A stretch of DNA of 64,000 nucleotides from an uncultured Bacillota bacterium. GTDB taxonomy: Bacteria; Bacillota; Clostridia; Oscillospirales; Oscillospiraceae. Shown here piece by piece: positions 1 through 64,000 of this stretch. The position numbers were made by a program, and so were the translations under genes. The stretch is from contig CAMWBA010000002.1 in the NCBI GenBank assembly GCA_947172355.1, forward strand, positions 1 through 64,000, given 5' to 3'. The notes beneath the pieces were generated by a model. That model was not told the origin of the DNA and did no database searches. It saw only the letters and a program-made list of their open reading frames with translations. Each line of letters starts with the position of its first letter. The first letter of the stretch is position 1.

Positions 1-20
1 TCCTGATTTTTCTGCTGGCC

Positions 21-422
21 TTGCTGGCCTGGGGGGACGGGGCCATTGCAGCGTACCTGCGGGGGTGGGAGCGGGTCGCCGCCCTGGCCTTTGTCCTGCT
101 GATGGAGGGGCTGTTTCTGTTGACCATACTGTTTTTTTGGTTTTACCTCTATACAAATCCTCGATATGTCCCGCTTTATGACCCCGCTGGGGAGGTGGGG
201 CTGATGGTCCGGCAGGAGAGCTGGCTGTTTAAGGTCTGGGGGGAGTTTTACCTGCCCGCCGGGCCCTGCCTGCTCCGAGGGACTGGCGTGACCTATGAGG
301 CCCACGACAACTGGCTCTTTACCAATGGCAGCTATGAGCTGGAGTGGGCGGAGGACCAGGCTATTATCTGCTATGATACCGGTATGGGCTATTGGGAAAC
401 CTGTACAGTGCCACTGAAATGA
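21..422 (+). CDS. hypothetical membrane-associated protein, start uncertain (may extend upstream of the window)
   Basis: ORF with a hydrophobic N-terminal segment (VAALAFVLLMEGLFLLTILFFWFYLY); next gene starts just downstream with an RBS. Confidence 0.5.
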   Translation: MLAWGDGAIAAYLRGWERVAALAFVLLMEGLFLLTILFFWFYLYTNPRYVPLYDPAGEVGLMVRQESWLFKVWGEFYLPAGPCLLRGTGVTYEAHDNWLFTNGSYELEWAEDQAIICYDTGMGYWETCTVPLK

Positions 423-436
423 ACGGAGGTTTTTTG

Positions 437-829
437 ATGAAACGAGTTGTGATGGTAATGGCAGGGCTGCTGTGCCTGTTCCTGACCGGCTGTTCCGCTG
501 CAGCCTTCTGGTTATCAGGCTGCGGCGGTCCGGACGCCGATTTAGTGGTAATCAACGGCGGCAGTCAAGCGGTGTGGTCCATTACGCTGGACTATGGAAC
601 GCAGACGCAGAGCATTCAAAATGCCGGAACCTATGCCTTGCTCGAACAGGGGCAGAGCTATGGCCTGCTTCTGGAGGAGGGAGCTGAACAGGTGACGGTG
701 GTTCTGTCCGACCGATTGGGACGGGAACTGGGCCGGACAGAAGTGGAGTTTTCTGGAGAGCGGCTGTATCTGGCCTTAGAGAGAGAAGGAATGATCCATA
801 TATCGGAGGAGATGCCGGATGGAGTTTGA
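437..829 (+). CDS. putative lipoprotein, unknown function
   Basis: MKRVVMVMAGLLCLFLTGCS lipobox-like signal; AACGGAGG RBS upstream of ATG 437. Confidence 0.6.
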   Translation: MKRVVMVMAGLLCLFLTGCSAAAFWLSGCGGPDADLVVINGGSQAVWSITLDYGTQTQSIQNAGTYALLEQGQSYGLLLEEGAEQVTVVLSDRLGRELGRTEVEFSGERLYLALEREGMIHISEEMPDGV

Positions 830-1397
830 CATTATGCTGTGGATTGTTCCGCTGATGCAGGCGGGCATTCTGGTATTGGCTGTGGCCGGTCTGTATTGCT
901 TGTTCTGCTGCGAGGGGAAAGATCACCGGTCTCTGGTTTGGACAGCGGCTGTCTTTCTTGGCACACTGGCTGTTTGGATGGGCGGCGGTATTCTGCTGGG
1001 CTGGTTCGGCCTGGCTTGGCGAACTGCGCCATCGCTGGTTCTGTGCGGAGCGGCAATGGTCAGCGGCTGGGTCGGGATTGTTTTCACATTGGCCTGTTTT
1101 CTGCCTGCAAAGGGGCCTGGAGTATCCACGGCGCTGCGGCGGGTGCTAAAGGGGATCGTCCTGTTTTTTGCTGCTGTTGTCCTTGTTATAACTCTGTGGA
1201 CTTGTCCGATTATGCTTATCTTTGGCTTTGGTGACACGGAGCGTGTGGTGGACGATCAGGGCAGGACGCTGCTGGAGGTGAATGATGGCTTTCTTGATAG
1301 CCACTATAGCTATTATGCGTACTGCGGTCCCCTGGTCCGGGGAACGGAGCGAATTTATGAGACATATGAGAGCCGTCTCGGGGGAGATTTTGGATGA
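819..1397 (+). CDS. hypothetical multi-pass membrane protein
   Basis: 192-aa ORF with several hydrophobic segments, overlapping the previous stop. Confidence 0.55.
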   Translation: MEFDIMLWIVPLMQAGILVLAVAGLYCLFCCEGKDHRSLVWTAAVFLGTLAVWMGGGILLGWFGLAWRTAPSLVLCGAAMVSGWVGIVFTLACFLPAKGPGVSTALRRVLKGIVLFFAAVVLVITLWTCPIMLIFGFGDTERVVDDQGRTLLEVNDGFLDSHYSYYAYCGPLVRGTERIYETYESRLGGDFG

Positions 1398-1410
1398 AGG
1401 AGGTTTTGGG

Positions 1411-1728
1411 ATGCTGGTTGCGCTCTATTCCGTTCAGCATGTGTATGGAGCGGACGTGTGGCTGATTGCCGCTGTGGGCTGTGCCGCAGCATATCTTGTG
1501 CTCTGTGGTCTTTTTCGTAGAAATCGCAGCAGAAGGGGAATTGCGGCGGTGGTGCTGGGACTGCTGGCAGCGGAGATGATTTGCGATTGGGTGTGGGCAT
1601 CGGCTTTCTACCCTGGCGGCGAGTACCGTAATTATGGGCTGGGCGGGTCCTATATGCTGGTGTTGATTTGGCCGGGACTGCTGCTTTTGACCGGATGGAT
1701 TGTTACATGGATCAATCGAAACGCATGA
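1411..1728 (+). CDS. hypothetical membrane protein
   Basis: ATG 1411 preceded by GAAGGAGG; hydrophobic helices in translation (MLVALYSVQHVYGADVWLIAAVGCAAAYLVLCGLF...). Confidence 0.5.
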   Translation: MLVALYSVQHVYGADVWLIAAVGCAAAYLVLCGLFRRNRSRRGIAAVVLGLLAAEMICDWVWASAFYPGGEYRNYGLGGSYMLVLIWPGLLLLTGWIVTWINRNA

Positions 1729-1773
1729 ATGAACCAGCCTTGTTCCCTCATATAGTAAATAGGCAGGAAAGCC

Positions 1774-1800
1774 GCAGTCCCGCCCGAAGGGCGGGACTGC
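1774..1800. terminator. strong GC hairpin (GCAGTCCCGCCC-gaa-GGGCGGGACTGC), no clear T-tract
   Basis: 12-bp perfect arms with a 3-nt loop between two gene groups. Confidence 0.5.
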
Positions 1801-1824
1801 CATGTCTATCTTTGAGGTGATTTT

Positions 1825-2106
1825 ATGGAGCGAAAACCCCGACGGCATGGATTTTTAGAGCGGACGGCGGAGGTGTTTGATCTCCCTGCCGACGCAGTAG
1901 CGGGGCTGACCAGGCTGGAACTGGTGGGAGACGGAGAGCTGCGAATCGAAAATCACAAAGGTATTCTGGCCTATGGAACCGAGGAAATACATGTCAGCGG
2001 AGGCGTCTATCTCATCAAGGTGGCTGGCCGAGGATTGGAGCTGCGGGCTATGACGGGGTTTGAACTGCTGATTACCGGGAAGATATCCCAAATAACGTTA
2101 GCATAG
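1825..2106 (+). CDS. yqfC: sporulation protein YqfC (YabP/YqfC family)
   Basis: LELVGDGELRIENHKGILAYGTEEIHV pattern; followed by yqfD and phoH as in other Firmicutes. Confidence 0.85.
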   Translation: MERKPRRHGFLERTAEVFDLPADAVAGLTRLELVGDGELRIENHKGILAYGTEEIHVSGGVYLIKVAGRGLELRAMTGFELLITGKISQITLA

Positions 2107-2116
2107 GGGGACGGGT

Positions 2117-3331
2117 ATGCGGCAGCTGATGAATTTGATTCGGGGGATGGTCACCCTGCGGGTGACCGCTCCTTTTCCGGAGCGGCTGATCAACCTGTGT
2201 GCCCAGGCGGGCATCGACTTTTGGGCGATGGAATGGCTGGATGGACACACCATCCGCTTTGTCACCCGGCGGCATACCCTGTCCAAACTGAATGAGCTGG
2301 TCCAAAAGGTGGGAGGAGAGGCGGTACAGGAGTCCAGCCGAGGTCTGCCCGACGTTATCAGCCGCTTTCGTACCCGGTATGGCTTTTTATTGGGATTGGC
2401 CTTTGCGCTGTGTGCGGTCAGTATTCTGTCCCGCTTCGTTCTGGTGATTGAAGTGACTGGAAATGAACGGGTTCCCACCGCCGTAATTCTCAGCCAGCTG
2501 CGCCAGCTGGGGGTGCGGCCCGGTGTATATGGTCCTTCGCTGAATCAGAAGGAGCTGGCCCAGGAGGCGCTGCTGCAATTGGAGGAGCTGTCCTGGATGG
2601 GGATCAATCTTCATGGCACCCGGCTGGAGGTCATTGTGCGGGAGATCATTCAAACACCGGAACGGCTGGATGAGTCGGGGTATTTTGACATTGCAGCAGA
2701 GGCAGACGGAATGATTGTCCACATAGAGCCGGAGTTGGGGGATGCGGTTGTCCAGGAGGGAGATGTAGTGGCCAAGGGAGACATCCTGATCTCCGGCACG
2801 GTCACGCTGGAGCCGCCCCAATACAGCGGTTTACCGGCGCGCTACTACCAGACCCACGCCCGAGGACGGGTTTGGGCAAGGACTTGGCGGGAACTTTCCG
2901 CCGCCATTCCCTTGGAAGCGACGGTGAAACACTACACAGGAAGAGAAAAGAATGTCTGGTCCCTCAATCTATTGGGCCGGAGGATTGAAATTTTCGGAAA
3001 CACTAGCATTTCCTGGCCAATGTATGATAAAATAACCACAGTGCATCAGGCAGCTCTGCCAAGCGGAGCGGCTCTGCCCTTTTCGCTGTGCCGGGAGACC
3101 TTTCGTGCCTATGAGGCCGGAAGGGTTCCGGTGGACCAGGACGCTGCCCGGACTCTGCTGGAGGAACGGCTTTTGGTTCAGCTGAATGCCCTGATTGGCG
3201 AGGGCGGCCAGGTGGAGTCCACCCGTTTCTCCGCCCGGTCGGAGGGGGGGCGGCTGGAGGTTACCCTGTCCGCTCAGTGTATGGAAGAAATTGGCGTGGA
3301 GCGGCCGGGGGCGGCTCCAGAACCCCAATAG
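2117..3331 (+). CDS. yqfD: sporulation protein YqfD
   Basis: 404-aa protein with one central TM segment and a typical GVxPGxYG-like region; synteny yqfC-yqfD-phoH. Confidence 0.85.
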   Translation: MRQLMNLIRGMVTLRVTAPFPERLINLCAQAGIDFWAMEWLDGHTIRFVTRRHTLSKLNELVQKVGGEAVQESSRGLPDVISRFRTRYGFLLGLAFALCAVSILSRFVLVIEVTGNERVPTAVILSQLRQLGVRPGVYGPSLNQKELAQEALLQLEELSWMGINLHGTRLEVIVREIIQTPERLDESGYFDIAAEADGMIVHIEPELGDAVVQEGDVVAKGDILISGTVTLEPPQYSGLPARYYQTHARGRVWARTWRELSAAIPLEATVKHYTGREKNVWSLNLLGRRIEIFGNTSISWPMYDKITTVHQAALPSGAALPFSLCRETFRAYEAGRVPVDQDAARTLLEERLLVQLNALIGEGGQVESTRFSARSEGGRLEVTLSAQCMEEIGVERPGAAPEPQ

Positions 3332-3390
3332 GAGCGGCCGCAGGCCGCCTCTGGGGAAAAGTTTAATCAAACCAAGGAGATCGGATCGCA

Positions 3391-4368
3391 ATGACAGAAC
3401 AATCCATCAGCTTAGAGCGTTTGGAGGAGACCATCAACGTGTTTGGCTCCTTTGACGAAAATATCCGTATCATTGAGCACGAAATGGGGGTTTCGGTAGT
3501 CAGCCGTGACTCCATGCTCAAGGTGGCGGGAGAGGACCCGGAAGGGGTCATGTATGCCGTCAAGGCCATTGAAAACCTGATGACGCTGGCATCAAAGGGG
3601 GAGAATATCAACGAGCAGAATGTGCGTTACATTGTCCAGCTGGTCAAGGAGGGCAGAGAGAGCCAGATTGTCCAGCTGGCAGGGGACGTGATCTGTGTCA
3701 CCGCAAAGGGCAAGCCCATTAAGGCCAAGACCCTGGGCCAGAAGAAATATGTGGAGGCCATCAAAAACAATGTGGTCACGGTGGGGGTGGGCCCTGCCGG
3801 TACGGGCAAGACCTATCTGGCGGTGGCTGCTGCGGTGGCCGCGTTCCGGGCGAAGGAAATCAACCGCATTATTCTCACACGGCCGGCGGTGGAGGCGGGG
3901 GAGCGGCTGGGCTTTCTCCCCGGCGATTTGCAGTCCAAGGTGGACCCCTATCTGCGGCCCCTGTATGATGCTCTGTTCGAGATGCTGGGCCCGGACACCT
4001 ATCAGAAATACCTGGAGCGGGGCAACATTGAGGTGGCTCCCTTGGCATACATGCGGGGACGCACCTTGGATGACTCCTTTATCATCTTGGATGAGGCTCA
4101 AAATACCTCAAGGGAACAGATGAAGATGTTTTTGACCCGCCTGGGCTTTGGGTCTAAAATCGTCATTACCGGCGATATCACCCAAATTGATTTGCCCGCC
4201 GACAAGGTTTCCGGACTGCGGGAGGCTATGCGGGTACTGAAAGGGGTAGAGGATATTGCCATCCTCCGCCTTGGAGAGTCCGATGTGGTCCGCCACGCCC
4301 TGGTGCAGAGGATTATCAAAGCCTATGAGGTGGACGAAGAGCGGCGGAATAAAAAGGACAAGCATTAG
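3391..4368 (+). CDS. phoH: PhoH family protein (PhoH-like ATPase)
   Basis: GPAGTGKTYLAVAAAVAA Walker A, RPAVEAGERLGFLPGDLQSKVDPYLRPLYD, FIILDEAQNTSREQMKMFLTRLGFGSKIVITGD. Confidence 0.95.
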   Translation: MTEQSISLERLEETINVFGSFDENIRIIEHEMGVSVVSRDSMLKVAGEDPEGVMYAVKAIENLMTLASKGENINEQNVRYIVQLVKEGRESQIVQLAGDVICVTAKGKPIKAKTLGQKKYVEAIKNNVVTVGVGPAGTGKTYLAVAAAVAAFRAKEINRIILTRPAVEAGERLGFLPGDLQSKVDPYLRPLYDALFEMLGPDTYQKYLERGNIEVAPLAYMRGRTLDDSFIILDEAQNTSREQMKMFLTRLGFGSKIVITGDITQIDLPADKVSGLREAMRVLKGVEDIAILRLGESDVVRHALVQRIIKAYEVDEERRNKKDKH

Positions 4369-4386
4369 TCTTTTTTTAAACAGCGC

Positions 4387-4569
4387 CTAATCTTCTTGCA
4401 GGCAGGCGGTCCCCAGTTGGAGACCGATTCGCAGTCCGGTGTAGAACGCCCGGAGTCCGTGGGCCCGGATGGGGTCGTTCTGCAAATATTCCGGCCATAA
4501 TTTAGGGTCTGGTCCAGTGACTATACCGTAGTAGAGTTCTTCGATGATGGTAGGAATTTGATGTTCCAT
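4387..4569 (-). CDS. small hypothetical protein (DUF6809-like by eye)
   Basis: MEHQIPTIIEELYYGIVTG..., GGAGGTCG RBS before ATG; divergent from XRE regulator. Confidence 0.5.
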   Translation of the reverse strand: MEHQIPTIIEELYYGIVTGPDPKLWPEYLQNDPIRAHGLRAFYTGLRIGLQLGTACLQED

Positions 4570-4589
4570 TTGATACGACCTCCAGATAA

Positions 4590-4632
4590 ACACATATTAC
4601 TGCGTATGCCATAATACACATATTAGTGTGTG
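4590..4632. promoter_or_regulatory. candidate operator pair between the divergent small ORF and the XRE gene
   Basis: ACACATATTACTGCGT (4590-4605) and ACACATATTAGTGTGT (4616-4631), direct copies 26 bp apart, each partly palindromic. Confidence 0.5.
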
Positions 4633-4648
4633 TCAAGGAGGACAGGAT

Positions 4649-4861
4649 GTGTTTTCAGAAAAAATTCGTATGCTGCGAAAAGAGCGTGGAATGACACAGA
4701 GTGAAGTGGCGAAAGCGGTAAATATGTCCGTTCGTGGATATCAGGATTTGGAACTGGGTGTTATGCCTCGTTCGGATAAGATGCTGGTAATTGCAGAGTT
4801 CTATCAAGTGTTCATTGACTGGCTCATGGGCCGCACAGATAAGCAGGAGGTCAACCGCTGA
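4649..4861 (+). CDS. XRE-family HTH transcriptional regulator (small)
   Basis: GTG start after AAGGAGG; IRMLRKERGMTQSEVAKAVNMSVRGYQDLELG helix-turn-helix. Confidence 0.85.
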   Translation: MFSEKIRMLRKERGMTQSEVAKAVNMSVRGYQDLELGVMPRSDKMLVIAEFYQVFIDWLMGRTDKQEVNR

Positions 4862-4864
4862 ACC

Positions 4865-4911
4865 AAAGAAACCGTCCGTTGAACTGCGGCAGTTCAACGG
4901 ACGGTTTCTTT
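4865..4911. terminator. bidirectional terminator between XRE gene and bioA
   Basis: 22-bp perfect inverted repeat AAAGAAACCGTCCGTTGAACTG-CGG-CAGTTCAACGGACGGTTTCTTT, A/T ends on both strands, convergent genes. Confidence 0.85.
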
Positions 4912-4958
4912 GCTGGGATAGAATGCAGGCCGCGGGGCGAGGGAACATCCCCGTCAGT

Positions 4959-6158
4959 CTACCGCTGAAACCAGGCTTTCATGGTCTCCAGTACCTTGAC
5001 CAGTTCCGCCTCGGAGATCACATAGGGAACCATGGCGTACATACAGTTCAGGAAGGGCCGGCTGAATACCCCACGCTCATAGGCAAACTGCTGGTAGCCC
5101 TTCAAGTCGGCGGAATCCTGTACCTCTACACAGACGCAGCCGCCCATTATACGCACTTCTCTGACTTTGGGGTGGGAGAACCCCTCCATCTCCCGGCGGG
5201 TAATAGCTTCAATGCGGCGGATTTTTGCCATATAGTCCTCCCGCTCAAACAGTTCGATAGACTTCAGCGCTACCGAACAGGCCAGTGCGTTGCCCATAAA
5301 GGTGGGGCCGTGCATCAGAGCATGGTTGGGGTCGTCGTCGTAAAAGCCCTCAAAGACCCTGCGGTTGGCCACTGTGGCGGCATGGCCGATGTATCCGCCG
5401 GTGAGGGCCTTGCCGAGCACCAGGATATCCGGCAGAACCAGGTCGGCCACAAAACGGTTTCCCGTCCGGCCAAAGCCGGTGGCCACTTCGTCAAAGACAA
5501 GCAGCACACCATATTGGTCGCACAGTTCCCGGGCTCGCTGAAGGAAGGAACGGTCATACATCCGCATTCCGCCGGCCCCCTGGAGCAGCGGTTCTACCAG
5601 CAGACAATTCAGCCGTTCATGGTATTGCAGGAAAGCGCGCTCCAGCGCATCTGCTTCGGTGGGGATGTGGACCACGTGGGGGCTGGGACCGTAGGCTTTG
5701 AGGACAAAGTGGTAGTCCTCGTCGTCTCCTGCCTCCATGGTCTTAAAGGTATCGCCGTGGTAGGCATGCTCCAGAGCCAGGATCATGGTGCGCTGGGAGT
5801 CTCCACGGTTCATATAGTATTGGAGCGCCATTTTCAGCGCCACCTCTACCGCCACACTTCCCGAGTCAGAGAAGAAGCAGTAGTTTAAGTCTCCAGGCAG
5901 AAATTCTTCCAGCTTTTGAGAGAGCCTTTGGACGGGTTCGTGGGTCAATCCCCCCAGCATGACATGGGAGAACCGCCCCGCCTGGTCGAGAATGGCCTGG
6001 GTTAGCTCCGGATGTTTGTATCCATGAATCACACTCCACCAGGAGGATACCGAGTCGATAAGCGCCCGGTCTTTTGTGTGGAGATACACGCCGCTGGCGT
6101 CTATAATCTCATAGGGAGCCCCCATGGTTTTCATCTGCTGATAAGGATACCAAATCAT
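4959..6158 (-). CDS. bioA: adenosylmethionine-8-amino-7-oxononanoate transaminase
   Basis: SWWSVIHGYKHPEL, LLVFDEVATGFGRTG, LGKALTGGYIGHAATV; adjacent bioD and bioB. Confidence 0.95.
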   Translation of the reverse strand: MIWYPYQQMKTMGAPYEIIDASGVYLHTKDRALIDSVSSWWSVIHGYKHPELTQAILDQAGRFSHVMLGGLTHEPVQRLSQKLEEFLPGDLNYCFFSDSGSVAVEVALKMALQYYMNRGDSQRTMILALEHAYHGDTFKTMEAGDDEDYHFVLKAYGPSPHVVHIPTEADALERAFLQYHERLNCLLVEPLLQGAGGMRMYDRSFLQRARELCDQYGVLLVFDEVATGFGRTGNRFVADLVLPDILVLGKALTGGYIGHAATVANRRVFEGFYDDDPNHALMHGPTFMGNALACSVALKSIELFEREDYMAKIRRIEAITRREMEGFSHPKVREVRIMGGCVCVEVQDSADLKGYQQFAYERGVFSRPFLNCMYAMVPYVISEAELVKVLETMKAWFQR

Positions 6159-6167
6159 AATGTCCTC

Positions 6168-6851
6168 CTATTCATACAGCGATTGCAGCAGCTCCAATGA
6201 CATATCCAGGCTGGTGCAGCCGTCGCTGACTTGTGCAAGTACCTTCACCCCGGTGAGGGATTCGCACATGGTTATGTTGTCCCTGTGGAGCAGATTTCCC
6301 GGCTGGGCGCGGTTGAAGATGATCCCTTTTAGCGGAATGCCCTGCGTCTTCAAATAAAAGGCCGTCAGCCCCACGGCGTTAATCGTGCCCAGTCCGGCGT
6401 CTGCGACCAGCAGACAGCCCAGCCCGCAGGCGCGGATGATATCGGGGAGCCAAAGCTGCTGTTCGTCAAAGCGCAGGGGACATAAAATACCGCCGGAGCC
6501 CTCCACCGTAACATAGTCATACTGCCTGCATACCTGCTCAAAGCCTTGGAGGACCTGACTTTGGTCTACAGGATTGCCCTCCAGCCGTGCAGCCAGGTGA
6601 GGGGAGAGGGCGTTTTCATAGACAAAAGGGCACATCTCCTCCAAGGGTTGAGGAATCCCCGAGGTCTTCTTCACAGACAGAGCGTCTCCAGGAATCAGGG
6701 TTCCGTCAGGATGGCGGTTGTTTCCGCTCATGGCTGCCTTGTAATAGCCGGCGGACAGGCCAGCTTCCCGCAATTTTTTAAGAATCAGACCGGAGACAAA
6801 GGTCTTGCCCACATCGGTGCCGGTGCCAGTGAGAAACAGCGCCCCGCTCAT
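6168..6851 (-). CDS. bioD: dethiobiotin synthase
   Basis: LFLTGTGTDVGKTFVSGLI, VTVEGSGGILCPL. Confidence 0.95.
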   Translation of the reverse strand: MSGALFLTGTGTDVGKTFVSGLILKKLREAGLSAGYYKAAMSGNNRHPDGTLIPGDALSVKKTSGIPQPLEEMCPFVYENALSPHLAARLEGNPVDQSQVLQGFEQVCRQYDYVTVEGSGGILCPLRFDEQQLWLPDIIRACGLGCLLVADAGLGTINAVGLTAFYLKTQGIPLKGIIFNRAQPGNLLHRDNITMCESLTGVKVLAQVSDGCTSLDMSLELLQSLYE

Positions 6852-7810
6852 AGCCGCACCTCATAGCCCAGATCCTGAAGAATTGCCAGATCAGTTTGGA
6901 CGGTGATGCCTGCGGTGGTAAGCATATCTCCGGAGATGGCGGCATTGGCACCTGCCTGGAAGCAGCTCCGGCCTTTGTCTGGCAGCAGGCCCCGCCCCCC
7001 TGCCAGCCGGATGGCGGCGTCCGGGAGAAGAAAGCGGTATACCGCCACAATCCGCTGCATATCCGAATCGGTCAGCGGTCGGATTTTGGCCAGCGGGGTG
7101 CCCGGGATGGGGTTTAGCATGTTGACCGGTATACTTTTGACACCCAGTTCCCGCAGGGTGAGAGCCATATCAATACGGTCCTCGGTAGTCTCCCCCAGCC
7201 CCATAATGCCGCCGGAACAGACGGTGAGTCCTGCGGCCTGGGCGGCGCGGATGGCGGTTACCTTATCATCAAAGGTATGAGTGGTGCAGATATTGGGGAA
7301 ATTTTGCCGGGAGGTCTCCAAATTATTGTGGGCGCGTTCCGCTCCGGCTTCCTTCAGCTTGCGGTATTCCCCTTCGTTCAGCAGCCCTACAGAGATACAG
7401 ACCGAAATGTTTGTCTCCCCTTTGATCTGCCGGATGGCCTTGCACAGCGCGTCCAACTCCTGTTCAGACAGCCGCCGTCCGGATGTAACAATAGAGTAGC
7501 GCAGCACACCCTGTTCCGCGTTGTATTTGGCCTGTTGCGTCAGCTCCTTGGGCGAGAGCAGGGGATACTTCGCCGCTCCGGTGTAGCTGTAGGCGGATTG
7601 GGCACAGAAGCGGCAGTCTTCCGAACATCTTCCGCTCTTGCCGTTGACGATGGTGCACAGATCAAAGCGGCTGCCGCAGTACTTCTGACGAATCTTATCC
7701 GCCCGGCTGCACAGCTCTTCCAGAGGCATGGAGTACAGCTCTAACGCTTCATGCCGGTTTATTTGATAGCCGTCTAATACTTGTTGGGTCAACTTGTCAA
7801 GCCTGTTCAT
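6848..7810 (-). CDS. bioB: biotin synthase
   Basis: radical SAM motif GRCSEDCRFCAQS, NNLETSRQNFPNICTTHTFDD. Confidence 0.95.
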   Translation of the reverse strand: MNRLDKLTQQVLDGYQINRHEALELYSMPLEELCSRADKIRQKYCGSRFDLCTIVNGKSGRCSEDCRFCAQSAYSYTGAAKYPLLSPKELTQQAKYNAEQGVLRYSIVTSGRRLSEQELDALCKAIRQIKGETNISVCISVGLLNEGEYRKLKEAGAERAHNNLETSRQNFPNICTTHTFDDKVTAIRAAQAAGLTVCSGGIMGLGETTEDRIDMALTLRELGVKSIPVNMLNPIPGTPLAKIRPLTDSDMQRIVAVYRFLLPDAAIRLAGGRGLLPDKGRSCFQAGANAAISGDMLTTAGITVQTDLAILQDLGYEVRL

Positions 7811-8369
7811 AGGTCACACTTCCTTTCGCTTTTACCAGCGGGATCAGCCGTTTGCCCAGGATTGCGCCCAGGATGCACAGTGCAATGTCGCCCGGGACGG
7901 CCAGAATAAAGCAGTACAAAAATAGAGGCCAAAGACCAATGGGGTCGCCCAGATAGAAGTTGCTCATCAGGTAGTAATATACCATGCCAAAGAGATAAAC
8001 CACCGCCAGACCGGCCAAATTAGCCGTCAGAAGGAGGCCATATCCTGGTTTTTCCCGCTGGCCAGCGATTTGTCCGGTTAAGTAAGCCCCCACCGCGAAA
8101 CCGATGATGTAACCAAAGCTGGGCTGAAAGACATAGCCGATTCCGCCGCCCTGAGCGAAGATGGGCAGGCCCAGCAGCCCCAGAAAAATATAGGCCCCTA
8201 CCGCACAAAACCCCAATTTTCCGCCCAAAAGCAGTCCGGCCATCATTGTAAACAGGTATTGCAACGTGAAAGGGACAACCGGGATGGGGATTTTGATAAA
8301 TGCCCCCGCTGCAATTAGAGCCACAAACAGAGCGCATAGGACCATATCCTTTGTTTTTCCAGTTTTCAT
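7797..8369 (-). CDS. bioY: biotin transporter BioY
   Basis: MVLCALFVALIAAGAFIKIPIPVVPFTLQ, GYIIGFAVGAYLTGQ; overlaps bioB. Confidence 0.95.
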   Translation of the reverse strand: MKTGKTKDMVLCALFVALIAAGAFIKIPIPVVPFTLQYLFTMMAGLLLGGKLGFCAVGAYIFLGLLGLPIFAQGGGIGYVFQPSFGYIIGFAVGAYLTGQIAGQREKPGYGLLLTANLAGLAVVYLFGMVYYYLMSNFYLGDPIGLWPLFLYCFILAVPGDIALCILGAILGKRLIPLVKAKGSVTYEQA

Positions 8370-8423
8370 TGTACTGCCTCCTTGAAAGTATTTGGATTAT
8401 TTTGTAGGTCGTTACCAGCAGAG

Positions 8424-8475
8424 ATGGTATCATAGTATACCATACTTGTCAACCTAAAAATTTTGAGGTTTACAA
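8424..8475 (-). promoter_or_regulatory. bioY operon promoter/operator: BirA-like inverted repeat plus an adjacent palindrome
   Basis: TTGTCAACC-N12-GGTTTACAA (8446-8475) overlapping a minus-strand TTGACA (-35); second palindrome ATGGTAT-CATAGT-ATACCAT (8424-8443). Confidence 0.7.
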
Positions 8476-8777
8476 TTGGAGGAGGACGGCGGAAAGGCTT
8501 TTCTGTCAGCGGAACTGTTAAGGAATCAGAAGGTTCCGAAAGGCCAAAAGACGAAAGCGCATAAAAGTGACGGTGCAGGCAAAGCGCACCGTCTGAACGA
8601 AATATGAAATATTTTTAGGCTGTATTTGAACTATGGCAATCGGACCAGCGGCGAGAGAGTTTCCGCCGGACGAAGTGGATTTGACCCGGGAATATCGGAT
8701 GTATTTCCAGGAAAATCGGCAGAGTATGGCGGAAAAGGATCCGCTGATTGGGCGTGTTGACAAGGTTCAAACAAGCC

Positions 8778-9923
8778 CTAGTAAGTAAAAATCTCCGCAG
8801 CTTGTTTCATGTGTTCCACAATCGACACCGAGAATGGGCACCGGCTCTCACAGGCACGGCAGGAGATGCACTCCCCGGCGTGGTGGGGAAGGACCGCGTA
8901 GTGCTCCCGCACCGTCTCGGGGACCTGCCCTTGAGCTTTGGCCAGATTGAGGAACTTGGTCACCGCTGCCACGTCGATTCCGCGGGGACAAGGGGCACAG
9001 TGGCCGCAGTACATACAGTGGCCGGTCCAGCTGATTTTCGGCATGGCAGCAAAGGCGGTAGCGTAGTCCTTTTCGTGGGCGGGGGCATCCTCATAAGCGG
9101 CGCACTGGACCAGCTCATCCACCGTCCAAGCGCCCGCCATGACGCAGGCCACCCCGGGCCTGGTGAGGGCGTAGTGCAGACACTGGAAGGGGGTGAGGGC
9201 CACCCCGGCGGGGGAGTACTGGCTCAGCAGGTCGCCGCCGCCAAAGGCTTTCATTACGGTTACGCCCACACCCTGGCGCTGGCAGCTCTCATAGAGGGAC
9301 TGGCGCTGGGGGTCCATATTGACCAGCTGCTTTTCATAGGCGGACTCCGCCCACAGCTGCTCCACATCCTCGCCGGCGGGCTGGAGATCGTAGCAGGGGT
9401 TGACGCTGAACATGAGCACATCTACCAGCCCGCTGTCCACCGCCGCCCGGCCCACCTCCGGGTTGTGGCTGGACAGGCCGATGCAGCCGATTTTCCCGAC
9501 CGCTTTCAGCTCCTGGGCGTAGGCCATCACCGGGCCGTTTACAACCTCCCGCCAGTCGGACAGGGCGTCGGAGTAGTGGATCATACCAATTTCGATGTGG
9601 TCCGTGTTCAGCAGGCGAAGCATCTCCTCAAAGCCGGCTTTCACCTTGGCGATGTCCCGGGTGCGCAGATACTGGCCGTTCTCCCAGATGGAGCACAGGT
9701 GAGACTGGAGTACGAATTTGTCCCGCCGTCCCTCCAAAGCCCGGCCCAGATTGGCCCGGACCTCCGGGTTGGAGGTGTACAGGTCGATGCAGTTGATCCC
9801 CAGCGCCTCCATTTTGTCCACAAATTCCTTCACCTGGTCATAGCTCTTGCCCACAAGTCCCTCACAGCCCATAGCAATCTCGCTGACCTTCAGACCGGTG
9901 CGGCCCAATGTACGGTAATTCAT
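8778..9923 (-). CDS. aldo/keto reductase with C-terminal 4Fe-4S domain
   Basis: MNYRTLGRTGLKVSEIAMGCEG; C-terminal CMYCGHCAPCPRGIDV and CISCRACESRCPFSV. Confidence 0.92.
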   Translation of the reverse strand: MNYRTLGRTGLKVSEIAMGCEGLVGKSYDQVKEFVDKMEALGINCIDLYTSNPEVRANLGRALEGRRDKFVLQSHLCSIWENGQYLRTRDIAKVKAGFEEMLRLLNTDHIEIGMIHYSDALSDWREVVNGPVMAYAQELKAVGKIGCIGLSSHNPEVGRAAVDSGLVDVLMFSVNPCYDLQPAGEDVEQLWAESAYEKQLVNMDPQRQSLYESCQRQGVGVTVMKAFGGGDLLSQYSPAGVALTPFQCLHYALTRPGVACVMAGAWTVDELVQCAAYEDAPAHEKDYATAFAAMPKISWTGHCMYCGHCAPCPRGIDVAAVTKFLNLAKAQGQVPETVREHYAVLPHHAGECISCRACESRCPFSVSIVEHMKQAAEIFTY

Positions 9924-10003
9924 GGGGTTCCTCCTTACAATATTCTGCGAAACAGCTTATCACTTAAAGTTGGGTTTAAGTCAAGAGGGAGTTTCCAGGT
10001 TCG

Positions 10004-10032
10004 TTGACGTGCAAGGTTTACGGTGGTATAAT
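10004..10032 (+). promoter_or_regulatory. sigma-A type promoter for the sirtuin/WYL genes
   Basis: TTGACG-N17-TATAAT, about 35 nt upstream of the start. Confidence 0.8.
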
Positions 10033-10067
10033 TGGAGCGATAAAGTAAAATTTAGGGGGGACTTCCC

Positions 10068-10793
10068 GTGGATGAAAAAATCAAAACCTTACAGCAGTGG
10101 ATTGACGAAAGCCGCGCCATCGTCTTTTTCGGCGGGGCGGGGGTATCGACTGAGAGCGGCATTCCGGATTTCCGCAGCGTAGACGGGCTGTACAACCAGA
10201 AGTACGCCTGGCCCCCGGAGGAGATTTTAAGCCGCACCTTTTTCAACGCCCGGCCTGAGGAGTTTTACCGTTTCTACCGGGACAAGATGCTCTGTCTGGA
10301 TGCCCAGCCCAACGCCGCCCACCAAAAGCTGGCGGAGCTGGAGGCGGCGGGCAAGCTGCGCTCCATCGTCACCCAGAACATCGACGGCCTCCACCAGAAG
10401 GCGGGGTCGAAGCGGGTGTGGGAGCTCCACGGCTCAGTCCACCGCAACTACTGCATGGAATGCCGCAAACCTTACCCGGTGGAGGATATCAAGGCGGGGC
10501 AGGGGGTGCCGAAGTGTACCTGCGGCGGCACGGTCAAGCCCGATGTGGTGCTCTATGAGGAGAGCTTGGACAGCGCTACCATGGAAGGGGCGGTAATGGA
10601 TATCCGCTCCGCCGACCTGCTTATCATCGGCGGTACCTCCCTGGCGGTGTATCCAGCCGCAGGTCTCATCAACTATTACCGGGGGACACGGCTGGTCCTC
10701 ATCAACAAGAGCGCCACCCCCTATGACGGGCGGGCCAGCCTGGCTATCCAACAGCCCATCGGCCAAGTGCTGGAAGGCATCAAAGTGCGATGA
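10068..10793 (+). CDS. cobB: NAD-dependent protein deacylase, Sir2 family
   Basis: FFGGAGVSTESGIPDFRS, TQNIDGLHQKAGSKRVWELHGS, CMEC...CTCGG zinc site, GTSLAVYPAAGL. Confidence 0.95.
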   Translation: MDEKIKTLQQWIDESRAIVFFGGAGVSTESGIPDFRSVDGLYNQKYAWPPEEILSRTFFNARPEEFYRFYRDKMLCLDAQPNAAHQKLAELEAAGKLRSIVTQNIDGLHQKAGSKRVWELHGSVHRNYCMECRKPYPVEDIKAGQGVPKCTCGGTVKPDVVLYEESLDSATMEGAVMDIRSADLLIIGGTSLAVYPAAGLINYYRGTRLVLINKSATPYDGRASLAIQQPIGQVLEGIKVR

Positions 10794-11695
10794 AAAACGG
10801 CCGCCTCTTTGAAATTCTCTACCTTCTGGTGGAAAAGCGGGCGGTCACGGCCGGAGAACTGGCCAGGCGGCTGGAGGTATCCGAGCGCACCATCTACCGA
10901 GACATAGACGCCCTGTCCGCCGCTGGCATTCCAGTGTTCACCCAAAAGGGACAGGGGGGCGGCATTCGCCTTATGGACCAATTTGTACTGGAGAAGGCGC
11001 TGCTGTCGAAGAGCCAGCAGGATGAGATTCTCTTTGCCCTTCAAGCGATTTTGGCCACAGGAGGTGCAAAAGAACGGGAAACCTTGTCCCAGATGTCTGC
11101 GCTGTTCCGCCGGGAGGGCGGGGATTGGCTTGAGGTAGATTTTTCCGATTGGGGCAGCGGGGCGGCAGAGCGGGAGAATTTTGCTCTAGTCAAACGCTCT
11201 ATTTTAGAACGCAAGCCCCTGTCATTCTCTTACTACAGTTCTGCGGGAGAGCAGAGCCGCAGAACCGTGGAGCCTGCCAAGCTAGTATTTAAAACTGGGT
11301 GCTGGTATCTGTCGGCCTTCTGCCGGACCCGGCAGGACTGGCGTATTTTCCGTCTGGTTCGGATGGAAGCTCTCACACTAGAGGAGGAGAACTGCCCATC
11401 CCGAAAGCCTCCGGAACATCTGGAGGCTCCGCCGCCGGGTGGGTACTGCGGGGTGGAGCTGCGGCTGCGATTTGCTCCTTCGGCCGCGTGGCGGGTACGG
11501 GACTACTTTCATCCAACCCAGATTACACCGCTGGAGGATGACTATTTTGAGGTATTCTGTACCTTTCCGGAGAACCAGTGGCTGCTGTCCTTTCTGCTGT
11601 CCTTTGGCAGTCAGCTGGAAGTGCTGGCCCCAACGTATTGGCGGGACATTCTGGGCAAAGAACTAAAAAAATCTCTGACCGCCTATGAAACTTGA
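10790..11695 (+). CDS. YafY-type HTH/WYL-domain transcriptional regulator
   Basis: RLFEILYLLVEKRAVTAGELARRLEVSERTIYRDIDALSAAGIPVFTQKGQGGGIRL; overlaps sirtuin stop (ATGA). Confidence 0.92.
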   Translation: MKNGRLFEILYLLVEKRAVTAGELARRLEVSERTIYRDIDALSAAGIPVFTQKGQGGGIRLMDQFVLEKALLSKSQQDEILFALQAILATGGAKERETLSQMSALFRREGGDWLEVDFSDWGSGAAERENFALVKRSILERKPLSFSYYSSAGEQSRRTVEPAKLVFKTGCWYLSAFCRTRQDWRIFRLVRMEALTLEEENCPSRKPPEHLEAPPPGGYCGVELRLRFAPSAAWRVRDYFHPTQITPLEDDYFEVFCTFPENQWLLSFLLSFGSQLEVLAPTYWRDILGKELKKSLTAYET

Positions 11696-11776
11696 CATAT
11701 GTTGTCCGATTTGAAAGCGTATCCTAATGTCAAAGACAGGGGAACAGAACCTGTCCAACATAAGGAGGTTTTTTCC

Positions 11777-12070
11777 ATGGAAGAACGGAAATTTTGTCAG
11801 TGCTGCGCCATGCCCTTGGACAAGCCCGAGGATGCAGGCACCGAGGCCGACGGCAGCCTCAGCGGCGACTACTGCTGCTACTGCTACCAGAACGGGGCCT
11901 TTACCGCCCCCGACGCTACGATGGACGACATTATTGCGTTTAACCTAAAATTCAATGAGGAGAACGGACACCCCTTTGGCACCCAGGAGGAGGCCGAGAG
12001 GATGATGCGGGGATGGTTTCCTGCATTGAAGCGATGGAAGGAGATCGGGATAAAAAATAAGGACAACTAA
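11777..12070 (+). CDS. zinc-ribbon domain protein
   Basis: FCQCCAMPLDKPEDAGTEADGSLSGDYCCYCYQNGAF; RBS AAGGAGG upstream of ATG 11777. Confidence 0.8.
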   Translation: MEERKFCQCCAMPLDKPEDAGTEADGSLSGDYCCYCYQNGAFTAPDATMDDIIAFNLKFNEENGHPFGTQEEAERMMRGWFPALKRWKEIGIKNKDN

Positions 12071-12084
12071 GTAAAAAACCAGGA

Positions 12085-12126
12085 ACCAGCGGAGGGCAAG
12101 GCGTATTCGCCTTGCCCTCCGCTGGT
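12085..12126 (+). terminator. intrinsic-terminator-like hairpin
   Basis: ACCAGCGGAGGGCAAGGCG-tatt-CGCCTTGCCCTCCGCTGGT, 19-bp arms, only short T-run after. Confidence 0.75.
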
Positions 12127-12543
12127 TGGTTTCGTGGCACAGAAGCGTCTGCTTTGCATGGAGGATGCTTCTGAGATCCATACCGGCCTGTATTGGTAAA
12201 AAATCGCAGGATTTGGGGCTGAATTGAAAACCGAATGGTGTTTCAATACCGTAAGTCCGACTGGGAGGAGAGGGAACGCAGCAGGAGCAAATCACCAGAA
12301 ACAATCTTTGGTTACAAGAAAAAGATTGTATGCCATCAGATTTTTGGTGTTAGACAACCTCTTTTTTCTTCTTTATAATACCGATTGACAAGGAAGTGGG
12401 AGGAGGGAGCCGAAAATTGGAAAATCTGACCATTCCGGCAAGGATGGGCCTGCGAGAGAAATGAGCTCCTGGCGGTTGGGCGGTTCCGGTCTGTCAGCAG
12501 GGATGCCCGGATTTTTTGCTTTTCGGGGAGGCCATCTCTGGGG

Positions 12544-13500
12544 TTACACATCGGTGTAGGTATCTCGAATGATTTTCAAAAGCCGTTTTTCCGGCAGCGA
12601 GTGGTATTTCCGCTTTAGCCGGTTGGCCACAATCCACTGGGTGCCCAGGTCGGATTTCATATCGAAAATGGTCACCCGCTCCAAAAAAGCGGTGTTGATC
12701 AGGGGGCCGTTGTCAATGAGAAAGCTGTTGGGGCATATGCAGATTCCCAGTCCCTCACAGCACAGTGAAAGCATCGTCAACAGATTTCCGGTGTCCATCA
12801 CGATGTTGGGGGTGAAGCTCTCCTCACGGGCAATCTGGGAAAGGACGCTTCCGGTGAGGGTACTCTCATGGAGACTGACAAAAGGACAAGCGGCAAAGGT
12901 GCGCAGAGAGAGGGCGGTTTGGGTCTCGGGCATGGACTCGCAGTCAGGCAGCGTCTCCAAAATGGAGTTGGGCACCACAATTTTGGTTCGTTCCAGGTAG
13001 AGCTTGTTGGATTCTATGCGCTCGGAATCCTCTGTTTCAAAACCCAAATTGAGATCGGTCCGGCCCCGGAGCAGTTCCTGTGAGATCTCGTTGGTGCTTC
13101 CTTCGACCAGATGGACCTTGACATAGGGAAATTCCTGATGAAAGCGGGCCAGCACCCGGGGCAGAAGGATGGTTCCCCGAGAGATGGGGACGCCGATGGC
13201 GATATTTCCCTGCTGGCAGTCCAGCAAACTGGCCAGCTTTTTTTCCAGAAATTCCTTTTCCGCCATGATAACATGGGCACTTTTGGCAAATTCTTCCCCG
13301 GCAAAGGTGAGACGAAGGGGCGGTTCCCGATAGAACAGCTGAAGGCCGCACTCGGTCTCCAGTTTGTGGATGTGGGCACTGAGGGACTGCTGGGAGATGT
13401 GCAGCTTAGCGGCGGAACGGGAGAAGCTGAGATCCTCCGCCAATACCAGAAAATACTTTAAGTTTAGAAAATTCAAAGAATGGACCTCGCTTTCTATCAA
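12544..13500 (-). CDS. LysR family transcriptional regulator
   Basis: LNLKYFLVLAEDLSFSRSAAKLHISQQSLSAHIHKLETECGLQLFYR. Confidence 0.92.
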   Translation of the reverse strand: MIESEVHSLNFLNLKYFLVLAEDLSFSRSAAKLHISQQSLSAHIHKLETECGLQLFYREPPLRLTFAGEEFAKSAHVIMAEKEFLEKKLASLLDCQQGNIAIGVPISRGTILLPRVLARFHQEFPYVKVHLVEGSTNEISQELLRGRTDLNLGFETEDSERIESNKLYLERTKIVVPNSILETLPDCESMPETQTALSLRTFAACPFVSLHESTLTGSVLSQIAREESFTPNIVMDTGNLLTMLSLCCEGLGICICPNSFLIDNGPLINTAFLERVTIFDMKSDLGTQWIVANRLKRKYHSLPEKRLLKIIRDTYTDV

Positions 13501-13560
13501 CAGCGGTTAAAAAGTTAGGCCGTGTTTCAAACAGGCACTAGAGAAAGGAGAACTAAAGTT

Positions 13561-14859
13561 GTGGACAAAAAGCAGTATGAAAATCACCGAAACATATTAA
13601 TCGGTGAGCTGAAGGTGGCCTTGGGATGCACTGAGCCCATCGCCATCGCTTACGCAGGGGCCAAGGCCCGGGAGGTACTGGGGGTTATGCCGCAGTCCTG
13701 CGCTGTGCGCTGCAGCGGAAACATGGTGAAAAATGTAAAGGGTGTGGTCGTACCAAACTCCAACGGCCTGCGGGGGATTGCGGTCGCTGCTGTGCTGGGA
13801 ATTGTGGGAGGCAATCCAGATTTGGAACTGGCTGTGTTGGAGGAGGTTACCGATGCACACCGGAAGACCGTAAAAAAGCTGTTGGAGGAGGACTTCTGCG
13901 ACTGCATACTGGCTGAGGGTGTGGAAAACTTGTATGTGGAGGTGGAAGTCCGGGCCGAAGACCAGAGTGCCTCGGTAGAGATTCAGGAGTACCACAGCAA
14001 CATTACCCGAATTGTAAAAAACGGGACGGTTCTGCTGCAAAAGGAGCAGGAGAAGAAAGCGGACGAGGGGGCGCCGGCGGACAAGAGCAAAATCAACCTG
14101 CGCTCCATTTTGGAGTTTGCCGACACGCTGGAGGTGGCCGATGTTGAGGATGTCATATCCAGGCAGTTTGACTACAATATTAGCATATCAAAGGAAGGAT
14201 TGCAAGGCAATTGGGGGGTACAGGCGGGAAAAACCCTGCTCAGCCAAGAGAAGGAACCCAGCCTGCGTATCCGTGCCCGGGCGGCGGCGGCGGCAGGCAG
14301 CGACGCCCGGATGGGCGGCTGTCCTTTGCCGGTGGTCATCAACTCGGGCAGCGGAAATCAGGGGATTACTCTGGCCCTGCCCCTTCACACCTATGCCGAA
14401 GCGTATCAATTCCCAATGGACATCCGTATCCGGGCATTGGCTCTGGCCAACCTCATTGCCGTCCACCAGAAAAAGTATATTGGCCAGCTGTCAGCCTACT
14501 GCGGAGCGGTGAGCGCCGCCACCGCGTCGGCCTGCGGCATCGCCTATATGCTGATGTACAAAACACACAGCCGAGAGGAGATCTATCAAGTCATAGGCGA
14601 TACCATCACCAACAGCATCTGTACCATCGGCGGTATGGTGTGCGACGGAGCCAAGTCCAGCTGCGCCACCAAGATCAGTGCCGCGGTAGAAACAGCCCTT
14701 ACCTCTATGGAACTGGCGATGGAAGGACATGTTTTCCAGCCCAAAGAGGGCTTGACAATGGATCATGTTGAGGATACCATTTGTGCAGTAGGCCGTATGG
14801 GACGGCAGGGGATGCTGGGCACCGACCTGGAAATTATCCATATTATGCTGGGCAAATAG
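13561..14859 (+). CDS. L-cysteine desulfidase / serine dehydratase alpha-like family (UPF0597/CyuA-like)
   Basis: LKVALGCTEPIAIAYAGAKARE, CSGNMVKNVKGVVVPNS, GSGNQGITLALP, GMVCDGAKSSCATKI; GTG start after GAAAGGAG. Confidence 0.88.
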   Translation: MDKKQYENHRNILIGELKVALGCTEPIAIAYAGAKAREVLGVMPQSCAVRCSGNMVKNVKGVVVPNSNGLRGIAVAAVLGIVGGNPDLELAVLEEVTDAHRKTVKKLLEEDFCDCILAEGVENLYVEVEVRAEDQSASVEIQEYHSNITRIVKNGTVLLQKEQEKKADEGAPADKSKINLRSILEFADTLEVADVEDVISRQFDYNISISKEGLQGNWGVQAGKTLLSQEKEPSLRIRARAAAAAGSDARMGGCPLPVVINSGSGNQGITLALPLHTYAEAYQFPMDIRIRALALANLIAVHQKKYIGQLSAYCGAVSAATASACGIAYMLMYKTHSREEIYQVIGDTITNSICTIGGMVCDGAKSSCATKISAAVETALTSMELAMEGHVFQPKEGLTMDHVEDTICAVGRMGRQGMLGTDLEIIHIMLGK

Positions 14860-14921
14860 CTGCCTGGAAGGTGGAAAAACGAGAACCCCAAATAGAGATA
14901 AAACGAAAAGAGGAGTATCTG

Positions 14922-16859
14922 ATGGAAAACGTGACATCCAAAACATTTTACCGGTTCCGCTATGTCAGTGACCCCCGCCTGTCCCCGGATGCAAAGATCA
15001 TTGCCTTTATGGTCAAGCGGGTCAATCCTGGGAAAAACGGATATGACAGCGACATTTACCTCCACACCGGCGGCGTGAGCCGGCGGCTGACGCAGGGGGG
15101 AGATGTGAACAGCTTTTTGTGGCAGAACAATGATACCATTTTGTTTTCCTCCGCCCGGGACCCCAGAGACCAAAAGCGGGTGAAGGAGGGAGAACCCCTC
15201 ACGGTCTTTTACCGGATTACCCTGTCCACTGGCGAGGTGGAGCGGGCCTTTGAACTGCCCCTCCAGTCCGCCCAGCTGACCCTGGTGAAAGAGGACCTGT
15301 TCCTGGTCCATGGCCGGTATGACAATAATGTGCTCCGGCCCGGAGAGGAGCGGGGCGCTGTTACCACCCTGAGCGAGATCCCCTACTGGGGCGAATTTGG
15401 CCTGGGCTATACCAGTAAAACCCGAAACCGCCTGTACCGGTATGACAGCCGTACCGGGGAGCTGGAACCCATTACCGCTCCGCTGTTCGAGGTGGTGAAG
15501 CACCAGTATGCCGACGGGAAGCTCGCCATTTTGGGGATGGAGTATAACGCCAAGGGCACCCGGCTGTACTCTCTGTCCTGCTACGATGTCGAGACGCGGA
15601 AGCTGACCCTTCTTATTCCCCAGGACACCATGCACATCTTCGGCTGTGTTCCCTTTGGAGACGAGATCCTGTTCATGGGCAACACCGCCACCCCCTATGA
15701 ACATGACCGGGAAAACAATAACTTCTACCGGATGCCCGCAGCCGGCGGCGAGTTCAAGCTGATTATGGAATACGACCACAACACCGGCGGCGGCAACGGC
15801 ACCACCGATGCCAAGATGGGCGGCGGCAAGGGCTTCCAGCGGGTGGGGGACCGGCTGTATCTGCTGTCTACCCGGGAGGACAGAATCGGCCTGTATTCCA
15901 TCAACCTCGATGGCGATTGGCGGGAGGAGGACAGCAGGCAGGGACTGATTTTCAGTTTTGATATCCGGGGCGGGCGCACCGTCACCTGTGCCATGTATGG
16001 CGAAAAGCTGGCCGAGCTGTATGAAAACGGGGAGCAGATCACCCACTTTAATGACGAGGTGCTGGCCGGCCTGTCCCTGTCGGTCCCCGCCTACCAGGAG
16101 GTCCGTACCGGAGACGGCTATGACATTCACGGCTGGGTGATGAAGCCTGTGGACTATCAGGAGGGGAAGACATACCCCGCCATTCTCCACATTCACGGCG
16201 GTCCGCCCACCATCTTCTCTGATGTGTTCCACTGTGAACATCAGCTCTGGGCTAACGAGGGGTACTTTGTCATTTTCTGCAACCCCAGAGGCAGCGACGG
16301 CCGGGGCTTCGACTTCCGCAACCTGACCGGGAAATACGGCGATTGGGACTATCACAGCATTATGGACTATCTGGACGGCATCCTGGAGCGATACCCGGCG
16401 ATTGACCCTAAACGGCTGGGAGTGACAGGGGGCAGCTATGGCGGCTATATGACCAACTGGATCATCGGCCATACCGACCGGTTTGCCGCCGCGGTGAGCC
16501 AGCGCTCCATCTCGGATTGGGTGACCTTTGAGTATACGGCAATCCGGGGCTACTATCACAGTATTTACAAGCACGGCACCCGGGCCGGAGAGAATCCAGA
16601 CCTGCTGTGGGACTGCTCCCCGCTGAAATACGCGGAGCGCTCCACAACGCCAACCCTGTTCATCCACTCGGACAACGACCATGTGTGCTGGCTGAGCGAG
16701 GGATTGACCATGTTTGCCGCCTTGAAAACGGCCGGCTGTCCGGCTCAGATCTGTATCTTCCACGGAGAGAACCACGAGCTGTCCCGCTCCGGCAAACCCA
16801 CCAACCGTATCCGCCGAATGGACGAAATTCTCAACTGGTTTCAGACATATTTGAAGTAA
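14922..16859 (+). CDS. S9 family peptidase (prolyl oligopeptidase / acylaminoacyl peptidase type)
   Basis: LHIHGGPPT, GVTGGSYGGYMTNWIIGHTDRF, DNDHVCW, FHGENHELSRSGKP catalytic motifs. Confidence 0.93.
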   Translation: MENVTSKTFYRFRYVSDPRLSPDAKIIAFMVKRVNPGKNGYDSDIYLHTGGVSRRLTQGGDVNSFLWQNNDTILFSSARDPRDQKRVKEGEPLTVFYRITLSTGEVERAFELPLQSAQLTLVKEDLFLVHGRYDNNVLRPGEERGAVTTLSEIPYWGEFGLGYTSKTRNRLYRYDSRTGELEPITAPLFEVVKHQYADGKLAILGMEYNAKGTRLYSLSCYDVETRKLTLLIPQDTMHIFGCVPFGDEILFMGNTATPYEHDRENNNFYRMPAAGGEFKLIMEYDHNTGGGNGTTDAKMGGGKGFQRVGDRLYLLSTREDRIGLYSINLDGDWREEDSRQGLIFSFDIRGGRTVTCAMYGEKLAELYENGEQITHFNDEVLAGLSLSVPAYQEVRTGDGYDIHGWVMKPVDYQEGKTYPAILHIHGGPPTIFSDVFHCEHQLWANEGYFVIFCNPRGSDGRGFDFRNLTGKYGDWDYHSIMDYLDGILERYPAIDPKRLGVTGGSYGGYMTNWIIGHTDRFAAAVSQRSISDWVTFEYTAIRGYYHSIYKHGTRAGENPDLLWDCSPLKYAERSTTPTLFIHSDNDHVCWLSEGLTMFAALKTAGCPAQICIFHGENHELSRSGKPTNRIRRMDEILNWFQTYLK

Positions 16860-16909
16860 GAGCAACAATAGGAAGGGAGGTTTTCCATATCAAGGACCAG
16901 GGAAACACC

Positions 16910-17761
16910 GTGCAGTTTAACAAGCAGAAGGCGGTGCTGTATATTTTGATCTCCTCCTTCGGCTTTGCCAGCATGAACATGCTGGTAAAGCTGTCCGGAG
17001 ATCTGCCTTTGATGCAAAAGAGTTTCTTTCGAAACTTGATTGCAGCCATCGTGGCTGCCGTCACCATGGCGAAAATGGGAACGTCGTTCCGGGTGAAGCG
17101 AGAAAACTGGATTGCGATGCTGGCTCGCTCCGCCTTTGGAACCATCGGGCTGGTGTGCAATTATTATGCGATACAATATATGATTCTGCCTGATTCCACA
17201 ATTTTAGCCAAACTCAGCCCCTTTTTTACCATTTTGTTTTCTTGGGTTCTGCTGCGGGAACGGGTGAAACCCCGACAGTGGGCGGCGATTACCATTTCAT
17301 TTTTTGGATGTACGCTGGTGATCCAGCCCAGTTTTTCCAGCGGACAAAGTTTTCCTGCCTTGGTGGCTATTTTAGGCGGTGCAGCCGCCGGCATTGCCTA
17401 CACCTATGTGCGGATGCTGACCCAGCGGGGAGAAGAGAAGACCATGATTATCTTCTGCTTCTCTGCATTCTCCTGTCTGGTGTCCGTTCCCTTTCTTCTG
17501 CTGGACTTTGCTCCTATGACCCTGCCCCAGCTGCTGTTCCTGATCGGCTCTGGTGTGGCGGCCGCCGTTGGACAGTTTGGAATGACCAATGCCTATGCCC
17601 TGGCTCCCGGCCGCTTTTTGGGTCCCTTTGAGTACTCCCAGCTGCTATTCAGCGCACTGTACAGCTTTTTCATCTTTGCGGAGCTGCCCACTTCTGTGGG
17701 GGTGCTGGGCTACTTTGTGATTCTGGCCGTCTCCATCTGGATGCTGACAAGCGAAGAATAG
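16910..17761 (+). CDS. DMT superfamily (EamA) transporter
   Basis: ten hydrophobic segments; IALMLARSAFGTIGLVCNYYAIQYMILPDSTILAKLSPFFTILFSW-type EamA repeat; GTG start proposed (start uncertain). Confidence 0.85.
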   Translation: MQFNKQKAVLYILISSFGFASMNMLVKLSGDLPLMQKSFFRNLIAAIVAAVTMAKMGTSFRVKRENWIAMLARSAFGTIGLVCNYYAIQYMILPDSTILAKLSPFFTILFSWVLLRERVKPRQWAAITISFFGCTLVIQPSFSSGQSFPALVAILGGAAAGIAYTYVRMLTQRGEEKTMIIFCFSAFSCLVSVPFLLLDFAPMTLPQLLFLIGSGVAAAVGQFGMTNAYALAPGRFLGPFEYSQLLFSALYSFFIFAELPTSVGVLGYFVILAVSIWMLTSEE

Positions 17762-17811
17762 TCCTTGATAACGGGGAACGTCCCCAATAAAACGGAATAT
17801 TTGACAAACGG

Positions 17812-17843
17812 CCTCCTGTGCAGAACGGCAGCTGCACAGGAGG
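17812..17843 (+). terminator. intrinsic terminator
   Basis: CCTCCTGTGCAG-aacggcag-CTGCACAGGAGG followed by TTTTGTTG. Confidence 0.85.
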
Positions 17844-17967
17844 TTTTGTTGTGTATAAATATGCAGTTATTTGTATAATTTGGAGTGCTGCGCTGAGATA
17901 TAAGAAACGAAATGCAGCAATTTATTCGGTTACAAGGGATTGGTTGTGAGGCATCTGAGAAAAGATG

Positions 17968-17996
17968 TTGGACGGTATTTATAAGTTTTGTTATAC
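17968..17996 (+). promoter_or_regulatory. promoter of the peptide ABC transporter operon
   Basis: TTGGAC-N17-TTATAC; leaves an approximately 175-nt leader before the solute-binding protein. Confidence 0.55.
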
Positions 17997-18177
17997 TGAA
18001 TTTGGTCAATTTGCTAAGAATAACGCCTCATTCTTTACAATCCAACATGGCTGTGGGGGAGTCTGTCTGCAAAGCCGGTATTGTGTGGTATCATTCCGCA
18101 GCCTGTTTTATGTGTGCGTACAACTCAGGCAGAATTTCTGCATGGGGCTGTATGATGTAAATTAAGGAGGACAGAAA

Positions 18178-19773
18178 ATGAAGAAAAAAGCGCTCAGTCT
18201 CATTCTGTGCGGCACGCTGGCCGCCAGCCTTTTGTTGACCGCCTGCAGCGGCAACAATGGCAGCAGCGGAAGCGGCGGTAATGCCGGAAACGGGACAACC
18301 CCAAACGGCGGCAACGCCGCCCCGGTCAAAGACACCCTGGTATTCTCAGTCCCTAGCGAACCAACCACCATGGACCCCCTGACCGCTGCGGAGCGGATCA
18401 CCTTCCTGCCGGTACACGCCATTCACGATACCTTGCTGGCGGAAGACTCAGACGGCAATATCATTGGTAATATTGCAGAGAGCTGGGACATTTCGGACGA
18501 CGGCCTGGTCTACACCTTCAAAATTCGTGAGGGTGTAACCTTCCATCAGGGCCAGAACATGACCATTGAGGACGTGATCTTCTCCCTGGAGACCATCTGC
18601 AAGAACAAGCCCGACCTGTATGGCATCATCCAGAACATCACCAAGGTGGACGATACGCATTTCTCGTTTACGCTGGAGTATGCATTCTCCCCCATTTTGA
18701 ACCTGCTGACCCTGACCCATGTCAGCATTGTGTGCAAAGAGACTTACGAGGCCGACGTGGAGGGCTATGGCCGCAATCCCAACGGAACCGGTCCCTTCAA
18801 GTTTGTCAGCTGGATGAGCGGTGAAAACATCGTGCTGGAGCGCAACGAGAACTATTGGCGGGGCGAGGTTCCGATGAAGAGCCTGACTTTCCGCATTATC
18901 TCGGAGGAGGCCACCGAGCTGATCGCCCTGGAGGCCGGCGACATTGATGCCTATATCCAAGTGTCCGAGAGCAACCGCAGCCTGATTGAGTCCAACCCTG
19001 ACCTAAAGATGTATTCTGTGCCCGCTGGGCAGGTCTATACGCTGGCCTTTAACAACGGTACTTACTCCGACGGTCAGAAGAGCATCTTCGCCGGTAATAA
19101 AGCTCTGCGCCAAGCTGTCTGCTACGCCGTTAACAAGGAAGATGTGGTGGCCCTGGCAATTGACAATGCAGCGCCCCCTCTGTACACCCCCTTCCCCAAC
19201 TTCATTGAAAATTATCCCGAGAACTTTGATGGTAATGTCTATAATCTGGATAAGGCAAAGGAAAAGCTGGCCGAGGCTGGCTATCCCAACGGCATGAGCT
19301 TCACCATGAAGACCACCACTCAAAGCGGTTACTCCAAGCCTGCCGAGGCGGTGCAGGGCCAGCTGGTCAATGTCGGCATCGACATGAAGCTGGTAACCAT
19401 GGAACGGGGCACCTATCTGCAGGAGGTCTACAATAACTTCGACTATGATGCCACCATTTGGGCGGTCTCCTGCGACTATCCCAATATGGACAGCGGCGCT
19501 TACCGGCGCTTCTACTCCGGCAACATCCTGCCCACCCAGAACTATATGCAGATCAACGATCCTGAGCTGGATGCGATGATTATGACCAACCGTCAGTCGC
19601 TGGATCCAGCAGAGCGGGCCGCCTGTGTAGAGCGGGTGTGTGAGATCATTCGCGATGAGTCCTACTGTCTGCCCCTGTATGCTGCGCCCACCAACATGGC
19701 GGTCAACGCCAATCTGAAGGGAGCAAATGTCAACTACGGCTCTGTGGTAGACTTCTTCACTTGGTCCTGGTAA
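18178..19773 (+). CDS. ABC transporter substrate-binding lipoprotein (SBP_bac_5, dipeptide/oligopeptide type)
   Basis: lipobox LLLTACSG, low-complexity GNNGSSGSGGNAGNG linker, VFSVPSEPTTMDPLTAAERIT; followed by dpp permeases. Confidence 0.93.
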   Translation: MKKKALSLILCGTLAASLLLTACSGNNGSSGSGGNAGNGTTPNGGNAAPVKDTLVFSVPSEPTTMDPLTAAERITFLPVHAIHDTLLAEDSDGNIIGNIAESWDISDDGLVYTFKIREGVTFHQGQNMTIEDVIFSLETICKNKPDLYGIIQNITKVDDTHFSFTLEYAFSPILNLLTLTHVSIVCKETYEADVEGYGRNPNGTGPFKFVSWMSGENIVLERNENYWRGEVPMKSLTFRIISEEATELIALEAGDIDAYIQVSESNRSLIESNPDLKMYSVPAGQVYTLAFNNGTYSDGQKSIFAGNKALRQAVCYAVNKEDVVALAIDNAAPPLYTPFPNFIENYPENFDGNVYNLDKAKEKLAEAGYPNGMSFTMKTTTQSGYSKPAEAVQGQLVNVGIDMKLVTMERGTYLQEVYNNFDYDATIWAVSCDYPNMDSGAYRRFYSGNILPTQNYMQINDPELDAMIMTNRQSLDPAERAACVERVCEIIRDESYCLPLYAAPTNMAVNANLKGANVNYGSVVDFFTWSW

Positions 19774-19842
19774 CCGGATATTGAATTTCATGTCCTGCGG
19801 CGCAGTACGGTGAGCGGCCGTGCGATAGGCGCATGAAATCTG

Positions 19843-19887
19843 ACGTGCCAGCGCCGGCTTGTCTGATCAGGCTGGGCGCTGGCACGT
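19843..19887 (+). terminator. hairpin between substrate-binding protein and permease genes (possible partial terminator)
   Basis: ACGTGCCAGCGCC...GGCGCTGGCACGT then TTT. Confidence 0.7.
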
Positions 19888-20015
19888 TTTATCCTTCGGG
19901 AGAGAGGGTCTGCGTATGAGGGTTGATATCTCCCCGCAGAACAATACAGAGACAGAAGGTTTCCGGCTGGACAATGCTGCCGGGACCACGGAAAACAAGG
20001 AAGGGATGAGTTCTT

Positions 20016-20996
20016 TTGTTTAGGTATATCGTCAAGCGCCTTCTTATGATGATCCCAGTGGTGTTGGGCATTTCCTTCATCATTTTTACCATCATAAGCG
20101 TCACGCCCGGCGACCCCGTTCAGCTGATAATGGGGGCGGACACCGCGCCGGAGGTGCTGGAGGCCAAGCGGGAGGAATTGGGGCTGAACGACCACTTTAT
20201 TGTCCGCTATGTAAAATACATCGGCGGTGTGGTGCGGGGAGATTTTGGTAAATCTTACCGCACCGGCCTTAAAGTCATTGATGAGATCAAAGCCCGCCTG
20301 CCCAGCACCATGAAAATTGCTCTGGGGGGCATCGGACTTTCTGTGCTGATCGGCGTCCCATTAGGCATGATATCAGCGGTGAAACAGTACTCCTTTGTGG
20401 ACTACTTTGCCCGGGTGCTGGCTATGCTGCTCACCGCTATTCCGGTGTTCTGGCTGGGACTGATGATGCTGCTGTACTTCTGCCTGAAGCTGAGGTGGTT
20501 CCCGCCTACCGGGGGAGAGAACTGGAAGGGCTTTGTTCTGCCGATCATTGCGCTGGCCGCCTCGGCCACGGCGACTCAGACCAGAACCACCCGTTCCTCC
20601 ATGTTAGAGGCTATCCGGCAGGACTATGTGCGCACCGCCCGGGCCAAGGGCGTGCCGGAGGGGAAGATCATTTTCAAGCACGTACTGCGCAACAGCATTC
20701 TGCCTGTCATCACCATCGCCGGCATGAACATCGGCGTGCAGATGGGCGGCACAGTGGTGATTGAAAGCGTGTTTGCCATTCCCGGTATGGGCAGCATGCT
20801 GATTAACGCGGTCCGGGTCAAGGACGCACCTATTATTGTCAGCTCAGTGATTGTTGTGGCGGTGTTCATCGGCCTGATGAATTTGCTGGTTGACCTGATC
20901 TATACCGTGGTAGACCCCCGCTTGAAATCCCAGTACTTCACGGTGAAAAAGCAGATTAAGCGGCACAACCGCGGCGAAGTGTCTGCAGCACATTAA
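20016..20996 (+). CDS. dppB: ABC transporter permease, DppB type
   Basis: FRYIVKRLLMMIPVVLGISFIIFTIISVTPGDPV; TTG start after AAGGAAGG. Confidence 0.92.
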   Translation: MFRYIVKRLLMMIPVVLGISFIIFTIISVTPGDPVQLIMGADTAPEVLEAKREELGLNDHFIVRYVKYIGGVVRGDFGKSYRTGLKVIDEIKARLPSTMKIALGGIGLSVLIGVPLGMISAVKQYSFVDYFARVLAMLLTAIPVFWLGLMMLLYFCLKLRWFPPTGGENWKGFVLPIIALAASATATQTRTTRSSMLEAIRQDYVRTARAKGVPEGKIIFKHVLRNSILPVITIAGMNIGVQMGGTVVIESVFAIPGMGSMLINAVRVKDAPIIVSSVIVVAVFIGLMNLLVDLIYTVVDPRLKSQYFTVKKQIKRHNRGEVSAAH

Positions 20997-21019
20997 AAAG
21001 AAGGGAGGAGAACTTTGAG

Positions 21020-21901
21020 ATGAAACGTTCCAGTACAGGAGAGATCAAGCGCAGAGGTCAGCTAGCTTCGGTTGTACACCGGTTTATGAAAAACAGACTG
21101 TCGGTCTGCGGCCTTGTGATTCTGCTTGCCCTGGCAATTTTCTCCTGCTCGGCGGACCTGTTCTTCGACTACAACGCTCAGGCCATTGCCCAGAACGCCC
21201 AGGCCCGGTTTATCGCCCCGTTCAGCGAGGGGCATATCTTCGGAACCGATCAGTACGGTCGGGACATGTTTATCCGCATTGTCTACGGCGGACGGATATC
21301 CCTGGTGGTAGGTTTCTTTACGGCGGGCTTTGCGCTGGTGTTCGGTACAATTATCGGTGCGGCGGCGGGCTACTTCGGCGGCCGGGTGGACAACCTGTTG
21401 ATGCGCTTTATGGATGTGTTCCTGGCCATACCGGCCATGCTGCTGGCCATCTGCATTGTGGCCGCTCTGGGAGGCGGACTGGTCAATCTGCTGCTGGCCA
21501 ACGGTATTGCCCAGGTCCCCCGCTACGCCAGAATTGTCCGGGCCAGCGTGATGGGGCTGAAAAACTCTGAATTTGTGGAGGCAGCCAGGGCCTGCGGCTC
21601 AGGCCACACCCGAATTATTTTCAGTCATATTATTCCCAACGCTTTGGGCTCCCTGATTGTACAGGTAACCCTGACGATGGCCTCGGCCATTTTGTCGGTA
21701 GCCTCCCTGAGCTTCTTGGGCCTGGGCATCGCGCCGCCCACGCCGGAATGGGGGTCCATGCTTTCCACCGGCAAGGAGTTCATGCGGCAGGCGCCCCACC
21801 TAATTATTGTCCCAGGCTTGGCCATCATGCTCTCGGTACTGTCCTTCAACCTGATCGGCGACGGCCTGCGAGACGCGCTGGATCCCAGACTGAAAAACTG
21901 A
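21020..21901 (+). CDS. dppC: ABC transporter permease, DppC type
   Basis: FGTDQYGRDMFIRIVYGGRISLVVGF, EFVEAARACGSGHTRIIFSHIIPNALG. Confidence 0.92.
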   Translation: MKRSSTGEIKRRGQLASVVHRFMKNRLSVCGLVILLALAIFSCSADLFFDYNAQAIAQNAQARFIAPFSEGHIFGTDQYGRDMFIRIVYGGRISLVVGFFTAGFALVFGTIIGAAAGYFGGRVDNLLMRFMDVFLAIPAMLLAICIVAALGGGLVNLLLANGIAQVPRYARIVRASVMGLKNSEFVEAARACGSGHTRIIFSHIIPNALGSLIVQVTLTMASAILSVASLSFLGLGIAPPTPEWGSMLSTGKEFMRQAPHLIIVPGLAIMLSVLSFNLIGDGLRDALDPRLKN

Positions 21902-21968
21902 CCGCCAGCATCGCTGCCGCTGGCTTTGTACCATGATACAGATTTTTTGAAGTGCTTTGAGGATAGAA

Positions 21969-22997
21969 ATGGGTGTTGATATGAATCAAAACGCAGAAAA
22001 ATTGTTGGACATCAAGGACCTGTCCATAACCTATATCACCGATGACGCTACCATCTACGCCGTAAACGGGCTGAATATGGAACTCTACCGGGGAGAGACC
22101 CTGGGGCTGGTGGGGGAGACCGGCGCGGGCAAGACGACCACCGCCCTGGCGATTATGCGCCTGCTGCCCGACCGCATCGGAAAAATCACCTCCGGAAGCA
22201 TCCGCTTTGACGATGTGGACGTCACTGCAGCCAGCGAGGCCGAAATGCGGACCCTGCGGGGTGAGCGGATCTCCATGATTTTCCAGGACCCGATGACCTG
22301 CCTCAACCCGGTGCTCACCATCGGCGACCAGATCGCCGAGGTGCTGGAGAGCCACGGCATTACCTCGAAGGAGGAGTTGTCCAAGCGTGTGGACAACATC
22401 TTGACCTTGGTGGGCCTGCCCCCGGAGCGAAAAAACGAGTACCCCCATCAGTTCTCCGGCGGCATGAAGCAGCGGGTCGATATCGCCATCGCCCTGGCCT
22501 GTGAGCCCCAGCTGCTCCTGGCCGACGAGCCTACCACCGCCCTGGATGTGACCATCCAGGCCCAGGTGCTGGCGCTGATGAAGGAGCTGCGGCAGAAGTT
22601 CAACACCTCCATGCTGCTGATTACCCACGACCTGGGCGTGGTGGCTGAGGTGTGCGACCGGGTGGCGATTATGTACGCCGGTGAGATCATCGAATACGGC
22701 ACCGTATGGGAGATCTTCTCCGGCACGGAGCATCACCCCTATACCAAGGGGCTGTTCGGCTCCATCCCCAGCATGAGCGAGGGCCAGCGCCGCCTGCGGC
22801 CCATCGACGGCCTGATGCCGGACCCCGCCGTCCAGCTCCAGGGGTGCCCCTTTGCCAGCCGCTGCCCCCAGTGCAGCGACCGGTGTACAGCAGAAAAACC
22901 CGCCAGCCATCGGGCCGCCGGGGGAAACATCATCAAGTGTCATTTGTTTGAGGGAGAAGATGCAGGAGGTGGCAACGATGCCGGCACCGCTGGTTGA
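21969..22997 (+). CDS. dppD: ABC transporter ATP-binding protein, DppD type
   Basis: [66 protein letters not shown]-terminal motif; start uncertain. Confidence 0.92.
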
Positions 22998-23931
22998 AGT
23001 AAAGCATTTAAAAAAGTATTTTAAAACCCCGCGGGGCGACCTGCACGCTGTGGACGATGTGAATCTGTCCATCAACCAGGGCGAAACCCTGGGCGTGGTA
23101 GGGGAGTCGGGCTGCGGCAAGTCCACCCTGGGCCGGACCATTCTGCGCTTGGTGCCCCACACCTCGGGGGAGGTGCTCTTTGAGGGGAAAAACATCCTCA
23201 GCTACGACACCAGACAGATGAAGGCTCTGCGTCAGGATATGCAGATGATTTTCCAGGACCCCTACGCATCTCTGGACACCCGCTTCACCGTCAGTCAGAT
23301 CATTGAGGAGCCCTTGAAGATCTGCCGCAAGGAGATGGGCAAGGCGGACCGGGAAAAGCGGGTGAAGGAGCTGATGGACACCGTGGGCCTGGCCCAGCGC
23401 TTCGTAAACGCTTACCCCCACGAGCTGGACGGCGGCCGGCGCCAGCGCATCGGGGTGGCCCGGGCTCTGGCCCTGAATCCCAAGTTTATTGTATGCGACG
23501 AGCCGGTTTCCGCCCTGGATGTGTCCATACAGGCCCAGATTCTGAACCTGATTATGGATTTGCAGGAGGACATGGGGCTGTCCTATATGTTCATCACCCA
23601 CGATTTGAGCGTGGTCAAGCATATCAGCAATAACATTGCGGTGTTGTATCTGGGCCAGTGCATCGAGCACGCACCCACGGAGGAGCTCTTTGCCAACCCC
23701 ATTCATCCGTACACCAAAGCCCTGCTGGCGGCGATTCCCATTCCGGACCCCAGCAAGCGCAGCGAGGACCGGGAGATTATCCGGGGCGAGGTCACAAGCC
23801 CCATCAATCCGCCTCAGGGCTGCCGCTTCGCGGCCCGATGCCCTTACGCCGGCGACGAGTGCAGAGGCAAGCCCATCGAACTGAAGGAGACCCGGCCCGG
23901 CCACTTTGTGGCCTGTATGAAATTTTTCTGA
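22978..23931 (+). CDS. dppF: ABC transporter ATP-binding protein, DppF type
   Basis: VGESGCGKSTLGRTILRL, HELDGGRRQRIGVARALALNPKFIVCDEPVSALDVSIQAQ. Confidence 0.92.
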   Translation: MPAPLVEVKHLKKYFKTPRGDLHAVDDVNLSINQGETLGVVGESGCGKSTLGRTILRLVPHTSGEVLFEGKNILSYDTRQMKALRQDMQMIFQDPYASLDTRFTVSQIIEEPLKICRKEMGKADREKRVKELMDTVGLAQRFVNAYPHELDGGRRQRIGVARALALNPKFIVCDEPVSALDVSIQAQILNLIMDLQEDMGLSYMFITHDLSVVKHISNNIAVLYLGQCIEHAPTEELFANPIHPYTKALLAAIPIPDPSKRSEDREIIRGEVTSPINPPQGCRFAARCPYAGDECRGKPIELKETRPGHFVACMKFF

Positions 23932-23989
23932 ACGGCGAAGCAGGGCGGCAGGCGCCGCCGGAAAATAAATGATGATAGGAGTGCGTGAT

Positions 23990-25051
23990 ATGAATTCAAT
24001 GCAGCGCGTGAAGGCGATGGTAGAGGGGAAAGAGGTGGACCGCATCGGCGTAGCCGGCTGGTATCATATGCCCCTTCTGGACCAGGTGCCCAAGGACTTT
24101 GCCAAGGGCATCCTCACCTCCTGCCAGGTGATGAAGTGGGATGTGTGTAAACTTCAATACAACGGCCTGTTCTTTGACGAGGCCATGGGCTGTGTGTATA
24201 AGCCCTCCACCTCCGCCACCTTTCTCAACGGCACAGTGACCAAGTTTCCCGTCTATCACCCCAAGATGTACCGGGATCTGAAGGTGCCCAAAATTACCGA
24301 CCGGCCTCTGGCCAAGGAGCTGGAGCTGACCAAGCGGGTCATTGACGGCTTGAAGGGCGAGGTGCCCGTCATCGCCAGCGTGTTCTCCCCCCTATACTGC
24401 GCCCGGGGCGTATACGGCGGAAGTGCCAACCCCAATCTGCTGAAATCCGCAATTCAGTATAACCCCGAGGATGTACATGCCGGTCTGGAGATTATCAGCG
24501 AATCCATCCAGGTCTTCCTGGACGCCCTGATGGACATTGGAGGCGTGGATGGCATCTTTTTTGCCGACGCCTTTGCCTCCTACGACGATATGGACCGGGA
24601 GACCTATGCCGAGTTCGGCGCCCGGTATGACCTGCCCCTGCTGAAATCCATCCAGGACAAGACTTGGTTCAACATGCTCCACGTCCACGGCTATAAGAAT
24701 CTGCGCTTTGACCAGTATGAGGAACTGGGCTACCCCGTCCAGGCCTACAACTGGGAGGACCGGGTGAGCGATCCCGAAAATCCCCCCATCACCTTGAAGC
24801 AGGTACGCAGCATGTGCGACAAGGTGTTGATGGGCGGCGTAGAGTTCTGGCATGACTTCGACAGCCCCGAGAACGACCGGGAGGCGGTGAAAGCCGTGCT
24901 GAAAGCCCGCCTGCTGGATGCGCTGGAGCAGCTGGGCCCTGACGACAAGAAATTCATCTTTACCCCCGGCTGCTCTGTGAAGATGCACGTGCCGGAATAC
25001 CGGATGCAGCTGATGCATGAGGTGGTGGCCGAGGTCACCGGCATTGAATAA
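23990..25051 (+). CDS. uroporphyrinogen decarboxylase (URO-D) superfamily protein, likely methyltransferase-like rather than HemE
   Basis: SMQRVKAMVEGKEVDRI, GIFFADAFASYD, MLHVHGYKNL, FTPGCSVKMHVPEYRM; ATG 23990 after GATAGGAG. Confidence 0.82.
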   Translation: MNSMQRVKAMVEGKEVDRIGVAGWYHMPLLDQVPKDFAKGILTSCQVMKWDVCKLQYNGLFFDEAMGCVYKPSTSATFLNGTVTKFPVYHPKMYRDLKVPKITDRPLAKELELTKRVIDGLKGEVPVIASVFSPLYCARGVYGGSANPNLLKSAIQYNPEDVHAGLEIISESIQVFLDALMDIGGVDGIFFADAFASYDDMDRETYAEFGARYDLPLLKSIQDKTWFNMLHVHGYKNLRFDQYEELGYPVQAYNWEDRVSDPENPPITLKQVRSMCDKVLMGGVEFWHDFDSPENDREAVKAVLKARLLDALEQLGPDDKKFIFTPGCSVKMHVPEYRMQLMHEVVAEVTGIE

Positions 25052-25126
25052 GCGAGTACCAAACCCGGCAGGAGGGCCCCAGGCGGGTCCGCCTGCCTTA
25101 TGATTTGAACAAGGGAGGCGGCGCAG

Positions 25127-26089
25127 TTGGTAGAGGTCACAGATTTGGTGAGACAGTACGGGGATCGTGCCGCAGTGGATCACATCAGCTTTCAATTGGA
25201 GGAGGGGCGGATCTATGGACTGCTAGGTCCCAACGGCGCAGGGAAGTCCACCACCATGAAGCTGCTGACGGGCTGCCTCTTTCCCACAGAGGGGTCCATT
25301 ACCATTGCAGGCTATGACTTGCTACAGGAACCGGAGGCGGCAAAAAAATGTATCGGTTATCTGCCGGAGCGCCCGCCTCTCTATGGTGGAATGACTCCCA
25401 AGGAGTACCTCGCCTTTCTTGCAGAGGTGAAGGGCATTCCCAAGGGACGGCGGCGGAGCGAGGTGGACCGGGTTATGGAGCAGACTCATATCACCCATAT
25501 GGGCGGCCGGCTGATTCGCAACCTGTCCAAAGGCTATGCCCAGCGTGTGGGGATTGCCCAAGCTCTTTTGGGGGAACCCAGGCTCTTGGTGCTGGACGAG
25601 CCTATGGTGGGGCTGGACCCCGGCCAAATCATCGAGATCAGGAACCTGGTCAAAGAACTGGGCCGGACCCATACTGTGTTATTCAGCTCCCACATTCTGG
25701 CCGAAGTGAGCACGGTTTGCGAGAGAATCCTGATCCTCTCCGCAGGGAAGCTGATTGCCAGTGGTACAGCGGAAGAGCTGCGGTCCAAGGCCCAGGGGCA
25801 GGATGTGCTTCAAGTTACTGCGGCCTGTCCGCTGGAGCAGGCCAAGAGCCTTTTGGAAGGGGTAGAAGGTGTGGAACGGGCGGAATTTTCCCAGACAGAG
25901 GCTGGGCAATGCCAGATTCTGTTGTACAGCGCACCAGGGACAGAGATTCAGAGCTCGGTCCTGGGGCGGCTGTATGAGGCGGGGTGCAAAATTGTGGAGA
26001 TGAGAGGGCGGAGCATGTCCCTGGAAGATGTGTTTTTGTCCCTGCTCTCCCGGAGCGAAGAGGAGCCCGAGGGGCGGAAAGGAGCTTGA
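25127..26089 (+). CDS. ABC transporter ATP-binding protein (GldA-like)
   Basis: GLLGPNGAGKSTTMKLLTGC, LSKGYAQRVGIAQALLGEPRLLVLDEPMVGLDPGQIIEIR; TTG start. Confidence 0.92.
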   Translation: MVEVTDLVRQYGDRAAVDHISFQLEEGRIYGLLGPNGAGKSTTMKLLTGCLFPTEGSITIAGYDLLQEPEAAKKCIGYLPERPPLYGGMTPKEYLAFLAEVKGIPKGRRRSEVDRVMEQTHITHMGGRLIRNLSKGYAQRVGIAQALLGEPRLLVLDEPMVGLDPGQIIEIRNLVKELGRTHTVLFSSHILAEVSTVCERILILSAGKLIASGTAEELRSKAQGQDVLQVTAACPLEQAKSLLEGVEGVERAEFSQTEAGQCQILLYSAPGTEIQSSVLGRLYEAGCKIVEMRGRSMSLEDVFLSLLSRSEEEPEGRKGA

Positions 26090-26091
26090 AC

Positions 26092-26955
26092 ATGCTGGCT
26101 TTTTGGAAGCGGGAGTGTCATAGCTATTTTCATTCTCCGGTGGGCTATGTGCTCATTGCCGGGATGCTGTGCATGGTAGGTGTCAACACCTATATGATCT
26201 GTATTGCAGGACGAATGCCAGTCTTTGAAAATGCCCTCAGTTCTTCGGCGTTGATTTTTCTGCTTATGGTCCCTATTTTAACGATGCGTACCTTTTCGGA
26301 GGAGCGAAGAGATGGTGTGCTCCAGTTTTTCTACTCCATGCCCGTCCAGCTGAGCAATGTGGTGCTGGGCAAATATTTCGCCCTGCTCACCGTTTTAATG
26401 CTGCCGTTGGGGCTATGTATGATCTACCCGCTGGTACTGTCCCGATTTGGGCCGCTAAATTTTGGGATCATTGCCAGTACCTTTGTAGGTTTTTTTGCCA
26501 TGGGGGCAGCTCTAATCGCCGTAGGTATCTTCTTTTCTGCTCTGGTGGAAAACCAGGCGGCGGCCTCTGCGGTTACCTTTGTGGTACTGCTGATCAGCTA
26601 TTTTATGCCCACTTTGGCCGCTGCCGTGCCCAGCGATGCCTTTACCACCTTTGTGGTACTGGCCGCCGCCATTTTGCTGCTTGCCCTGGTCTGTTTTTTG
26701 GTGAGCCGAAACAGTGTGGCCGCTCTTTCCTTTGCGCTGGTGTGCTGTCTTCCCCTATGCCTGGTGTACCGGCTTGCACCTTCCTGCCTAAACGGAGGGG
26801 TGAGCACCATGCTCCGGGGAGTGTCGGTCTATGCACGGTTCGTCCCCTTCCATGAGGGAATTTTGGACCTGACTACTTTGGTCTACTACATCAGTCTGTC
26901 CGCCCTGATGCTGTTTATGGCGGTACAGGTGTTGGAATACAGGAGGTGCCAGTAA
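26092..26955 (+). CDS. ABC transporter permease (GldF-like ABC-2 type)
   Basis: MLAFWKRECHSYFHSPVGYVLIA, LTMRTFSEERRDGVLQFFYSMPV. Confidence 0.88.
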   Translation: MLAFWKRECHSYFHSPVGYVLIAGMLCMVGVNTYMICIAGRMPVFENALSSSALIFLLMVPILTMRTFSEERRDGVLQFFYSMPVQLSNVVLGKYFALLTVLMLPLGLCMIYPLVLSRFGPLNFGIIASTFVGFFAMGAALIAVGIFFSALVENQAAASAVTFVVLLISYFMPTLAAAVPSDAFTTFVVLAAAILLLALVCFLVSRNSVAALSFALVCCLPLCLVYRLAPSCLNGGVSTMLRGVSVYARFVPFHEGILDLTTLVYYISLSALMLFMAVQVLEYRRCQ

Positions 26956-28365
26956 ATGGGGGAAGAAAAGAAGCGCCCGTCTGCACCGGGCCGATTCCGC
27001 ACCCGATATACAGGGAGCATCCTTCTATTATGCGGCGCAGCGGTACTGCTGACAGCCGCCGTAAATCTCTTCCTTTCCCAGCTTCCAAGCGGCTGGACCC
27101 ACTTCGACACCACGGAGATTGGGCTCTACTCCCTATCTGATTTCACAGGACAGGTGCTCTCGAGTTTGGAGGAAGACATTGACATTTATCTGGTGGCTCA
27201 GTACGGAAGCGAGGACAGCATCGTTCAGGAACTGCTCTCCCGCTATGCGGGGAGCAGCGGCAGAGTGCAGGTGCGGCAGGTGGACCCAGCGCTGGAACCG
27301 GACATCCTGGCCCGGTTTGCTCCATCCATTGAGGCGAACAGTGTGATTGTGGCAGGAAAGGACCGCTTTCGGATTCTTTCTCCCAACGAGCTCTATGTAG
27401 ACGATGCCTCTGGTTCCCAGTTTGCTGGGGAGCAGGAAGTCACAGGGGCCATCTCCTTTGTGGCCAGCGGGAAGAGTCCGAAGCTCTACCAGCTCAGTGG
27501 TCATGGAGAGGGGGCGCTGCCTTCCTATATCATGCAGGCGATTGCACAAGAGAATATTCAAATGGAGGAGCTGCGCCTGAGCACCGAAAAGGCGGTGCCC
27601 GATGATGCGGACATCCTTCTGCTCTATGCTCCGGAGCGGGACCTGCTGGAAGAGGAGACCAGGCTGCTGCTGGAATACCTTCGGTCAGGGGGGAGAATGA
27701 TCCTGATTGGCGGCAGTATGAGCCAGCCATCCCCAAATCTGGATGCCCTGGGCGCCAGCTATGGAATTAACCAGGAGGAAGGAATCATCATTGAGAGGAA
27801 CAGCAACTACTATTTGGAACAATATCCCTCCTATGTGCTGACAGGAATTGCCGGCCATGCCATCACACAGCCGCTGCTTGATAAGGGGTATTTTATTTTG
27901 TCCCCTATGAGCTTTGGGTTGGCTCCGGCGGAAGAGGTGCGAGAAAGTGTGGTCTCTTCGGCCCTGCTGTATACCACGCAGTCCTCCCTGAGCGTATCCG
28001 GAGCCGGATTGGAGGGCGGACCGGTAGATGCCTTTGCCCAAGGCCCCTTTACGGTGGGGCTTGCAGTAGAGGAGGAGGGACTGGAAGGGACAGCCCGGCT
28101 GGTTTGGTTTACCTCACCCTACTTGCTGCTTGAGGAGGTAAACGAGCTGTCCTCCGGGGCTAACTGCGATCTGTTTCTCAATACGCTGAGCTGGATGTAC
28201 GATTTTGACCAGGGGATCTCCATCCGAGCCAAGAACCTGATGATGGACTATCTGGTGATCCGTCCGGGGACCGGGATGGCACTGGGAATTGTTTTGACTG
28301 CCTTAATTCCCATAGCTGTACTGGCCACGGGGGTGGTGGTATTGAAAAAAAGGAGGGAGCGCTGA
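26956..28365 (+). CDS. GldG-like ABC transporter auxiliary protein
   Basis: N- and C-terminal TM helices flanking an extracytoplasmic domain; order ATPase-permease-GldG-DUF4340. Confidence 0.82.
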   Translation: MGEEKKRPSAPGRFRTRYTGSILLLCGAAVLLTAAVNLFLSQLPSGWTHFDTTEIGLYSLSDFTGQVLSSLEEDIDIYLVAQYGSEDSIVQELLSRYAGSSGRVQVRQVDPALEPDILARFAPSIEANSVIVAGKDRFRILSPNELYVDDASGSQFAGEQEVTGAISFVASGKSPKLYQLSGHGEGALPSYIMQAIAQENIQMEELRLSTEKAVPDDADILLLYAPERDLLEEETRLLLEYLRSGGRMILIGGSMSQPSPNLDALGASYGINQEEGIIIERNSNYYLEQYPSYVLTGIAGHAITQPLLDKGYFILSPMSFGLAPAEEVRESVVSSALLYTTQSSLSVSGAGLEGGPVDAFAQGPFTVGLAVEEEGLEGTARLVWFTSPYLLLEEVNELSSGANCDLFLNTLSWMYDFDQGISIRAKNLMMDYLVIRPGTGMALGIVLTALIPIAVLATGVVVLKKRRER

Positions 28366-28366
28366 G

Positions 28367-28900
28367 TTGAAGAAAAATCGTACTGTACTGGCGTTCCTGG
28401 TTGGGATGCTGATCGTATTCTCGACGGCGGCCCTGGCTTTGCGGTTCGATTGGATCAACTTGCCAGGAGAGGAGCGCACAGCGGAACAGATTATTTCTTT
28501 GCTGGATGCAGAGAATGTGACGGCAATAGAGTGGTCCGGAGGAGAAGTTCCTGCCTTCCGGCTGGAACGTGGGACAGATCGGAAGTGGCTCTGCCCAGAC
28601 CACGCTGATGAGGAGTTAGATCCGGAAAAAACGGAACGGACTGTGGCCGCTTTGTGCCAAGTGGTGTCCGCACGAAGAATTTCAGATTGGGAGGACGCCT
28701 CCGTCTATGGGTTGGACCCACCCAATTGCCAGGTGGAGATTGCTCTGAAGGATGGAACGGAGATTCGATATCAAATCGGTAATCTGAATCCTTATACCAA
28801 CCAGTATTATTTTCGACTGGAAGGGGAATCGGCCATCCATATGGTGGGCTACTCTGTGGGCGAGCCGATGAACTATGGAATTTCAGACTATATTAAGTAA
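28367..28900 (+). CDS. DUF4340 domain-containing protein
   Basis: N-terminal TM, VYGLDPPNCQVEIALKDGTEIRYQIGNLNPYTNQYYFRLEGESAIHMV; adjacent to GldG-like gene. Confidence 0.85.
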   Translation: MKKNRTVLAFLVGMLIVFSTAALALRFDWINLPGEERTAEQIISLLDAENVTAIEWSGGEVPAFRLERGTDRKWLCPDHADEELDPEKTERTVAALCQVVSARRISDWEDASVYGLDPPNCQVEIALKDGTEIRYQIGNLNPYTNQYYFRLEGESAIHMVGYSVGEPMNYGISDYIK

Positions 28901-28980
28901 GTGAACTTAACTGGTGTTCGATTTGGGTTCCGCGACAAGTCCGGATACCCAACAAAATTAAAACGAGATACAGGATTAAC

Positions 28981-29028
28981 GCGGTGTTTCTCAATCCCGT
29001 CACAGGGAGAACAGAAACGCCGCTTTTT
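28981..29028 (+). terminator. intrinsic terminator of Gld-type operon
   Basis: GCGGTGTTTCT...AGAAACGCCGC hairpin followed by TTTTT. Confidence 0.8.
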
Positions 29029-29054
29029 CCGGCAACACAGCCGTGGAGTACCGC

Positions 29055-29083
29055 TTGATATACCCAAGAAAGTATGGTATACT
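29055..29083 (+). promoter_or_regulatory. sigma-A type promoter upstream of SMI1-family gene
   Basis: TTGATA-N17-TATACT. Confidence 0.7.
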
Positions 29084-29189
29084 GCAAGAACGGCAAAATA
29101 ATTCTCGCAGCTGGTCATTCCGCCATATGTCAAACAAACTGTAGAGTCAGATTCGTGACAGGAAGTTTGTTAAGAGGGGAGACAGTACG

Positions 29190-29714
29190 ATGCCGATCTA
29201 TCATCCTGACGAGTACAACGCCGTTTTGGAACGAATCAAACGGGAGATTGAACTGCAGAACATCCAAATGGGACCTGCATTGTCAGAAGAGGAGATTTGC
29301 GCTTTTGAAGAGGCCCACAGCATCCGGCTGCCTGAGGGCTACCGGCGGTTTCTGCGGGAGGTGGGCGACGGCTGTGATATGTTCGACGGCTACGAACTCC
29401 TGCCTTTGGCGGCAGAGCGGCAGTTCCAAAACCTTTCCGTGCCCTTTCCTTTTACCGAATATGTGGTGGAAGGGGAGGAGCCCCTTTCAAGCAAGTTTTG
29501 GGAACAGGTGGGGTGTGGAGCGCTGGAGATCATTGACCTCGGATGTGGTCAGACCTTCCGGCTGATTGTCACCGGTCCCTGCCGGGGGGAGGTCTGGAAC
29601 CTGTGTGAAATGGGAACCCAGCCCTGCTGCCAACGTCAGGACTTCCTGGGGTGGTTCGAGCGCTGGCTGGTCAACGGGGACGACGTGGATTATTATGCAG
29701 AGTTTCCCGATTAA
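29190..29714 (+). CDS. SMI1/KNR4 (SUKH) family protein
   Basis: GPALSEEEICAFEEAHSIRLPEGYRRFLREVGDGC; C-terminal DLGCGQTFRLIVTGPCRGEVWN. Confidence 0.85.
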   Translation: MPIYHPDEYNAVLERIKREIELQNIQMGPALSEEEICAFEEAHSIRLPEGYRRFLREVGDGCDMFDGYELLPLAAERQFQNLSVPFPFTEYVVEGEEPLSSKFWEQVGCGALEIIDLGCGQTFRLIVTGPCRGEVWNLCEMGTQPCCQRQDFLGWFERWLVNGDDVDYYAEFPD

Positions 29715-29729
29715 GGAGGTGGCAGTGCC

Positions 29730-30077
29730 ATGATTTTGTATCGGCCTGTTGGGGAACAGGAACTGGCCCTGATCGCCGCGAGCGGATATACTGCCTTTCC
29801 GCCGCGCCTGCCGGAGCAGCCCATTTTCTACCCGGTACGAAACGAACAATATGCCATTGAGATTGCCGAAAAATGGAATACCAAAGACAAATTTTCCGGG
29901 TTTAAAGGTTATGTCACCCGCTTCGAGGTGGATGATAGCTTTCTTGATATGTATCCGGTCCAGACAGTGGGCCGGTCCTATCACCAAGAATACTGGATTC
30001 CAGCCGGGGAACTGGACGAGTTCAACCGGCATATTTTGGGCAAAATTGAAGTGATAAAAGCAATGGATGGAAGGTGA
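29730..30077 (+). CDS. small conserved-looking protein of unknown function (resembles proteins annotated 'ADP-ribosylation/crystallin J1'; recalled, unverified)
   Basis: MILYRPVGEQELALIAASGYTAFPPRLPEQPIFYPVRNEQYAIEIAEKWN; AAGGAGG RBS; directly downstream of SMI1-family gene. Confidence 0.6.
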   Translation: MILYRPVGEQELALIAASGYTAFPPRLPEQPIFYPVRNEQYAIEIAEKWNTKDKFSGFKGYVTRFEVDDSFLDMYPVQTVGRSYHQEYWIPAGELDEFNRHILGKIEVIKAMDGR

Positions 30078-30082
30078 TTTTG

Positions 30083-31891
30083 ATGCCCCTGGATGCACTC
30101 TGTCTTTCCGGCGTAATCCATGAACTGAATACGGCTCTTTCGGGAGCCCGTGTGGATAAAATCTACCAGCCCGGGCGGGACGAGGTGATACTGGCCCTGC
30201 GTGCGCCGGCGGCGGGCAATGTTCGTCTGTTGCTGTCGGCCAACCCAACCCAACCCCGGCTCCATTTGACCACCCTGCCCTTGGAAAACCCGGAGAGGCC
30301 TCCCATGTTCTGTATGCTCCTGCGCAAGCATCTGTCCGGGGCCCGGCTGTTGGAAATCATTCAGCCTCCGTTGGAACGGGTGGCTATCCTGCGGCTTGAG
30401 GCCCTCAATGAGCTGGGAGACCGGGTAGAACGCCGCCTGGTTCTGGAGGCTATCAGTCACCGGACCAATCTCCTCCTGCTGGATGGGGAGGGGCGGATTC
30501 TGGACTGTGTACGCCATGTAGGGCTGGAGTCGGCAGACAAGTGTCTGATTCAAGGTGCAGGGCAGACTCCGGAGGTGCGTTACCGGGTACTCCAGCCGGG
30601 GATGTTTTACCTCCTGCCTCCAGGGATGGAGAAAATCAATCCTCTGAACACAGCGCGCGCAAAATGGGAGGCCCTCCTGTCTTCCGCCCCGGAGGAGGTT
30701 CAGGCTGACCGTTGGCTGCTGGACACCTTCGGCGGGCTATCCCCTCTAATCTGTCGGGAGCTGGCCCACCGGGCTGGGGGCGCCACTGATATACGACTCA
30801 ATGCCTTGGGGTCGGAAGGACGGACGAGGCTGCTGGACCAGCTGGAGGAACTGCAAAATTCCGCAAAGGAAAATTCCTTTACACCTATAATGGTTACTAT
30901 GGACGGACGGCCCAAAGACTTTACCTTTCTGTCCGTTGGGCAGTATGAGGGGAGTGCGGAGGTGAAAAGCTGGCCTGCTTTCTCCCCTTTGTTGGATGCC
31001 TTTTTTGAACAGAGAGAACGGCAGGATCGGGTAAAGCAGAAAGGGCAGGACCTGATCAAATCGGTGACCAGTGCTCGGGACCGTACCGCCCGAAAGATTG
31101 CAAATCAGGAGAAGGAGCTGGCTGCCACCCGCGGCCGGGATCGGCTGCGCCAATTGGGGGACATCCTCACCAGCAGTTTCTATCAGATGGAAAAGGGCAT
31201 GGCCCGTCTCCGAGCGGTGGACTTCTACGATCCCGAAGGAAAGGAAATCGAAATCAAGCTGGACCCCCTTCTCACCCCCCAGCAGAACGCCGCCAAATAC
31301 TACAAGGACTATAACCGGGCCAAAAAGGCGGAGGAGATGCTCACCATCCAGTTGGAGAAGGGACGCAGAGAGTTGGACTATCTCAACAGTGTACTGGAGA
31401 ACATCTCCCTGGCGGAAGGGGAACGGGATCTGACGGAGATCCGCCAGGAGTTAGCGGATACTGGTTATCTTCGCCGTTTTGGAAAAGGCCAGGAGCGAAG
31501 CAAACGGGTGGTATCAAAGCCCATGGAATTTCGCTCAACCACCGGTATGCGCATTTCGGTGGGAAAAAACAACAGCCAGAACGATTTGCTTACCTGTAAG
31601 CTGGCGGGAAAAGGGGACATCTGGTTTCATACGCAGAAGATCCACGGCTCCCATGTGATTCTGTGGACCGAGGGGGGAGAACCTGATTTCCAAAGTCTCA
31701 ATGAGGCTGCAAGATTGGCCGCTTGGTTCTCCCAGGCGAGGGACAGCAGCAAGGTGCCGGTGGACTACACCCCGGTCCGTTATGTAAAAAAGCCAGGTGG
31801 AGCCCGCCCCGGTATGGTGGTTTACACAACTTATGAGACCGCTCAGGTCACCCCTGACGGGGAACTGGCCAAGCGGCTGAGGATAAAATAA
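30083..31891 (+). CDS. rqcH: Rqc2/RqcH NFACT-family ribosome quality control protein (also annotated fibronectin-binding protein)
   Basis: MPLDALCLSGVIHELNTALSGARVDKIYQPGRDEVILALR, KNNSQNDLLTCKLAGKGDIWFHTQKIHGSHVIL. Confidence 0.93.
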   Translation: MPLDALCLSGVIHELNTALSGARVDKIYQPGRDEVILALRAPAAGNVRLLLSANPTQPRLHLTTLPLENPERPPMFCMLLRKHLSGARLLEIIQPPLERVAILRLEALNELGDRVERRLVLEAISHRTNLLLLDGEGRILDCVRHVGLESADKCLIQGAGQTPEVRYRVLQPGMFYLLPPGMEKINPLNTARAKWEALLSSAPEEVQADRWLLDTFGGLSPLICRELAHRAGGATDIRLNALGSEGRTRLLDQLEELQNSAKENSFTPIMVTMDGRPKDFTFLSVGQYEGSAEVKSWPAFSPLLDAFFEQRERQDRVKQKGQDLIKSVTSARDRTARKIANQEKELAATRGRDRLRQLGDILTSSFYQMEKGMARLRAVDFYDPEGKEIEIKLDPLLTPQQNAAKYYKDYNRAKKAEEMLTIQLEKGRRELDYLNSVLENISLAEGERDLTEIRQELADTGYLRRFGKGQERSKRVVSKPMEFRSTTGMRISVGKNNSQNDLLTCKLAGKGDIWFHTQKIHGSHVILWTEGGEPDFQSLNEAARLAAWFSQARDSSKVPVDYTPVRYVKKPGGARPGMVVYTTYETAQVTPDGELAKRLRIK

Positions 31892-32059
31892 ATCCGGCGG
31901 GCAGTTGTCCCACGGTTTATTGTTCCAGATTTTTTGTCAATATACCCATATTCCAACCGATGAAGAGACCGCAAAAATCGCAAAGCGGGCCGCCGGTACC
32001 GAATCAGCGAGCTGGTCCAACCAGCCAAGGGAGCAAAAAGCATCACGGATTGACATGGC

Positions 32060-32083
32060 AAAACCGCCCATATGGGCGGTTTT
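32060..32083. terminator. bidirectional terminator between rqcH and hisK
   Basis: AAAACCGCCCATATGGGCGGTTTT perfect 24-bp palindrome followed by TT. Confidence 0.85.
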
Positions 32084-32136
32084 TTAATCCTTATATTCCG
32101 CAAATTCTGCGTTCAATCCTAGAAAGTGTCCCCACA

Positions 32137-32955
32137 TCAAAGGATGTCCAGGCCAACTGGCTGGAACCCCTGCTGGGTTAGGACCATCCGTTCCTGGTAG
32201 CCGCAAGCGCGTGCAAGCTCCGCCGCCTGAGGGAAGGCGAAGAGAAGATCGTCCACGCTGTGACAGTCGCTGGTTATGCAGATAGGGATTCTCCTGTCCT
32301 GCATGGCCCGCAGTATCCACGGTTCGGGGTAGGGGGTGGAGCGGTATCCCCGCGACATGGCTCCCGTGTTAATCTCAAACACCACATCCTGTCCGGCCAG
32401 CTGGTCCAGAGCCCCCAGGACCGCTTGACGATATCGGGGGCTGCTGGTATCAAAGATCCGGCCGCCCTCGTTAAATTTGGTGATCAGATCAAAGTGGCCC
32501 ACAATCTGGCATCCGGTTTTTACTGCAACCTCTCCCACCAGACTGTAATAGTCCTCGGCAAAGGCATCGTAGTCCCCACCATAAAATTGAGCTGCATTCT
32601 GACGAAAGTCATCGGAGAGGTAGTCAACTGGCAGCAGTCTGCCGTCCTTCTCTACACAGTGAACCGAGCCAATGAGGTAGTCCCACCCCTCCCCGGGGGG
32701 CGGAGAGTAATAATCCTGCTCCAGCCCCAGAAAAATCTCCAGCCGTCCGGCGTACCGCTCCCGCAGGCGCAGTACCTCGGCCCGGTAATTTGAGACATCC
32801 TCTTCTGTCATGGTCCAGTCGGTTTGTCCCGGGAGTGGGGTGTGGCTGGAAAAACCCAAGGAGTCCATTTCCAGCTGAATCGCCTTGTAAACCATCTCCT
32901 CCGGTGTGTTTGTTCCATCACAGAAGGTGGTATGGGTGTGCAGATTTTGAATCAT
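32137..32955 (-). CDS. hisK: PHP-domain histidinol-phosphatase
   Basis: NLHTHTTFCDGTNTPEEMV, GSVHCV, CQIVGHFDLITKFNE, ITSDCHSVDDL; end of his operon. Confidence 0.92.
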   Translation of the reverse strand: MIQNLHTHTTFCDGTNTPEEMVYKAIQLEMDSLGFSSHTPLPGQTDWTMTEEDVSNYRAEVLRLRERYAGRLEIFLGLEQDYYSPPPGEGWDYLIGSVHCVEKDGRLLPVDYLSDDFRQNAAQFYGGDYDAFAEDYYSLVGEVAVKTGCQIVGHFDLITKFNEGGRIFDTSSPRYRQAVLGALDQLAGQDVVFEINTGAMSRGYRSTPYPEPWILRAMQDRRIPICITSDCHSVDDLLFAFPQAAELARACGYQERMVLTQQGFQPVGLDIL

Positions 32956-33599
32956 ACCATTTTCTCCTGTTTTATTTTGTGGTCGATGACATGGCGGGAG
33001 GCCACCTCAGCCAGCACATCATCTACCGAAATCCCCAGTTCTACCATCAGTACCATCACATGATACATCAGATCGCCGATTTCATAGATGGTTTCCCGCC
33101 GGTCTCCTGCTTTGCCGGCGATGATGACCTCGGTGCACTCTTCGCCCACCTTTTTGAGAATTTTGTCAATACCCTTTTGGAACAGATAGGTGGTGTAAGA
33201 CCCTTCGGGCAGCGCTGTTTTGCGTCCCTCCAGCAGAGTATACAGTCCCTGAACCGAGAAGGGCTCCGGCGCTTCTCTCACAAAAATCTTGTCGTTAAAA
33301 CAGGAGTCTGTCCCCAGATGACAGGCGGGACCATCCTTGTGCACCCGCACCAAAAGGGCATCTCGGTCACAGTCAGCGGTGATGTCTGCGATACGCTGAA
33401 CGTTGCCGCTGGTCTCTCCCTTGCGCCACAGCTCCTGCCGGGAACGGGACCAAAAACAGGTCCGGCCCTCACGCTGGCTGATTTCCAGACTCTCCCGGTT
33501 CATATAGGCCAGAGTGAGCACCTTGCCGCTGTCTGCATCCACTACAATGGCGGGGATCAAGCCCTGGCTGTCGAATTTCAGATCATCAATTGTCAACAT
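32952..33599 (-). CDS. hisIE: bifunctional phosphoribosyl-AMP cyclohydrolase / phosphoribosyl-ATP diphosphatase
   Basis: AYMNRESLEISQREGRTCFWSRSRQELWRKGETSGN (HisI) and C-terminal KVGEECTEVIIAGKAGDRRETIYEIGDLMYHVMVLM (HisE). Confidence 0.95.
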   Translation of the reverse strand: MLTIDDLKFDSQGLIPAIVVDADSGKVLTLAYMNRESLEISQREGRTCFWSRSRQELWRKGETSGNVQRIADITADCDRDALLVRVHKDGPACHLGTDSCFNDKIFVREAPEPFSVQGLYTLLEGRKTALPEGSYTTYLFQKGIDKILKKVGEECTEVIIAGKAGDRRETIYEIGDLMYHVMVLMVELGISVDDVLAEVASRHVIDHKIKQEKMV

Positions 33600-33620
33600 G
33601 GTATCACGCCTTCTAATTTT

Positions 33621-34379
33621 TTACAGTCTTGTTGGGATTTTCTGGGCTGCCAAAGCCTGTTTCAATGCAGGGATGGTCACCTCGCCGAAATGGAAGATGG
33701 AGGCGGCCAGTCCGGCATCTACATTCGGCAGGGTATGAAATAGGGTGACGAAGTGTTCGATACATCCTGCCCCTCCGGATGCAATAACAGGTACATCTAC
33801 AACGTCGCAGACCGCTTTGAGCATCTCCAAATCAAAGCCGCCCTTCACTCCGTCGGTGTCGATGCTGTTGAGTACAATTTCTCCGGCACCATTTTGAACG
33901 CCGTGCTGGATCCATTGTATGGCGTCCAGGCCGGTGTCCTCCCGTCCGCCTTTGGCAAAGACTCGAAACTGCCCGTCCACCCGTTTCGCGTCCACACTGA
34001 GTACCACACACTGGTTCCCATAGCGCTGAGCCGCCTGGCGAATGAGAGAGGGGTTGCGGATGGCGCCGGAGTTGACGCTCACTTTGTCCGCTCCGCATTT
34101 AAGTACCCGATCAAAGTCGTCCAGCGTTTGGATTCCGCCGCCCACAGTGAGGGGGATAAAGACGCAGGCGGCGGTCTGGGTCAGAATATCGGTGAACAGG
34201 GAACGCCCCTCGGCAGAGGCGGTAATGTCATAGAAAACCAGTTCATCCGCACCGCAGGCGCTGTAGTATTGAGCCAACTCCACCGGAGAATTGACATCAG
34301 CCAGTTCCCGAAAGTTGACCCCCTTTACAACCCGGCCGTCCTTCACATCCAGACAGGGAATGATTCGCTTGGCAATCAC
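33621..34379 (-). CDS. hisF: imidazole glycerol phosphate synthase subunit HisF
   Basis: MIAKRIIPCLDVKDGRVVKGVNF, LTVGGGIQTLDDFDRVLKCGADKVSVNS. Confidence 0.97.
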   Translation of the reverse strand: MIAKRIIPCLDVKDGRVVKGVNFRELADVNSPVELAQYYSACGADELVFYDITASAEGRSLFTDILTQTAACVFIPLTVGGGIQTLDDFDRVLKCGADKVSVNSGAIRNPSLIRQAAQRYGNQCVVLSVDAKRVDGQFRVFAKGGREDTGLDAIQWIQHGVQNGAGEIVLNSIDTDGVKGGFDLEMLKAVCDVVDVPVIASGGAGCIEHFVTLFHTLPNVDAGLAASIFHFGEVTIPALKQALAAQKIPTRL

Positions 34380-35101
34380 TGAGGGCCGCCCTCCTCCACC
34401 GCGGCTCTCAAGTCTACCGCTCCAGCGTACCAGGCTTTGCCCACAATGGCCGCAGGAAGCCCCATTCGGCTCAAGGCCCGCAGATCCGCATTGGAGGACA
34501 CGCCGCCGGAGGCGGTGATGGAACAGTGTACCTTGTCCTGTAAGAACTTCAGCCGGGCGAAGGAGGGGCCGGACATCGCGCCATCGGTGTCAATGTCGGT
34601 GAAGATGATGTACTTGACCCCTAGGGACTCCATCTCCTTGGCAAAGGTGAGGTAGTTCACCCCAGACTCCTCCACCCATCCGGCGGTGCGGACCAGACCG
34701 TCTTTTGCGTCCACCCCTACAGCGATGCGTTCAGGACCATATGTTTCCACTGCAGCCCGGACAAATTCCGGGTTGCTGACGGCGGCGGAACCGATGACAG
34801 CCCGCCACACTCCCAATGCAAAGACCTCTTCCAGATCCTGCATAGAGCGAATGCCGCCCCCCAATTCGATCTTTAGCCCGACAGCGGCCACCGCCTGAAC
34901 AATCTCTGCGTTTTTACGAACGCTATTTTTTGCCCCGTCCAAGTCCACCATATGGAGGTATCGGGCTCCGGCATCGTAAAACGCCTGAGCTGTGGCCACC
35001 GGGTCCTCTGCAACCTGCTGAACCGTATTAAAGTCACCCTTCAGCAGTCGAACCACCTTACCGTCTTTTAAATCAATAGCAGGAATAATCAGCATAACCA
35101 T
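34376..35101 (-). CDS. hisA: HisA isomerase (ProFAR isomerase)
   Basis: MLIIPAIDLKDGKVVRLLKGDF, LGGGIRSMQDLEEVFALGVWRAVIGSAA. Confidence 0.97.
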   Translation of the reverse strand: MVMLIIPAIDLKDGKVVRLLKGDFNTVQQVAEDPVATAQAFYDAGARYLHMVDLDGAKNSVRKNAEIVQAVAAVGLKIELGGGIRSMQDLEEVFALGVWRAVIGSAAVSNPEFVRAAVETYGPERIAVGVDAKDGLVRTAGWVEESGVNYLTFAKEMESLGVKYIIFTDIDTDGAMSGPSFARLKFLQDKVHCSITASGGVSSNADLRALSRMGLPAAIVGKAWYAGAVDLRAAVEEGGPQ

Positions 35102-35154
35102 TCTCCTCTTCGTTTATGTTGCAGAACAAAGGCATACCCCTTGCTCTGCGGGAA

Positions 35155-35772
35155 TTACAATTCACAAAAGGCACGCAAAATGTTCAGTCCAACCGATCCG
35201 CTCTTTTCCGGGTGGAACTGAACGCCATATATGTTGTCTCGGGCCACCGCGGCGGTCAGCTCAGGACCATACTCCGCGGTTGCGATGGTATGTGCTTCAC
35301 AGTCCGTCCCGTAGTAGGAGTGGACGAAATAGACACAATTTCCCTCTTGGATGAGTCGAAACAGAGGGCTGGCCGGTCTCCCTTTGGGGAAGTGCAGTCC
35401 ATTCCAACCCATATGGGGAACTTTATAGTCTGCCGGAACCACCGGCCGGATGGGCTGGACACAGCCGGAAATCAGTCCCAGGCCCTTGTGAGTGCCATAC
35501 TCAGTGCTGTACTCGAAGAGCAGCTGCATCCCAAGGCAGATGCCCAGCAGAGAGGTTCCGCGCTCCGCCGCCTGGAGGACCGCCCGGTCCAGGCCGGTGC
35601 GGCGCAGGGCGTTGGCCGCATCCCCAAAGGCTCCCACGCCAGGGAGGATAATGTGATCTGCTTGGGTCAGGACCTCAGCCTCTCCCGTGAGGACGGCTTC
35701 GACACCTATCGCTTTGAGGGAACAGGCCAGGGAGAACAGGTTGCCCACTCCATAGTCCACAATAGCCAGCAT
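35155..35772 (-). CDS. hisH: imidazole glycerol phosphate synthase subunit HisH
   Basis: AIVDYGVGNLFSLACSL, LLGICLGMQLLFEYSTE, GVQFHPEKSG. Confidence 0.97.
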   Translation of the reverse strand: MLAIVDYGVGNLFSLACSLKAIGVEAVLTGEAEVLTQADHIILPGVGAFGDAANALRRTGLDRAVLQAAERGTSLLGICLGMQLLFEYSTEYGTHKGLGLISGCVQPIRPVVPADYKVPHMGWNGLHFPKGRPASPLFRLIQEGNCVYFVHSYYGTDCEAHTIATAEYGPELTAAVARDNIYGVQFHPEKSGSVGLNILRAFCEL

Positions 35773-36359
35773 TACAGCACCCCCTTAGTGGAGGGGATCT
35801 CACTGGCAAAGCGGGGGTCGATGGCTACCGCCGCACGTAAAGAGCGGGCCAAGCTCTTGAAAGCCCCCTCGATGATATGGTGGCTGTTTTCACCGGCCAG
35901 CTGCCGGACGTGGATCGTCATGTCTGCCCGACGGGCGAGTGCGGTGAAAAACTCCTTTGTCAATTCTGTGTCAAAGGTTCCTACCTTCTGTGCTGGGATA
36001 TTCAAAGCATATCCCAGCATTCCGCGTCCGCTGATGTCCACCGCGGTGAGGATGAGGGCTTCGTCCATGGGCAGGGCGCAGGAGCCGTAGCGGACAATTC
36101 CCCGCTTGTCCCCCAGTGCCTGGGCAAAGGCGTCTCCCAGGCAGATGGCGACATCCTCTACTGTATGGTGGTCGTCCACATAGGTGTCTCCCTTACAGGA
36201 GATGTTTAAGTCAAACCGGCCATGGCGTGCGAAAAGGGTGAGCATGTGATCCAGAAAGCCACAGCCTGTGTCAACTTCGCTCTTTCCCGTGCCGTCCAGA
36301 TGGAGGGACAGCCATATTTCCGTCTCTGCCGTCTTGCGGGATCCTTCCGTTCTGCGCAT
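35772..36359 (-). CDS. hisB: imidazoleglycerol-phosphate dehydratase
   Basis: TGCGFLDHMLTLFARHGRFDL, DDHHTVEDVAICLGDAFAQALGDKRGI, ENSHHIIEGAFKSLARSLR. Confidence 0.97.
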   Translation of the reverse strand: MRRTEGSRKTAETEIWLSLHLDGTGKSEVDTGCGFLDHMLTLFARHGRFDLNISCKGDTYVDDHHTVEDVAICLGDAFAQALGDKRGIVRYGSCALPMDEALILTAVDISGRGMLGYALNIPAQKVGTFDTELTKEFFTALARRADMTIHVRQLAGENSHHIIEGAFKSLARSLRAAVAIDPRFASEIPSTKGVL

Positions 36360-37427
36360 TCAACCCGCCTCCTTCAAGATTTCCCGAACATGATCCAAAA
36401 AAATGTCCATTTGCTCCCGGGTCCCGATGGTAACACGGAGCCAGTTGGATATCTCCGCCTTGTTCCAGTGGCGTACCAATACCCCCCGGGCCTTCAATGC
36501 CTGGTAGAGTGTTTCCCCCTCCACCTTGGGGCAGCGTGTGAAGATGAAGTTGGTCAGACTGGGGATGGTCTCGAAACCCAGCTCGTCCAGTGCCGCAGTT
36601 GTATAAGCCCGATTAGCTTGGATTTTCTGCCTATTTTCCATATAATACTCGCTGCTGTCCAGTGTGGCCATAGCGGCGGCGGCGGTCAGACGGTTGATGT
36701 TATAGGAGTTGGTGGAGTATTTTATTCGCTCTAGGTCGGAAATCAGCCCCTCAGAGGCCAAAGCGAAGCCCAGCCGTCCTCCCGCCAGGGAACGGAACTT
36801 GGAGAAGGTCTGACAGACCAGCAGGTTGTCATACTGTTGGATCAAAGGTAGGCAACTCTCTGCGCCGAAGTCGATATACGCCTCGTCAATGAGGACCACA
36901 TGGTCCGGATTGGTGCGGATAATCTCCTCAATTGCGGATACTGGAATGGCCCGGCCGGTGGGGGCGTTGGGGTTGGCGATGACAATATTCTTTCCCAGTC
37001 CGCAGTAGTCTGCTGGATCCAGAACAAACCCTTCACGCAGCGGAATTTCCGTGTAAGGAATCCGATATAGATTGGCGTACACAGGGTAAAAGCCATAGCT
37101 GATATTGGGAAAGGCCACTGGGCGGTTCTCGTCGCAGAAGGCGAAAAAGGCGAAGCTGAGCAGCTCATCAGAGCCGTTGGCCAAAAATACGTTTTCCGAC
37201 CGCACCCCATATACGGCGGACAGTTTTTTTCGCAGAGTTCCGCTCTCCGGATCAGGATAGCGGTTGAGCTGCTCCGCCTCGGCGGCGTTTACTGCCGCCA
37301 GTACGGCAGGGGAGGGGGGAAATGGGGACTCGTTGGTGTTCAGCTTCACATACTGCATGTCCTGGGGCTGTTCCCCTGGAATATAGGCTTCCAGCCCGTC
37401 AAAACGGGGACTCATATACCGGCTCAT
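36360..37427 (-). CDS. hisC: histidinol-phosphate aminotransferase
   Basis: KLNTNESPFPPSP, VLIDEAYIDFG, VCQTFSKFRSLAGGRLGFALAS. Confidence 0.96.
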   Translation of the reverse strand: MSRYMSPRFDGLEAYIPGEQPQDMQYVKLNTNESPFPPSPAVLAAVNAAEAEQLNRYPDPESGTLRKKLSAVYGVRSENVFLANGSDELLSFAFFAFCDENRPVAFPNISYGFYPVYANLYRIPYTEIPLREGFVLDPADYCGLGKNIVIANPNAPTGRAIPVSAIEEIIRTNPDHVVLIDEAYIDFGAESCLPLIQQYDNLLVCQTFSKFRSLAGGRLGFALASEGLISDLERIKYSTNSYNINRLTAAAAMATLDSSEYYMENRQKIQANRAYTTAALDELGFETIPSLTNFIFTRCPKVEGETLYQALKARGVLVRHWNKAEISNWLRVTIGTREQMDIFLDHVREILKEAG

Positions 37428-38707
37428 GTTTTTTCCTCCTTGCGCAGACGAGACAGGGCGCTGCGGGCATGGCCCTCCAGGCCCTCCTCCCGGGCAAACC
37501 GGGCGATCTTTTCCGCCGATTTTTGTAAGGCGGCGGAAGTGTAGTAGGTAAACTGAGATTTTTTCACAAAGTCGTCCACCGATAGGGGACTGGAAAACCG
37601 GGCTGACCCTCCGGTGGGCAGGGTGTGGTTTGGTCCGGCGAAGTAGTCCCCCAGGGCCTCCGGACAGTTCCGGCCCAGGAAAATGGAGCCGGCATGGCGG
37701 ATGTTGTCCAGATAGTCAAAAGGATGATCCACGCACAGTTCCAAATGTTCCGGGGCCAGCTGGTTGGCCAGTTCGATGCCTTGCGGAATATTTTCTGTGA
37801 GGATAATCTTGCCGTTGCTGTCTAAGCTGGCCCGTGCAATGTCCTGGCGGGGCAGGGCATCCAGCTGCCGCTCTAGTTCCAGACGAACGGTTTGGGCCAG
37901 TGCCGCACTGTCTGTGATGAGGACCGCGCTGGCGTTTTTATCGTGCTCCGCCTGACTGAGCAGGTCGGCAGCAACCTGGCAGGGGTCGCTGTTCCCATCA
38001 GCAATGACCAAAATTTCGCTGGGGCCGGCAATCATGTCGATGGCCACTTGGCCAAAGACCTGCCGCTTGGCCTCTGCCACATAGGCATTGCCTGGCCCCA
38101 CAATTTTGTCCACCCTGGGAATGCCTCCCACGCCGTAGGCTAGGGCCGCCACCGCTTGGGCGCCGCCCACCCGGAACACCCGGTCAACCCCGGCAATCTT
38201 GGCGGCAGCCAGAATCACCGGAGCGATGTCGCCGCCCTTGGAGGGGGGCGAGACCATAACCACCTCGGAACATCCGGCCAGTTTGGCGGGAATGGCGTTC
38301 ATTAGCACCGTGGAGGGATAGGCGGCGGTGCCGCCGGGAATATACAGGCCCACCCGGTCCAAGGGTGTTACCTTCTGACCCAGGATAATTCCATCCTGCT
38401 CGCTGATGACAAAGCTGTTTCGTACCTGGCGGCTGTGAAACGCCCGGATATTCCCGGCGGCCTCCTCTAAAATAGCCCGCAGTTCCGGGTCCAGAGATGC
38501 CGCCGCCCGGTCCAGCTCTGCAGAACCGACCTCCAATTGCGCTGGAGCCGCACCGTCAAATGTCTGGGCGTAGCGTCGCAGCGCTTCGCTCCCCTCCCGG
38601 CGCACAGCGGCAATGATGTCCGCCACCGCCGCAGACAGGGCAGCTTTTTCCTCCTGACGGGCCAGAATATCTTCCAATGGGACTTCCCCATAGTTGTATT
38701 GCTTCAT
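37424..38707 (-). CDS. hisD: histidinol dehydrogenase
   Basis: GLYIPGGTAAYPSTVLMNAIPAKLAG, KIVGPGNAYVAEAKRQVFGQVAIDMIAGPSEILVIAD. Confidence 0.97.
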   Translation of the reverse strand: MKQYNYGEVPLEDILARQEEKAALSAAVADIIAAVRREGSEALRRYAQTFDGAAPAQLEVGSAELDRAAASLDPELRAILEEAAGNIRAFHSRQVRNSFVISEQDGIILGQKVTPLDRVGLYIPGGTAAYPSTVLMNAIPAKLAGCSEVVMVSPPSKGGDIAPVILAAAKIAGVDRVFRVGGAQAVAALAYGVGGIPRVDKIVGPGNAYVAEAKRQVFGQVAIDMIAGPSEILVIADGNSDPCQVAADLLSQAEHDKNASAVLITDSAALAQTVRLELERQLDALPRQDIARASLDSNGKIILTENIPQGIELANQLAPEHLELCVDHPFDYLDNIRHAGSIFLGRNCPEALGDYFAGPNHTLPTGGSARFSSPLSVDDFVKKSQFTYYTSAALQKSAEKIARFAREEGLEGHARSALSRLRKEEKT

Positions 38708-38731
38708 CCTTGTTCTCCCTCTCTTATGGTG

Positions 38732-39358
38732 TCAGGTCTGCCGGCAGTATTCATCCACCTGGCGGCAAAGCTGGGTAATTTCCGGGTGCTTGAACTTATA
38801 GCTCACTCGATTGGCAATCAGCCGGGCGCTGATGGGAACGATGGTCTCCTTGACCTCTAAATCGTTTTCCAGAAGGGTTTTCCCTGTCTCCACAATATCT
38901 ACAATGACATCGCTCAATCCCAACAAAGGCGCCAGCTCGATGGAACCGTGGAGCTTGATAATGTCAATATCCCGGCTCTGGGCACTGTAATAACTCTTGG
39001 CAATCTTGGGGAACTTGGTGGCCACCCGAAGGGTCTGGTCCCGCCTGTCCCGCACTCCCTTCTTTCCGGCCACACACATCCGGCATGTTCCCACCCCAAG
39101 ATCAGCCAGCTCATAGACCTCGGGCTGGTACTCCAGCAGGATATCCTTTCCCGCAATGCCGATGTCGGCGGCGGCCCGCTCCACATAGATGGCCACATCA
39201 CTAGGTTTGACCCAGAAGTAGCGCACACCGGCGGCTGGGTTTTCAAAGACCAGCTTTCGGTTTTCCTCCCGGATCGCGGGGCAGGGGTAGCCGGCCTGTT
39301 CCAGAATCTGATACACTTTTTCCCCCAGCCGCCCTTTGGGCAGAGCAATGTTGATCAC
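38732..39358 (-). CDS. hisG: ATP phosphoribosyltransferase, short form (HisG-S)
   Basis: INIALPKGRLGEKVYQILEQAG, VATKFPKIAKSYYSAQSRDIDIIKLHGSIELAPLLGLSDVIVDIVETGKTL. Confidence 0.96.
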   Translation of the reverse strand: MINIALPKGRLGEKVYQILEQAGYPCPAIREENRKLVFENPAAGVRYFWVKPSDVAIYVERAAADIGIAGKDILLEYQPEVYELADLGVGTCRMCVAGKKGVRDRRDQTLRVATKFPKIAKSYYSAQSRDIDIIKLHGSIELAPLLGLSDVIVDIVETGKTLLENDLEVKETIVPISARLIANRVSYKFKHPEITQLCRQVDEYCRQT

Positions 39359-39364
39359 AGCCGG

Positions 39365-40429
39365 TCACCCCACCTTTCTCACCATCCGGAAGGAAAGTCC
39401 CTCCGGACGATGGCGTTCGACCCGGACGCTCTGGCCGGCACGGCGGCAGTTTTCCGCTTCCCGAAGGACAGCGGGGGCGGGGGTCTTGTCGTCGTACAGC
39501 AGCAATATGTCGGCATCGTAGCCTGCCTGGGTTCCCTCCAGGCGCTCCAGCAGATTCAGATAGACAGCAAAGCCAATGGCCCCATCCCCCCGGCCCATCT
39601 GCCGCAGCAGGTTGTCATACCGTCCGCCGGACAGCACACCGCTGGGCAGACCGGGCAGATAGCCCCGAAAGATAATTCCGCTGTAATAATCCATATCGTT
39701 GACAATGGAGAAGTCCAAACGTAGACGGCCCTCCGGAATCAGGGCGCACACCGCCTTTAGTTCGGTTAGTGCTTCGGCCATCCGTTCGTCCCGGACCATC
39801 TCATCCAGAAGGGGCAGCAGCTCCACCGGCGGACCATAGAGGGCGGTGAGCTGGCACAAGTCCTCCGATGCCTCCGGGTCCAGTCCCAGCTCCCGGCACA
39901 ATCCTCCCAAGGCGGAGACATTTTTCGCTCCCATCAGCTTCAGCAGCTGACCCCGACAGCTTTCCTCCACACCGGCGCTGTCCAGCAGTCCGGCGGCAAA
40001 GCCCAAGTGGCTCACGTCCAAAAGATAGTCTGACGAAATCCGTTCCAAACTTTTTGCAGCCAGTAGCAGTACCTCCCCTGTGGCGACCAGATCAATGTCC
40101 CCGACGCACTCCAGCCCCGTCTGCATAATCTCCCGAAAGCCCTTGGTCATATGAGAGGTGCGGTAGACATTTTCGCTGTAATACACCTTTTGCAGCCCCT
40201 GTCCCTCTTTGGCGTTTTTGACAATGGAGAGGGTCACATCCGGCTTGAGGGCCATTAGCCGTCCGTCTGCGTCGGTAAAGGTGAGGATATCCTCACTAAC
40301 CAGAAAACTTTTGTTGCGGACATAGAGGTCATAGGGCTCAAATTTGCTCATTTTGTACTGGATATATCCATATTGGCGGTACAGTTTTCTCAGCTCCTGG
40401 ACCACCTGTTCACTGTGTAGCTGTCTCAT
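39365..40429 (-). CDS. hisZ: ATP phosphoribosyltransferase regulatory subunit
   Basis: HisRS-like catalytic fold next to short HisG; DFSIVNDMDYYSGIIFRGYLPGLPSGVLSGGRYDNLL. Confidence 0.93.
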   Translation of the reverse strand: MRQLHSEQVVQELRKLYRQYGYIQYKMSKFEPYDLYVRNKSFLVSEDILTFTDADGRLMALKPDVTLSIVKNAKEGQGLQKVYYSENVYRTSHMTKGFREIMQTGLECVGDIDLVATGEVLLLAAKSLERISSDYLLDVSHLGFAAGLLDSAGVEESCRGQLLKLMGAKNVSALGGLCRELGLDPEASEDLCQLTALYGPPVELLPLLDEMVRDERMAEALTELKAVCALIPEGRLRLDFSIVNDMDYYSGIIFRGYLPGLPSGVLSGGRYDNLLRQMGRGDGAIGFAVYLNLLERLEGTQAGYDADILLLYDDKTPAPAVLREAENCRRAGQSVRVERHRPEGLSFRMVRKVG

Positions 40430-40500
40430 ACGGGTTCCTCCTGCTGCGCTGGAAGCAGTATGGCTGGCGGTTCCAGCGGGTTGTTTTATAACGCTTTATC

Positions 40501-40529
40501 ATAGTAGTGCAATAGTTTGCAAAAGTCAA
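40501..40529 (-). promoter_or_regulatory. his operon promoter
   Basis: minus strand TTGACT-N17-TACTAT, about 70 nt upstream of hisZ. Confidence 0.65.
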
Positions 40530-40722
40530 CCGCAAATTTATACAAAGATATGGCATGGTTACAGGGAAAACGCTGTGCGTTATACGGATAGTACGCCGGC
40601 GGTGTCCGGGCAGGCGGTGTGGTCCGGTTGCAAAACAATATGACTTGCGAAAGGGCGGTAGCCGTGGTATGATAGAAAAACAGGAAATATTCCCCCCTGA
40701 CCGCGGGAGAAAAGAGGATATT

Positions 40723-42393
40723 ATGAACAGTCAGACCACCAACCGCCGGGCCATCAAGGTCATCGGCCACCGCAATCCAGACACAGACTCCATCTGTTCC
40801 GCCATCGCCTACAGCCGGCTGAAAAATATTTTGGACCCGGAGCACCCCTGTAAGCCCTGCCGGGCAGGGCTGCTCAACCGGGAGACCGAATTTGTGCTGG
40901 ACTATTTCAACGTTCCGCTTCCACAGTTGTATACCGACGTCAGTCCCCACATCCGAGATGTGGACATCCGTCCGGCGGAGGGGGTGGATGGAGAGACCAG
41001 CCTGCGCCGGGCCTGGATGACCATGCGGGACCAGGAACTGGACACCTTGTGTATTGTGGACCAGGAGAAAAATTTACAAGGGGTCATCACCGTAAAAGAT
41101 GTAGCTACCGCCAATATGGACGGCCTGGATCCCCACGCCCTGGAAATTGCTAAAACCAGCTACCAGAATATCCTGGACATTCTGGACGGCACAGTTCTGG
41201 TGGGGGATGTGACGGGCAAGACGGTGGAAGGGCGCATTGTCATCGGCTCCGGCAGCGCCGAGCAGATTGAAAAGTCCATCTCGCCCGGGGATATTGTGGT
41301 GGTGAGTAACCGGGCGGAGAGTCTGCTGGCCGCGCTGGAGATGGATGCCGGCTGTATTATCGTGTGCGCCAGCAGCAAGGTATCCCGCACCATGCAGATG
41401 CTGGCAGAGGAGAAGGGCTGTATTCTGATCAGCACCGAACTGAGCACCTATGTATCCGGACAGGTGCTCAGTCAGGCGGCCCCCATCCGCCAGTACATGA
41501 CCCAAGGCAAACTGCTCACCTTTACCCTTCATACCCCGGTAGAAGAAGCCACCCGGGTGATGGCTACGGTGCGCTTCCGCTACTTCCCGGTGTTGGATGA
41601 CGACGGCAAGTACATCGGAGTTGTCTCCCGCCGGAATATGATGAATCTCCATAAAAAGCAGCTGATTCTGGTGGACCACAACGAGAAAAGTCAGGCGGCG
41701 GAAGGCATTGACCACGCAGAAGTGCTAGAGATTATCGACCACCACCGCATCGGCACCCTGGAGACGGAGGGCCCGGTGTATTTCCGCAATGTTCCGGTGG
41801 GCTGTACCTGCACCATCGTCTATCAAATGTATCTAGAGAACGGGGTGGAGATCGACGCCACTACCGCCGGACTGCTGCTTTCCGCCATCCTGTCTGACAC
41901 CTTGATGTTCCGCAGTCCCACCTGCACGCCGACCGATGAGCGTGCAGCTCGGGAACTGGCCAGGCTGGCCGGGGTGGACCTGGAGGAATATGCTGACAAC
42001 ATGTTTTCCCATGGCGGGGATGTATCCGGCAAGACAGCGGCGGAGGTGTTTAACGGGGACTACAAGATTTTTACCAGCGGAGATGTCCGTTTTGGTGTGG
42101 GGCAGGGCAGCTATATGACGGAGAAAAACCGAAAGGCTGCCCAGGCGCTGGTGGGCCCCTACCTGCCCGAAGCCCTGGCCAAACAGAGGCTGGACTATAT
42201 CTTTTATATGTTTACCGATGTGCGCAATTCCAATACCGAGCTGCTGATGGTGGGACCCGGTGCAGACGAGTTGGTGAAGAAGGCGTTCGGCGCGAGCGTG
42301 GAGCAGGGGATGGCCTTTTTGCCCGGTGTGGTCAGCCGAAAAAAGCAGATGATCCCTGCCCTCATTAACACCATTAAACAGGACCAGGAATAA
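40723..42393 (+). CDS. manganese-dependent (family II) inorganic pyrophosphatase with inserted CBS/DRTGG regulatory region
   Basis: KVIGHRNPDTDSICSAIAYSRL, EIIDHHRIGTLE (DHH), CBS-like segments around residues 90-130 and 290-330; ATG 40723 after AAAGAGGA. Confidence 0.92.
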   Translation: MNSQTTNRRAIKVIGHRNPDTDSICSAIAYSRLKNILDPEHPCKPCRAGLLNRETEFVLDYFNVPLPQLYTDVSPHIRDVDIRPAEGVDGETSLRRAWMTMRDQELDTLCIVDQEKNLQGVITVKDVATANMDGLDPHALEIAKTSYQNILDILDGTVLVGDVTGKTVEGRIVIGSGSAEQIEKSISPGDIVVVSNRAESLLAALEMDAGCIIVCASSKVSRTMQMLAEEKGCILISTELSTYVSGQVLSQAAPIRQYMTQGKLLTFTLHTPVEEATRVMATVRFRYFPVLDDDGKYIGVVSRRNMMNLHKKQLILVDHNEKSQAAEGIDHAEVLEIIDHHRIGTLETEGPVYFRNVPVGCTCTIVYQMYLENGVEIDATTAGLLLSAILSDTLMFRSPTCTPTDERAARELARLAGVDLEEYADNMFSHGGDVSGKTAAEVFNGDYKIFTSGDVRFGVGQGSYMTEKNRKAAQALVGPYLPEALAKQRLDYIFYMFTDVRNSNTELLMVGPGADELVKKAFGASVEQGMAFLPGVVSRKKQMIPALINTIKQDQE

Positions 42394-42461
42394 GCAGTTC
42401 TCGTCGGAGATAAAAGAGAACGCGGACATCCTGCCGGATACCCGCGTTCAGAAGGGAGTAC

Positions 42462-42875
42462 TTGCCCATAAACAAACCGTTGCTGGAAAGCTGTGTAGAT
42501 TCTTATGTCTCCGCCATGGCTGCCGCCTTGGAGACCGCCATTCAGCTAGGATGCCGGACCATTCTTACCTCCGGCCAGGCACAGAGTGCTCCGGCAGGCC
42601 GGGAGGTACTGCGGGAGGTAACCTTTCAAGCGGCAGGTCGGATTGACATTATGGAGGGAGCGGGAGTGACCCAAGAGAATATCCGGATGCTGCATGAGTA
42701 TACCGGTATTACCAGCTTTCACACCTCTGGACGGAGAAAAACGGTGGACAGCGGAATGCGTTACCGAAAGGATACCGTTTCGATGGGGCTGCCCAGGTTG
42801 TCGGAGTATGAGCTCTGGCAGGCCAACGAAGAGAAGATTCGGGCCTGTGCTCAAATTGTCCACAGGCTGCAATAG
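42462..42875 (+). CDS. internally truncated CutC-family protein (N-terminal strand joined to C-terminal half)
   Basis: KPLLESCVDSYVSAMAAA (CutC N-terminus-like) directly followed by LETAIQLGCRTILTSGQAQSA...GRIDIMEGAGVTQENIRML...FHTSGRRKTVDSGMRYRKDTVSMG (CutC C-terminal half); TTG start after AAGGGAG. Confidence 0.75.
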   Translation: MPINKPLLESCVDSYVSAMAAALETAIQLGCRTILTSGQAQSAPAGREVLREVTFQAAGRIDIMEGAGVTQENIRMLHEYTGITSFHTSGRRKTVDSGMRYRKDTVSMGLPRLSEYELWQANEEKIRACAQIVHRLQ

Positions 42876-42886
42876 CGAAAGACAGA

Positions 42887-42915
42887 ACCGGAGACGGCAA
42901 AAAGCGGTCTCCGGT
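42887..42915 (+). terminator. terminator-like hairpin after mini-CutC
   Basis: ACCGGAGAC...GTCTCCGGT arms, no strong T-tract. Confidence 0.5.
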
Positions 42916-42937
42916 CCTGCTTAAAAGACGGATGCGG

Positions 42938-43984
42938 TTAGGTCAGCTTGGGTCCTATGCCTGGAATGTGGAAGATCAGCCAGGCGAAGGGGAGGGAGAG
43001 CAGGAAAAATACCAGTGCAAAGAGCGGGACGGACAGGGGCGGAATAAAGGAGAGGGGAGACAGCCCAAAATGCTGAAAAAGTATCACCCATAGCTGGTGA
43101 ATCCAATAAATGCCAATCGCATAGGAGCCCAAATCAGAGACGGTCCTGCGGCGGGCACGCTCTTCGCTCACCCCCAGCACATAGCGAAACAGAGTGCAAA
43201 AGGCGGCAGCGGTGAGCAGCACATTTGGCGCGGTGTATTGCCGCAGGAGAGCAGGGCTGAAGGGGCTGACGGTTGGCGTCATGGTGGTCAATGCCAAACT
43301 CAGCAGGCCCAGAAGATACAAAATATATTCTGCAAAACGGCTGATGGTATAGTGCCGCAGATACCACCCTCCAACATAGCACCCGGCCCAACCCATAACC
43401 AAATGGACTTGCAGCCGTTCCAGCTGGAGGGCAACGGTCTGGAAGGAAGGGGAGAGGGCCAGCAGAGGCAGAAGCGAGGCAAACAGGAAGCACAGAAGCA
43501 AAAAATATCGGATCTCTCCTTGGCTGGCAGAGGAGATAAACCGGTGGAATACCGGGTGTACCAAGTAAAGTCCGATCAAAGGGTAAAGCACCCAAAGATG
43601 GAAGTGGGTGTTTCCATGGACCGCTGATAATAGAGCGGACCAGACAGCACTCCAGGATGGTGTACCGCCACCCAATATATGGGCAGAAACTGCGTATACC
43701 GCCCCCCAGAATACCAGAAGGCAGAAAGCAGGCAGAACCAGCCCCAGCAGACTGGCCGTCAGCTGGGGCCCTTCTTCCTCCAGGGCATACATCCCCCACA
43801 ACATAAACAGAGCAGGAACAGCCCAACAGGTCAACCCCTCATAGACATGCAGCGCCTGCCGCGCCCCGGAGCCGGGGACTGTCAGGTCCAGATACCGCTG
43901 GGCCAGCAGGAGCATGATGGCGCACAGTACGGTAAATACCCGGAAAAAGCCGGGCCAGCCGGAATTTTGAGTCCCTTTGGCCAT
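42938..43984 (-). CDS. acyltransferase 3 family-like membrane protein
   Basis: about ten hydrophobic segments, FFRVFTVLCAIMLLLAQRYL..., VHGNTHFHLWVLYPLIGLYLVHPVFHRFI. Confidence 0.8.
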   Translation of the reverse strand: MAKGTQNSGWPGFFRVFTVLCAIMLLLAQRYLDLTVPGSGARQALHVYEGLTCWAVPALFMLWGMYALEEEGPQLTASLLGLVLPAFCLLVFWGAVYAVSAHILGGGTPSWSAVWSALLSAVHGNTHFHLWVLYPLIGLYLVHPVFHRFISSASQGEIRYFLLLCFLFASLLPLLALSPSFQTVALQLERLQVHLVMGWAGCYVGGWYLRHYTISRFAEYILYLLGLLSLALTTMTPTVSPFSPALLRQYTAPNVLLTAAAFCTLFRYVLGVSEERARRRTVSDLGSYAIGIYWIHQLWVILFQHFGLSPLSFIPPLSVPLFALVFFLLSLPFAWLIFHIPGIGPKLT

Positions 43985-44355
43985 TACGTCTTCTCCGGAA
44001 CAATCTCAATCCAGTATCCGTCCGGGTCGGCGATGAAATAGATGCCCATGGCCGGGTTTTCAAAGCAGACACAGCCCATAGCCTTGTGCTTTTGATACAA
44101 GGCATCATATTCGGTGGTATGGAAGGCCAGGTGGAACTCACACTCCCCCAGGTTATAGGGTTCGGTGCGGTCACGGAGCCAGGTCAGTTCCAGCTGAAAA
44201 GAGGAGCCGGCCTCGTCCCCCAAAAAGACCAGTTTGAATGAACCATCCCCAGCCTCGGTCTCCCGTATTGGGGTCAGGTTGAGGGCTTCATGATAAAAGG
44301 TCAAGCTGCGCTCCAGGTCCAGAACGTTGAAATTGAAGTGGTAGAAAGTTGTCAT
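43984..44355 (-). CDS. VOC family protein (glyoxalase I-like)
   Basis: YHFNFNVLDLERSLTFYHEALNLTPIRE, HLAFHTTEYDALYQKHKAMGCVCFENPAMGIYFIADPDGYWIEIV. Confidence 0.9.
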   Translation of the reverse strand: MTTFYHFNFNVLDLERSLTFYHEALNLTPIRETEAGDGSFKLVFLGDEAGSSFQLELTWLRDRTEPYNLGECEFHLAFHTTEYDALYQKHKAMGCVCFENPAMGIYFIADPDGYWIEIVPEKT

Positions 44356-44366
44356 GTTGTTCTCCT

Positions 44367-45626
44367 TTACTCCGCTTTTTTGTCCACCCACTCAGGGCGG
44401 AATTTGGAATAGATGATTTTTTGTTCGCTGTATAGTCCGTGGTAGCCGGACAGCATATAGGATACTCCACAGCATAGGGCATACAGCGGCAGTCCTACCC
44501 AGCCAAACAGCTCAAAGGCCAGAAAGATAGACGTCATGGGGCAGTTAGTTGTGCCGCAGAAGGTGGCGGCCATTCCCAGCGCCCCAGCGAAGCCGTGAGG
44601 CAATCCGAGGATCGGTCCGGCCCAGGTACCGAAAGCACAACCGGTGAACAGTACAGGAACAATCTCGCCGCCCCGGAATCCGGCCCCCAGAGTGAGTGCG
44701 GTGAACAGTATCTTCAGCAAAAATGCCTCTGGGATAGTATCTCCAGCCAGCATCCGGCGAATGATGGAGTCCCCCGCGCCGCTGTAGGTCTGGCTTCCCA
44801 CCAAAAGGGTGAGCCCCAATACCAGTCCGCCGCCCACAAATCCCCGGATCAGGGGATTTGGAAAATATGCTGCATAGAGCTTTGGAGCAACATGCATGGC
44901 TTTGCAGAACAGGATGGACAGCACAGCGCACAGCAGTCCCAAAGCAGCCGTCTGAAAGATGGTGGGCAGGTCCAGCCCGATCGCATCGGACACCAGGTAG
45001 CCGTCCTGCATGTGGAGGCCAAAGTGTTGGGCTGTCAGTACCGCGGTAAAGGAGGAAACCAGACAGGGCACCATAGCGGCATAATACATCCGGCCCACCG
45101 TAACCACTTCCATAGCAAAGACGGCAGCGGTAAGAGGAGTTCCGAACAGGGCGGAGAAAGCGGCAGCCATACCGCACATTACGACAATACGTTCGTCCAA
45201 TTCATCTAAGCGTAATTTCCGGCCTATGTAAGCGGACAGAGAGGCGCCCAATTGAAGGGCAGCCCCTTCGCGGCCGGCGGAACCTCCTACCAAATGGGTG
45301 AGGATGGTGGACAAAAAGATGAGGGGAGCGGTGCGCAGATTGAGCCGCTCCGCATCCCGCACGGCGACCAATACTAGGTTGGTGCCTCGGTCTTTTTCCA
45401 TGCCGCACACCCGATACAGCATTACGATGGCCACGCCCCCCAGAGGCAGAAGGAAGATAATCCAGGGGTGTTCTCCGCGGGTCAGAGCGGCCCAGTGGAT
45501 TCCCTTGTGAAAAGCTACCGCCACCAGCCCCACGATTAGACCAATAACGCAGGAATACAGCATCCACTTTACAAAAACTGCAAGCTCTTTGAGGTGGTCC
45601 CGCATCTGGCTGGACAGCTGAGACAT
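44367..45626 (-). CDS. ClC-family ion channel/antiporter (variant filter motif)
   Basis: GGSAGREGAALQLGASLSAYIGRKL, GMAAAFSALFGTPLTAAVFAMEV, GAGFRGGEIVPVLFTGCAFG; start proposed at ATG 45626. Confidence 0.9.
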   Translation of the reverse strand: MSQLSSQMRDHLKELAVFVKWMLYSCVIGLIVGLVAVAFHKGIHWAALTRGEHPWIIFLLPLGGVAIVMLYRVCGMEKDRGTNLVLVAVRDAERLNLRTAPLIFLSTILTHLVGGSAGREGAALQLGASLSAYIGRKLRLDELDERIVVMCGMAAAFSALFGTPLTAAVFAMEVVTVGRMYYAAMVPCLVSSFTAVLTAQHFGLHMQDGYLVSDAIGLDLPTIFQTAALGLLCAVLSILFCKAMHVAPKLYAAYFPNPLIRGFVGGGLVLGLTLLVGSQTYSGAGDSIIRRMLAGDTIPEAFLLKILFTALTLGAGFRGGEIVPVLFTGCAFGTWAGPILGLPHGFAGALGMAATFCGTTNCPMTSIFLAFELFGWVGLPLYALCCGVSYMLSGYHGLYSEQKIIYSKFRPEWVDKKAE

Positions 45627-45813
45627 ACCTATGCCTCCTCTCCAAGTCGTCCGGCAGGTATTGCCAGCAGAATAGAGTATATCACATTCAAGCAGAATTT
45701 GCACCCCAAATTTCCATTTATTTTCCTGCGGAAAAAACTTTTTCCCGATCTCCAGATTTTTTCATATGGCGCTTCCATGGCCTTGAAACACGGATATTTG
45801 CATCTCGTAAGAC

Positions 45814-45842
45814 TTTACCTTTGCGATAAACTATGATATGAT
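45814..45842 (+). promoter_or_regulatory. promoter of rlmD-like gene
   Basis: TTTACC-N17-TATGAT. Confidence 0.5.
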
Positions 45843-45867
45843 TGTCAATAAATAGGGGGTGTATCCC

Positions 45868-47226
45868 ATGGCCGACATCCAAAAAAACACCGTTCACAGG
45901 TTGGATATTACCGGCTATACTGCTGAGGGAATGGGGGTAGCCCGGTTGGAAGACCGGGTGGTTTTTGTGCCCTACACCATTCGCGGGGAGCGATGGCAGG
46001 TTCGACTGGAGAAAGTGAACAAACATGTAGCCTGGGGCCGCGGGACAAAACTGCTCTTACCATCCCCGGAACGGGCTGCAACAGACTGTCTTCTGTACGG
46101 CAAATGCGGCGGATGCCAGTTCCGGCATATGAGCTATGCGGAAGAGCTGCGGGCCAAAGGCCAGCGCGTCGCTGATGCATTGGAGCGAGTGGGGCATGTT
46201 AAGCTAGAACTGCCCCCGGTGCTTGGGGCAGAGAACCCCGACCGCTACCGGAATAAAGTACAGTTTCCGGTGTCCCACGACAGACACGGGCTGTCGGTGG
46301 GCTACTACCGTTCCCGGAGTCACGACGTATTGGACGCTCCAGACTGCGCGCTCCAGCCGGAAACCGTTACCCGATTGCGCAGGGCTTTCAAAAGCTGGAT
46401 GGAGCGCTATTCAGTTTCCGCTTACGACGAGGGGACGAGCAGGGGAGTGGTCCGGCACCTCTATGTCCGCACCAATAGTTGGGGGGAGAGTTTGGTGTGT
46501 GTGGTTGCCAATGCGGCCCGTCTCACCCAGTCAGGTGCGCTTGTGGACATCATGCGGCAGGCGGAGTCGGGGCTGTCAGGCGTGGTCCTCAATACCAATA
46601 CCCAAAACACCAATGTGATTCTGGGCGATCAATATACCCTTCTCTGGGGCCAGGATTGGCTGGAGGAGGAACTATGTGGTCTGACATTCCGCCTGTCCAT
46701 CCCCTCCTTTTTCCAAATCAACCACGCCCAAACGCAACGGCTGTACAATATAGCTTTCGACTTTGCCCAGCTTACCGGCGGCGAGACAGTGTTGGATCTG
46801 TACTGCGGTATTGGAACCATCTCCCTGGCCCTGGCCCGCCGGGCTGGTCGAGTGATTGGAGCAGAGATTGTTCCTCAGGCCATTGAGGATGCCCGAGAAA
46901 ACGCCCGGCGTAATGGGGTTGCCAATGTGGAATTTTTCTGCGGTGACGCTGGGGCAACCGCTAAAAAACTGGCAGAGGAGGGCGTCCAGCCTCAGGTTGT
47001 CTGTGTGGACCCGCCACGGAAAGGATTAGCCCCAGAAGTGCCTGCCATTCTGGCGGGCATGGCGCCTCAGCGGATTGTTTATGTCTCTTGCGACCCGGCT
47101 ACCATGGCACGGGATGTAGCACGATTTAACCAGCTGGGTTACCAGGCGGTAAAAGCTCAGCCGATTGATTTGTTCCCAAGAACAGCCCACGTGGAGACGG
47201 TTGTCTGCTTAGCGCAACAAATATAG
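45868..47226 (+). CDS. rlmD: 23S rRNA (uracil-5-)-methyltransferase, RlmD/RumA family
   Basis: CGGCQFRHMSYAEEL, FFQINHAQTQRLYNIA, VLDLYCGIGTISLALARR, VCVDPPRKGL, YVSCDPATMARD. Confidence 0.94.
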   Translation: MADIQKNTVHRLDITGYTAEGMGVARLEDRVVFVPYTIRGERWQVRLEKVNKHVAWGRGTKLLLPSPERAATDCLLYGKCGGCQFRHMSYAEELRAKGQRVADALERVGHVKLELPPVLGAENPDRYRNKVQFPVSHDRHGLSVGYYRSRSHDVLDAPDCALQPETVTRLRRAFKSWMERYSVSAYDEGTSRGVVRHLYVRTNSWGESLVCVVANAARLTQSGALVDIMRQAESGLSGVVLNTNTQNTNVILGDQYTLLWGQDWLEEELCGLTFRLSIPSFFQINHAQTQRLYNIAFDFAQLTGGETVLDLYCGIGTISLALARRAGRVIGAEIVPQAIEDARENARRNGVANVEFFCGDAGATAKKLAEEGVQPQVVCVDPPRKGLAPEVPAILAGMAPQRIVYVSCDPATMARDVARFNQLGYQAVKAQPIDLFPRTAHVETVVCLAQQI

Positions 47227-47239
47227 CTCTAATTCGCTT

Positions 47240-47318
47240 TTGTGCTTCTTACACCGGATATACCTTTGTGATTCCCGCTCCCTGCGGGGTGGGAACACGA
47301 AAAGAATCGGAAGCACAA
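47240..47318. repeat. nested inverted-repeat element of unknown function
   Basis: TTGTGCTTC (47240-47248) pairs with GAAGCACAA (47310-47318); inner GATTC/GAATC and a GC-rich hairpin TTCCCGCTCCCTGCGGGGTGGGAA. Confidence 0.55.
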
Positions 47319-47580
47319 CATTGAATGGACAGATGATTTGAGCAGCATTGTGGATAAGGGGTAGTCTAAACTGGTTTCAGACAAGCTCTACCGGCAAATA
47401 GAAACAAAACCTCGGTTATACTATAGAAACTGTATTGCAGGATAATGTCCAGGCACTTGATATGTGCAAAAAATATGGAGCGGATTAACTGCTTATTGAT
47501 TATGAATATCATATTGATGTGGTTAGCCATAATGGGCGACTGTGCTTCCGGTCAGTTTGAAAAGGAAGGTGGAACTTGGC

Positions 47581-48348
47581 TTATATCCTAAAAAGTTCGG
47601 CTTCTTTTCGTTTGCTGCACGCCTTCTTGAGTGCCAGCGAGGCAACCGATACCAATGCACGGTTCACCTTTCGAGCGCTCTGGGGACATTTTGCAACACA
47701 CCGCATACAGGAGATACATTTCTTAGGATCTGCTGTTTTCAAGTGTTCCTGAGGGATTGCCTCTGCTGGGCAGATTTTTGCACAAAGTCCGCAGCCATTA
47801 CAGCTCGTGTCCGCTTTGGGAACCAGCCCCGCACCGCCTGCCTTTTTGTAAGGCCGGCTGCCAGGAATCTGCGGTGCCCCATTCAACATTCCCGCTTTGA
47901 ATTGTTCAAAAATCACCGTTCCAAAGGCTCTGAGCTGCCGTTCGTCTTCTTGGTCCGGCCGGCCGGATGCATATTGGTGTATGATGGAGTGTTCTGCCAC
48001 TGAGGAAATAGCGGCAGCTACGGTGAATCCATCTTTTTTTGCGATGTCTGCCAGTTCAATCAAGGTGTCCTCATAGGCCCGGTTGCCATATACACACAAC
48101 AACACACACGTTGCGCCATTGCCTTGAATTTGTGTTAGCCGTTCAGCGGCGAGACTTGGGACACGACCTCCATAGGAGGGAAGAGCAATCAGAACAAGAT
48201 CTTCTGCCGCTATCCTGCATGTTGAGAAATCAGCTGCAGGGTTTGTCAGGTCAACGGTCTCTACCGATGGACTCCACACCGATGTAACCAGCTTTGCTGT
48301 TTTTTCCGTTCCCCCTGTCGGGCTGAAAATCAGCTGCACATACTTCAT
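47581..48348 (-). CDS. EFR1-like flavodoxin/2[4Fe-4S] ferredoxin protein
   Basis: LIFSPTGGTEKTAKLV flavodoxin-like start; CNGCGLCAKICPAEAI and CISCMRCVAKCPQSARK clusters. Confidence 0.9.
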   Translation of the reverse strand: MKYVQLIFSPTGGTEKTAKLVTSVWSPSVETVDLTNPAADFSTCRIAAEDLVLIALPSYGGRVPSLAAERLTQIQGNGATCVLLCVYGNRAYEDTLIELADIAKKDGFTVAAAISSVAEHSIIHQYASGRPDQEDERQLRAFGTVIFEQFKAGMLNGAPQIPGSRPYKKAGGAGLVPKADTSCNGCGLCAKICPAEAIPQEHLKTADPKKCISCMRCVAKCPQSARKVNRALVSVASLALKKACSKRKEAELFRI

Positions 48349-48491
48349 GTTATATACCCCCAACGTGTAATTTTTAGATTTATACCAGAGACAGTATAAT
48401 CCTTGCTGGATGTAATGTCAATATTTACACCAAAAGTCTTTTGTGATAATATAGCTGATATCTGGCGGTTTTGGAGGGGGAGGATAAGCAT

Positions 48492-48920
48492 ATGCATATA
48501 AGCACCAAATGTTCGGTTGCCATTCATTGTCTTGTTTTTATTTGTGAGTATGGAGAAAGCAAGAAAGTTACAAGCGAATTGCTGTCACTCTCTACCGGTG
48601 TGAATCCTGTAACCATACGGAATATCATAAGCGCATTAAAGAAAGATGGCATTCTTTCCGTCAAATTTGGTACTGGCGGTACAGCGCTTAACTGTCCTCC
48701 GGAAGAGATTACGTTATATCGCATCTGCAAAGCGATTGAACCGGATTTTCTCGATAAATTGATTGGCATTCATGCAGCTCCTTCCCCTGTGTGTCCAGTG
48801 GGGCGAAACATTCACCGTATTTTGGATTCTTCCTATCATAGAGTACAAGAGGACCTGCAAAAAAGTTTGCAAAGCATCAATATGGAGGAAATTATGAGCA
48901 AGTATCATAGGAAGCAATGA
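48492..48920 (+). CDS. Rrf2 family transcriptional regulator
   Basis: MHISTKCSVAIHCLVFICEYGESKKVTSELLSLSTGVNPVTIRNIISALKKDGILSVKFGTGG. Confidence 0.88.
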   Translation: MHISTKCSVAIHCLVFICEYGESKKVTSELLSLSTGVNPVTIRNIISALKKDGILSVKFGTGGTALNCPPEEITLYRICKAIEPDFLDKLIGIHAAPSPVCPVGRNIHRILDSSYHRVQEDLQKSLQSINMEEIMSKYHRKQ

Positions 48921-49005
48921 GAAATATTCAGTTCAATGAGATGGAATCCATTTGACCATCACGGTGTTTTTAGGTAAGAGACTGTTTCTGCACAGAAACG
49001 CAGAA

Positions 49006-49070
49006 AGAGATTGAGGTTGGCGTGATTCCCCATTATCGGTCGTGGGGTACACATTCCAACCTCAATCTCT
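49006..49070. repeat. 15-bp perfect inverted repeat with 35-nt spacer and internal short stem
   Basis: AGAGATTGAGGTTGG (49006-49020) / CCAACCTCAATCTCT (49056-49070); internal CCCCA/TGGGG; flanking hairpin GTTTCTG-CA-CAGAAAC. Confidence 0.6.
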
Positions 49071-49270
49071 ATTCGATACGCTCGAATCACAGTCCCGATT
49101 TCATAACGTTTCCCTTCTCGGATTGCAGGAAACGAATGTCACAACAGGAGAAGAATGTATATACAGCTTAAACGGCAAAAATCACAACTGCAAATTCAAT
49201 CGATCTAAAAGGTTGTTAATTGAAACAAACTTTTTGAAAAGTATGGCGTTTGTTCATTGAAAAAACTTGG

Positions 49271-49999
49271 TCAACCCTGGTCCCAGTTGTGGTAGACGTT
49301 CTGCACGTCGTCGTTCTCTTCCAGCAGATCAATGAGCTTTTCCATGTTTTTGATATCGCCCTCGTCCGTAAGTGTAACATAGTTCTGGGGCACCATCTGA
49401 ACACCGGCCTCCAGGAAGGTGTAGCCCTTGGCCTCCAGTGCCTCTGTGACGGCAGCGAAAGCGTCAGGGTTGGTGTAGACCTCGAAAACCTCGCTATCGG
49501 CCTGCATATCATCGGCACCCGCCTCCAGGGCATCCATCATCACGGTGTCCTCATCCAGATCCTCGGACTCGATGACAATAACGCCCTTTCGGTCAAAGGA
49601 CCAAGACACACAGCCAGTGGCACCCAGTCCCTTGCCGTACTTGTCCAGCAGGTGGCGCACTTCGGGGGCGGTGCGGTTGCGGTTGTCGGTGAGGGCCTCT
49701 ACAATGACAGCTACGCCATTGGGACCATAGCCCTCATAGACCACATTTTCAAAGCTGTCTGTGTTGCCGGAGCCCAGCGCTTTATCAATAGTGCGCTTAA
49801 TGTTGTCATTGGGCATGTTGGCCGCTTTGGCTTTGGCAATGACGGTGGCCAAGCGGGAATTGTTGGCGGGGTCGCCGCTGCCGCCGGTCTTCACCGCGAC
49901 AATCATCTCGCGGGCGATCTTGGTAAAAATTTGGGAGCGCTTGGCGTCTGCCGCGCCCTTGGTCTTTTGTATGTTGTGCCACTTGGAATGTCCGGACAT
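49271..49999 (-). CDS. yebC: YebC/PmpR family transcriptional/translational regulator
   Basis: MSGHSKWHNIQKTKGAADAKRSQIFTKIAREMIVAVKTGGSGDPANNSRL. Confidence 0.97.
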   Translation of the reverse strand: MSGHSKWHNIQKTKGAADAKRSQIFTKIAREMIVAVKTGGSGDPANNSRLATVIAKAKAANMPNDNIKRTIDKALGSGNTDSFENVVYEGYGPNGVAVIVEALTDNRNRTAPEVRHLLDKYGKGLGATGCVSWSFDRKGVIVIESEDLDEDTVMMDALEAGADDMQADSEVFEVYTNPDAFAAVTEALEAKGYTFLEAGVQMVPQNYVTLTDEGDIKNMEKLIDLLEENDDVQNVYHNWDQG

Positions 50000-50170
50000 G
50001 AATATCTTCCCCTTCTTGTATAATAGGCGGAGGTATTATACCACTGTTTTACTTGATTTGCAAGCTGTATTTTGGCTGGCATGCCGATTCCTGTTCGCCG
50101 TGGTTTGTGTTCATTTGGTCTGTATCATGGTAACTCCCGCAAATAATTTTCCTGACAGGCGAAAAACATC

Positions 50171-50199
50171 TTGCAATTCTAATGGAACTGTGATAAACT
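50171..50199 (+). promoter_or_regulatory. rplS promoter
   Basis: TTGCAA-N17-TAAACT. Confidence 0.65.
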
Positions 50200-50295
50200 C
50201 CTTTTCGTCTGAAAACGGGCGGTCCTCTGCGGTGTCTTAAATGAAGAAAGACGGAAGGCCGGAATGAACGCCTATACAACAGGAGGAAAGCAAGT

Positions 50296-50637
50296 ATGGA
50301 TCTGATGAAAGCGTTTACCGAGAAGTATACCAAGGCCGAGCCGCCCAAGGTGTCCATTGGCGACACAGTACGGGTTCACCTACGGGTGAAGGAGGGCAAC
50401 CGTGAGCGTATTCAGGTGTTCGAGGGCACTGTGATTGCAAAGAAGCACGGCGGCATTGAGGAGAGCTTCACCGTCCGCCGCATCTCTTACGGCATTGGTG
50501 TGGAGAAGGTGTTCCCCCTCCACTCCCCGGCGGTAGAGAAGGTGGAGGTTGTCCGCAAGGGCAAGGTGCGCCGCGCCAAGCTGTACTACCTGCGTGACCG
50601 CGTGGGCAAGGCCGCTAAGGTCAAGGAAGCGCTGTGA
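50296..50637 (+). CDS. rplS: 50S ribosomal protein L19
   Basis: [90 protein letters not shown]. Confidence 0.98.
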
Positions 50638-50640
50638 TTC

Positions 50641-50670
50641 AAAAAAGGAGCGGCTTTGCCGCTCCTTTTT
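50641..50670 (+). terminator. rplS intrinsic terminator
   Basis: AAAAAAGGAGCGGC-ttt-GCCGCTCCTTTTT. Confidence 0.93.
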
Positions 50671-50705
50671 CTTCAATCCGCTCTTATTGCCGGAGGAGGA
50701 GTGGT

Positions 50706-51181
50706 ATGGAATATAACATAAGGACACTGGAAAAGTCAGAATACCCTCTTCGGAAGGAATTTTTGTATGAGGCAATCTTCGTTCCGGAAGGGGTGGAGCC
50801 GCCTCCAAGAGCTATCCTTGAAGCTCCGGAGCTCCAAGTTTACATTGCCGGGTTTGGAAGGGAAGAAGATGACAGAGCCCTTGCCGTGGAGGCAGATGGC
50901 AGGGTAGTGGGTGCCGTTTGGGTCCGCATTATGGACGACTATGGGCATGTTGACAATGAAACGCTTTCCTTCGCTGTCTCATTATACAAGAAATACCGGG
51001 GACTTGGGATTGGGACTGAGATGATGAGCGAATGCTTTCCATATTGAAGGATTGCGGATATCGACGGGCCTCACTGGCGGTTCAAAAAGCCAACTACGCG
51101 GTTCGCATGTATCAAAGAATCGGCTTTGACCTTGCCAGTGAAACAGAAGACGAATATATTATGGTAAACCGACTGCAATAA
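50706..51181 (+). pseudogene. GNAT N-acetyltransferase interrupted by a -1-type frameshift near 51030
   Basis: ORF ends ...KKYRGLGIGTEMMSECFPY*, while the next frame continues RMLSILKDCGYRRASLAVQKANYAVRMYQRIGFDLASETEDEYIMVNRLQ*, completing the GNAT fold. Confidence 0.85.
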
Positions 51182-51187
51182 CGGGCA

Positions 51188-51958
51188 TTACGCTCCCAGC
51201 AACACCTTTTGCGCCAGACCCAGCGCCAGCAGATGGGCAGGGTAGAAGACGTACCACAAGTATTTGTCCCCGGGAAAGGCCCTTCCCTTTTTGCCGTTGT
51301 AAAAGAAGGTGAACGCTACCCCCAGCAGGGGTCCCGCCGCGTTGATACACAGCATATGGAACCAGGTATAGATGAACAGCTGGTCGGAAAAGAACATCCA
51401 AATCAGCTTGTACCGGGACAGGGGCATGAGGAACAGCCACAGCAGGGCCTTTTTCCGTACCGGCCAGTGTTCGGTGAGATAGAAGACCAGGATGAACAGG
51501 ATGTAACGCCCCTTTCCCTCGGCAATGGCAAAATGTTCGGCTGCAATTACCACTCCGGCAGCCAGCAGATACCCCAGTCCCATTCGTTTCTCGTTGCCCC
51601 AGTTCATCAGCCGCAGGGTGAGCAGCCCCAGCAGCAGGGTAAACATAATGTTTCCATGGAAGCCAAACAGTAGATAATAGGGATACTCGGCCAGACAGGC
51701 GAAAACCAGCAGGCGCAAAGCGTACATTTTGAAGTTCCGTGTGTGCCGGTACCCGTTGGCGATGGAGAACAGAAAGATGGGCGCGGCGATGCGGCCGATG
51801 TAGTCTGTACAGCGCTGAAGGACCAGAAGTGCCGGGATGGTCTCTGCGGTGTTGGGGAAGAAGAGGACTTCCACCGTCAGCGCCAATGGCCAGACATAGG
51901 TTGCATGGTCCCACAGCATGGACAGCAGCGCAATTCCTTTTAAAGCGAAAAAGCTCAT
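51188..51958 (-). CDS. TraX family membrane protein
   Basis: MSFFALKGIALLSMLWDHATYVW, IGRIAAPIFLFSIANGYRHTRN, EYPYYLLFGFHGNIMFTLLLGLL. Confidence 0.85.
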   Translation of the reverse strand: MSFFALKGIALLSMLWDHATYVWPLALTVEVLFFPNTAETIPALLVLQRCTDYIGRIAAPIFLFSIANGYRHTRNFKMYALRLLVFACLAEYPYYLLFGFHGNIMFTLLLGLLTLRLMNWGNEKRMGLGYLLAAGVVIAAEHFAIAEGKGRYILFILVFYLTEHWPVRKKALLWLFLMPLSRYKLIWMFFSDQLFIYTWFHMLCINAAGPLLGVAFTFFYNGKKGRAFPGDKYLWYVFYPAHLLALGLAQKVLLGA

Positions 51959-52084
51959 AAAAAAGACTCCTTTCAGTTTTTGGTAATAGAGAGGATAACA
52001 GGTAATTCTTACAAAACAGCGGACAGGTTCCTTACAAATTTCTGACATTTGGCGGACCTGCCAGACTATGGGAGGTGAACGGCG

Positions 52085-53626
52085 CTGAACCGTTCTAAGT
52101 ATCTGCGCCTGAGCACGCTGATTCTAGTTGCAGCGTTCTGGATGCTTCTGGGGGGAGCAGCCCACTACAGTTTGGTGGACGACCTCCAGTGGGGCACCCA
52201 GACAGGGCTGGACTGGTGGCGGTACGGGCTGCTGAACAACCGGTATGCGGGTAATTTTTGTGCAGTTGTCCTGTGCCGCTCCCTCACCATCAAAACACTG
52301 GTGATGGGCGGGACCATGTTCCTGATTCCCTATCTTATGGCAAAGCTGGCCGCCCGGGGGCGGGAGGAGGGCTTTCTTCCCGCCTTTCTGACCTGCAATT
52401 TCGGGATTCTTCTCATGCCAACGGCTTTGTGGCGGGAGGTTTACGGCTGGGTGTCCGGCTTTGGCAACTACAGTTTATCGGTGCTGGCCTTTCTGATATG
52501 GCTGACCGCCTTGGTTCATGTGGAAAAAAGCAGGCGGACGGGGGGCTGGCCGGTATTTCTGTTTGTACACACCCTGGTGATGGGCCTGTTTTTAGAGCAC
52601 TTATCCCTGCTGTTTCTGGGAGCTGGTCTGATTTTGGCGCTGTACTCCATGACCGCTGCGGGAAAAAGACTTCAGCTGCCCTTTTGGGCGTGCCTAGCGG
52701 GGGCGGTGCTGGCGGTCTACCTCATGTTTTTTAACGACATTGTAATAACGCTGCTGACCGATGGTGTTTCTCTGGGAGGACGCCGGGCCCTTTCGTTCTC
52801 GTTAGAGGGAGGGCTGCTGTCCGCCGCCGGACAGATTGCCGGGCGGTATTTGGGCACATTGTTGGCAGGACCCTTGTTAGAGGGAGTCCATACCAGTCTG
52901 CCACTGGCCTTTCTTACGGCCGGGGCATTCTGGGACAGCAAGGTCCGCTGGCTGATGCCGCTGGGGTTGATCCCCCTGGCCTGGGGGTGTTGGATGTGGA
53001 AGACTGGGGGGCGCGGCACGCCGGCGGACGCCATGATGTGTGGCCTGTGCTGGCTGCTGCCGCTGCTGGCGTTGATGGTTCAGAATTGTAGCGGGAGGGT
53101 GAAAACCGGACGGCTTTTGTTGTATTTGTCGGCCCCCTTGTCTCTGATGCCGGTGGCGGCGGTGTCCATCTCCGGCTGGAGGTTTTACTTCTTCCCCATG
53201 GTGATGGTGCTTTTGACGGCGGTGGATGTATGCGTCCCCTTTCTGACCAGAAAACCCATCCTATGGGGGGTGGCGGCACTGACGGTTGTGCTGATGGTCC
53301 CTTGGGTATACCGAGGGAGCAATGTACTCGCCTGCAACCTTACCGAGCAGCGGCTGATTGATCAGGCAAAGACAGGAGGAGAAAAGACCTTGATTCTGCC
53401 CACCGACCGGTACGACAATAGACAGTGGTATGTGCGAAACCCCTGGAGTGCCGAGGGGGCCTACTACTATCGAGAGCGGTTTGGCCTGGAAGAAGATGTG
53501 ACCCTTATCTTTCTGCCTGCGGGGTCCTTTGACCTCTGGCCGGATATCCCGGATGAACTATGGGAGAAGCGAGTGGAGTTGCCCCCCAGCGATGAATTTG
53601 TGTATACCATGCCGGTGATAAAGTAG
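52085..53626 (+). CDS. large membrane protein (DUF6056-like by eye)
   Basis: 494+ aa multi-TM ORF; GGGAGGTG RBS precedes an in-frame CTG (52085) rather than an ATG, first ATG at 52142. Confidence 0.65.
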   Translation: MNRSKYLRLSTLILVAAFWMLLGGAAHYSLVDDLQWGTQTGLDWWRYGLLNNRYAGNFCAVVLCRSLTIKTLVMGGTMFLIPYLMAKLAARGREEGFLPAFLTCNFGILLMPTALWREVYGWVSGFGNYSLSVLAFLIWLTALVHVEKSRRTGGWPVFLFVHTLVMGLFLEHLSLLFLGAGLILALYSMTAAGKRLQLPFWACLAGAVLAVYLMFFNDIVITLLTDGVSLGGRRALSFSLEGGLLSAAGQIAGRYLGTLLAGPLLEGVHTSLPLAFLTAGAFWDSKVRWLMPLGLIPLAWGCWMWKTGGRGTPADAMMCGLCWLLPLLALMVQNCSGRVKTGRLLLYLSAPLSLMPVAAVSISGWRFYFFPMVMVLLTAVDVCVPFLTRKPILWGVAALTVVLMVPWVYRGSNVLACNLTEQRLIDQAKTGGEKTLILPTDRYDNRQWYVRNPWSAEGAYYYRERFGLEEDVTLIFLPAGSFDLWPDIPDELWEKRVELPPSDEFVYTMPVIK

Positions 53627-53636
53627 GAGGATCTTA

Positions 53637-54506
53637 ATGAACATTCAATGGTACCCCGGCCACATGACCAAAACCCGGCGTCAGATTGAGGCCGACTTGA
53701 AATTGGTAGACATTGTGGCGGAAATTATTGATGCCCGTATTCCAGCGTCCAGCCGCAACCCGGATATCGACGCCATCTGTGCGGAAAAGCCCCGGCTTAT
53801 CGTCCTCAACCGGGCGGACCAAGCCGACCCCGCCCAAACCAAAGCCTGGGGGGCGTATTTCCGGAGCCAGGGCCACTCCGTTTTGGAGAGCGACGCCCGG
53901 TCCGGGAAGGGAATCGGCCAGTTTTCTGCGGTAGTGCAAGGTGTGCTGAAAGACCAGATTGCCCGCTGGCGGGAGAAAGGCCAGATAGGCCGGCCCGTCC
54001 GGGCCATGGTGGTGGGGGTACCCAACGTGGGCAAATCCACCTTTATCAACAAAGTGGCGAAACGGAAGTCCGCCAAAGCGGGGGACCGCCCCGGCGTCAC
54101 CCGGGGGAAGCAGTGGGTCCATGTGGATCAGGGGCTGGACCTGTTGGACACCCCCGGCATCCTCTGGCCCAAATTTGAGGACGAGCGCACCGGCATGAAT
54201 CTGGCCTTTACCGGGGCGGTGAAGGACGAGATCATGGATGTGGAGACCCTGGGCTGTCACTTCATGGCCCTGCTGGGGGAGCGCTATCCCCAGGCCCTTA
54301 TGGATAGCTACAAGCTCTCGGAAGTCCCCGCAAGGGAGGAAGGGGAGAACGATGCAGCCTGGGGTTACCGTCTCCTTCAGACCGCCGCCGCCAGACGGGG
54401 GATGCGCGTTTCCGGCAACGAGCTGGACACCGAACGGATGTCCCGGGTCCTTCTGGATGAGTACCGGGGCGGAAAGCTGGGGCGGTTTACATTAGAGACA
54501 CCATAA
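53637..54506 (+). CDS. rbgA: ribosome biogenesis GTPase RbgA/YlqF
   Basis: QWYPGHMTKTRRQIEADLKLVDIVAEIIDARIPASSRNPDID, VGVPNVGKSTFINKVAKRKSAKAGDRPGVTRGKQWV (circularly permuted GTPase). Confidence 0.96.
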   Translation: MNIQWYPGHMTKTRRQIEADLKLVDIVAEIIDARIPASSRNPDIDAICAEKPRLIVLNRADQADPAQTKAWGAYFRSQGHSVLESDARSGKGIGQFSAVVQGVLKDQIARWREKGQIGRPVRAMVVGVPNVGKSTFINKVAKRKSAKAGDRPGVTRGKQWVHVDQGLDLLDTPGILWPKFEDERTGMNLAFTGAVKDEIMDVETLGCHFMALLGERYPQALMDSYKLSEVPAREEGENDAAWGYRLLQTAAARRGMRVSGNELDTERMSRVLLDEYRGGKLGRFTLETP

Positions 54507-54507
54507 A

Positions 54508-55986
54508 ATGGAAAGGATGATGTGGGATGGAAAAAAGGCCTATACTGTCGAGGACTACCGCGCTCTTCAAGACACCCCGCCAGAGCCCTTCAAGGAGGAT
54601 TTACGCAACCTGTGCCGTACAGCTTTTGGCCCGGACTGGACAGACAAGCATCCCGGTCAGGCGGCCATTGACAAATTACGCTCCTATGATGTTCTCCCTG
54701 AGGTATTCATCGCCATGTACGAGGTGATCGGCGGGGAGGAGCAGATGCACAAATTGGGCTTTTTGCCGGCGAAGGAGACGGAGCTGGCTGGGAACGGACT
54801 GGTCTATTGCAGACAGAAAAAACAGTCCTTTGCCTTCCGGAGCGAGAGCACGGAAATGATGCCGTCCAATTGGGCGCCCCACGCCGGCATTCGGGTGGGG
54901 CAGAAATCGCCGTATTTTCCCGATATAGAATGGCAGCGCTGGTGCGACTGGCTGGTGGGGGGCCGCCCACATACTCTTCCCACGTTGCTGCTTCGGCAAA
55001 TCGGAGAGGCTCTGGACAACATGATGCCCAACTGCGTCTGGGCACAGACACCGGTGAAGAAGGATGGCAAGCTGTCTCGGTATGAGACGATGGCCCGGCG
55101 GTTTGGATGTTCCACCTTGGAGAGCATCATGCCCTGCAACTGGGAGTTCGCCTGCAACCCGGAGCGCGGGCTTTTGCTGCGAAGCTGCGACTATGAGCGG
55201 GCAAAGATCCTGCTTTACAGCCGTGACCCTGCCCAACTGGAGGCGCTGTCGGACATCTGTCCCATCCAGTGGCGCCGTAGGGACGACAGAAAGATCCTGG
55301 ACCCAGCTAAGTTCATCCAGTCTCCAGCCCCAGTGACCTTTGCGGAAAAACTGGAGGTCATGTCACGGGCCCTGCTGGGCAAGCGGTCCATGGCTTTGTC
55401 CGCAGAGGAGGTCAGCAAGGCGGAGGCGCGTCTGGGTATCCAATTCCCGGAGGCTCTGCGGCAGTTTTATCTGCACTTCGGCAAGGGAGGAAAGCTGTTT
55501 ACTACAGACGCCCTGAACGATATCCTCACCTTCCGGCAGATGGACCCGGAAGACGATGCCTTTGGCGAGGACTTTGAGGAGGGGATGGTACAGGACAGTC
55601 TGCTGCTGGCGGTGGAGAACCAGGGCGTGTGGACCATGTACCTGGATTTGAATACTGGAGAGCCCTGGCTGGATTGGGGCGAGGGCCGTGAGGACTGCTG
55701 GGGGCTGGACTTGGAAGGGGCGCTGCTGCACTTATTGGCGATGAATGCCACCGGCTTCCTGTCCCGGGGCGGGGACTGCGATATGGAGGACACCCCGGAA
55801 AACCGAGAACTGATGGGCCATTACTTCCATTTTTTGGTGGAGGGGAAAATGGCTGTCTTTGCCGACCCGGACAAAGGGCTGGTGGGCTGCCGGCAGAATG
55901 AGTCACAGATCGTCATTATGGCCCACGGAGAAAAGGGGCTCAACCAACTGGAGGAGAATGCGGACATTCAAGTGAGCTGCTTTTAA
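54508..55986 (+). CDS. SMI1/KNR4 family protein with long N-terminal extension
   Basis: C-terminal ALSAEEVSKAEARLGIQFPEALRQFYLHFGKGGKLF...ILTFRQM...VENQGVWTMYLDLNTGEPWLDWGEG; N-terminal half unassigned. Confidence 0.75.
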   Translation: MERMMWDGKKAYTVEDYRALQDTPPEPFKEDLRNLCRTAFGPDWTDKHPGQAAIDKLRSYDVLPEVFIAMYEVIGGEEQMHKLGFLPAKETELAGNGLVYCRQKKQSFAFRSESTEMMPSNWAPHAGIRVGQKSPYFPDIEWQRWCDWLVGGRPHTLPTLLLRQIGEALDNMMPNCVWAQTPVKKDGKLSRYETMARRFGCSTLESIMPCNWEFACNPERGLLLRSCDYERAKILLYSRDPAQLEALSDICPIQWRRRDDRKILDPAKFIQSPAPVTFAEKLEVMSRALLGKRSMALSAEEVSKAEARLGIQFPEALRQFYLHFGKGGKLFTTDALNDILTFRQMDPEDDAFGEDFEEGMVQDSLLLAVENQGVWTMYLDLNTGEPWLDWGEGREDCWGLDLEGALLHLLAMNATGFLSRGGDCDMEDTPENRELMGHYFHFLVEGKMAVFADPDKGLVGCRQNESQIVIMAHGEKGLNQLEENADIQVSCF

Positions 55987-55999
55987 GGAGGGGGAGCAT

Positions 56000-56674
56000 A
56001 TGACAGTCCAGGGGGAAAAGGACTTTATCGAAAACGCCTTTCAGGCTTTGAAGGACCGGGGCTGGTTTTCCCAAACTGGCCTGGTGCCCGCCGGGGTTAC
56101 AGACGGAGAGCTTGCCGCCTTTGAGGAGGAGTACCAGCTGAAAGTCCCCTCCCTTTATAGGGCGTTTCTCAAATCCTATCAGATCAATTTTCACCTTTGG
56201 GGTATTTCCAATGGTTCTGACCAGTACACCTGTCCCAGACCGCTGACGCTGATAACCGGTATGAAGGAGCTGAGGGAGGCCATGGAGGAGTTCCGCCGCA
56301 GTGCCCAGACCTATTTTTCCTACTCCGCCGGGCCGGAGCAGTTTGGCAAATACCTCCCCATTGGGAATTGGGACAGCGACTGGCTACTGTGGGACCTGTC
56401 CAAGCCGGAGGACCGGGTGGTGGTGGACGACCCCGATTTCGGTGCAAGCTGGCTGCTCACCGCCTTTGCCCATGACGTGCCGTGGGACGAGGACTACTGG
56501 CAGGAGGGCGGCGACCCTGCGGCCCCAGACTTCAAAACGCTACTGGACTGGTTTTTCTATGGGACGCTGATTCCCGAATTTGAGGAGGAAAACCAGCTGA
56601 AGGTGACCTACGAACGGCTGAACAATTACGGTTTTTTGTGGCATTGGTACGAGGACCACTGGAAGGAGACATAA
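56000..56674 (+). CDS. SMI1/KNR4 family protein
   Basis: GVTDGELAAFEEEYQLKVPSLYRAFLKSYQINFHLWG, IGNWDSDWLLWDLSKPEDRVVVDD; RBS AAGGAGGGGG. Confidence 0.75.
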   Translation: MTVQGEKDFIENAFQALKDRGWFSQTGLVPAGVTDGELAAFEEEYQLKVPSLYRAFLKSYQINFHLWGISNGSDQYTCPRPLTLITGMKELREAMEEFRRSAQTYFSYSAGPEQFGKYLPIGNWDSDWLLWDLSKPEDRVVVDDPDFGASWLLTAFAHDVPWDEDYWQEGGDPAAPDFKTLLDWFFYGTLIPEFEEENQLKVTYERLNNYGFLWHWYEDHWKET

Positions 56675-56676
56675 CC

Positions 56677-57369
56677 ATGGATTTCTGGCAGTACGAAAAA
56701 GAGGCAATGGCAGAGGGGTATTCTGCCGTCTGCGGCTGTGACGAGGCGGGGGCGGGACCCCTGGCAGGCCCGGTGTATGCGGCAGCGGTAATCCTGCCGC
56801 TGGGAGAGAATATCCCCGGACTGAATGACTCCAAAAAGCTGTCCGAGAAGAAGCGGGAAGCTCTTTTCCCTGTCATCCAGGAGAGGGCGCTAGCCTGGTC
56901 GGTGTCCTTTGTGACCGAGAAGGAGATCGACGAAACGGATATCCTCAGTGCCCGGATGAAGGCCATGCAGCTGGCTATTGACGGCCTGTCACAACGACCG
57001 GATTTTACTCTGATCGACGGCAACCGGGACCGGGGGAGAAGCGCCGCCATCCTCACGCCCCACCGCTGTTTGGTGAAAGGGGACAGCCTTTCCGCCTCCA
57101 TCGCGGCGGCATCCGTCCTAGCCAAAGTGAGCCGTGACCGGTATATGGTGGAGATGGCAGCAAACTATCCAGAGTACCGCTTCGACCAGCACAAGGGATA
57201 CGGCACTAAGCTGCACTATGCGCTGCTGGCCCAGCACGGCCTCAGTCCCATCCACCGCCGGACCTTTTTGAAGTCCGCCAATCTCCAGAAAGAACATGTG
57301 CTTGACGGTTCCGGCTCCCCGGTAGCGGACGAACATGCGGAAAACGATGCGGAGGCAGAAAACCGATGA
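56677..57369 (+). CDS. rnhB: ribonuclease HII
   Basis: AVCGCDEAGAGPLAGPVYAAAVIL, LNDSKKLSEKKREALF, SIAAASVLAKVSRDRYM, GYGTKLHYALLAQHGLSPIHRRTF. Confidence 0.97.
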   Translation: MDFWQYEKEAMAEGYSAVCGCDEAGAGPLAGPVYAAAVILPLGENIPGLNDSKKLSEKKREALFPVIQERALAWSVSFVTEKEIDETDILSARMKAMQLAIDGLSQRPDFTLIDGNRDRGRSAAILTPHRCLVKGDSLSASIAAASVLAKVSRDRYMVEMAANYPEYRFDQHKGYGTKLHYALLAQHGLSPIHRRTFLKSANLQKEHVLDGSGSPVADEHAENDAEAENR

Positions 57370-57734
57370 GCGGTCAGGAGAGTCGCCTGCTGGGCCGGTG
57401 GGGGGAGGAACTGGCTGCGGAGCTGCTGCGAAACAAGGGGTTCCGTGTGACCGACGCCAACTGGAAATGCCGTTTTGGGGAACTGGATTTGGTGGCGGAG
57501 GATGGGGAGTATCTCTGCTTTGCAGAGGTCAAGCTGCGCAAAAGCGACACCTATGGTTCTGCGGGAGAATCTGTAGACCGCCGCAAGCAGGCGCGGCTGC
57601 GAATGGCGGCGGAGCTCTATCTGGTTCAGCATCCCACTCAGCTTCAGCCCCGCTTCGATGTGGTCGAGATTTACGCCCCACAGGGGCTGGCGACAAGAAC
57701 ACCGGAGATCCGCCACTGGGAAAACGCCTTTTAG
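57366..57734 (+). CDS. yraN: YraN family protein (UPF0102 endonuclease-like)
   Basis: GRWGEELAAELLRNKGFRVTDANWKCRFGELDLVAEDGEYLCFAEVKLRK. Confidence 0.93.
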   Translation: MSGQESRLLGRWGEELAAELLRNKGFRVTDANWKCRFGELDLVAEDGEYLCFAEVKLRKSDTYGSAGESVDRRKQARLRMAAELYLVQHPTQLQPRFDVVEIYAPQGLATRTPEIRHWENAF

Positions 57735-57746
57735 TACTAAAATCCC

Positions 57747-57775
57747 TTGACCTTCAGGAAAAAAGCTGGCATAAT
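57747..57775 (+). promoter_or_regulatory. thrC promoter
   Basis: TTGACC-N17-CATAAT; short hairpin GGACGGCGGCGCCGTCC (57792-57808) in the leader. Confidence 0.65.
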
Positions 57776-57837
57776 ATTGTATCAGAAAAGAGGACGGCGG
57801 CGCCGTCCATAATGTGGAACAGAATGGAAGGATTAAC

Positions 57838-59322
57838 ATGCGCTATATCAGTACGAGGGATCATTCAATTCAGTATTCCGCGTCTCAGGCCATTGCCCAG
57901 GGACTGGCCAAGGATGGCGGACTGCTGACTCCCTACTATATCCCCAAGCTGCCCGGGAAGGCGCTGGAGGACATCAAATCCATGGCCTATCAGCAGCGGG
58001 CCGTATACATTATGAAGATGTTTTTGGAGGAGTTCTCCGTCAAGGAACTCACCGGCTTTGCCAACGTCGCTTACGGCCCGGACAAGTTTGATACACCGGC
58101 GGTAGCCCCTGTCCGCACAGTGGATGAAAACACCCACTGTCTGGAACTGTGGCATGGCCCAACCTGTGCCTTTAAGGACATGGCACTCCAGATGCTGCCC
58201 CATCTGCTGTCCGCTTCCTTGGTCAAGACGGAGGAAAACAAGACGGCGTGTATTTTGGTGGCCACCTCCGGTGACACAGGAAAGGGCGCCTTGGAGGGGT
58301 TTAAGGATGTGCCCCGAACCAAGATTTTGGTGTTCTACCCCAAAGACGGGGTGTCACAGGTACAGGAACTTCAGATGGTCACCCAGGAGGGGGAGAATGT
58401 AGGGGTTGCCGCGGTGGTGGGCAACTTTGACGATGCGCAGACCGGTGTAAAGAGGCTCTTTTCCAACGAGAGGCTCCGCCGGGAACTGGCGGGCCGGGGG
58501 TATTTCTTCTCCTCGGCCAACTCCATCAACTGGGGCCGGGTGCTGCCGCAGGTCGTCTACTACATCTCCGCTTACTGTGATCTGCTCCGGGATGAGAAGG
58601 TCCAGCCCGGTCAGATGGTGAATATCTGTGTGCCCACCGGCAACTTCGGCAACATCCTGGCCGCTTACTACGCCAGTGAAATGGGCCTGCCCATCGACCA
58701 GCTGATCTGTGCCTCCAACCGCAACAACGTGCTTACCGACTTTCTGCGGGATGGCATATACGACCGCAACCGCACCTTCTACAACACCATGTCTCCCTCT
58801 ATGGACATTCTCATCTCCTCCAATCTGGAGCGGCTGCTGTACTCGCTCACCCAGGACCCGGACGAGGTGAGGCGCTGCATGGCCCGGCTCAACGAGGTGG
58901 GCAAGTACCAGGTGAGCGACCGGGTGAAGGATAAACTGCAAAAGCGGTTTAAGGGCTATTTCTGCGACGACAAGGAGACCCAGCGAATGATCCGGGCCGT
59001 GTATCAGAAGTATGGCTACCTCATTGACACCCATACCGCGGTAGCTTTCTCCGCCCTGGAGCAGTACCGCGCCGAGACCGAGGACGATACTCCCACCATT
59101 GTGGCCTCCACCGCAAGCCCTTTCAAGTTCTGCGGAAGTGTGCTGGAGGCGCTGGGAGAGCCCAGCCCTGCCTCCGGCCTGGACGCTCTGGACCAGCTGG
59201 CCGCCAAATCCGGACAGCCCGTCCCCGCTCCGCTGGCCGGACTGCGGAACAAATCCGTCCGCTTTACCCAGGTGGTGGAGAAGGAACGTATGGTGGACGC
59301 GGTGCTGTCTCTGCTGGAGTAA
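57838..59322 (+). CDS. thrC: threonine synthase
   Basis: MRYISTRD, LELWHGPTCAFKDMALQMLPHLL, VATSGDTGKGALEGF, NSINWGRVLPQVVYYISAY, VCVPTGNFGNILAAYYA-like. Confidence 0.96.
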   Translation: MRYISTRDHSIQYSASQAIAQGLAKDGGLLTPYYIPKLPGKALEDIKSMAYQQRAVYIMKMFLEEFSVKELTGFANVAYGPDKFDTPAVAPVRTVDENTHCLELWHGPTCAFKDMALQMLPHLLSASLVKTEENKTACILVATSGDTGKGALEGFKDVPRTKILVFYPKDGVSQVQELQMVTQEGENVGVAAVVGNFDDAQTGVKRLFSNERLRRELAGRGYFFSSANSINWGRVLPQVVYYISAYCDLLRDEKVQPGQMVNICVPTGNFGNILAAYYASEMGLPIDQLICASNRNNVLTDFLRDGIYDRNRTFYNTMSPSMDILISSNLERLLYSLTQDPDEVRRCMARLNEVGKYQVSDRVKDKLQKRFKGYFCDDKETQRMIRAVYQKYGYLIDTHTAVAFSALEQYRAETEDDTPTIVASTASPFKFCGSVLEALGEPSPASGLDALDQLAAKSGQPVPAPLAGLRNKSVRFTQVVEKERMVDAVLSLLE

Positions 59323-59326
59323 GCCT

Positions 59327-60013
59327 ATGGCCCTGTATACCATTGGAGATACCCACCTCTCTCTAGGCAGCAACAAGCCCATGGACGTGTTTGGAGGGGG
59401 CTGGGCGGGCTATATCGACAAACTGAAAGAGGGATTTCAGATTGTGTCTCAGGAGGATACGGTGGTTATCTGCGGCGACGTGTCCTGGGGCATGAGTTTG
59501 GAGGAAGCAAAGGAGGACTTTTCCTTTCTGGATGCCTTGCCCGGAGGGCGGAAGCTGCTTCTCAAGGGGAACCACGACTATTGGTGGACTACCGCCAGCA
59601 AGATGAAAACTTTTTTCCGGGAGAACGGCTTTCATACCTTGGATATTCTTCACAATAACTGTCATGTTTATGGGGAGACCGCCCTGTGCGGCACCCGGGG
59701 ATGGTTCTATGAGGAGGACCGGGGGGAGCACAGCGCCAAGATTTTCAATCGAGAGTTGATCCGGTTGGAGGCGTCTTTGAAAGCGGCGGGGGAGCGGGAA
59801 AAGCTGTGTTTTCTCCACTATCCTCCCCTGTACCAAGGCTACCGGTGCCAAGAGATCATCGACCTGTTGGAGAACTACAGTGTAAAGCTGTGCTGCTATG
59901 GCCACCTCCATGGGGGGAGCCATCGCCTGGCCGTCACCGGACGGCAGGGAACTGTGGATTACCGCCTGGTTGCGGCCGATTATGTACGGTTCCGGCCGGT
60001 GTGCATCTGGTAA
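59327..60013 (+). CDS. metallophosphoesterase
   Basis: MALYTIGDTHLSLG, VVICGDVSWGM, LLKGNHDYWW, CYGHLHGGSH. Confidence 0.93.
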   Translation: MALYTIGDTHLSLGSNKPMDVFGGGWAGYIDKLKEGFQIVSQEDTVVICGDVSWGMSLEEAKEDFSFLDALPGGRKLLLKGNHDYWWTTASKMKTFFRENGFHTLDILHNNCHVYGETALCGTRGWFYEEDRGEHSAKIFNRELIRLEASLKAAGEREKLCFLHYPPLYQGYRCQEIIDLLENYSVKLCCYGHLHGGSHRLAVTGRQGTVDYRLVAADYVRFRPVCIW

Positions 60014-60209
60014 GGGCGGATAGGAACCGCCGTTGCACCGTCAAAATGCCACATTCCCATGTTCTGCGCAATTGAAAAAGGGAAAAAACAGGGAAATTTC
60101 AAAAAAAGACTGTTCAAACCGCTGCATATCTGATAGAATATCGTGGCGAAAGTAAAAGGGCCCCAGTATAGCGTACTTTTGCGGGGGGCCGACAGGAGGA
60201 AATTGACAA

Positions 60210-61586
60210 ATGAAGGTCACCAGTGTTGAGAAGAAAGAAAAGAGTACCGTTGAGCTCACCATCCAGGTGGAGGCAGGAGAGTTTGAGGCTGCCATCCAAA
60301 AAGTTTATCTGAAAAACCGCGGGCGCATCAATGTTCCCGGCTTCCGGAAAGGCAAGGCCCCCCGGAAAATTATTGAGGGTATGTACGGCGCCAGTGTGTT
60401 TTATGAGGATGCCATCAACGATGCCTATCCTGCGGCCTATGAGCAGGCCGTGAAGGAACAGGCGCTGGACGATGTTGGCTACCCCAAAATGGAGATTGTG
60501 GAGGTGGGAAAAGAGGGCTTTACCTTTAAGGCGCTGGTCTCGGTCCGCCCTGAGGCCAAGCTGGGCGAATACAAGGGTCTGTCCGCCTATAAAGAGGAAG
60601 TTAAGGTTACCGACGAGGATATTGACGCAGAGCTCAAGCCTTACATCGACCGGGCCACCCGTCTGGTCAGCGTCAAGCGCAAGGCGAAAAAGGGCGATAC
60701 CGCCGTCATCGACTTTGAGGGGTTTGACAATGGCACCCCCTTTGAAGGCGGCAAGGGTGAGAACTATGATTTGAAGCTGGGAGCCGGTATGTTTGTCCCC
60801 GGCTTTGAAGAACAGGTCATCGGTATGAAGGCTGGCGAGGAAAAGGACATCGACATCACCTTTCCCGAGGACTACCACGCCGATTTGGCCGGCAAAGCGG
60901 TGGTCTTTCATGTGAAGGTCAACGAGGTGAAGGAGTCTCAGGTTCCCGAAGTGGACGATGAGTTTGCCAAGGATGTGTCTGAGTTTGAGACTCTGGCCGA
61001 TTTCCGCAAGGATCTGGGCGACAAACTGCTGGAGCGGAAGAATGCCCAGGCCCAGAGCGACTTTGAGAATGCCGTCATAGAGCAGCTGGTGGAGAACATG
61101 GAGTGCGAAATTCCCGACGGTATGGTAGAGAGCCAGACTGACCGCCTGATGGACGACTACGCCATGCGCTTGCAGAGCCAGGGAATCCCCATGGACCAGT
61201 ATATGTCCATGATGGGTATGACCCCCGAGATGATGCGGGCTTCCGCCAAGCCCGCCGCCTTGAAGCAGGTCCAGACAGAACTGGCCCTCACTGCGGTGGC
61301 TAAGGCGGAGAATATTGAAGTGTCCGATGAGGAGTATGAGGCGGAGATCGCCAAGATGGCCGAGCAGTATAACATGCCCGCCGAGCAGGTGAAAGCAATC
61401 ATTCCTGCGGACAGCTTGAAGAGTGACCTATCCCTGCGGAAAGCCAGCGAGCTGGTAATTTCTCAGGCCAAGGTCACCAAAAAGAAGCCTGCCAAGAAGT
61501 CCGCAAAGAAGGCGGAGGAGGGCGAGGAAAAGCCCAAACGTACCCGGGCCAAGAAGAGCGAGGAACCCAAGGCCGAGGAGGAATGA
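60210..61586 (+). CDS. tig: trigger factor (FKBP-type peptidyl-prolyl isomerase chaperone)
   Basis: KKEKSTVELTIQVEAGEFEAAIQKVY, NVPGFRKGKAPRKIIEGMYG, DFEGFDNGTPFEGGKGENYDLKLGAGMFVPGFEEQVIGMKAGEEKDI; Lys/Glu-rich C-tail. Confidence 0.97.
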   Translation: MKVTSVEKKEKSTVELTIQVEAGEFEAAIQKVYLKNRGRINVPGFRKGKAPRKIIEGMYGASVFYEDAINDAYPAAYEQAVKEQALDDVGYPKMEIVEVGKEGFTFKALVSVRPEAKLGEYKGLSAYKEEVKVTDEDIDAELKPYIDRATRLVSVKRKAKKGDTAVIDFEGFDNGTPFEGGKGENYDLKLGAGMFVPGFEEQVIGMKAGEEKDIDITFPEDYHADLAGKAVVFHVKVNEVKESQVPEVDDEFAKDVSEFETLADFRKDLGDKLLERKNAQAQSDFENAVIEQLVENMECEIPDGMVESQTDRLMDDYAMRLQSQGIPMDQYMSMMGMTPEMMRASAKPAALKQVQTELALTAVAKAENIEVSDEEYEAEIAKMAEQYNMPAEQVKAIIPADSLKSDLSLRKASELVISQAKVTKKKPAKKSAKKAEEGEEKPKRTRAKKSEEPKAEEE

Positions 61587-61590
61587 AATC

Positions 61591-61625
61591 CATGTCCCGG
61601 AGCGGCCTTTGCTGCTCCGGGCATG
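61591..61625 (+). terminator. hairpin between tig and clpP (possible terminator/processing site)
   Basis: CATGTCCCGGAGCggcctttgctGCTCCGGGCATG, no T-tract. Confidence 0.5.
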
Positions 61626-61703
61626 ACCCTATATTGCCAGGGGAATGAATTTTCCATGAAATGGGTATAATTTGGTATCCCATCTGAATAAAGGAGTAAC
61701 ACT

Positions 61704-62285
61704 ATGAGTTTAGTTCCTGTAGTAGTAGAGCAGACCAACCGGGGCGAACGGTCCTATGACATTTTCTCACGTCTGCTCAATGACCGCATTGTCATGCTGT
61801 CTGAGGAGGTCAACGACACCACCGCTTCCCTGGTGGTGGCCCAGCTTCTGTTTCTGGAGGCCCAGGACCCGGACAAGGATATCCAGTTTTATATCAACAG
61901 CCCCGGCGGCTCCGTTACAGCTGGTATGGCCATCTACGATACCATGCAGTATATCAAGTGCGACGTGTCCACCATCTGTATCGGCATGGCCGCTTCTATG
62001 GGGGCGTTCCTGCTGTCCTCTGGAGCCAAAGGCAAGCGGCTGGCCCTGCCCAACGCCGAAATTATGATTCACCAGCCCTCTGCGGGAACCCAGGGCCAGA
62101 TTACCGATATGGCCATCCACCTGCGCCGGTTGGAGATTATCAAGAAGCGGATGAACCATATTCTGTCTGAAAATACCGGAAAACCCATTGAAGTGGTCAC
62201 CGCCGATTGTGAGCGTGACAACTTTATGACCGCTCAAGAGGCGGTGGAGTACGGTTTGATTGACAAGGTGATCGACAGGCGGTAA
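61704..62285 (+). CDS. clpP: ATP-dependent Clp protease proteolytic subunit
   Basis: [78 protein letters not shown]. Confidence 0.98.
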
Positions 62286-62318
62286 GATTTTACTATCTCG
62301 AGAGACGAGGTGTTTCCA

Positions 62319-63629
62319 ATGGCAATCAATGACGAGAGACGGGTGCGCTGTTCCTTCTGCGGTAAGCACCAGGATCAGGTAAAGCGGATGATCGCCGGTC
62401 CCGGCGTCTATATCTGCAACGAGTGTGTCAGCTTATGTATGGAGGCGATGGGGGCTGAGTCGCTGCTGGACGATGAGCAGTTTTTGGGAGAGATTCCTGA
62501 TGCCATCCCCACTCCCAAGGAGATACACACCGTTCTGGACCAGTATATCATTGGCCAGGAGAAGGCGAAGGTGGCCCTGTCCGTAGCGGTATACAACCAC
62601 TATAAACGCATTTACTTCGGCGGAGCAGAGGATGTGGAGTTGCAGAAGAGCAACATCCTCCTCATGGGTCCCACCGGCTGCGGCAAAACTCTCTTTGCCC
62701 AGACACTGGCCCGAGTGCTGAAGGTCCCCTTTGCCATCGCCGACGCCACTACCCTCACTGAAGCAGGTTATGTGGGCGATGATGTAGAGAATATTCTTCT
62801 GCGTCTGGTCCAGGCTGCCGACTATGACATTGAGTTGGCTGAACGCGGTATTATTTATATTGATGAGATGGATAAAATCGCCCGAAAGAGCGAAAATACT
62901 TCCATCACCCGAGACGTATCCGGAGAGGGTGTGCAGCAGGCGCTGCTGAAGATTCTGGAGGGTACTGTGGCCAACGTCCCCCCTCAAGGCGGACGGAAGC
63001 ACCCCCATCAGGAGTTTATTCAGATTGACACCCACAACATCTTGTTTATTTGCGGCGGCGCTTTCGATGGCATCGACAAAATTATTGAGCACCGCTTGGA
63101 TAAGCGGTCCTTAGGCTTCGGCGCAGAGATTAAGAGCAAGAAAGAGCGCAATGTGGGCGAGATGATGGCGGAACTTCAGCCACAGGATCTGTTGAAATAC
63201 GGCATTATCCCCGAACTGGTGGGCCGTATGCCTGTGGTGACAACGCTGGAATCACTCAATCAGAAGCAGATGGTGCGGATCCTCACCGAGCCCAAAAACG
63301 CTCTGGTGAAGCAGTATCAGGTGCTGCTGAACTATGATGAGGTGGAACTGGAGTTTACACCGGAAGCTCTGGAGGCGGTTGCTGACCGGGCAGTGGCTCG
63401 GGAGATTGGCGCCCGGGGCCTGCGGGCCATTCTGGAGGAGGTTATGAACCAGATCATGTATGATATCCCCTCCGACCCCACCATTGTCAAGGTAACCATT
63501 ACCGAGGACTGCGTGAAAACCGGGGAGCCTCCGCAGCTGACCCGCGACCCGGAGCGGACACAGCGGCCCAAATTGGGCAAGGCAACCCTGCAAGTGGAAC
63601 GGTCTGGCCACCATGGCCGCGCCGGCTGA
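62319..63629 (+). CDS. clpX: ATP-dependent Clp protease ATP-binding subunit ClpX
   Basis: [27 protein letters not shown] zinc finger; [47 protein letters not shown]. Confidence 0.98.
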
Positions 63630-63730
63630 TGATATAGGAATCAATCAGACGTCCCGCAAATACCCCACAGCGGGGCTGCGGGGCGTCTGCGCTGTCCCCA
63701 GCTTGCATGTTCGAGAGGAAGTGATCGATT

Positions 63731-64000
63731 ATGTCGAAGGAATGGGAGGTTCTGCACACCGCCGCTATGCCCATCATCGCGCTGCGGGGGCTGACGGTGT
63801 TTCCCAATGTATTGCTCCACTTTGAGGTGGCCCGGGAGGCGTCGGTCAAGGCGCTGGAAGCGGCCATGACCGCCGGGAGTCCAGTCTTTTTAGTGGGCCA
63901 AAAGGATATCACAGTGGATGAACCAGGGGGAGGAGATTTGTACCAGATTGGTACAATCTCCAGTATCCGTCAGATTCTTCGGATGCCCGGGGACAATGTG
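63731..64000 (+). CDS. lon: ATP-dependent protease Lon, N-terminal part (runs off window)
   Basis: MSKEWEVLHTAAMPIIALRGLTVFPNVLLHFEVAREASVKALEAAMTAGSPVFLVGQKD; downstream of clpX. Confidence 0.92.
   Translation, partial: MSKEWEVLHTAAMPIIALRGLTVFPNVLLHFEVAREASVKALEAAMTAGSPVFLVGQKDITVDEPGGGDLYQIGTISSIRQILRMPGDNV

Follow-up and report, generated by a model that had tools for sequence, protein, structure and literature searches.

We propose that the short open reading frame at positions 42462-42875 of the forward strand is very probably a recently inactivated cutC, that is, a pseudogene or near-pseudogene. The window (the whole 64,000-nucleotide stretch of DNA that was analysed) belongs to an Oscillospiraceae bacterium in which cutC is annotated for copper homeostasis, and whose assembly is a draft of 3.13 Mb in 275 contigs with an estimated completeness of 77%. 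The frame encodes 137 aa when read from a TTG at 42462 to the TAG stop at 42873-42875, or 135 aa from the homologous ATA codon, whereas intact orthologues with an assigned start measure 245-258 aa. The first-pass annotation had read it as a CutC that suffered an internal deletion in frame, and this is borne out by a collinear match to intact orthologues. A relative's full-length CutC recovers two ordered pieces from the window, both at 74% identity: an N-terminal piece covering its residues 2-20, with an E value of 0.05 taken alone, and a C-terminal piece covering residues 134-250 (E 1.6e-53). Intact orthologues of the genus align to the short frame in the same two-piece manner. Within the CutC family (PF03932; structures 3iwp, 1twd and 4r9x) the likeness consists of a clear C-terminal arm and an N-terminal arm that matches strand 1. 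The former, at 42522-42872 of the plus strand, runs from helix 5 to the C-terminus and includes strands 6, 7 and 8; it is 58-73% identical to close genus orthologues. The latter, at 42468-42521 of the same strand, comprises strand 1 and most of helix 1 (NKPLLESCVDSYVSAMA) as placed by alignment with relatives. The Pfam CutC profile meets ORF residues 16-90 with its positions 126-200 of 202 (E 2.5e-17), and residues 168-280 of human CutC 3iwp match the short ORF as well (phmmer, E 1.1e-19). The N-terminal match is not a coincidence, given the collinearity of the two pieces and the presence of the same pyrophosphatase gene upstream in several relatives.

Alignment to the full-length CutC of relative L002 places the gap at residues 19-133, a loss of 115 aa or 345 nt that takes away strands 2-5 together with the last part of helix 1 and the first part of helix 5. 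In the alignment with intact orthologues, residues 1-20 of the short form fall on the first strand and helix, and the next residues already belong to the beginning of helix 5. The deletion was therefore slightly larger than the roughly 100 residues first estimated, and the middle beta/alpha units of the TIM barrel are gone, as had been supposed, when the frame is set against the L002 alignment and model. The full-length, eight-stranded barrel of CutC is accordingly lacking. The conserved GG.TP, RPR and HRA.D motifs also fall inside the deleted part. The same is true of the second of two conserved cysteines, found in the CVDS and ELC motifs, which are assigned to the proposed Cu(I) site after human CutC. 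As the first cysteine is kept (residue 11) and the second is lost, the site is incomplete, and we infer that the short product would be able neither to form a CutC barrel nor to complete the proposed Cu(I) site.

The junction lies at 42519-42527 of the plus strand (GCT/GCC GCC/TTG), where 115 codons are missing relative to L002. The codons across the join read GCC ATG GCT / GCC GCC / TTG GAG in the window; close relatives carry, for example, GCC ATG GCC GCC GCC CGG on the left and TTT/TTC GCC GCC CTG GAG on the right, so that GCCGCC is present at both edges. Bacterial pseudogenes can arise by deletion between short direct repeats, and the present case resembles that class in having the repeat at both edges in relatives and a single copy here, in affecting a gene that is dispensable in relatives and in bearing an additional lesion at the start codon. 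It departs from the class in that the frame is still open and substitutions are hardly accelerated, which would make it young. A single deletion between two such short GC-rich repeats may have removed the 115 codons in frame; the edges fit this mechanism, which we infer from close relatives. The length of the loss, 345 nt, is divisible by three, and this, not selection for a mini-protein, would have kept the frame open. The full-length query recovers only the two flanking pieces from the assembly, and the missing middle segment was not found elsewhere in it, so that the idea of its lying at another place in the assembly was rejected; nor was a second cutC copy found in the assembly.

The start of the gene is damaged too. 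An ATA at 42468-42470 of the plus strand occupies the place of the ATG or GTG start that 52 of the 58 intact relatives have at the homologous codon, the remaining six starting within a few codons of it. A Shine-Dalgarno-like AGGGAG at 42453-42458 (plus strand), taken in the AGGAGG register, lies 8 nt before the ATA at 42468, the commonest spacing among relatives, and 2 nt before the TTG at 42462. The TTG chosen as start by the first-pass annotation (42462-42464, plus strand) corresponds to no conserved start codon among relatives. The claim that start codon and ribosome-binding site are intact thus fails: the homologous start reads ATA, the ribosome-binding site is spaced for it and not for the TTG, and the normal start has been lost or weakened. 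Damage to an expression signal is a mark of pseudogenes, although weak initiation at AUA may persist. Measurements in two Clostridium species put AUA and three other near-cognate starts at 5-20% of the expression from AUG behind one leader, and six alternative starts at 40-100% behind a second one; in E. coli, AUA-type starts stay well below 3% (PMC9680021). With AUA at 5-20% of AUG or better in these two species, the ATA lesion by itself may leave the gene active. Little product, if any, is probably made.

How widespread is this short form among relatives? CutC is present in 19 of 64 genus genomes, the host included. The other 18 copies all lie in long open frames, matched by the query from about residue 19-22 onward and also by a separate N-terminal piece where this is strong enough to score. 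In an alignment-based scan the named relatives are Oscillospiraceae, many of them labelled Lawsonibacter, Pseudoflavonifractor or Oscillibacter. Across the family, 64 of 401 genomes have a cutC match, in frames of about 244 aa or longer except for G450 and one marginal match in an 82-aa frame. The search for the same short form proposed earlier found it in none of the other genomes searched (64 from the genus, 401 from the family), so that the loss of a large conserved part, 115 residues, a further mark of pseudogenes, is unique to the host genome in this set. A separately broken cutC of the same family, at G450:C109:8065-8289, is interrupted by two stops, a TGA and a TAA, within the part that matches and is an independent loss.

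Upstream of the remnant lies a conserved neighbour, a gene of the DHH-DHHA2-CBS-DRTGG inorganic-pyrophosphatase type (40720-42393, plus strand; 92% identical to that of the closest relative). In several relatives cutC sits directly downstream of this same DHH-CBS pyrophosphatase gene; in several others, for instance G026 and G062, no significant cutC match follows it. The patchy occurrence of cutC, together with its absence after the shared neighbour, indicates that the gene has often been lost in the group, for which it would be dispensable. The site itself is variable, as the sequence after the pyrophosphatase gene differs among the genus genomes that do not have cutC (G026, G056, G062, G023 and G010).

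The retained codons bear few traces of decay. Their pN/pS against relatives, obtained from pairwise counts, is 0.25-0.37 and falls inside the range of intact pairs. Among sites conserved at 95% in 58 relatives, 2 of 43 are changed, a figure that 4 of the 58 intact genes equal or exceed. An early indication of strong relaxed selection, 5 of 52 invariant sites with 15 relatives, was dropped when it fell to this value with 58. CutC identity corrected for that of the pyrophosphatase neighbour gives a mean residual of -0.045, the lowest of 16 genomes, with one intact gene at -0.042. So little decay indicates that the lesion is probably recent; judged on codon patterns, it would fit equally well a protein that is still functional and under selection.

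The reading of the locus as a broken cutC is thus supported by the two-piece match, the GCCGCC edges, the ATA start, the uniqueness of the form, the patchiness of the gene, the want of a second copy and a poor predicted fold. Against it stand a frame without a stop, retained codons that are little relaxed and the possibility of translation from AUA. The first-pass annotation had left the choice between a fresh deletion and a functional half-barrel, and it is the fresh deletion that we favour. A half-barrel would consist of strand 1, a fused helix (1/5) and strands 6-8 in a small (beta/alpha)4-like arrangement, perhaps dimeric, with translation beginning at AUA or UUG. Its open frame, a pN/pS resembling that of intact genes, the moderate performance of AUA in some clostridia (PMC9680021) and the fused helix, which is continuous at residues 16-28 in the predicted model, speak for it. 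AlphaFold2, given relatives as the alignment, builds full-length L002 as an eight-stranded barrel (strands 5-10, 26-29, 56-59, 91-94, 119-123, 146-149, 175-178 and 198-201) with a mean pLDDT of 85.1 and a pTM of 0.83. For the short form, with a shallow alignment that limits the power of the prediction, mean pLDDT is 68.8, strand 1 stays below 50, and no confident half-barrel is predicted; the models disagree and spread over 46-69, compared with 80-85 for the full-length protein. The weakened start, the confinement of the form to the host among all genomes searched, and the loss of the GG.TP, RPR and HRA.D motifs with the second cysteine weigh further against a half-barrel, which we regard as improbable. 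Half-barrel (beta/alpha)4 proteins do exist, such as the halves of HisF, and the short form would likewise have about four beta/alpha units. It differs from them in being non-contiguous, strand 1 being joined to strands 6-8, in having no confident predicted fold and in having no relatives of like form.

An artefact of assembly or strain mixture is about as improbable. The join could have been made across the short repeat, or the contig could carry a minor-strain allele while the cutC of the population is intact, and the fragmented draft state of the genome lends some colour to this. A shared repeat of about 6 nt, though, is much too small for an assembly graph to collapse on it; the join is clean and keeps the frame, no copy of the missing segment turns up in the rest of the assembly, and the gene carries a further, separate lesion in its ATA start. 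We give slightly less credence again to a bolder form of the half-barrel reading, in which one deletion turned the eight-stranded barrel into a four-strand mini-protein that is still translated from AUA in a clostridial host, folded, perhaps dimeric, and keeps some function.

Hairpins flank the remnant on both sides. Between the pyrophosphatase stop and the remnant lies a strong 14-pair leader hairpin (42418-42449), terminator-like on the minus strand and then followed by TCTTTTATCT; leftward transcripts of the convergent acyltransferase gene may terminate on it. In relatives such as L003 and L004 the gap between the genes is too short to hold such a hairpin. It is present as a single copy in the host genome, and the idea of a repeated element was rejected on that ground. 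A second strong hairpin at 42876-42935 (-27 kcal/mol, z -5.65), 3' of the remnant and between convergent genes, is probably a terminator. Background on the locus elsewhere bears on one last reading. The sRNA MicL represses an outer-membrane lipoprotein, and such a target is not expected in this group of bacteria. That the remnant is retained for an RNA or regulatory role and not for protein, by analogy with the E. coli cutC locus, where MicL, encoded there, was found to account for the copper-sensitive phenotype of cutC mutants (PMC6538781), is very improbable in spite of the hairpins, as an Rfam search lent it no support (best E 0.14, far below the gathering score) and no promoter-like site was found.

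What does a broken cutC imply for its host? One author considers copper binding improbable for the CutC of a minimal mycoplasma (PMC4993169), and the copper role of CutC itself is uncertain, so copper-tolerance tests of the short allele would be hard to interpret. The locus carries a caution for annotation: an open frame with a TTG and a nearby ribosome-binding site resembles an intact mini-gene, and it is the relatives that reveal the lost start and the deletion. For the question of how a TIM barrel may be pared down, the locus would matter only if its product proved to be a folded half-barrel. As a recently inactivated gene, it would be a further example of the readiness with which Oscillospiraceae dispense with cutC, which is nothing unusual in a group where the gene is often missing.
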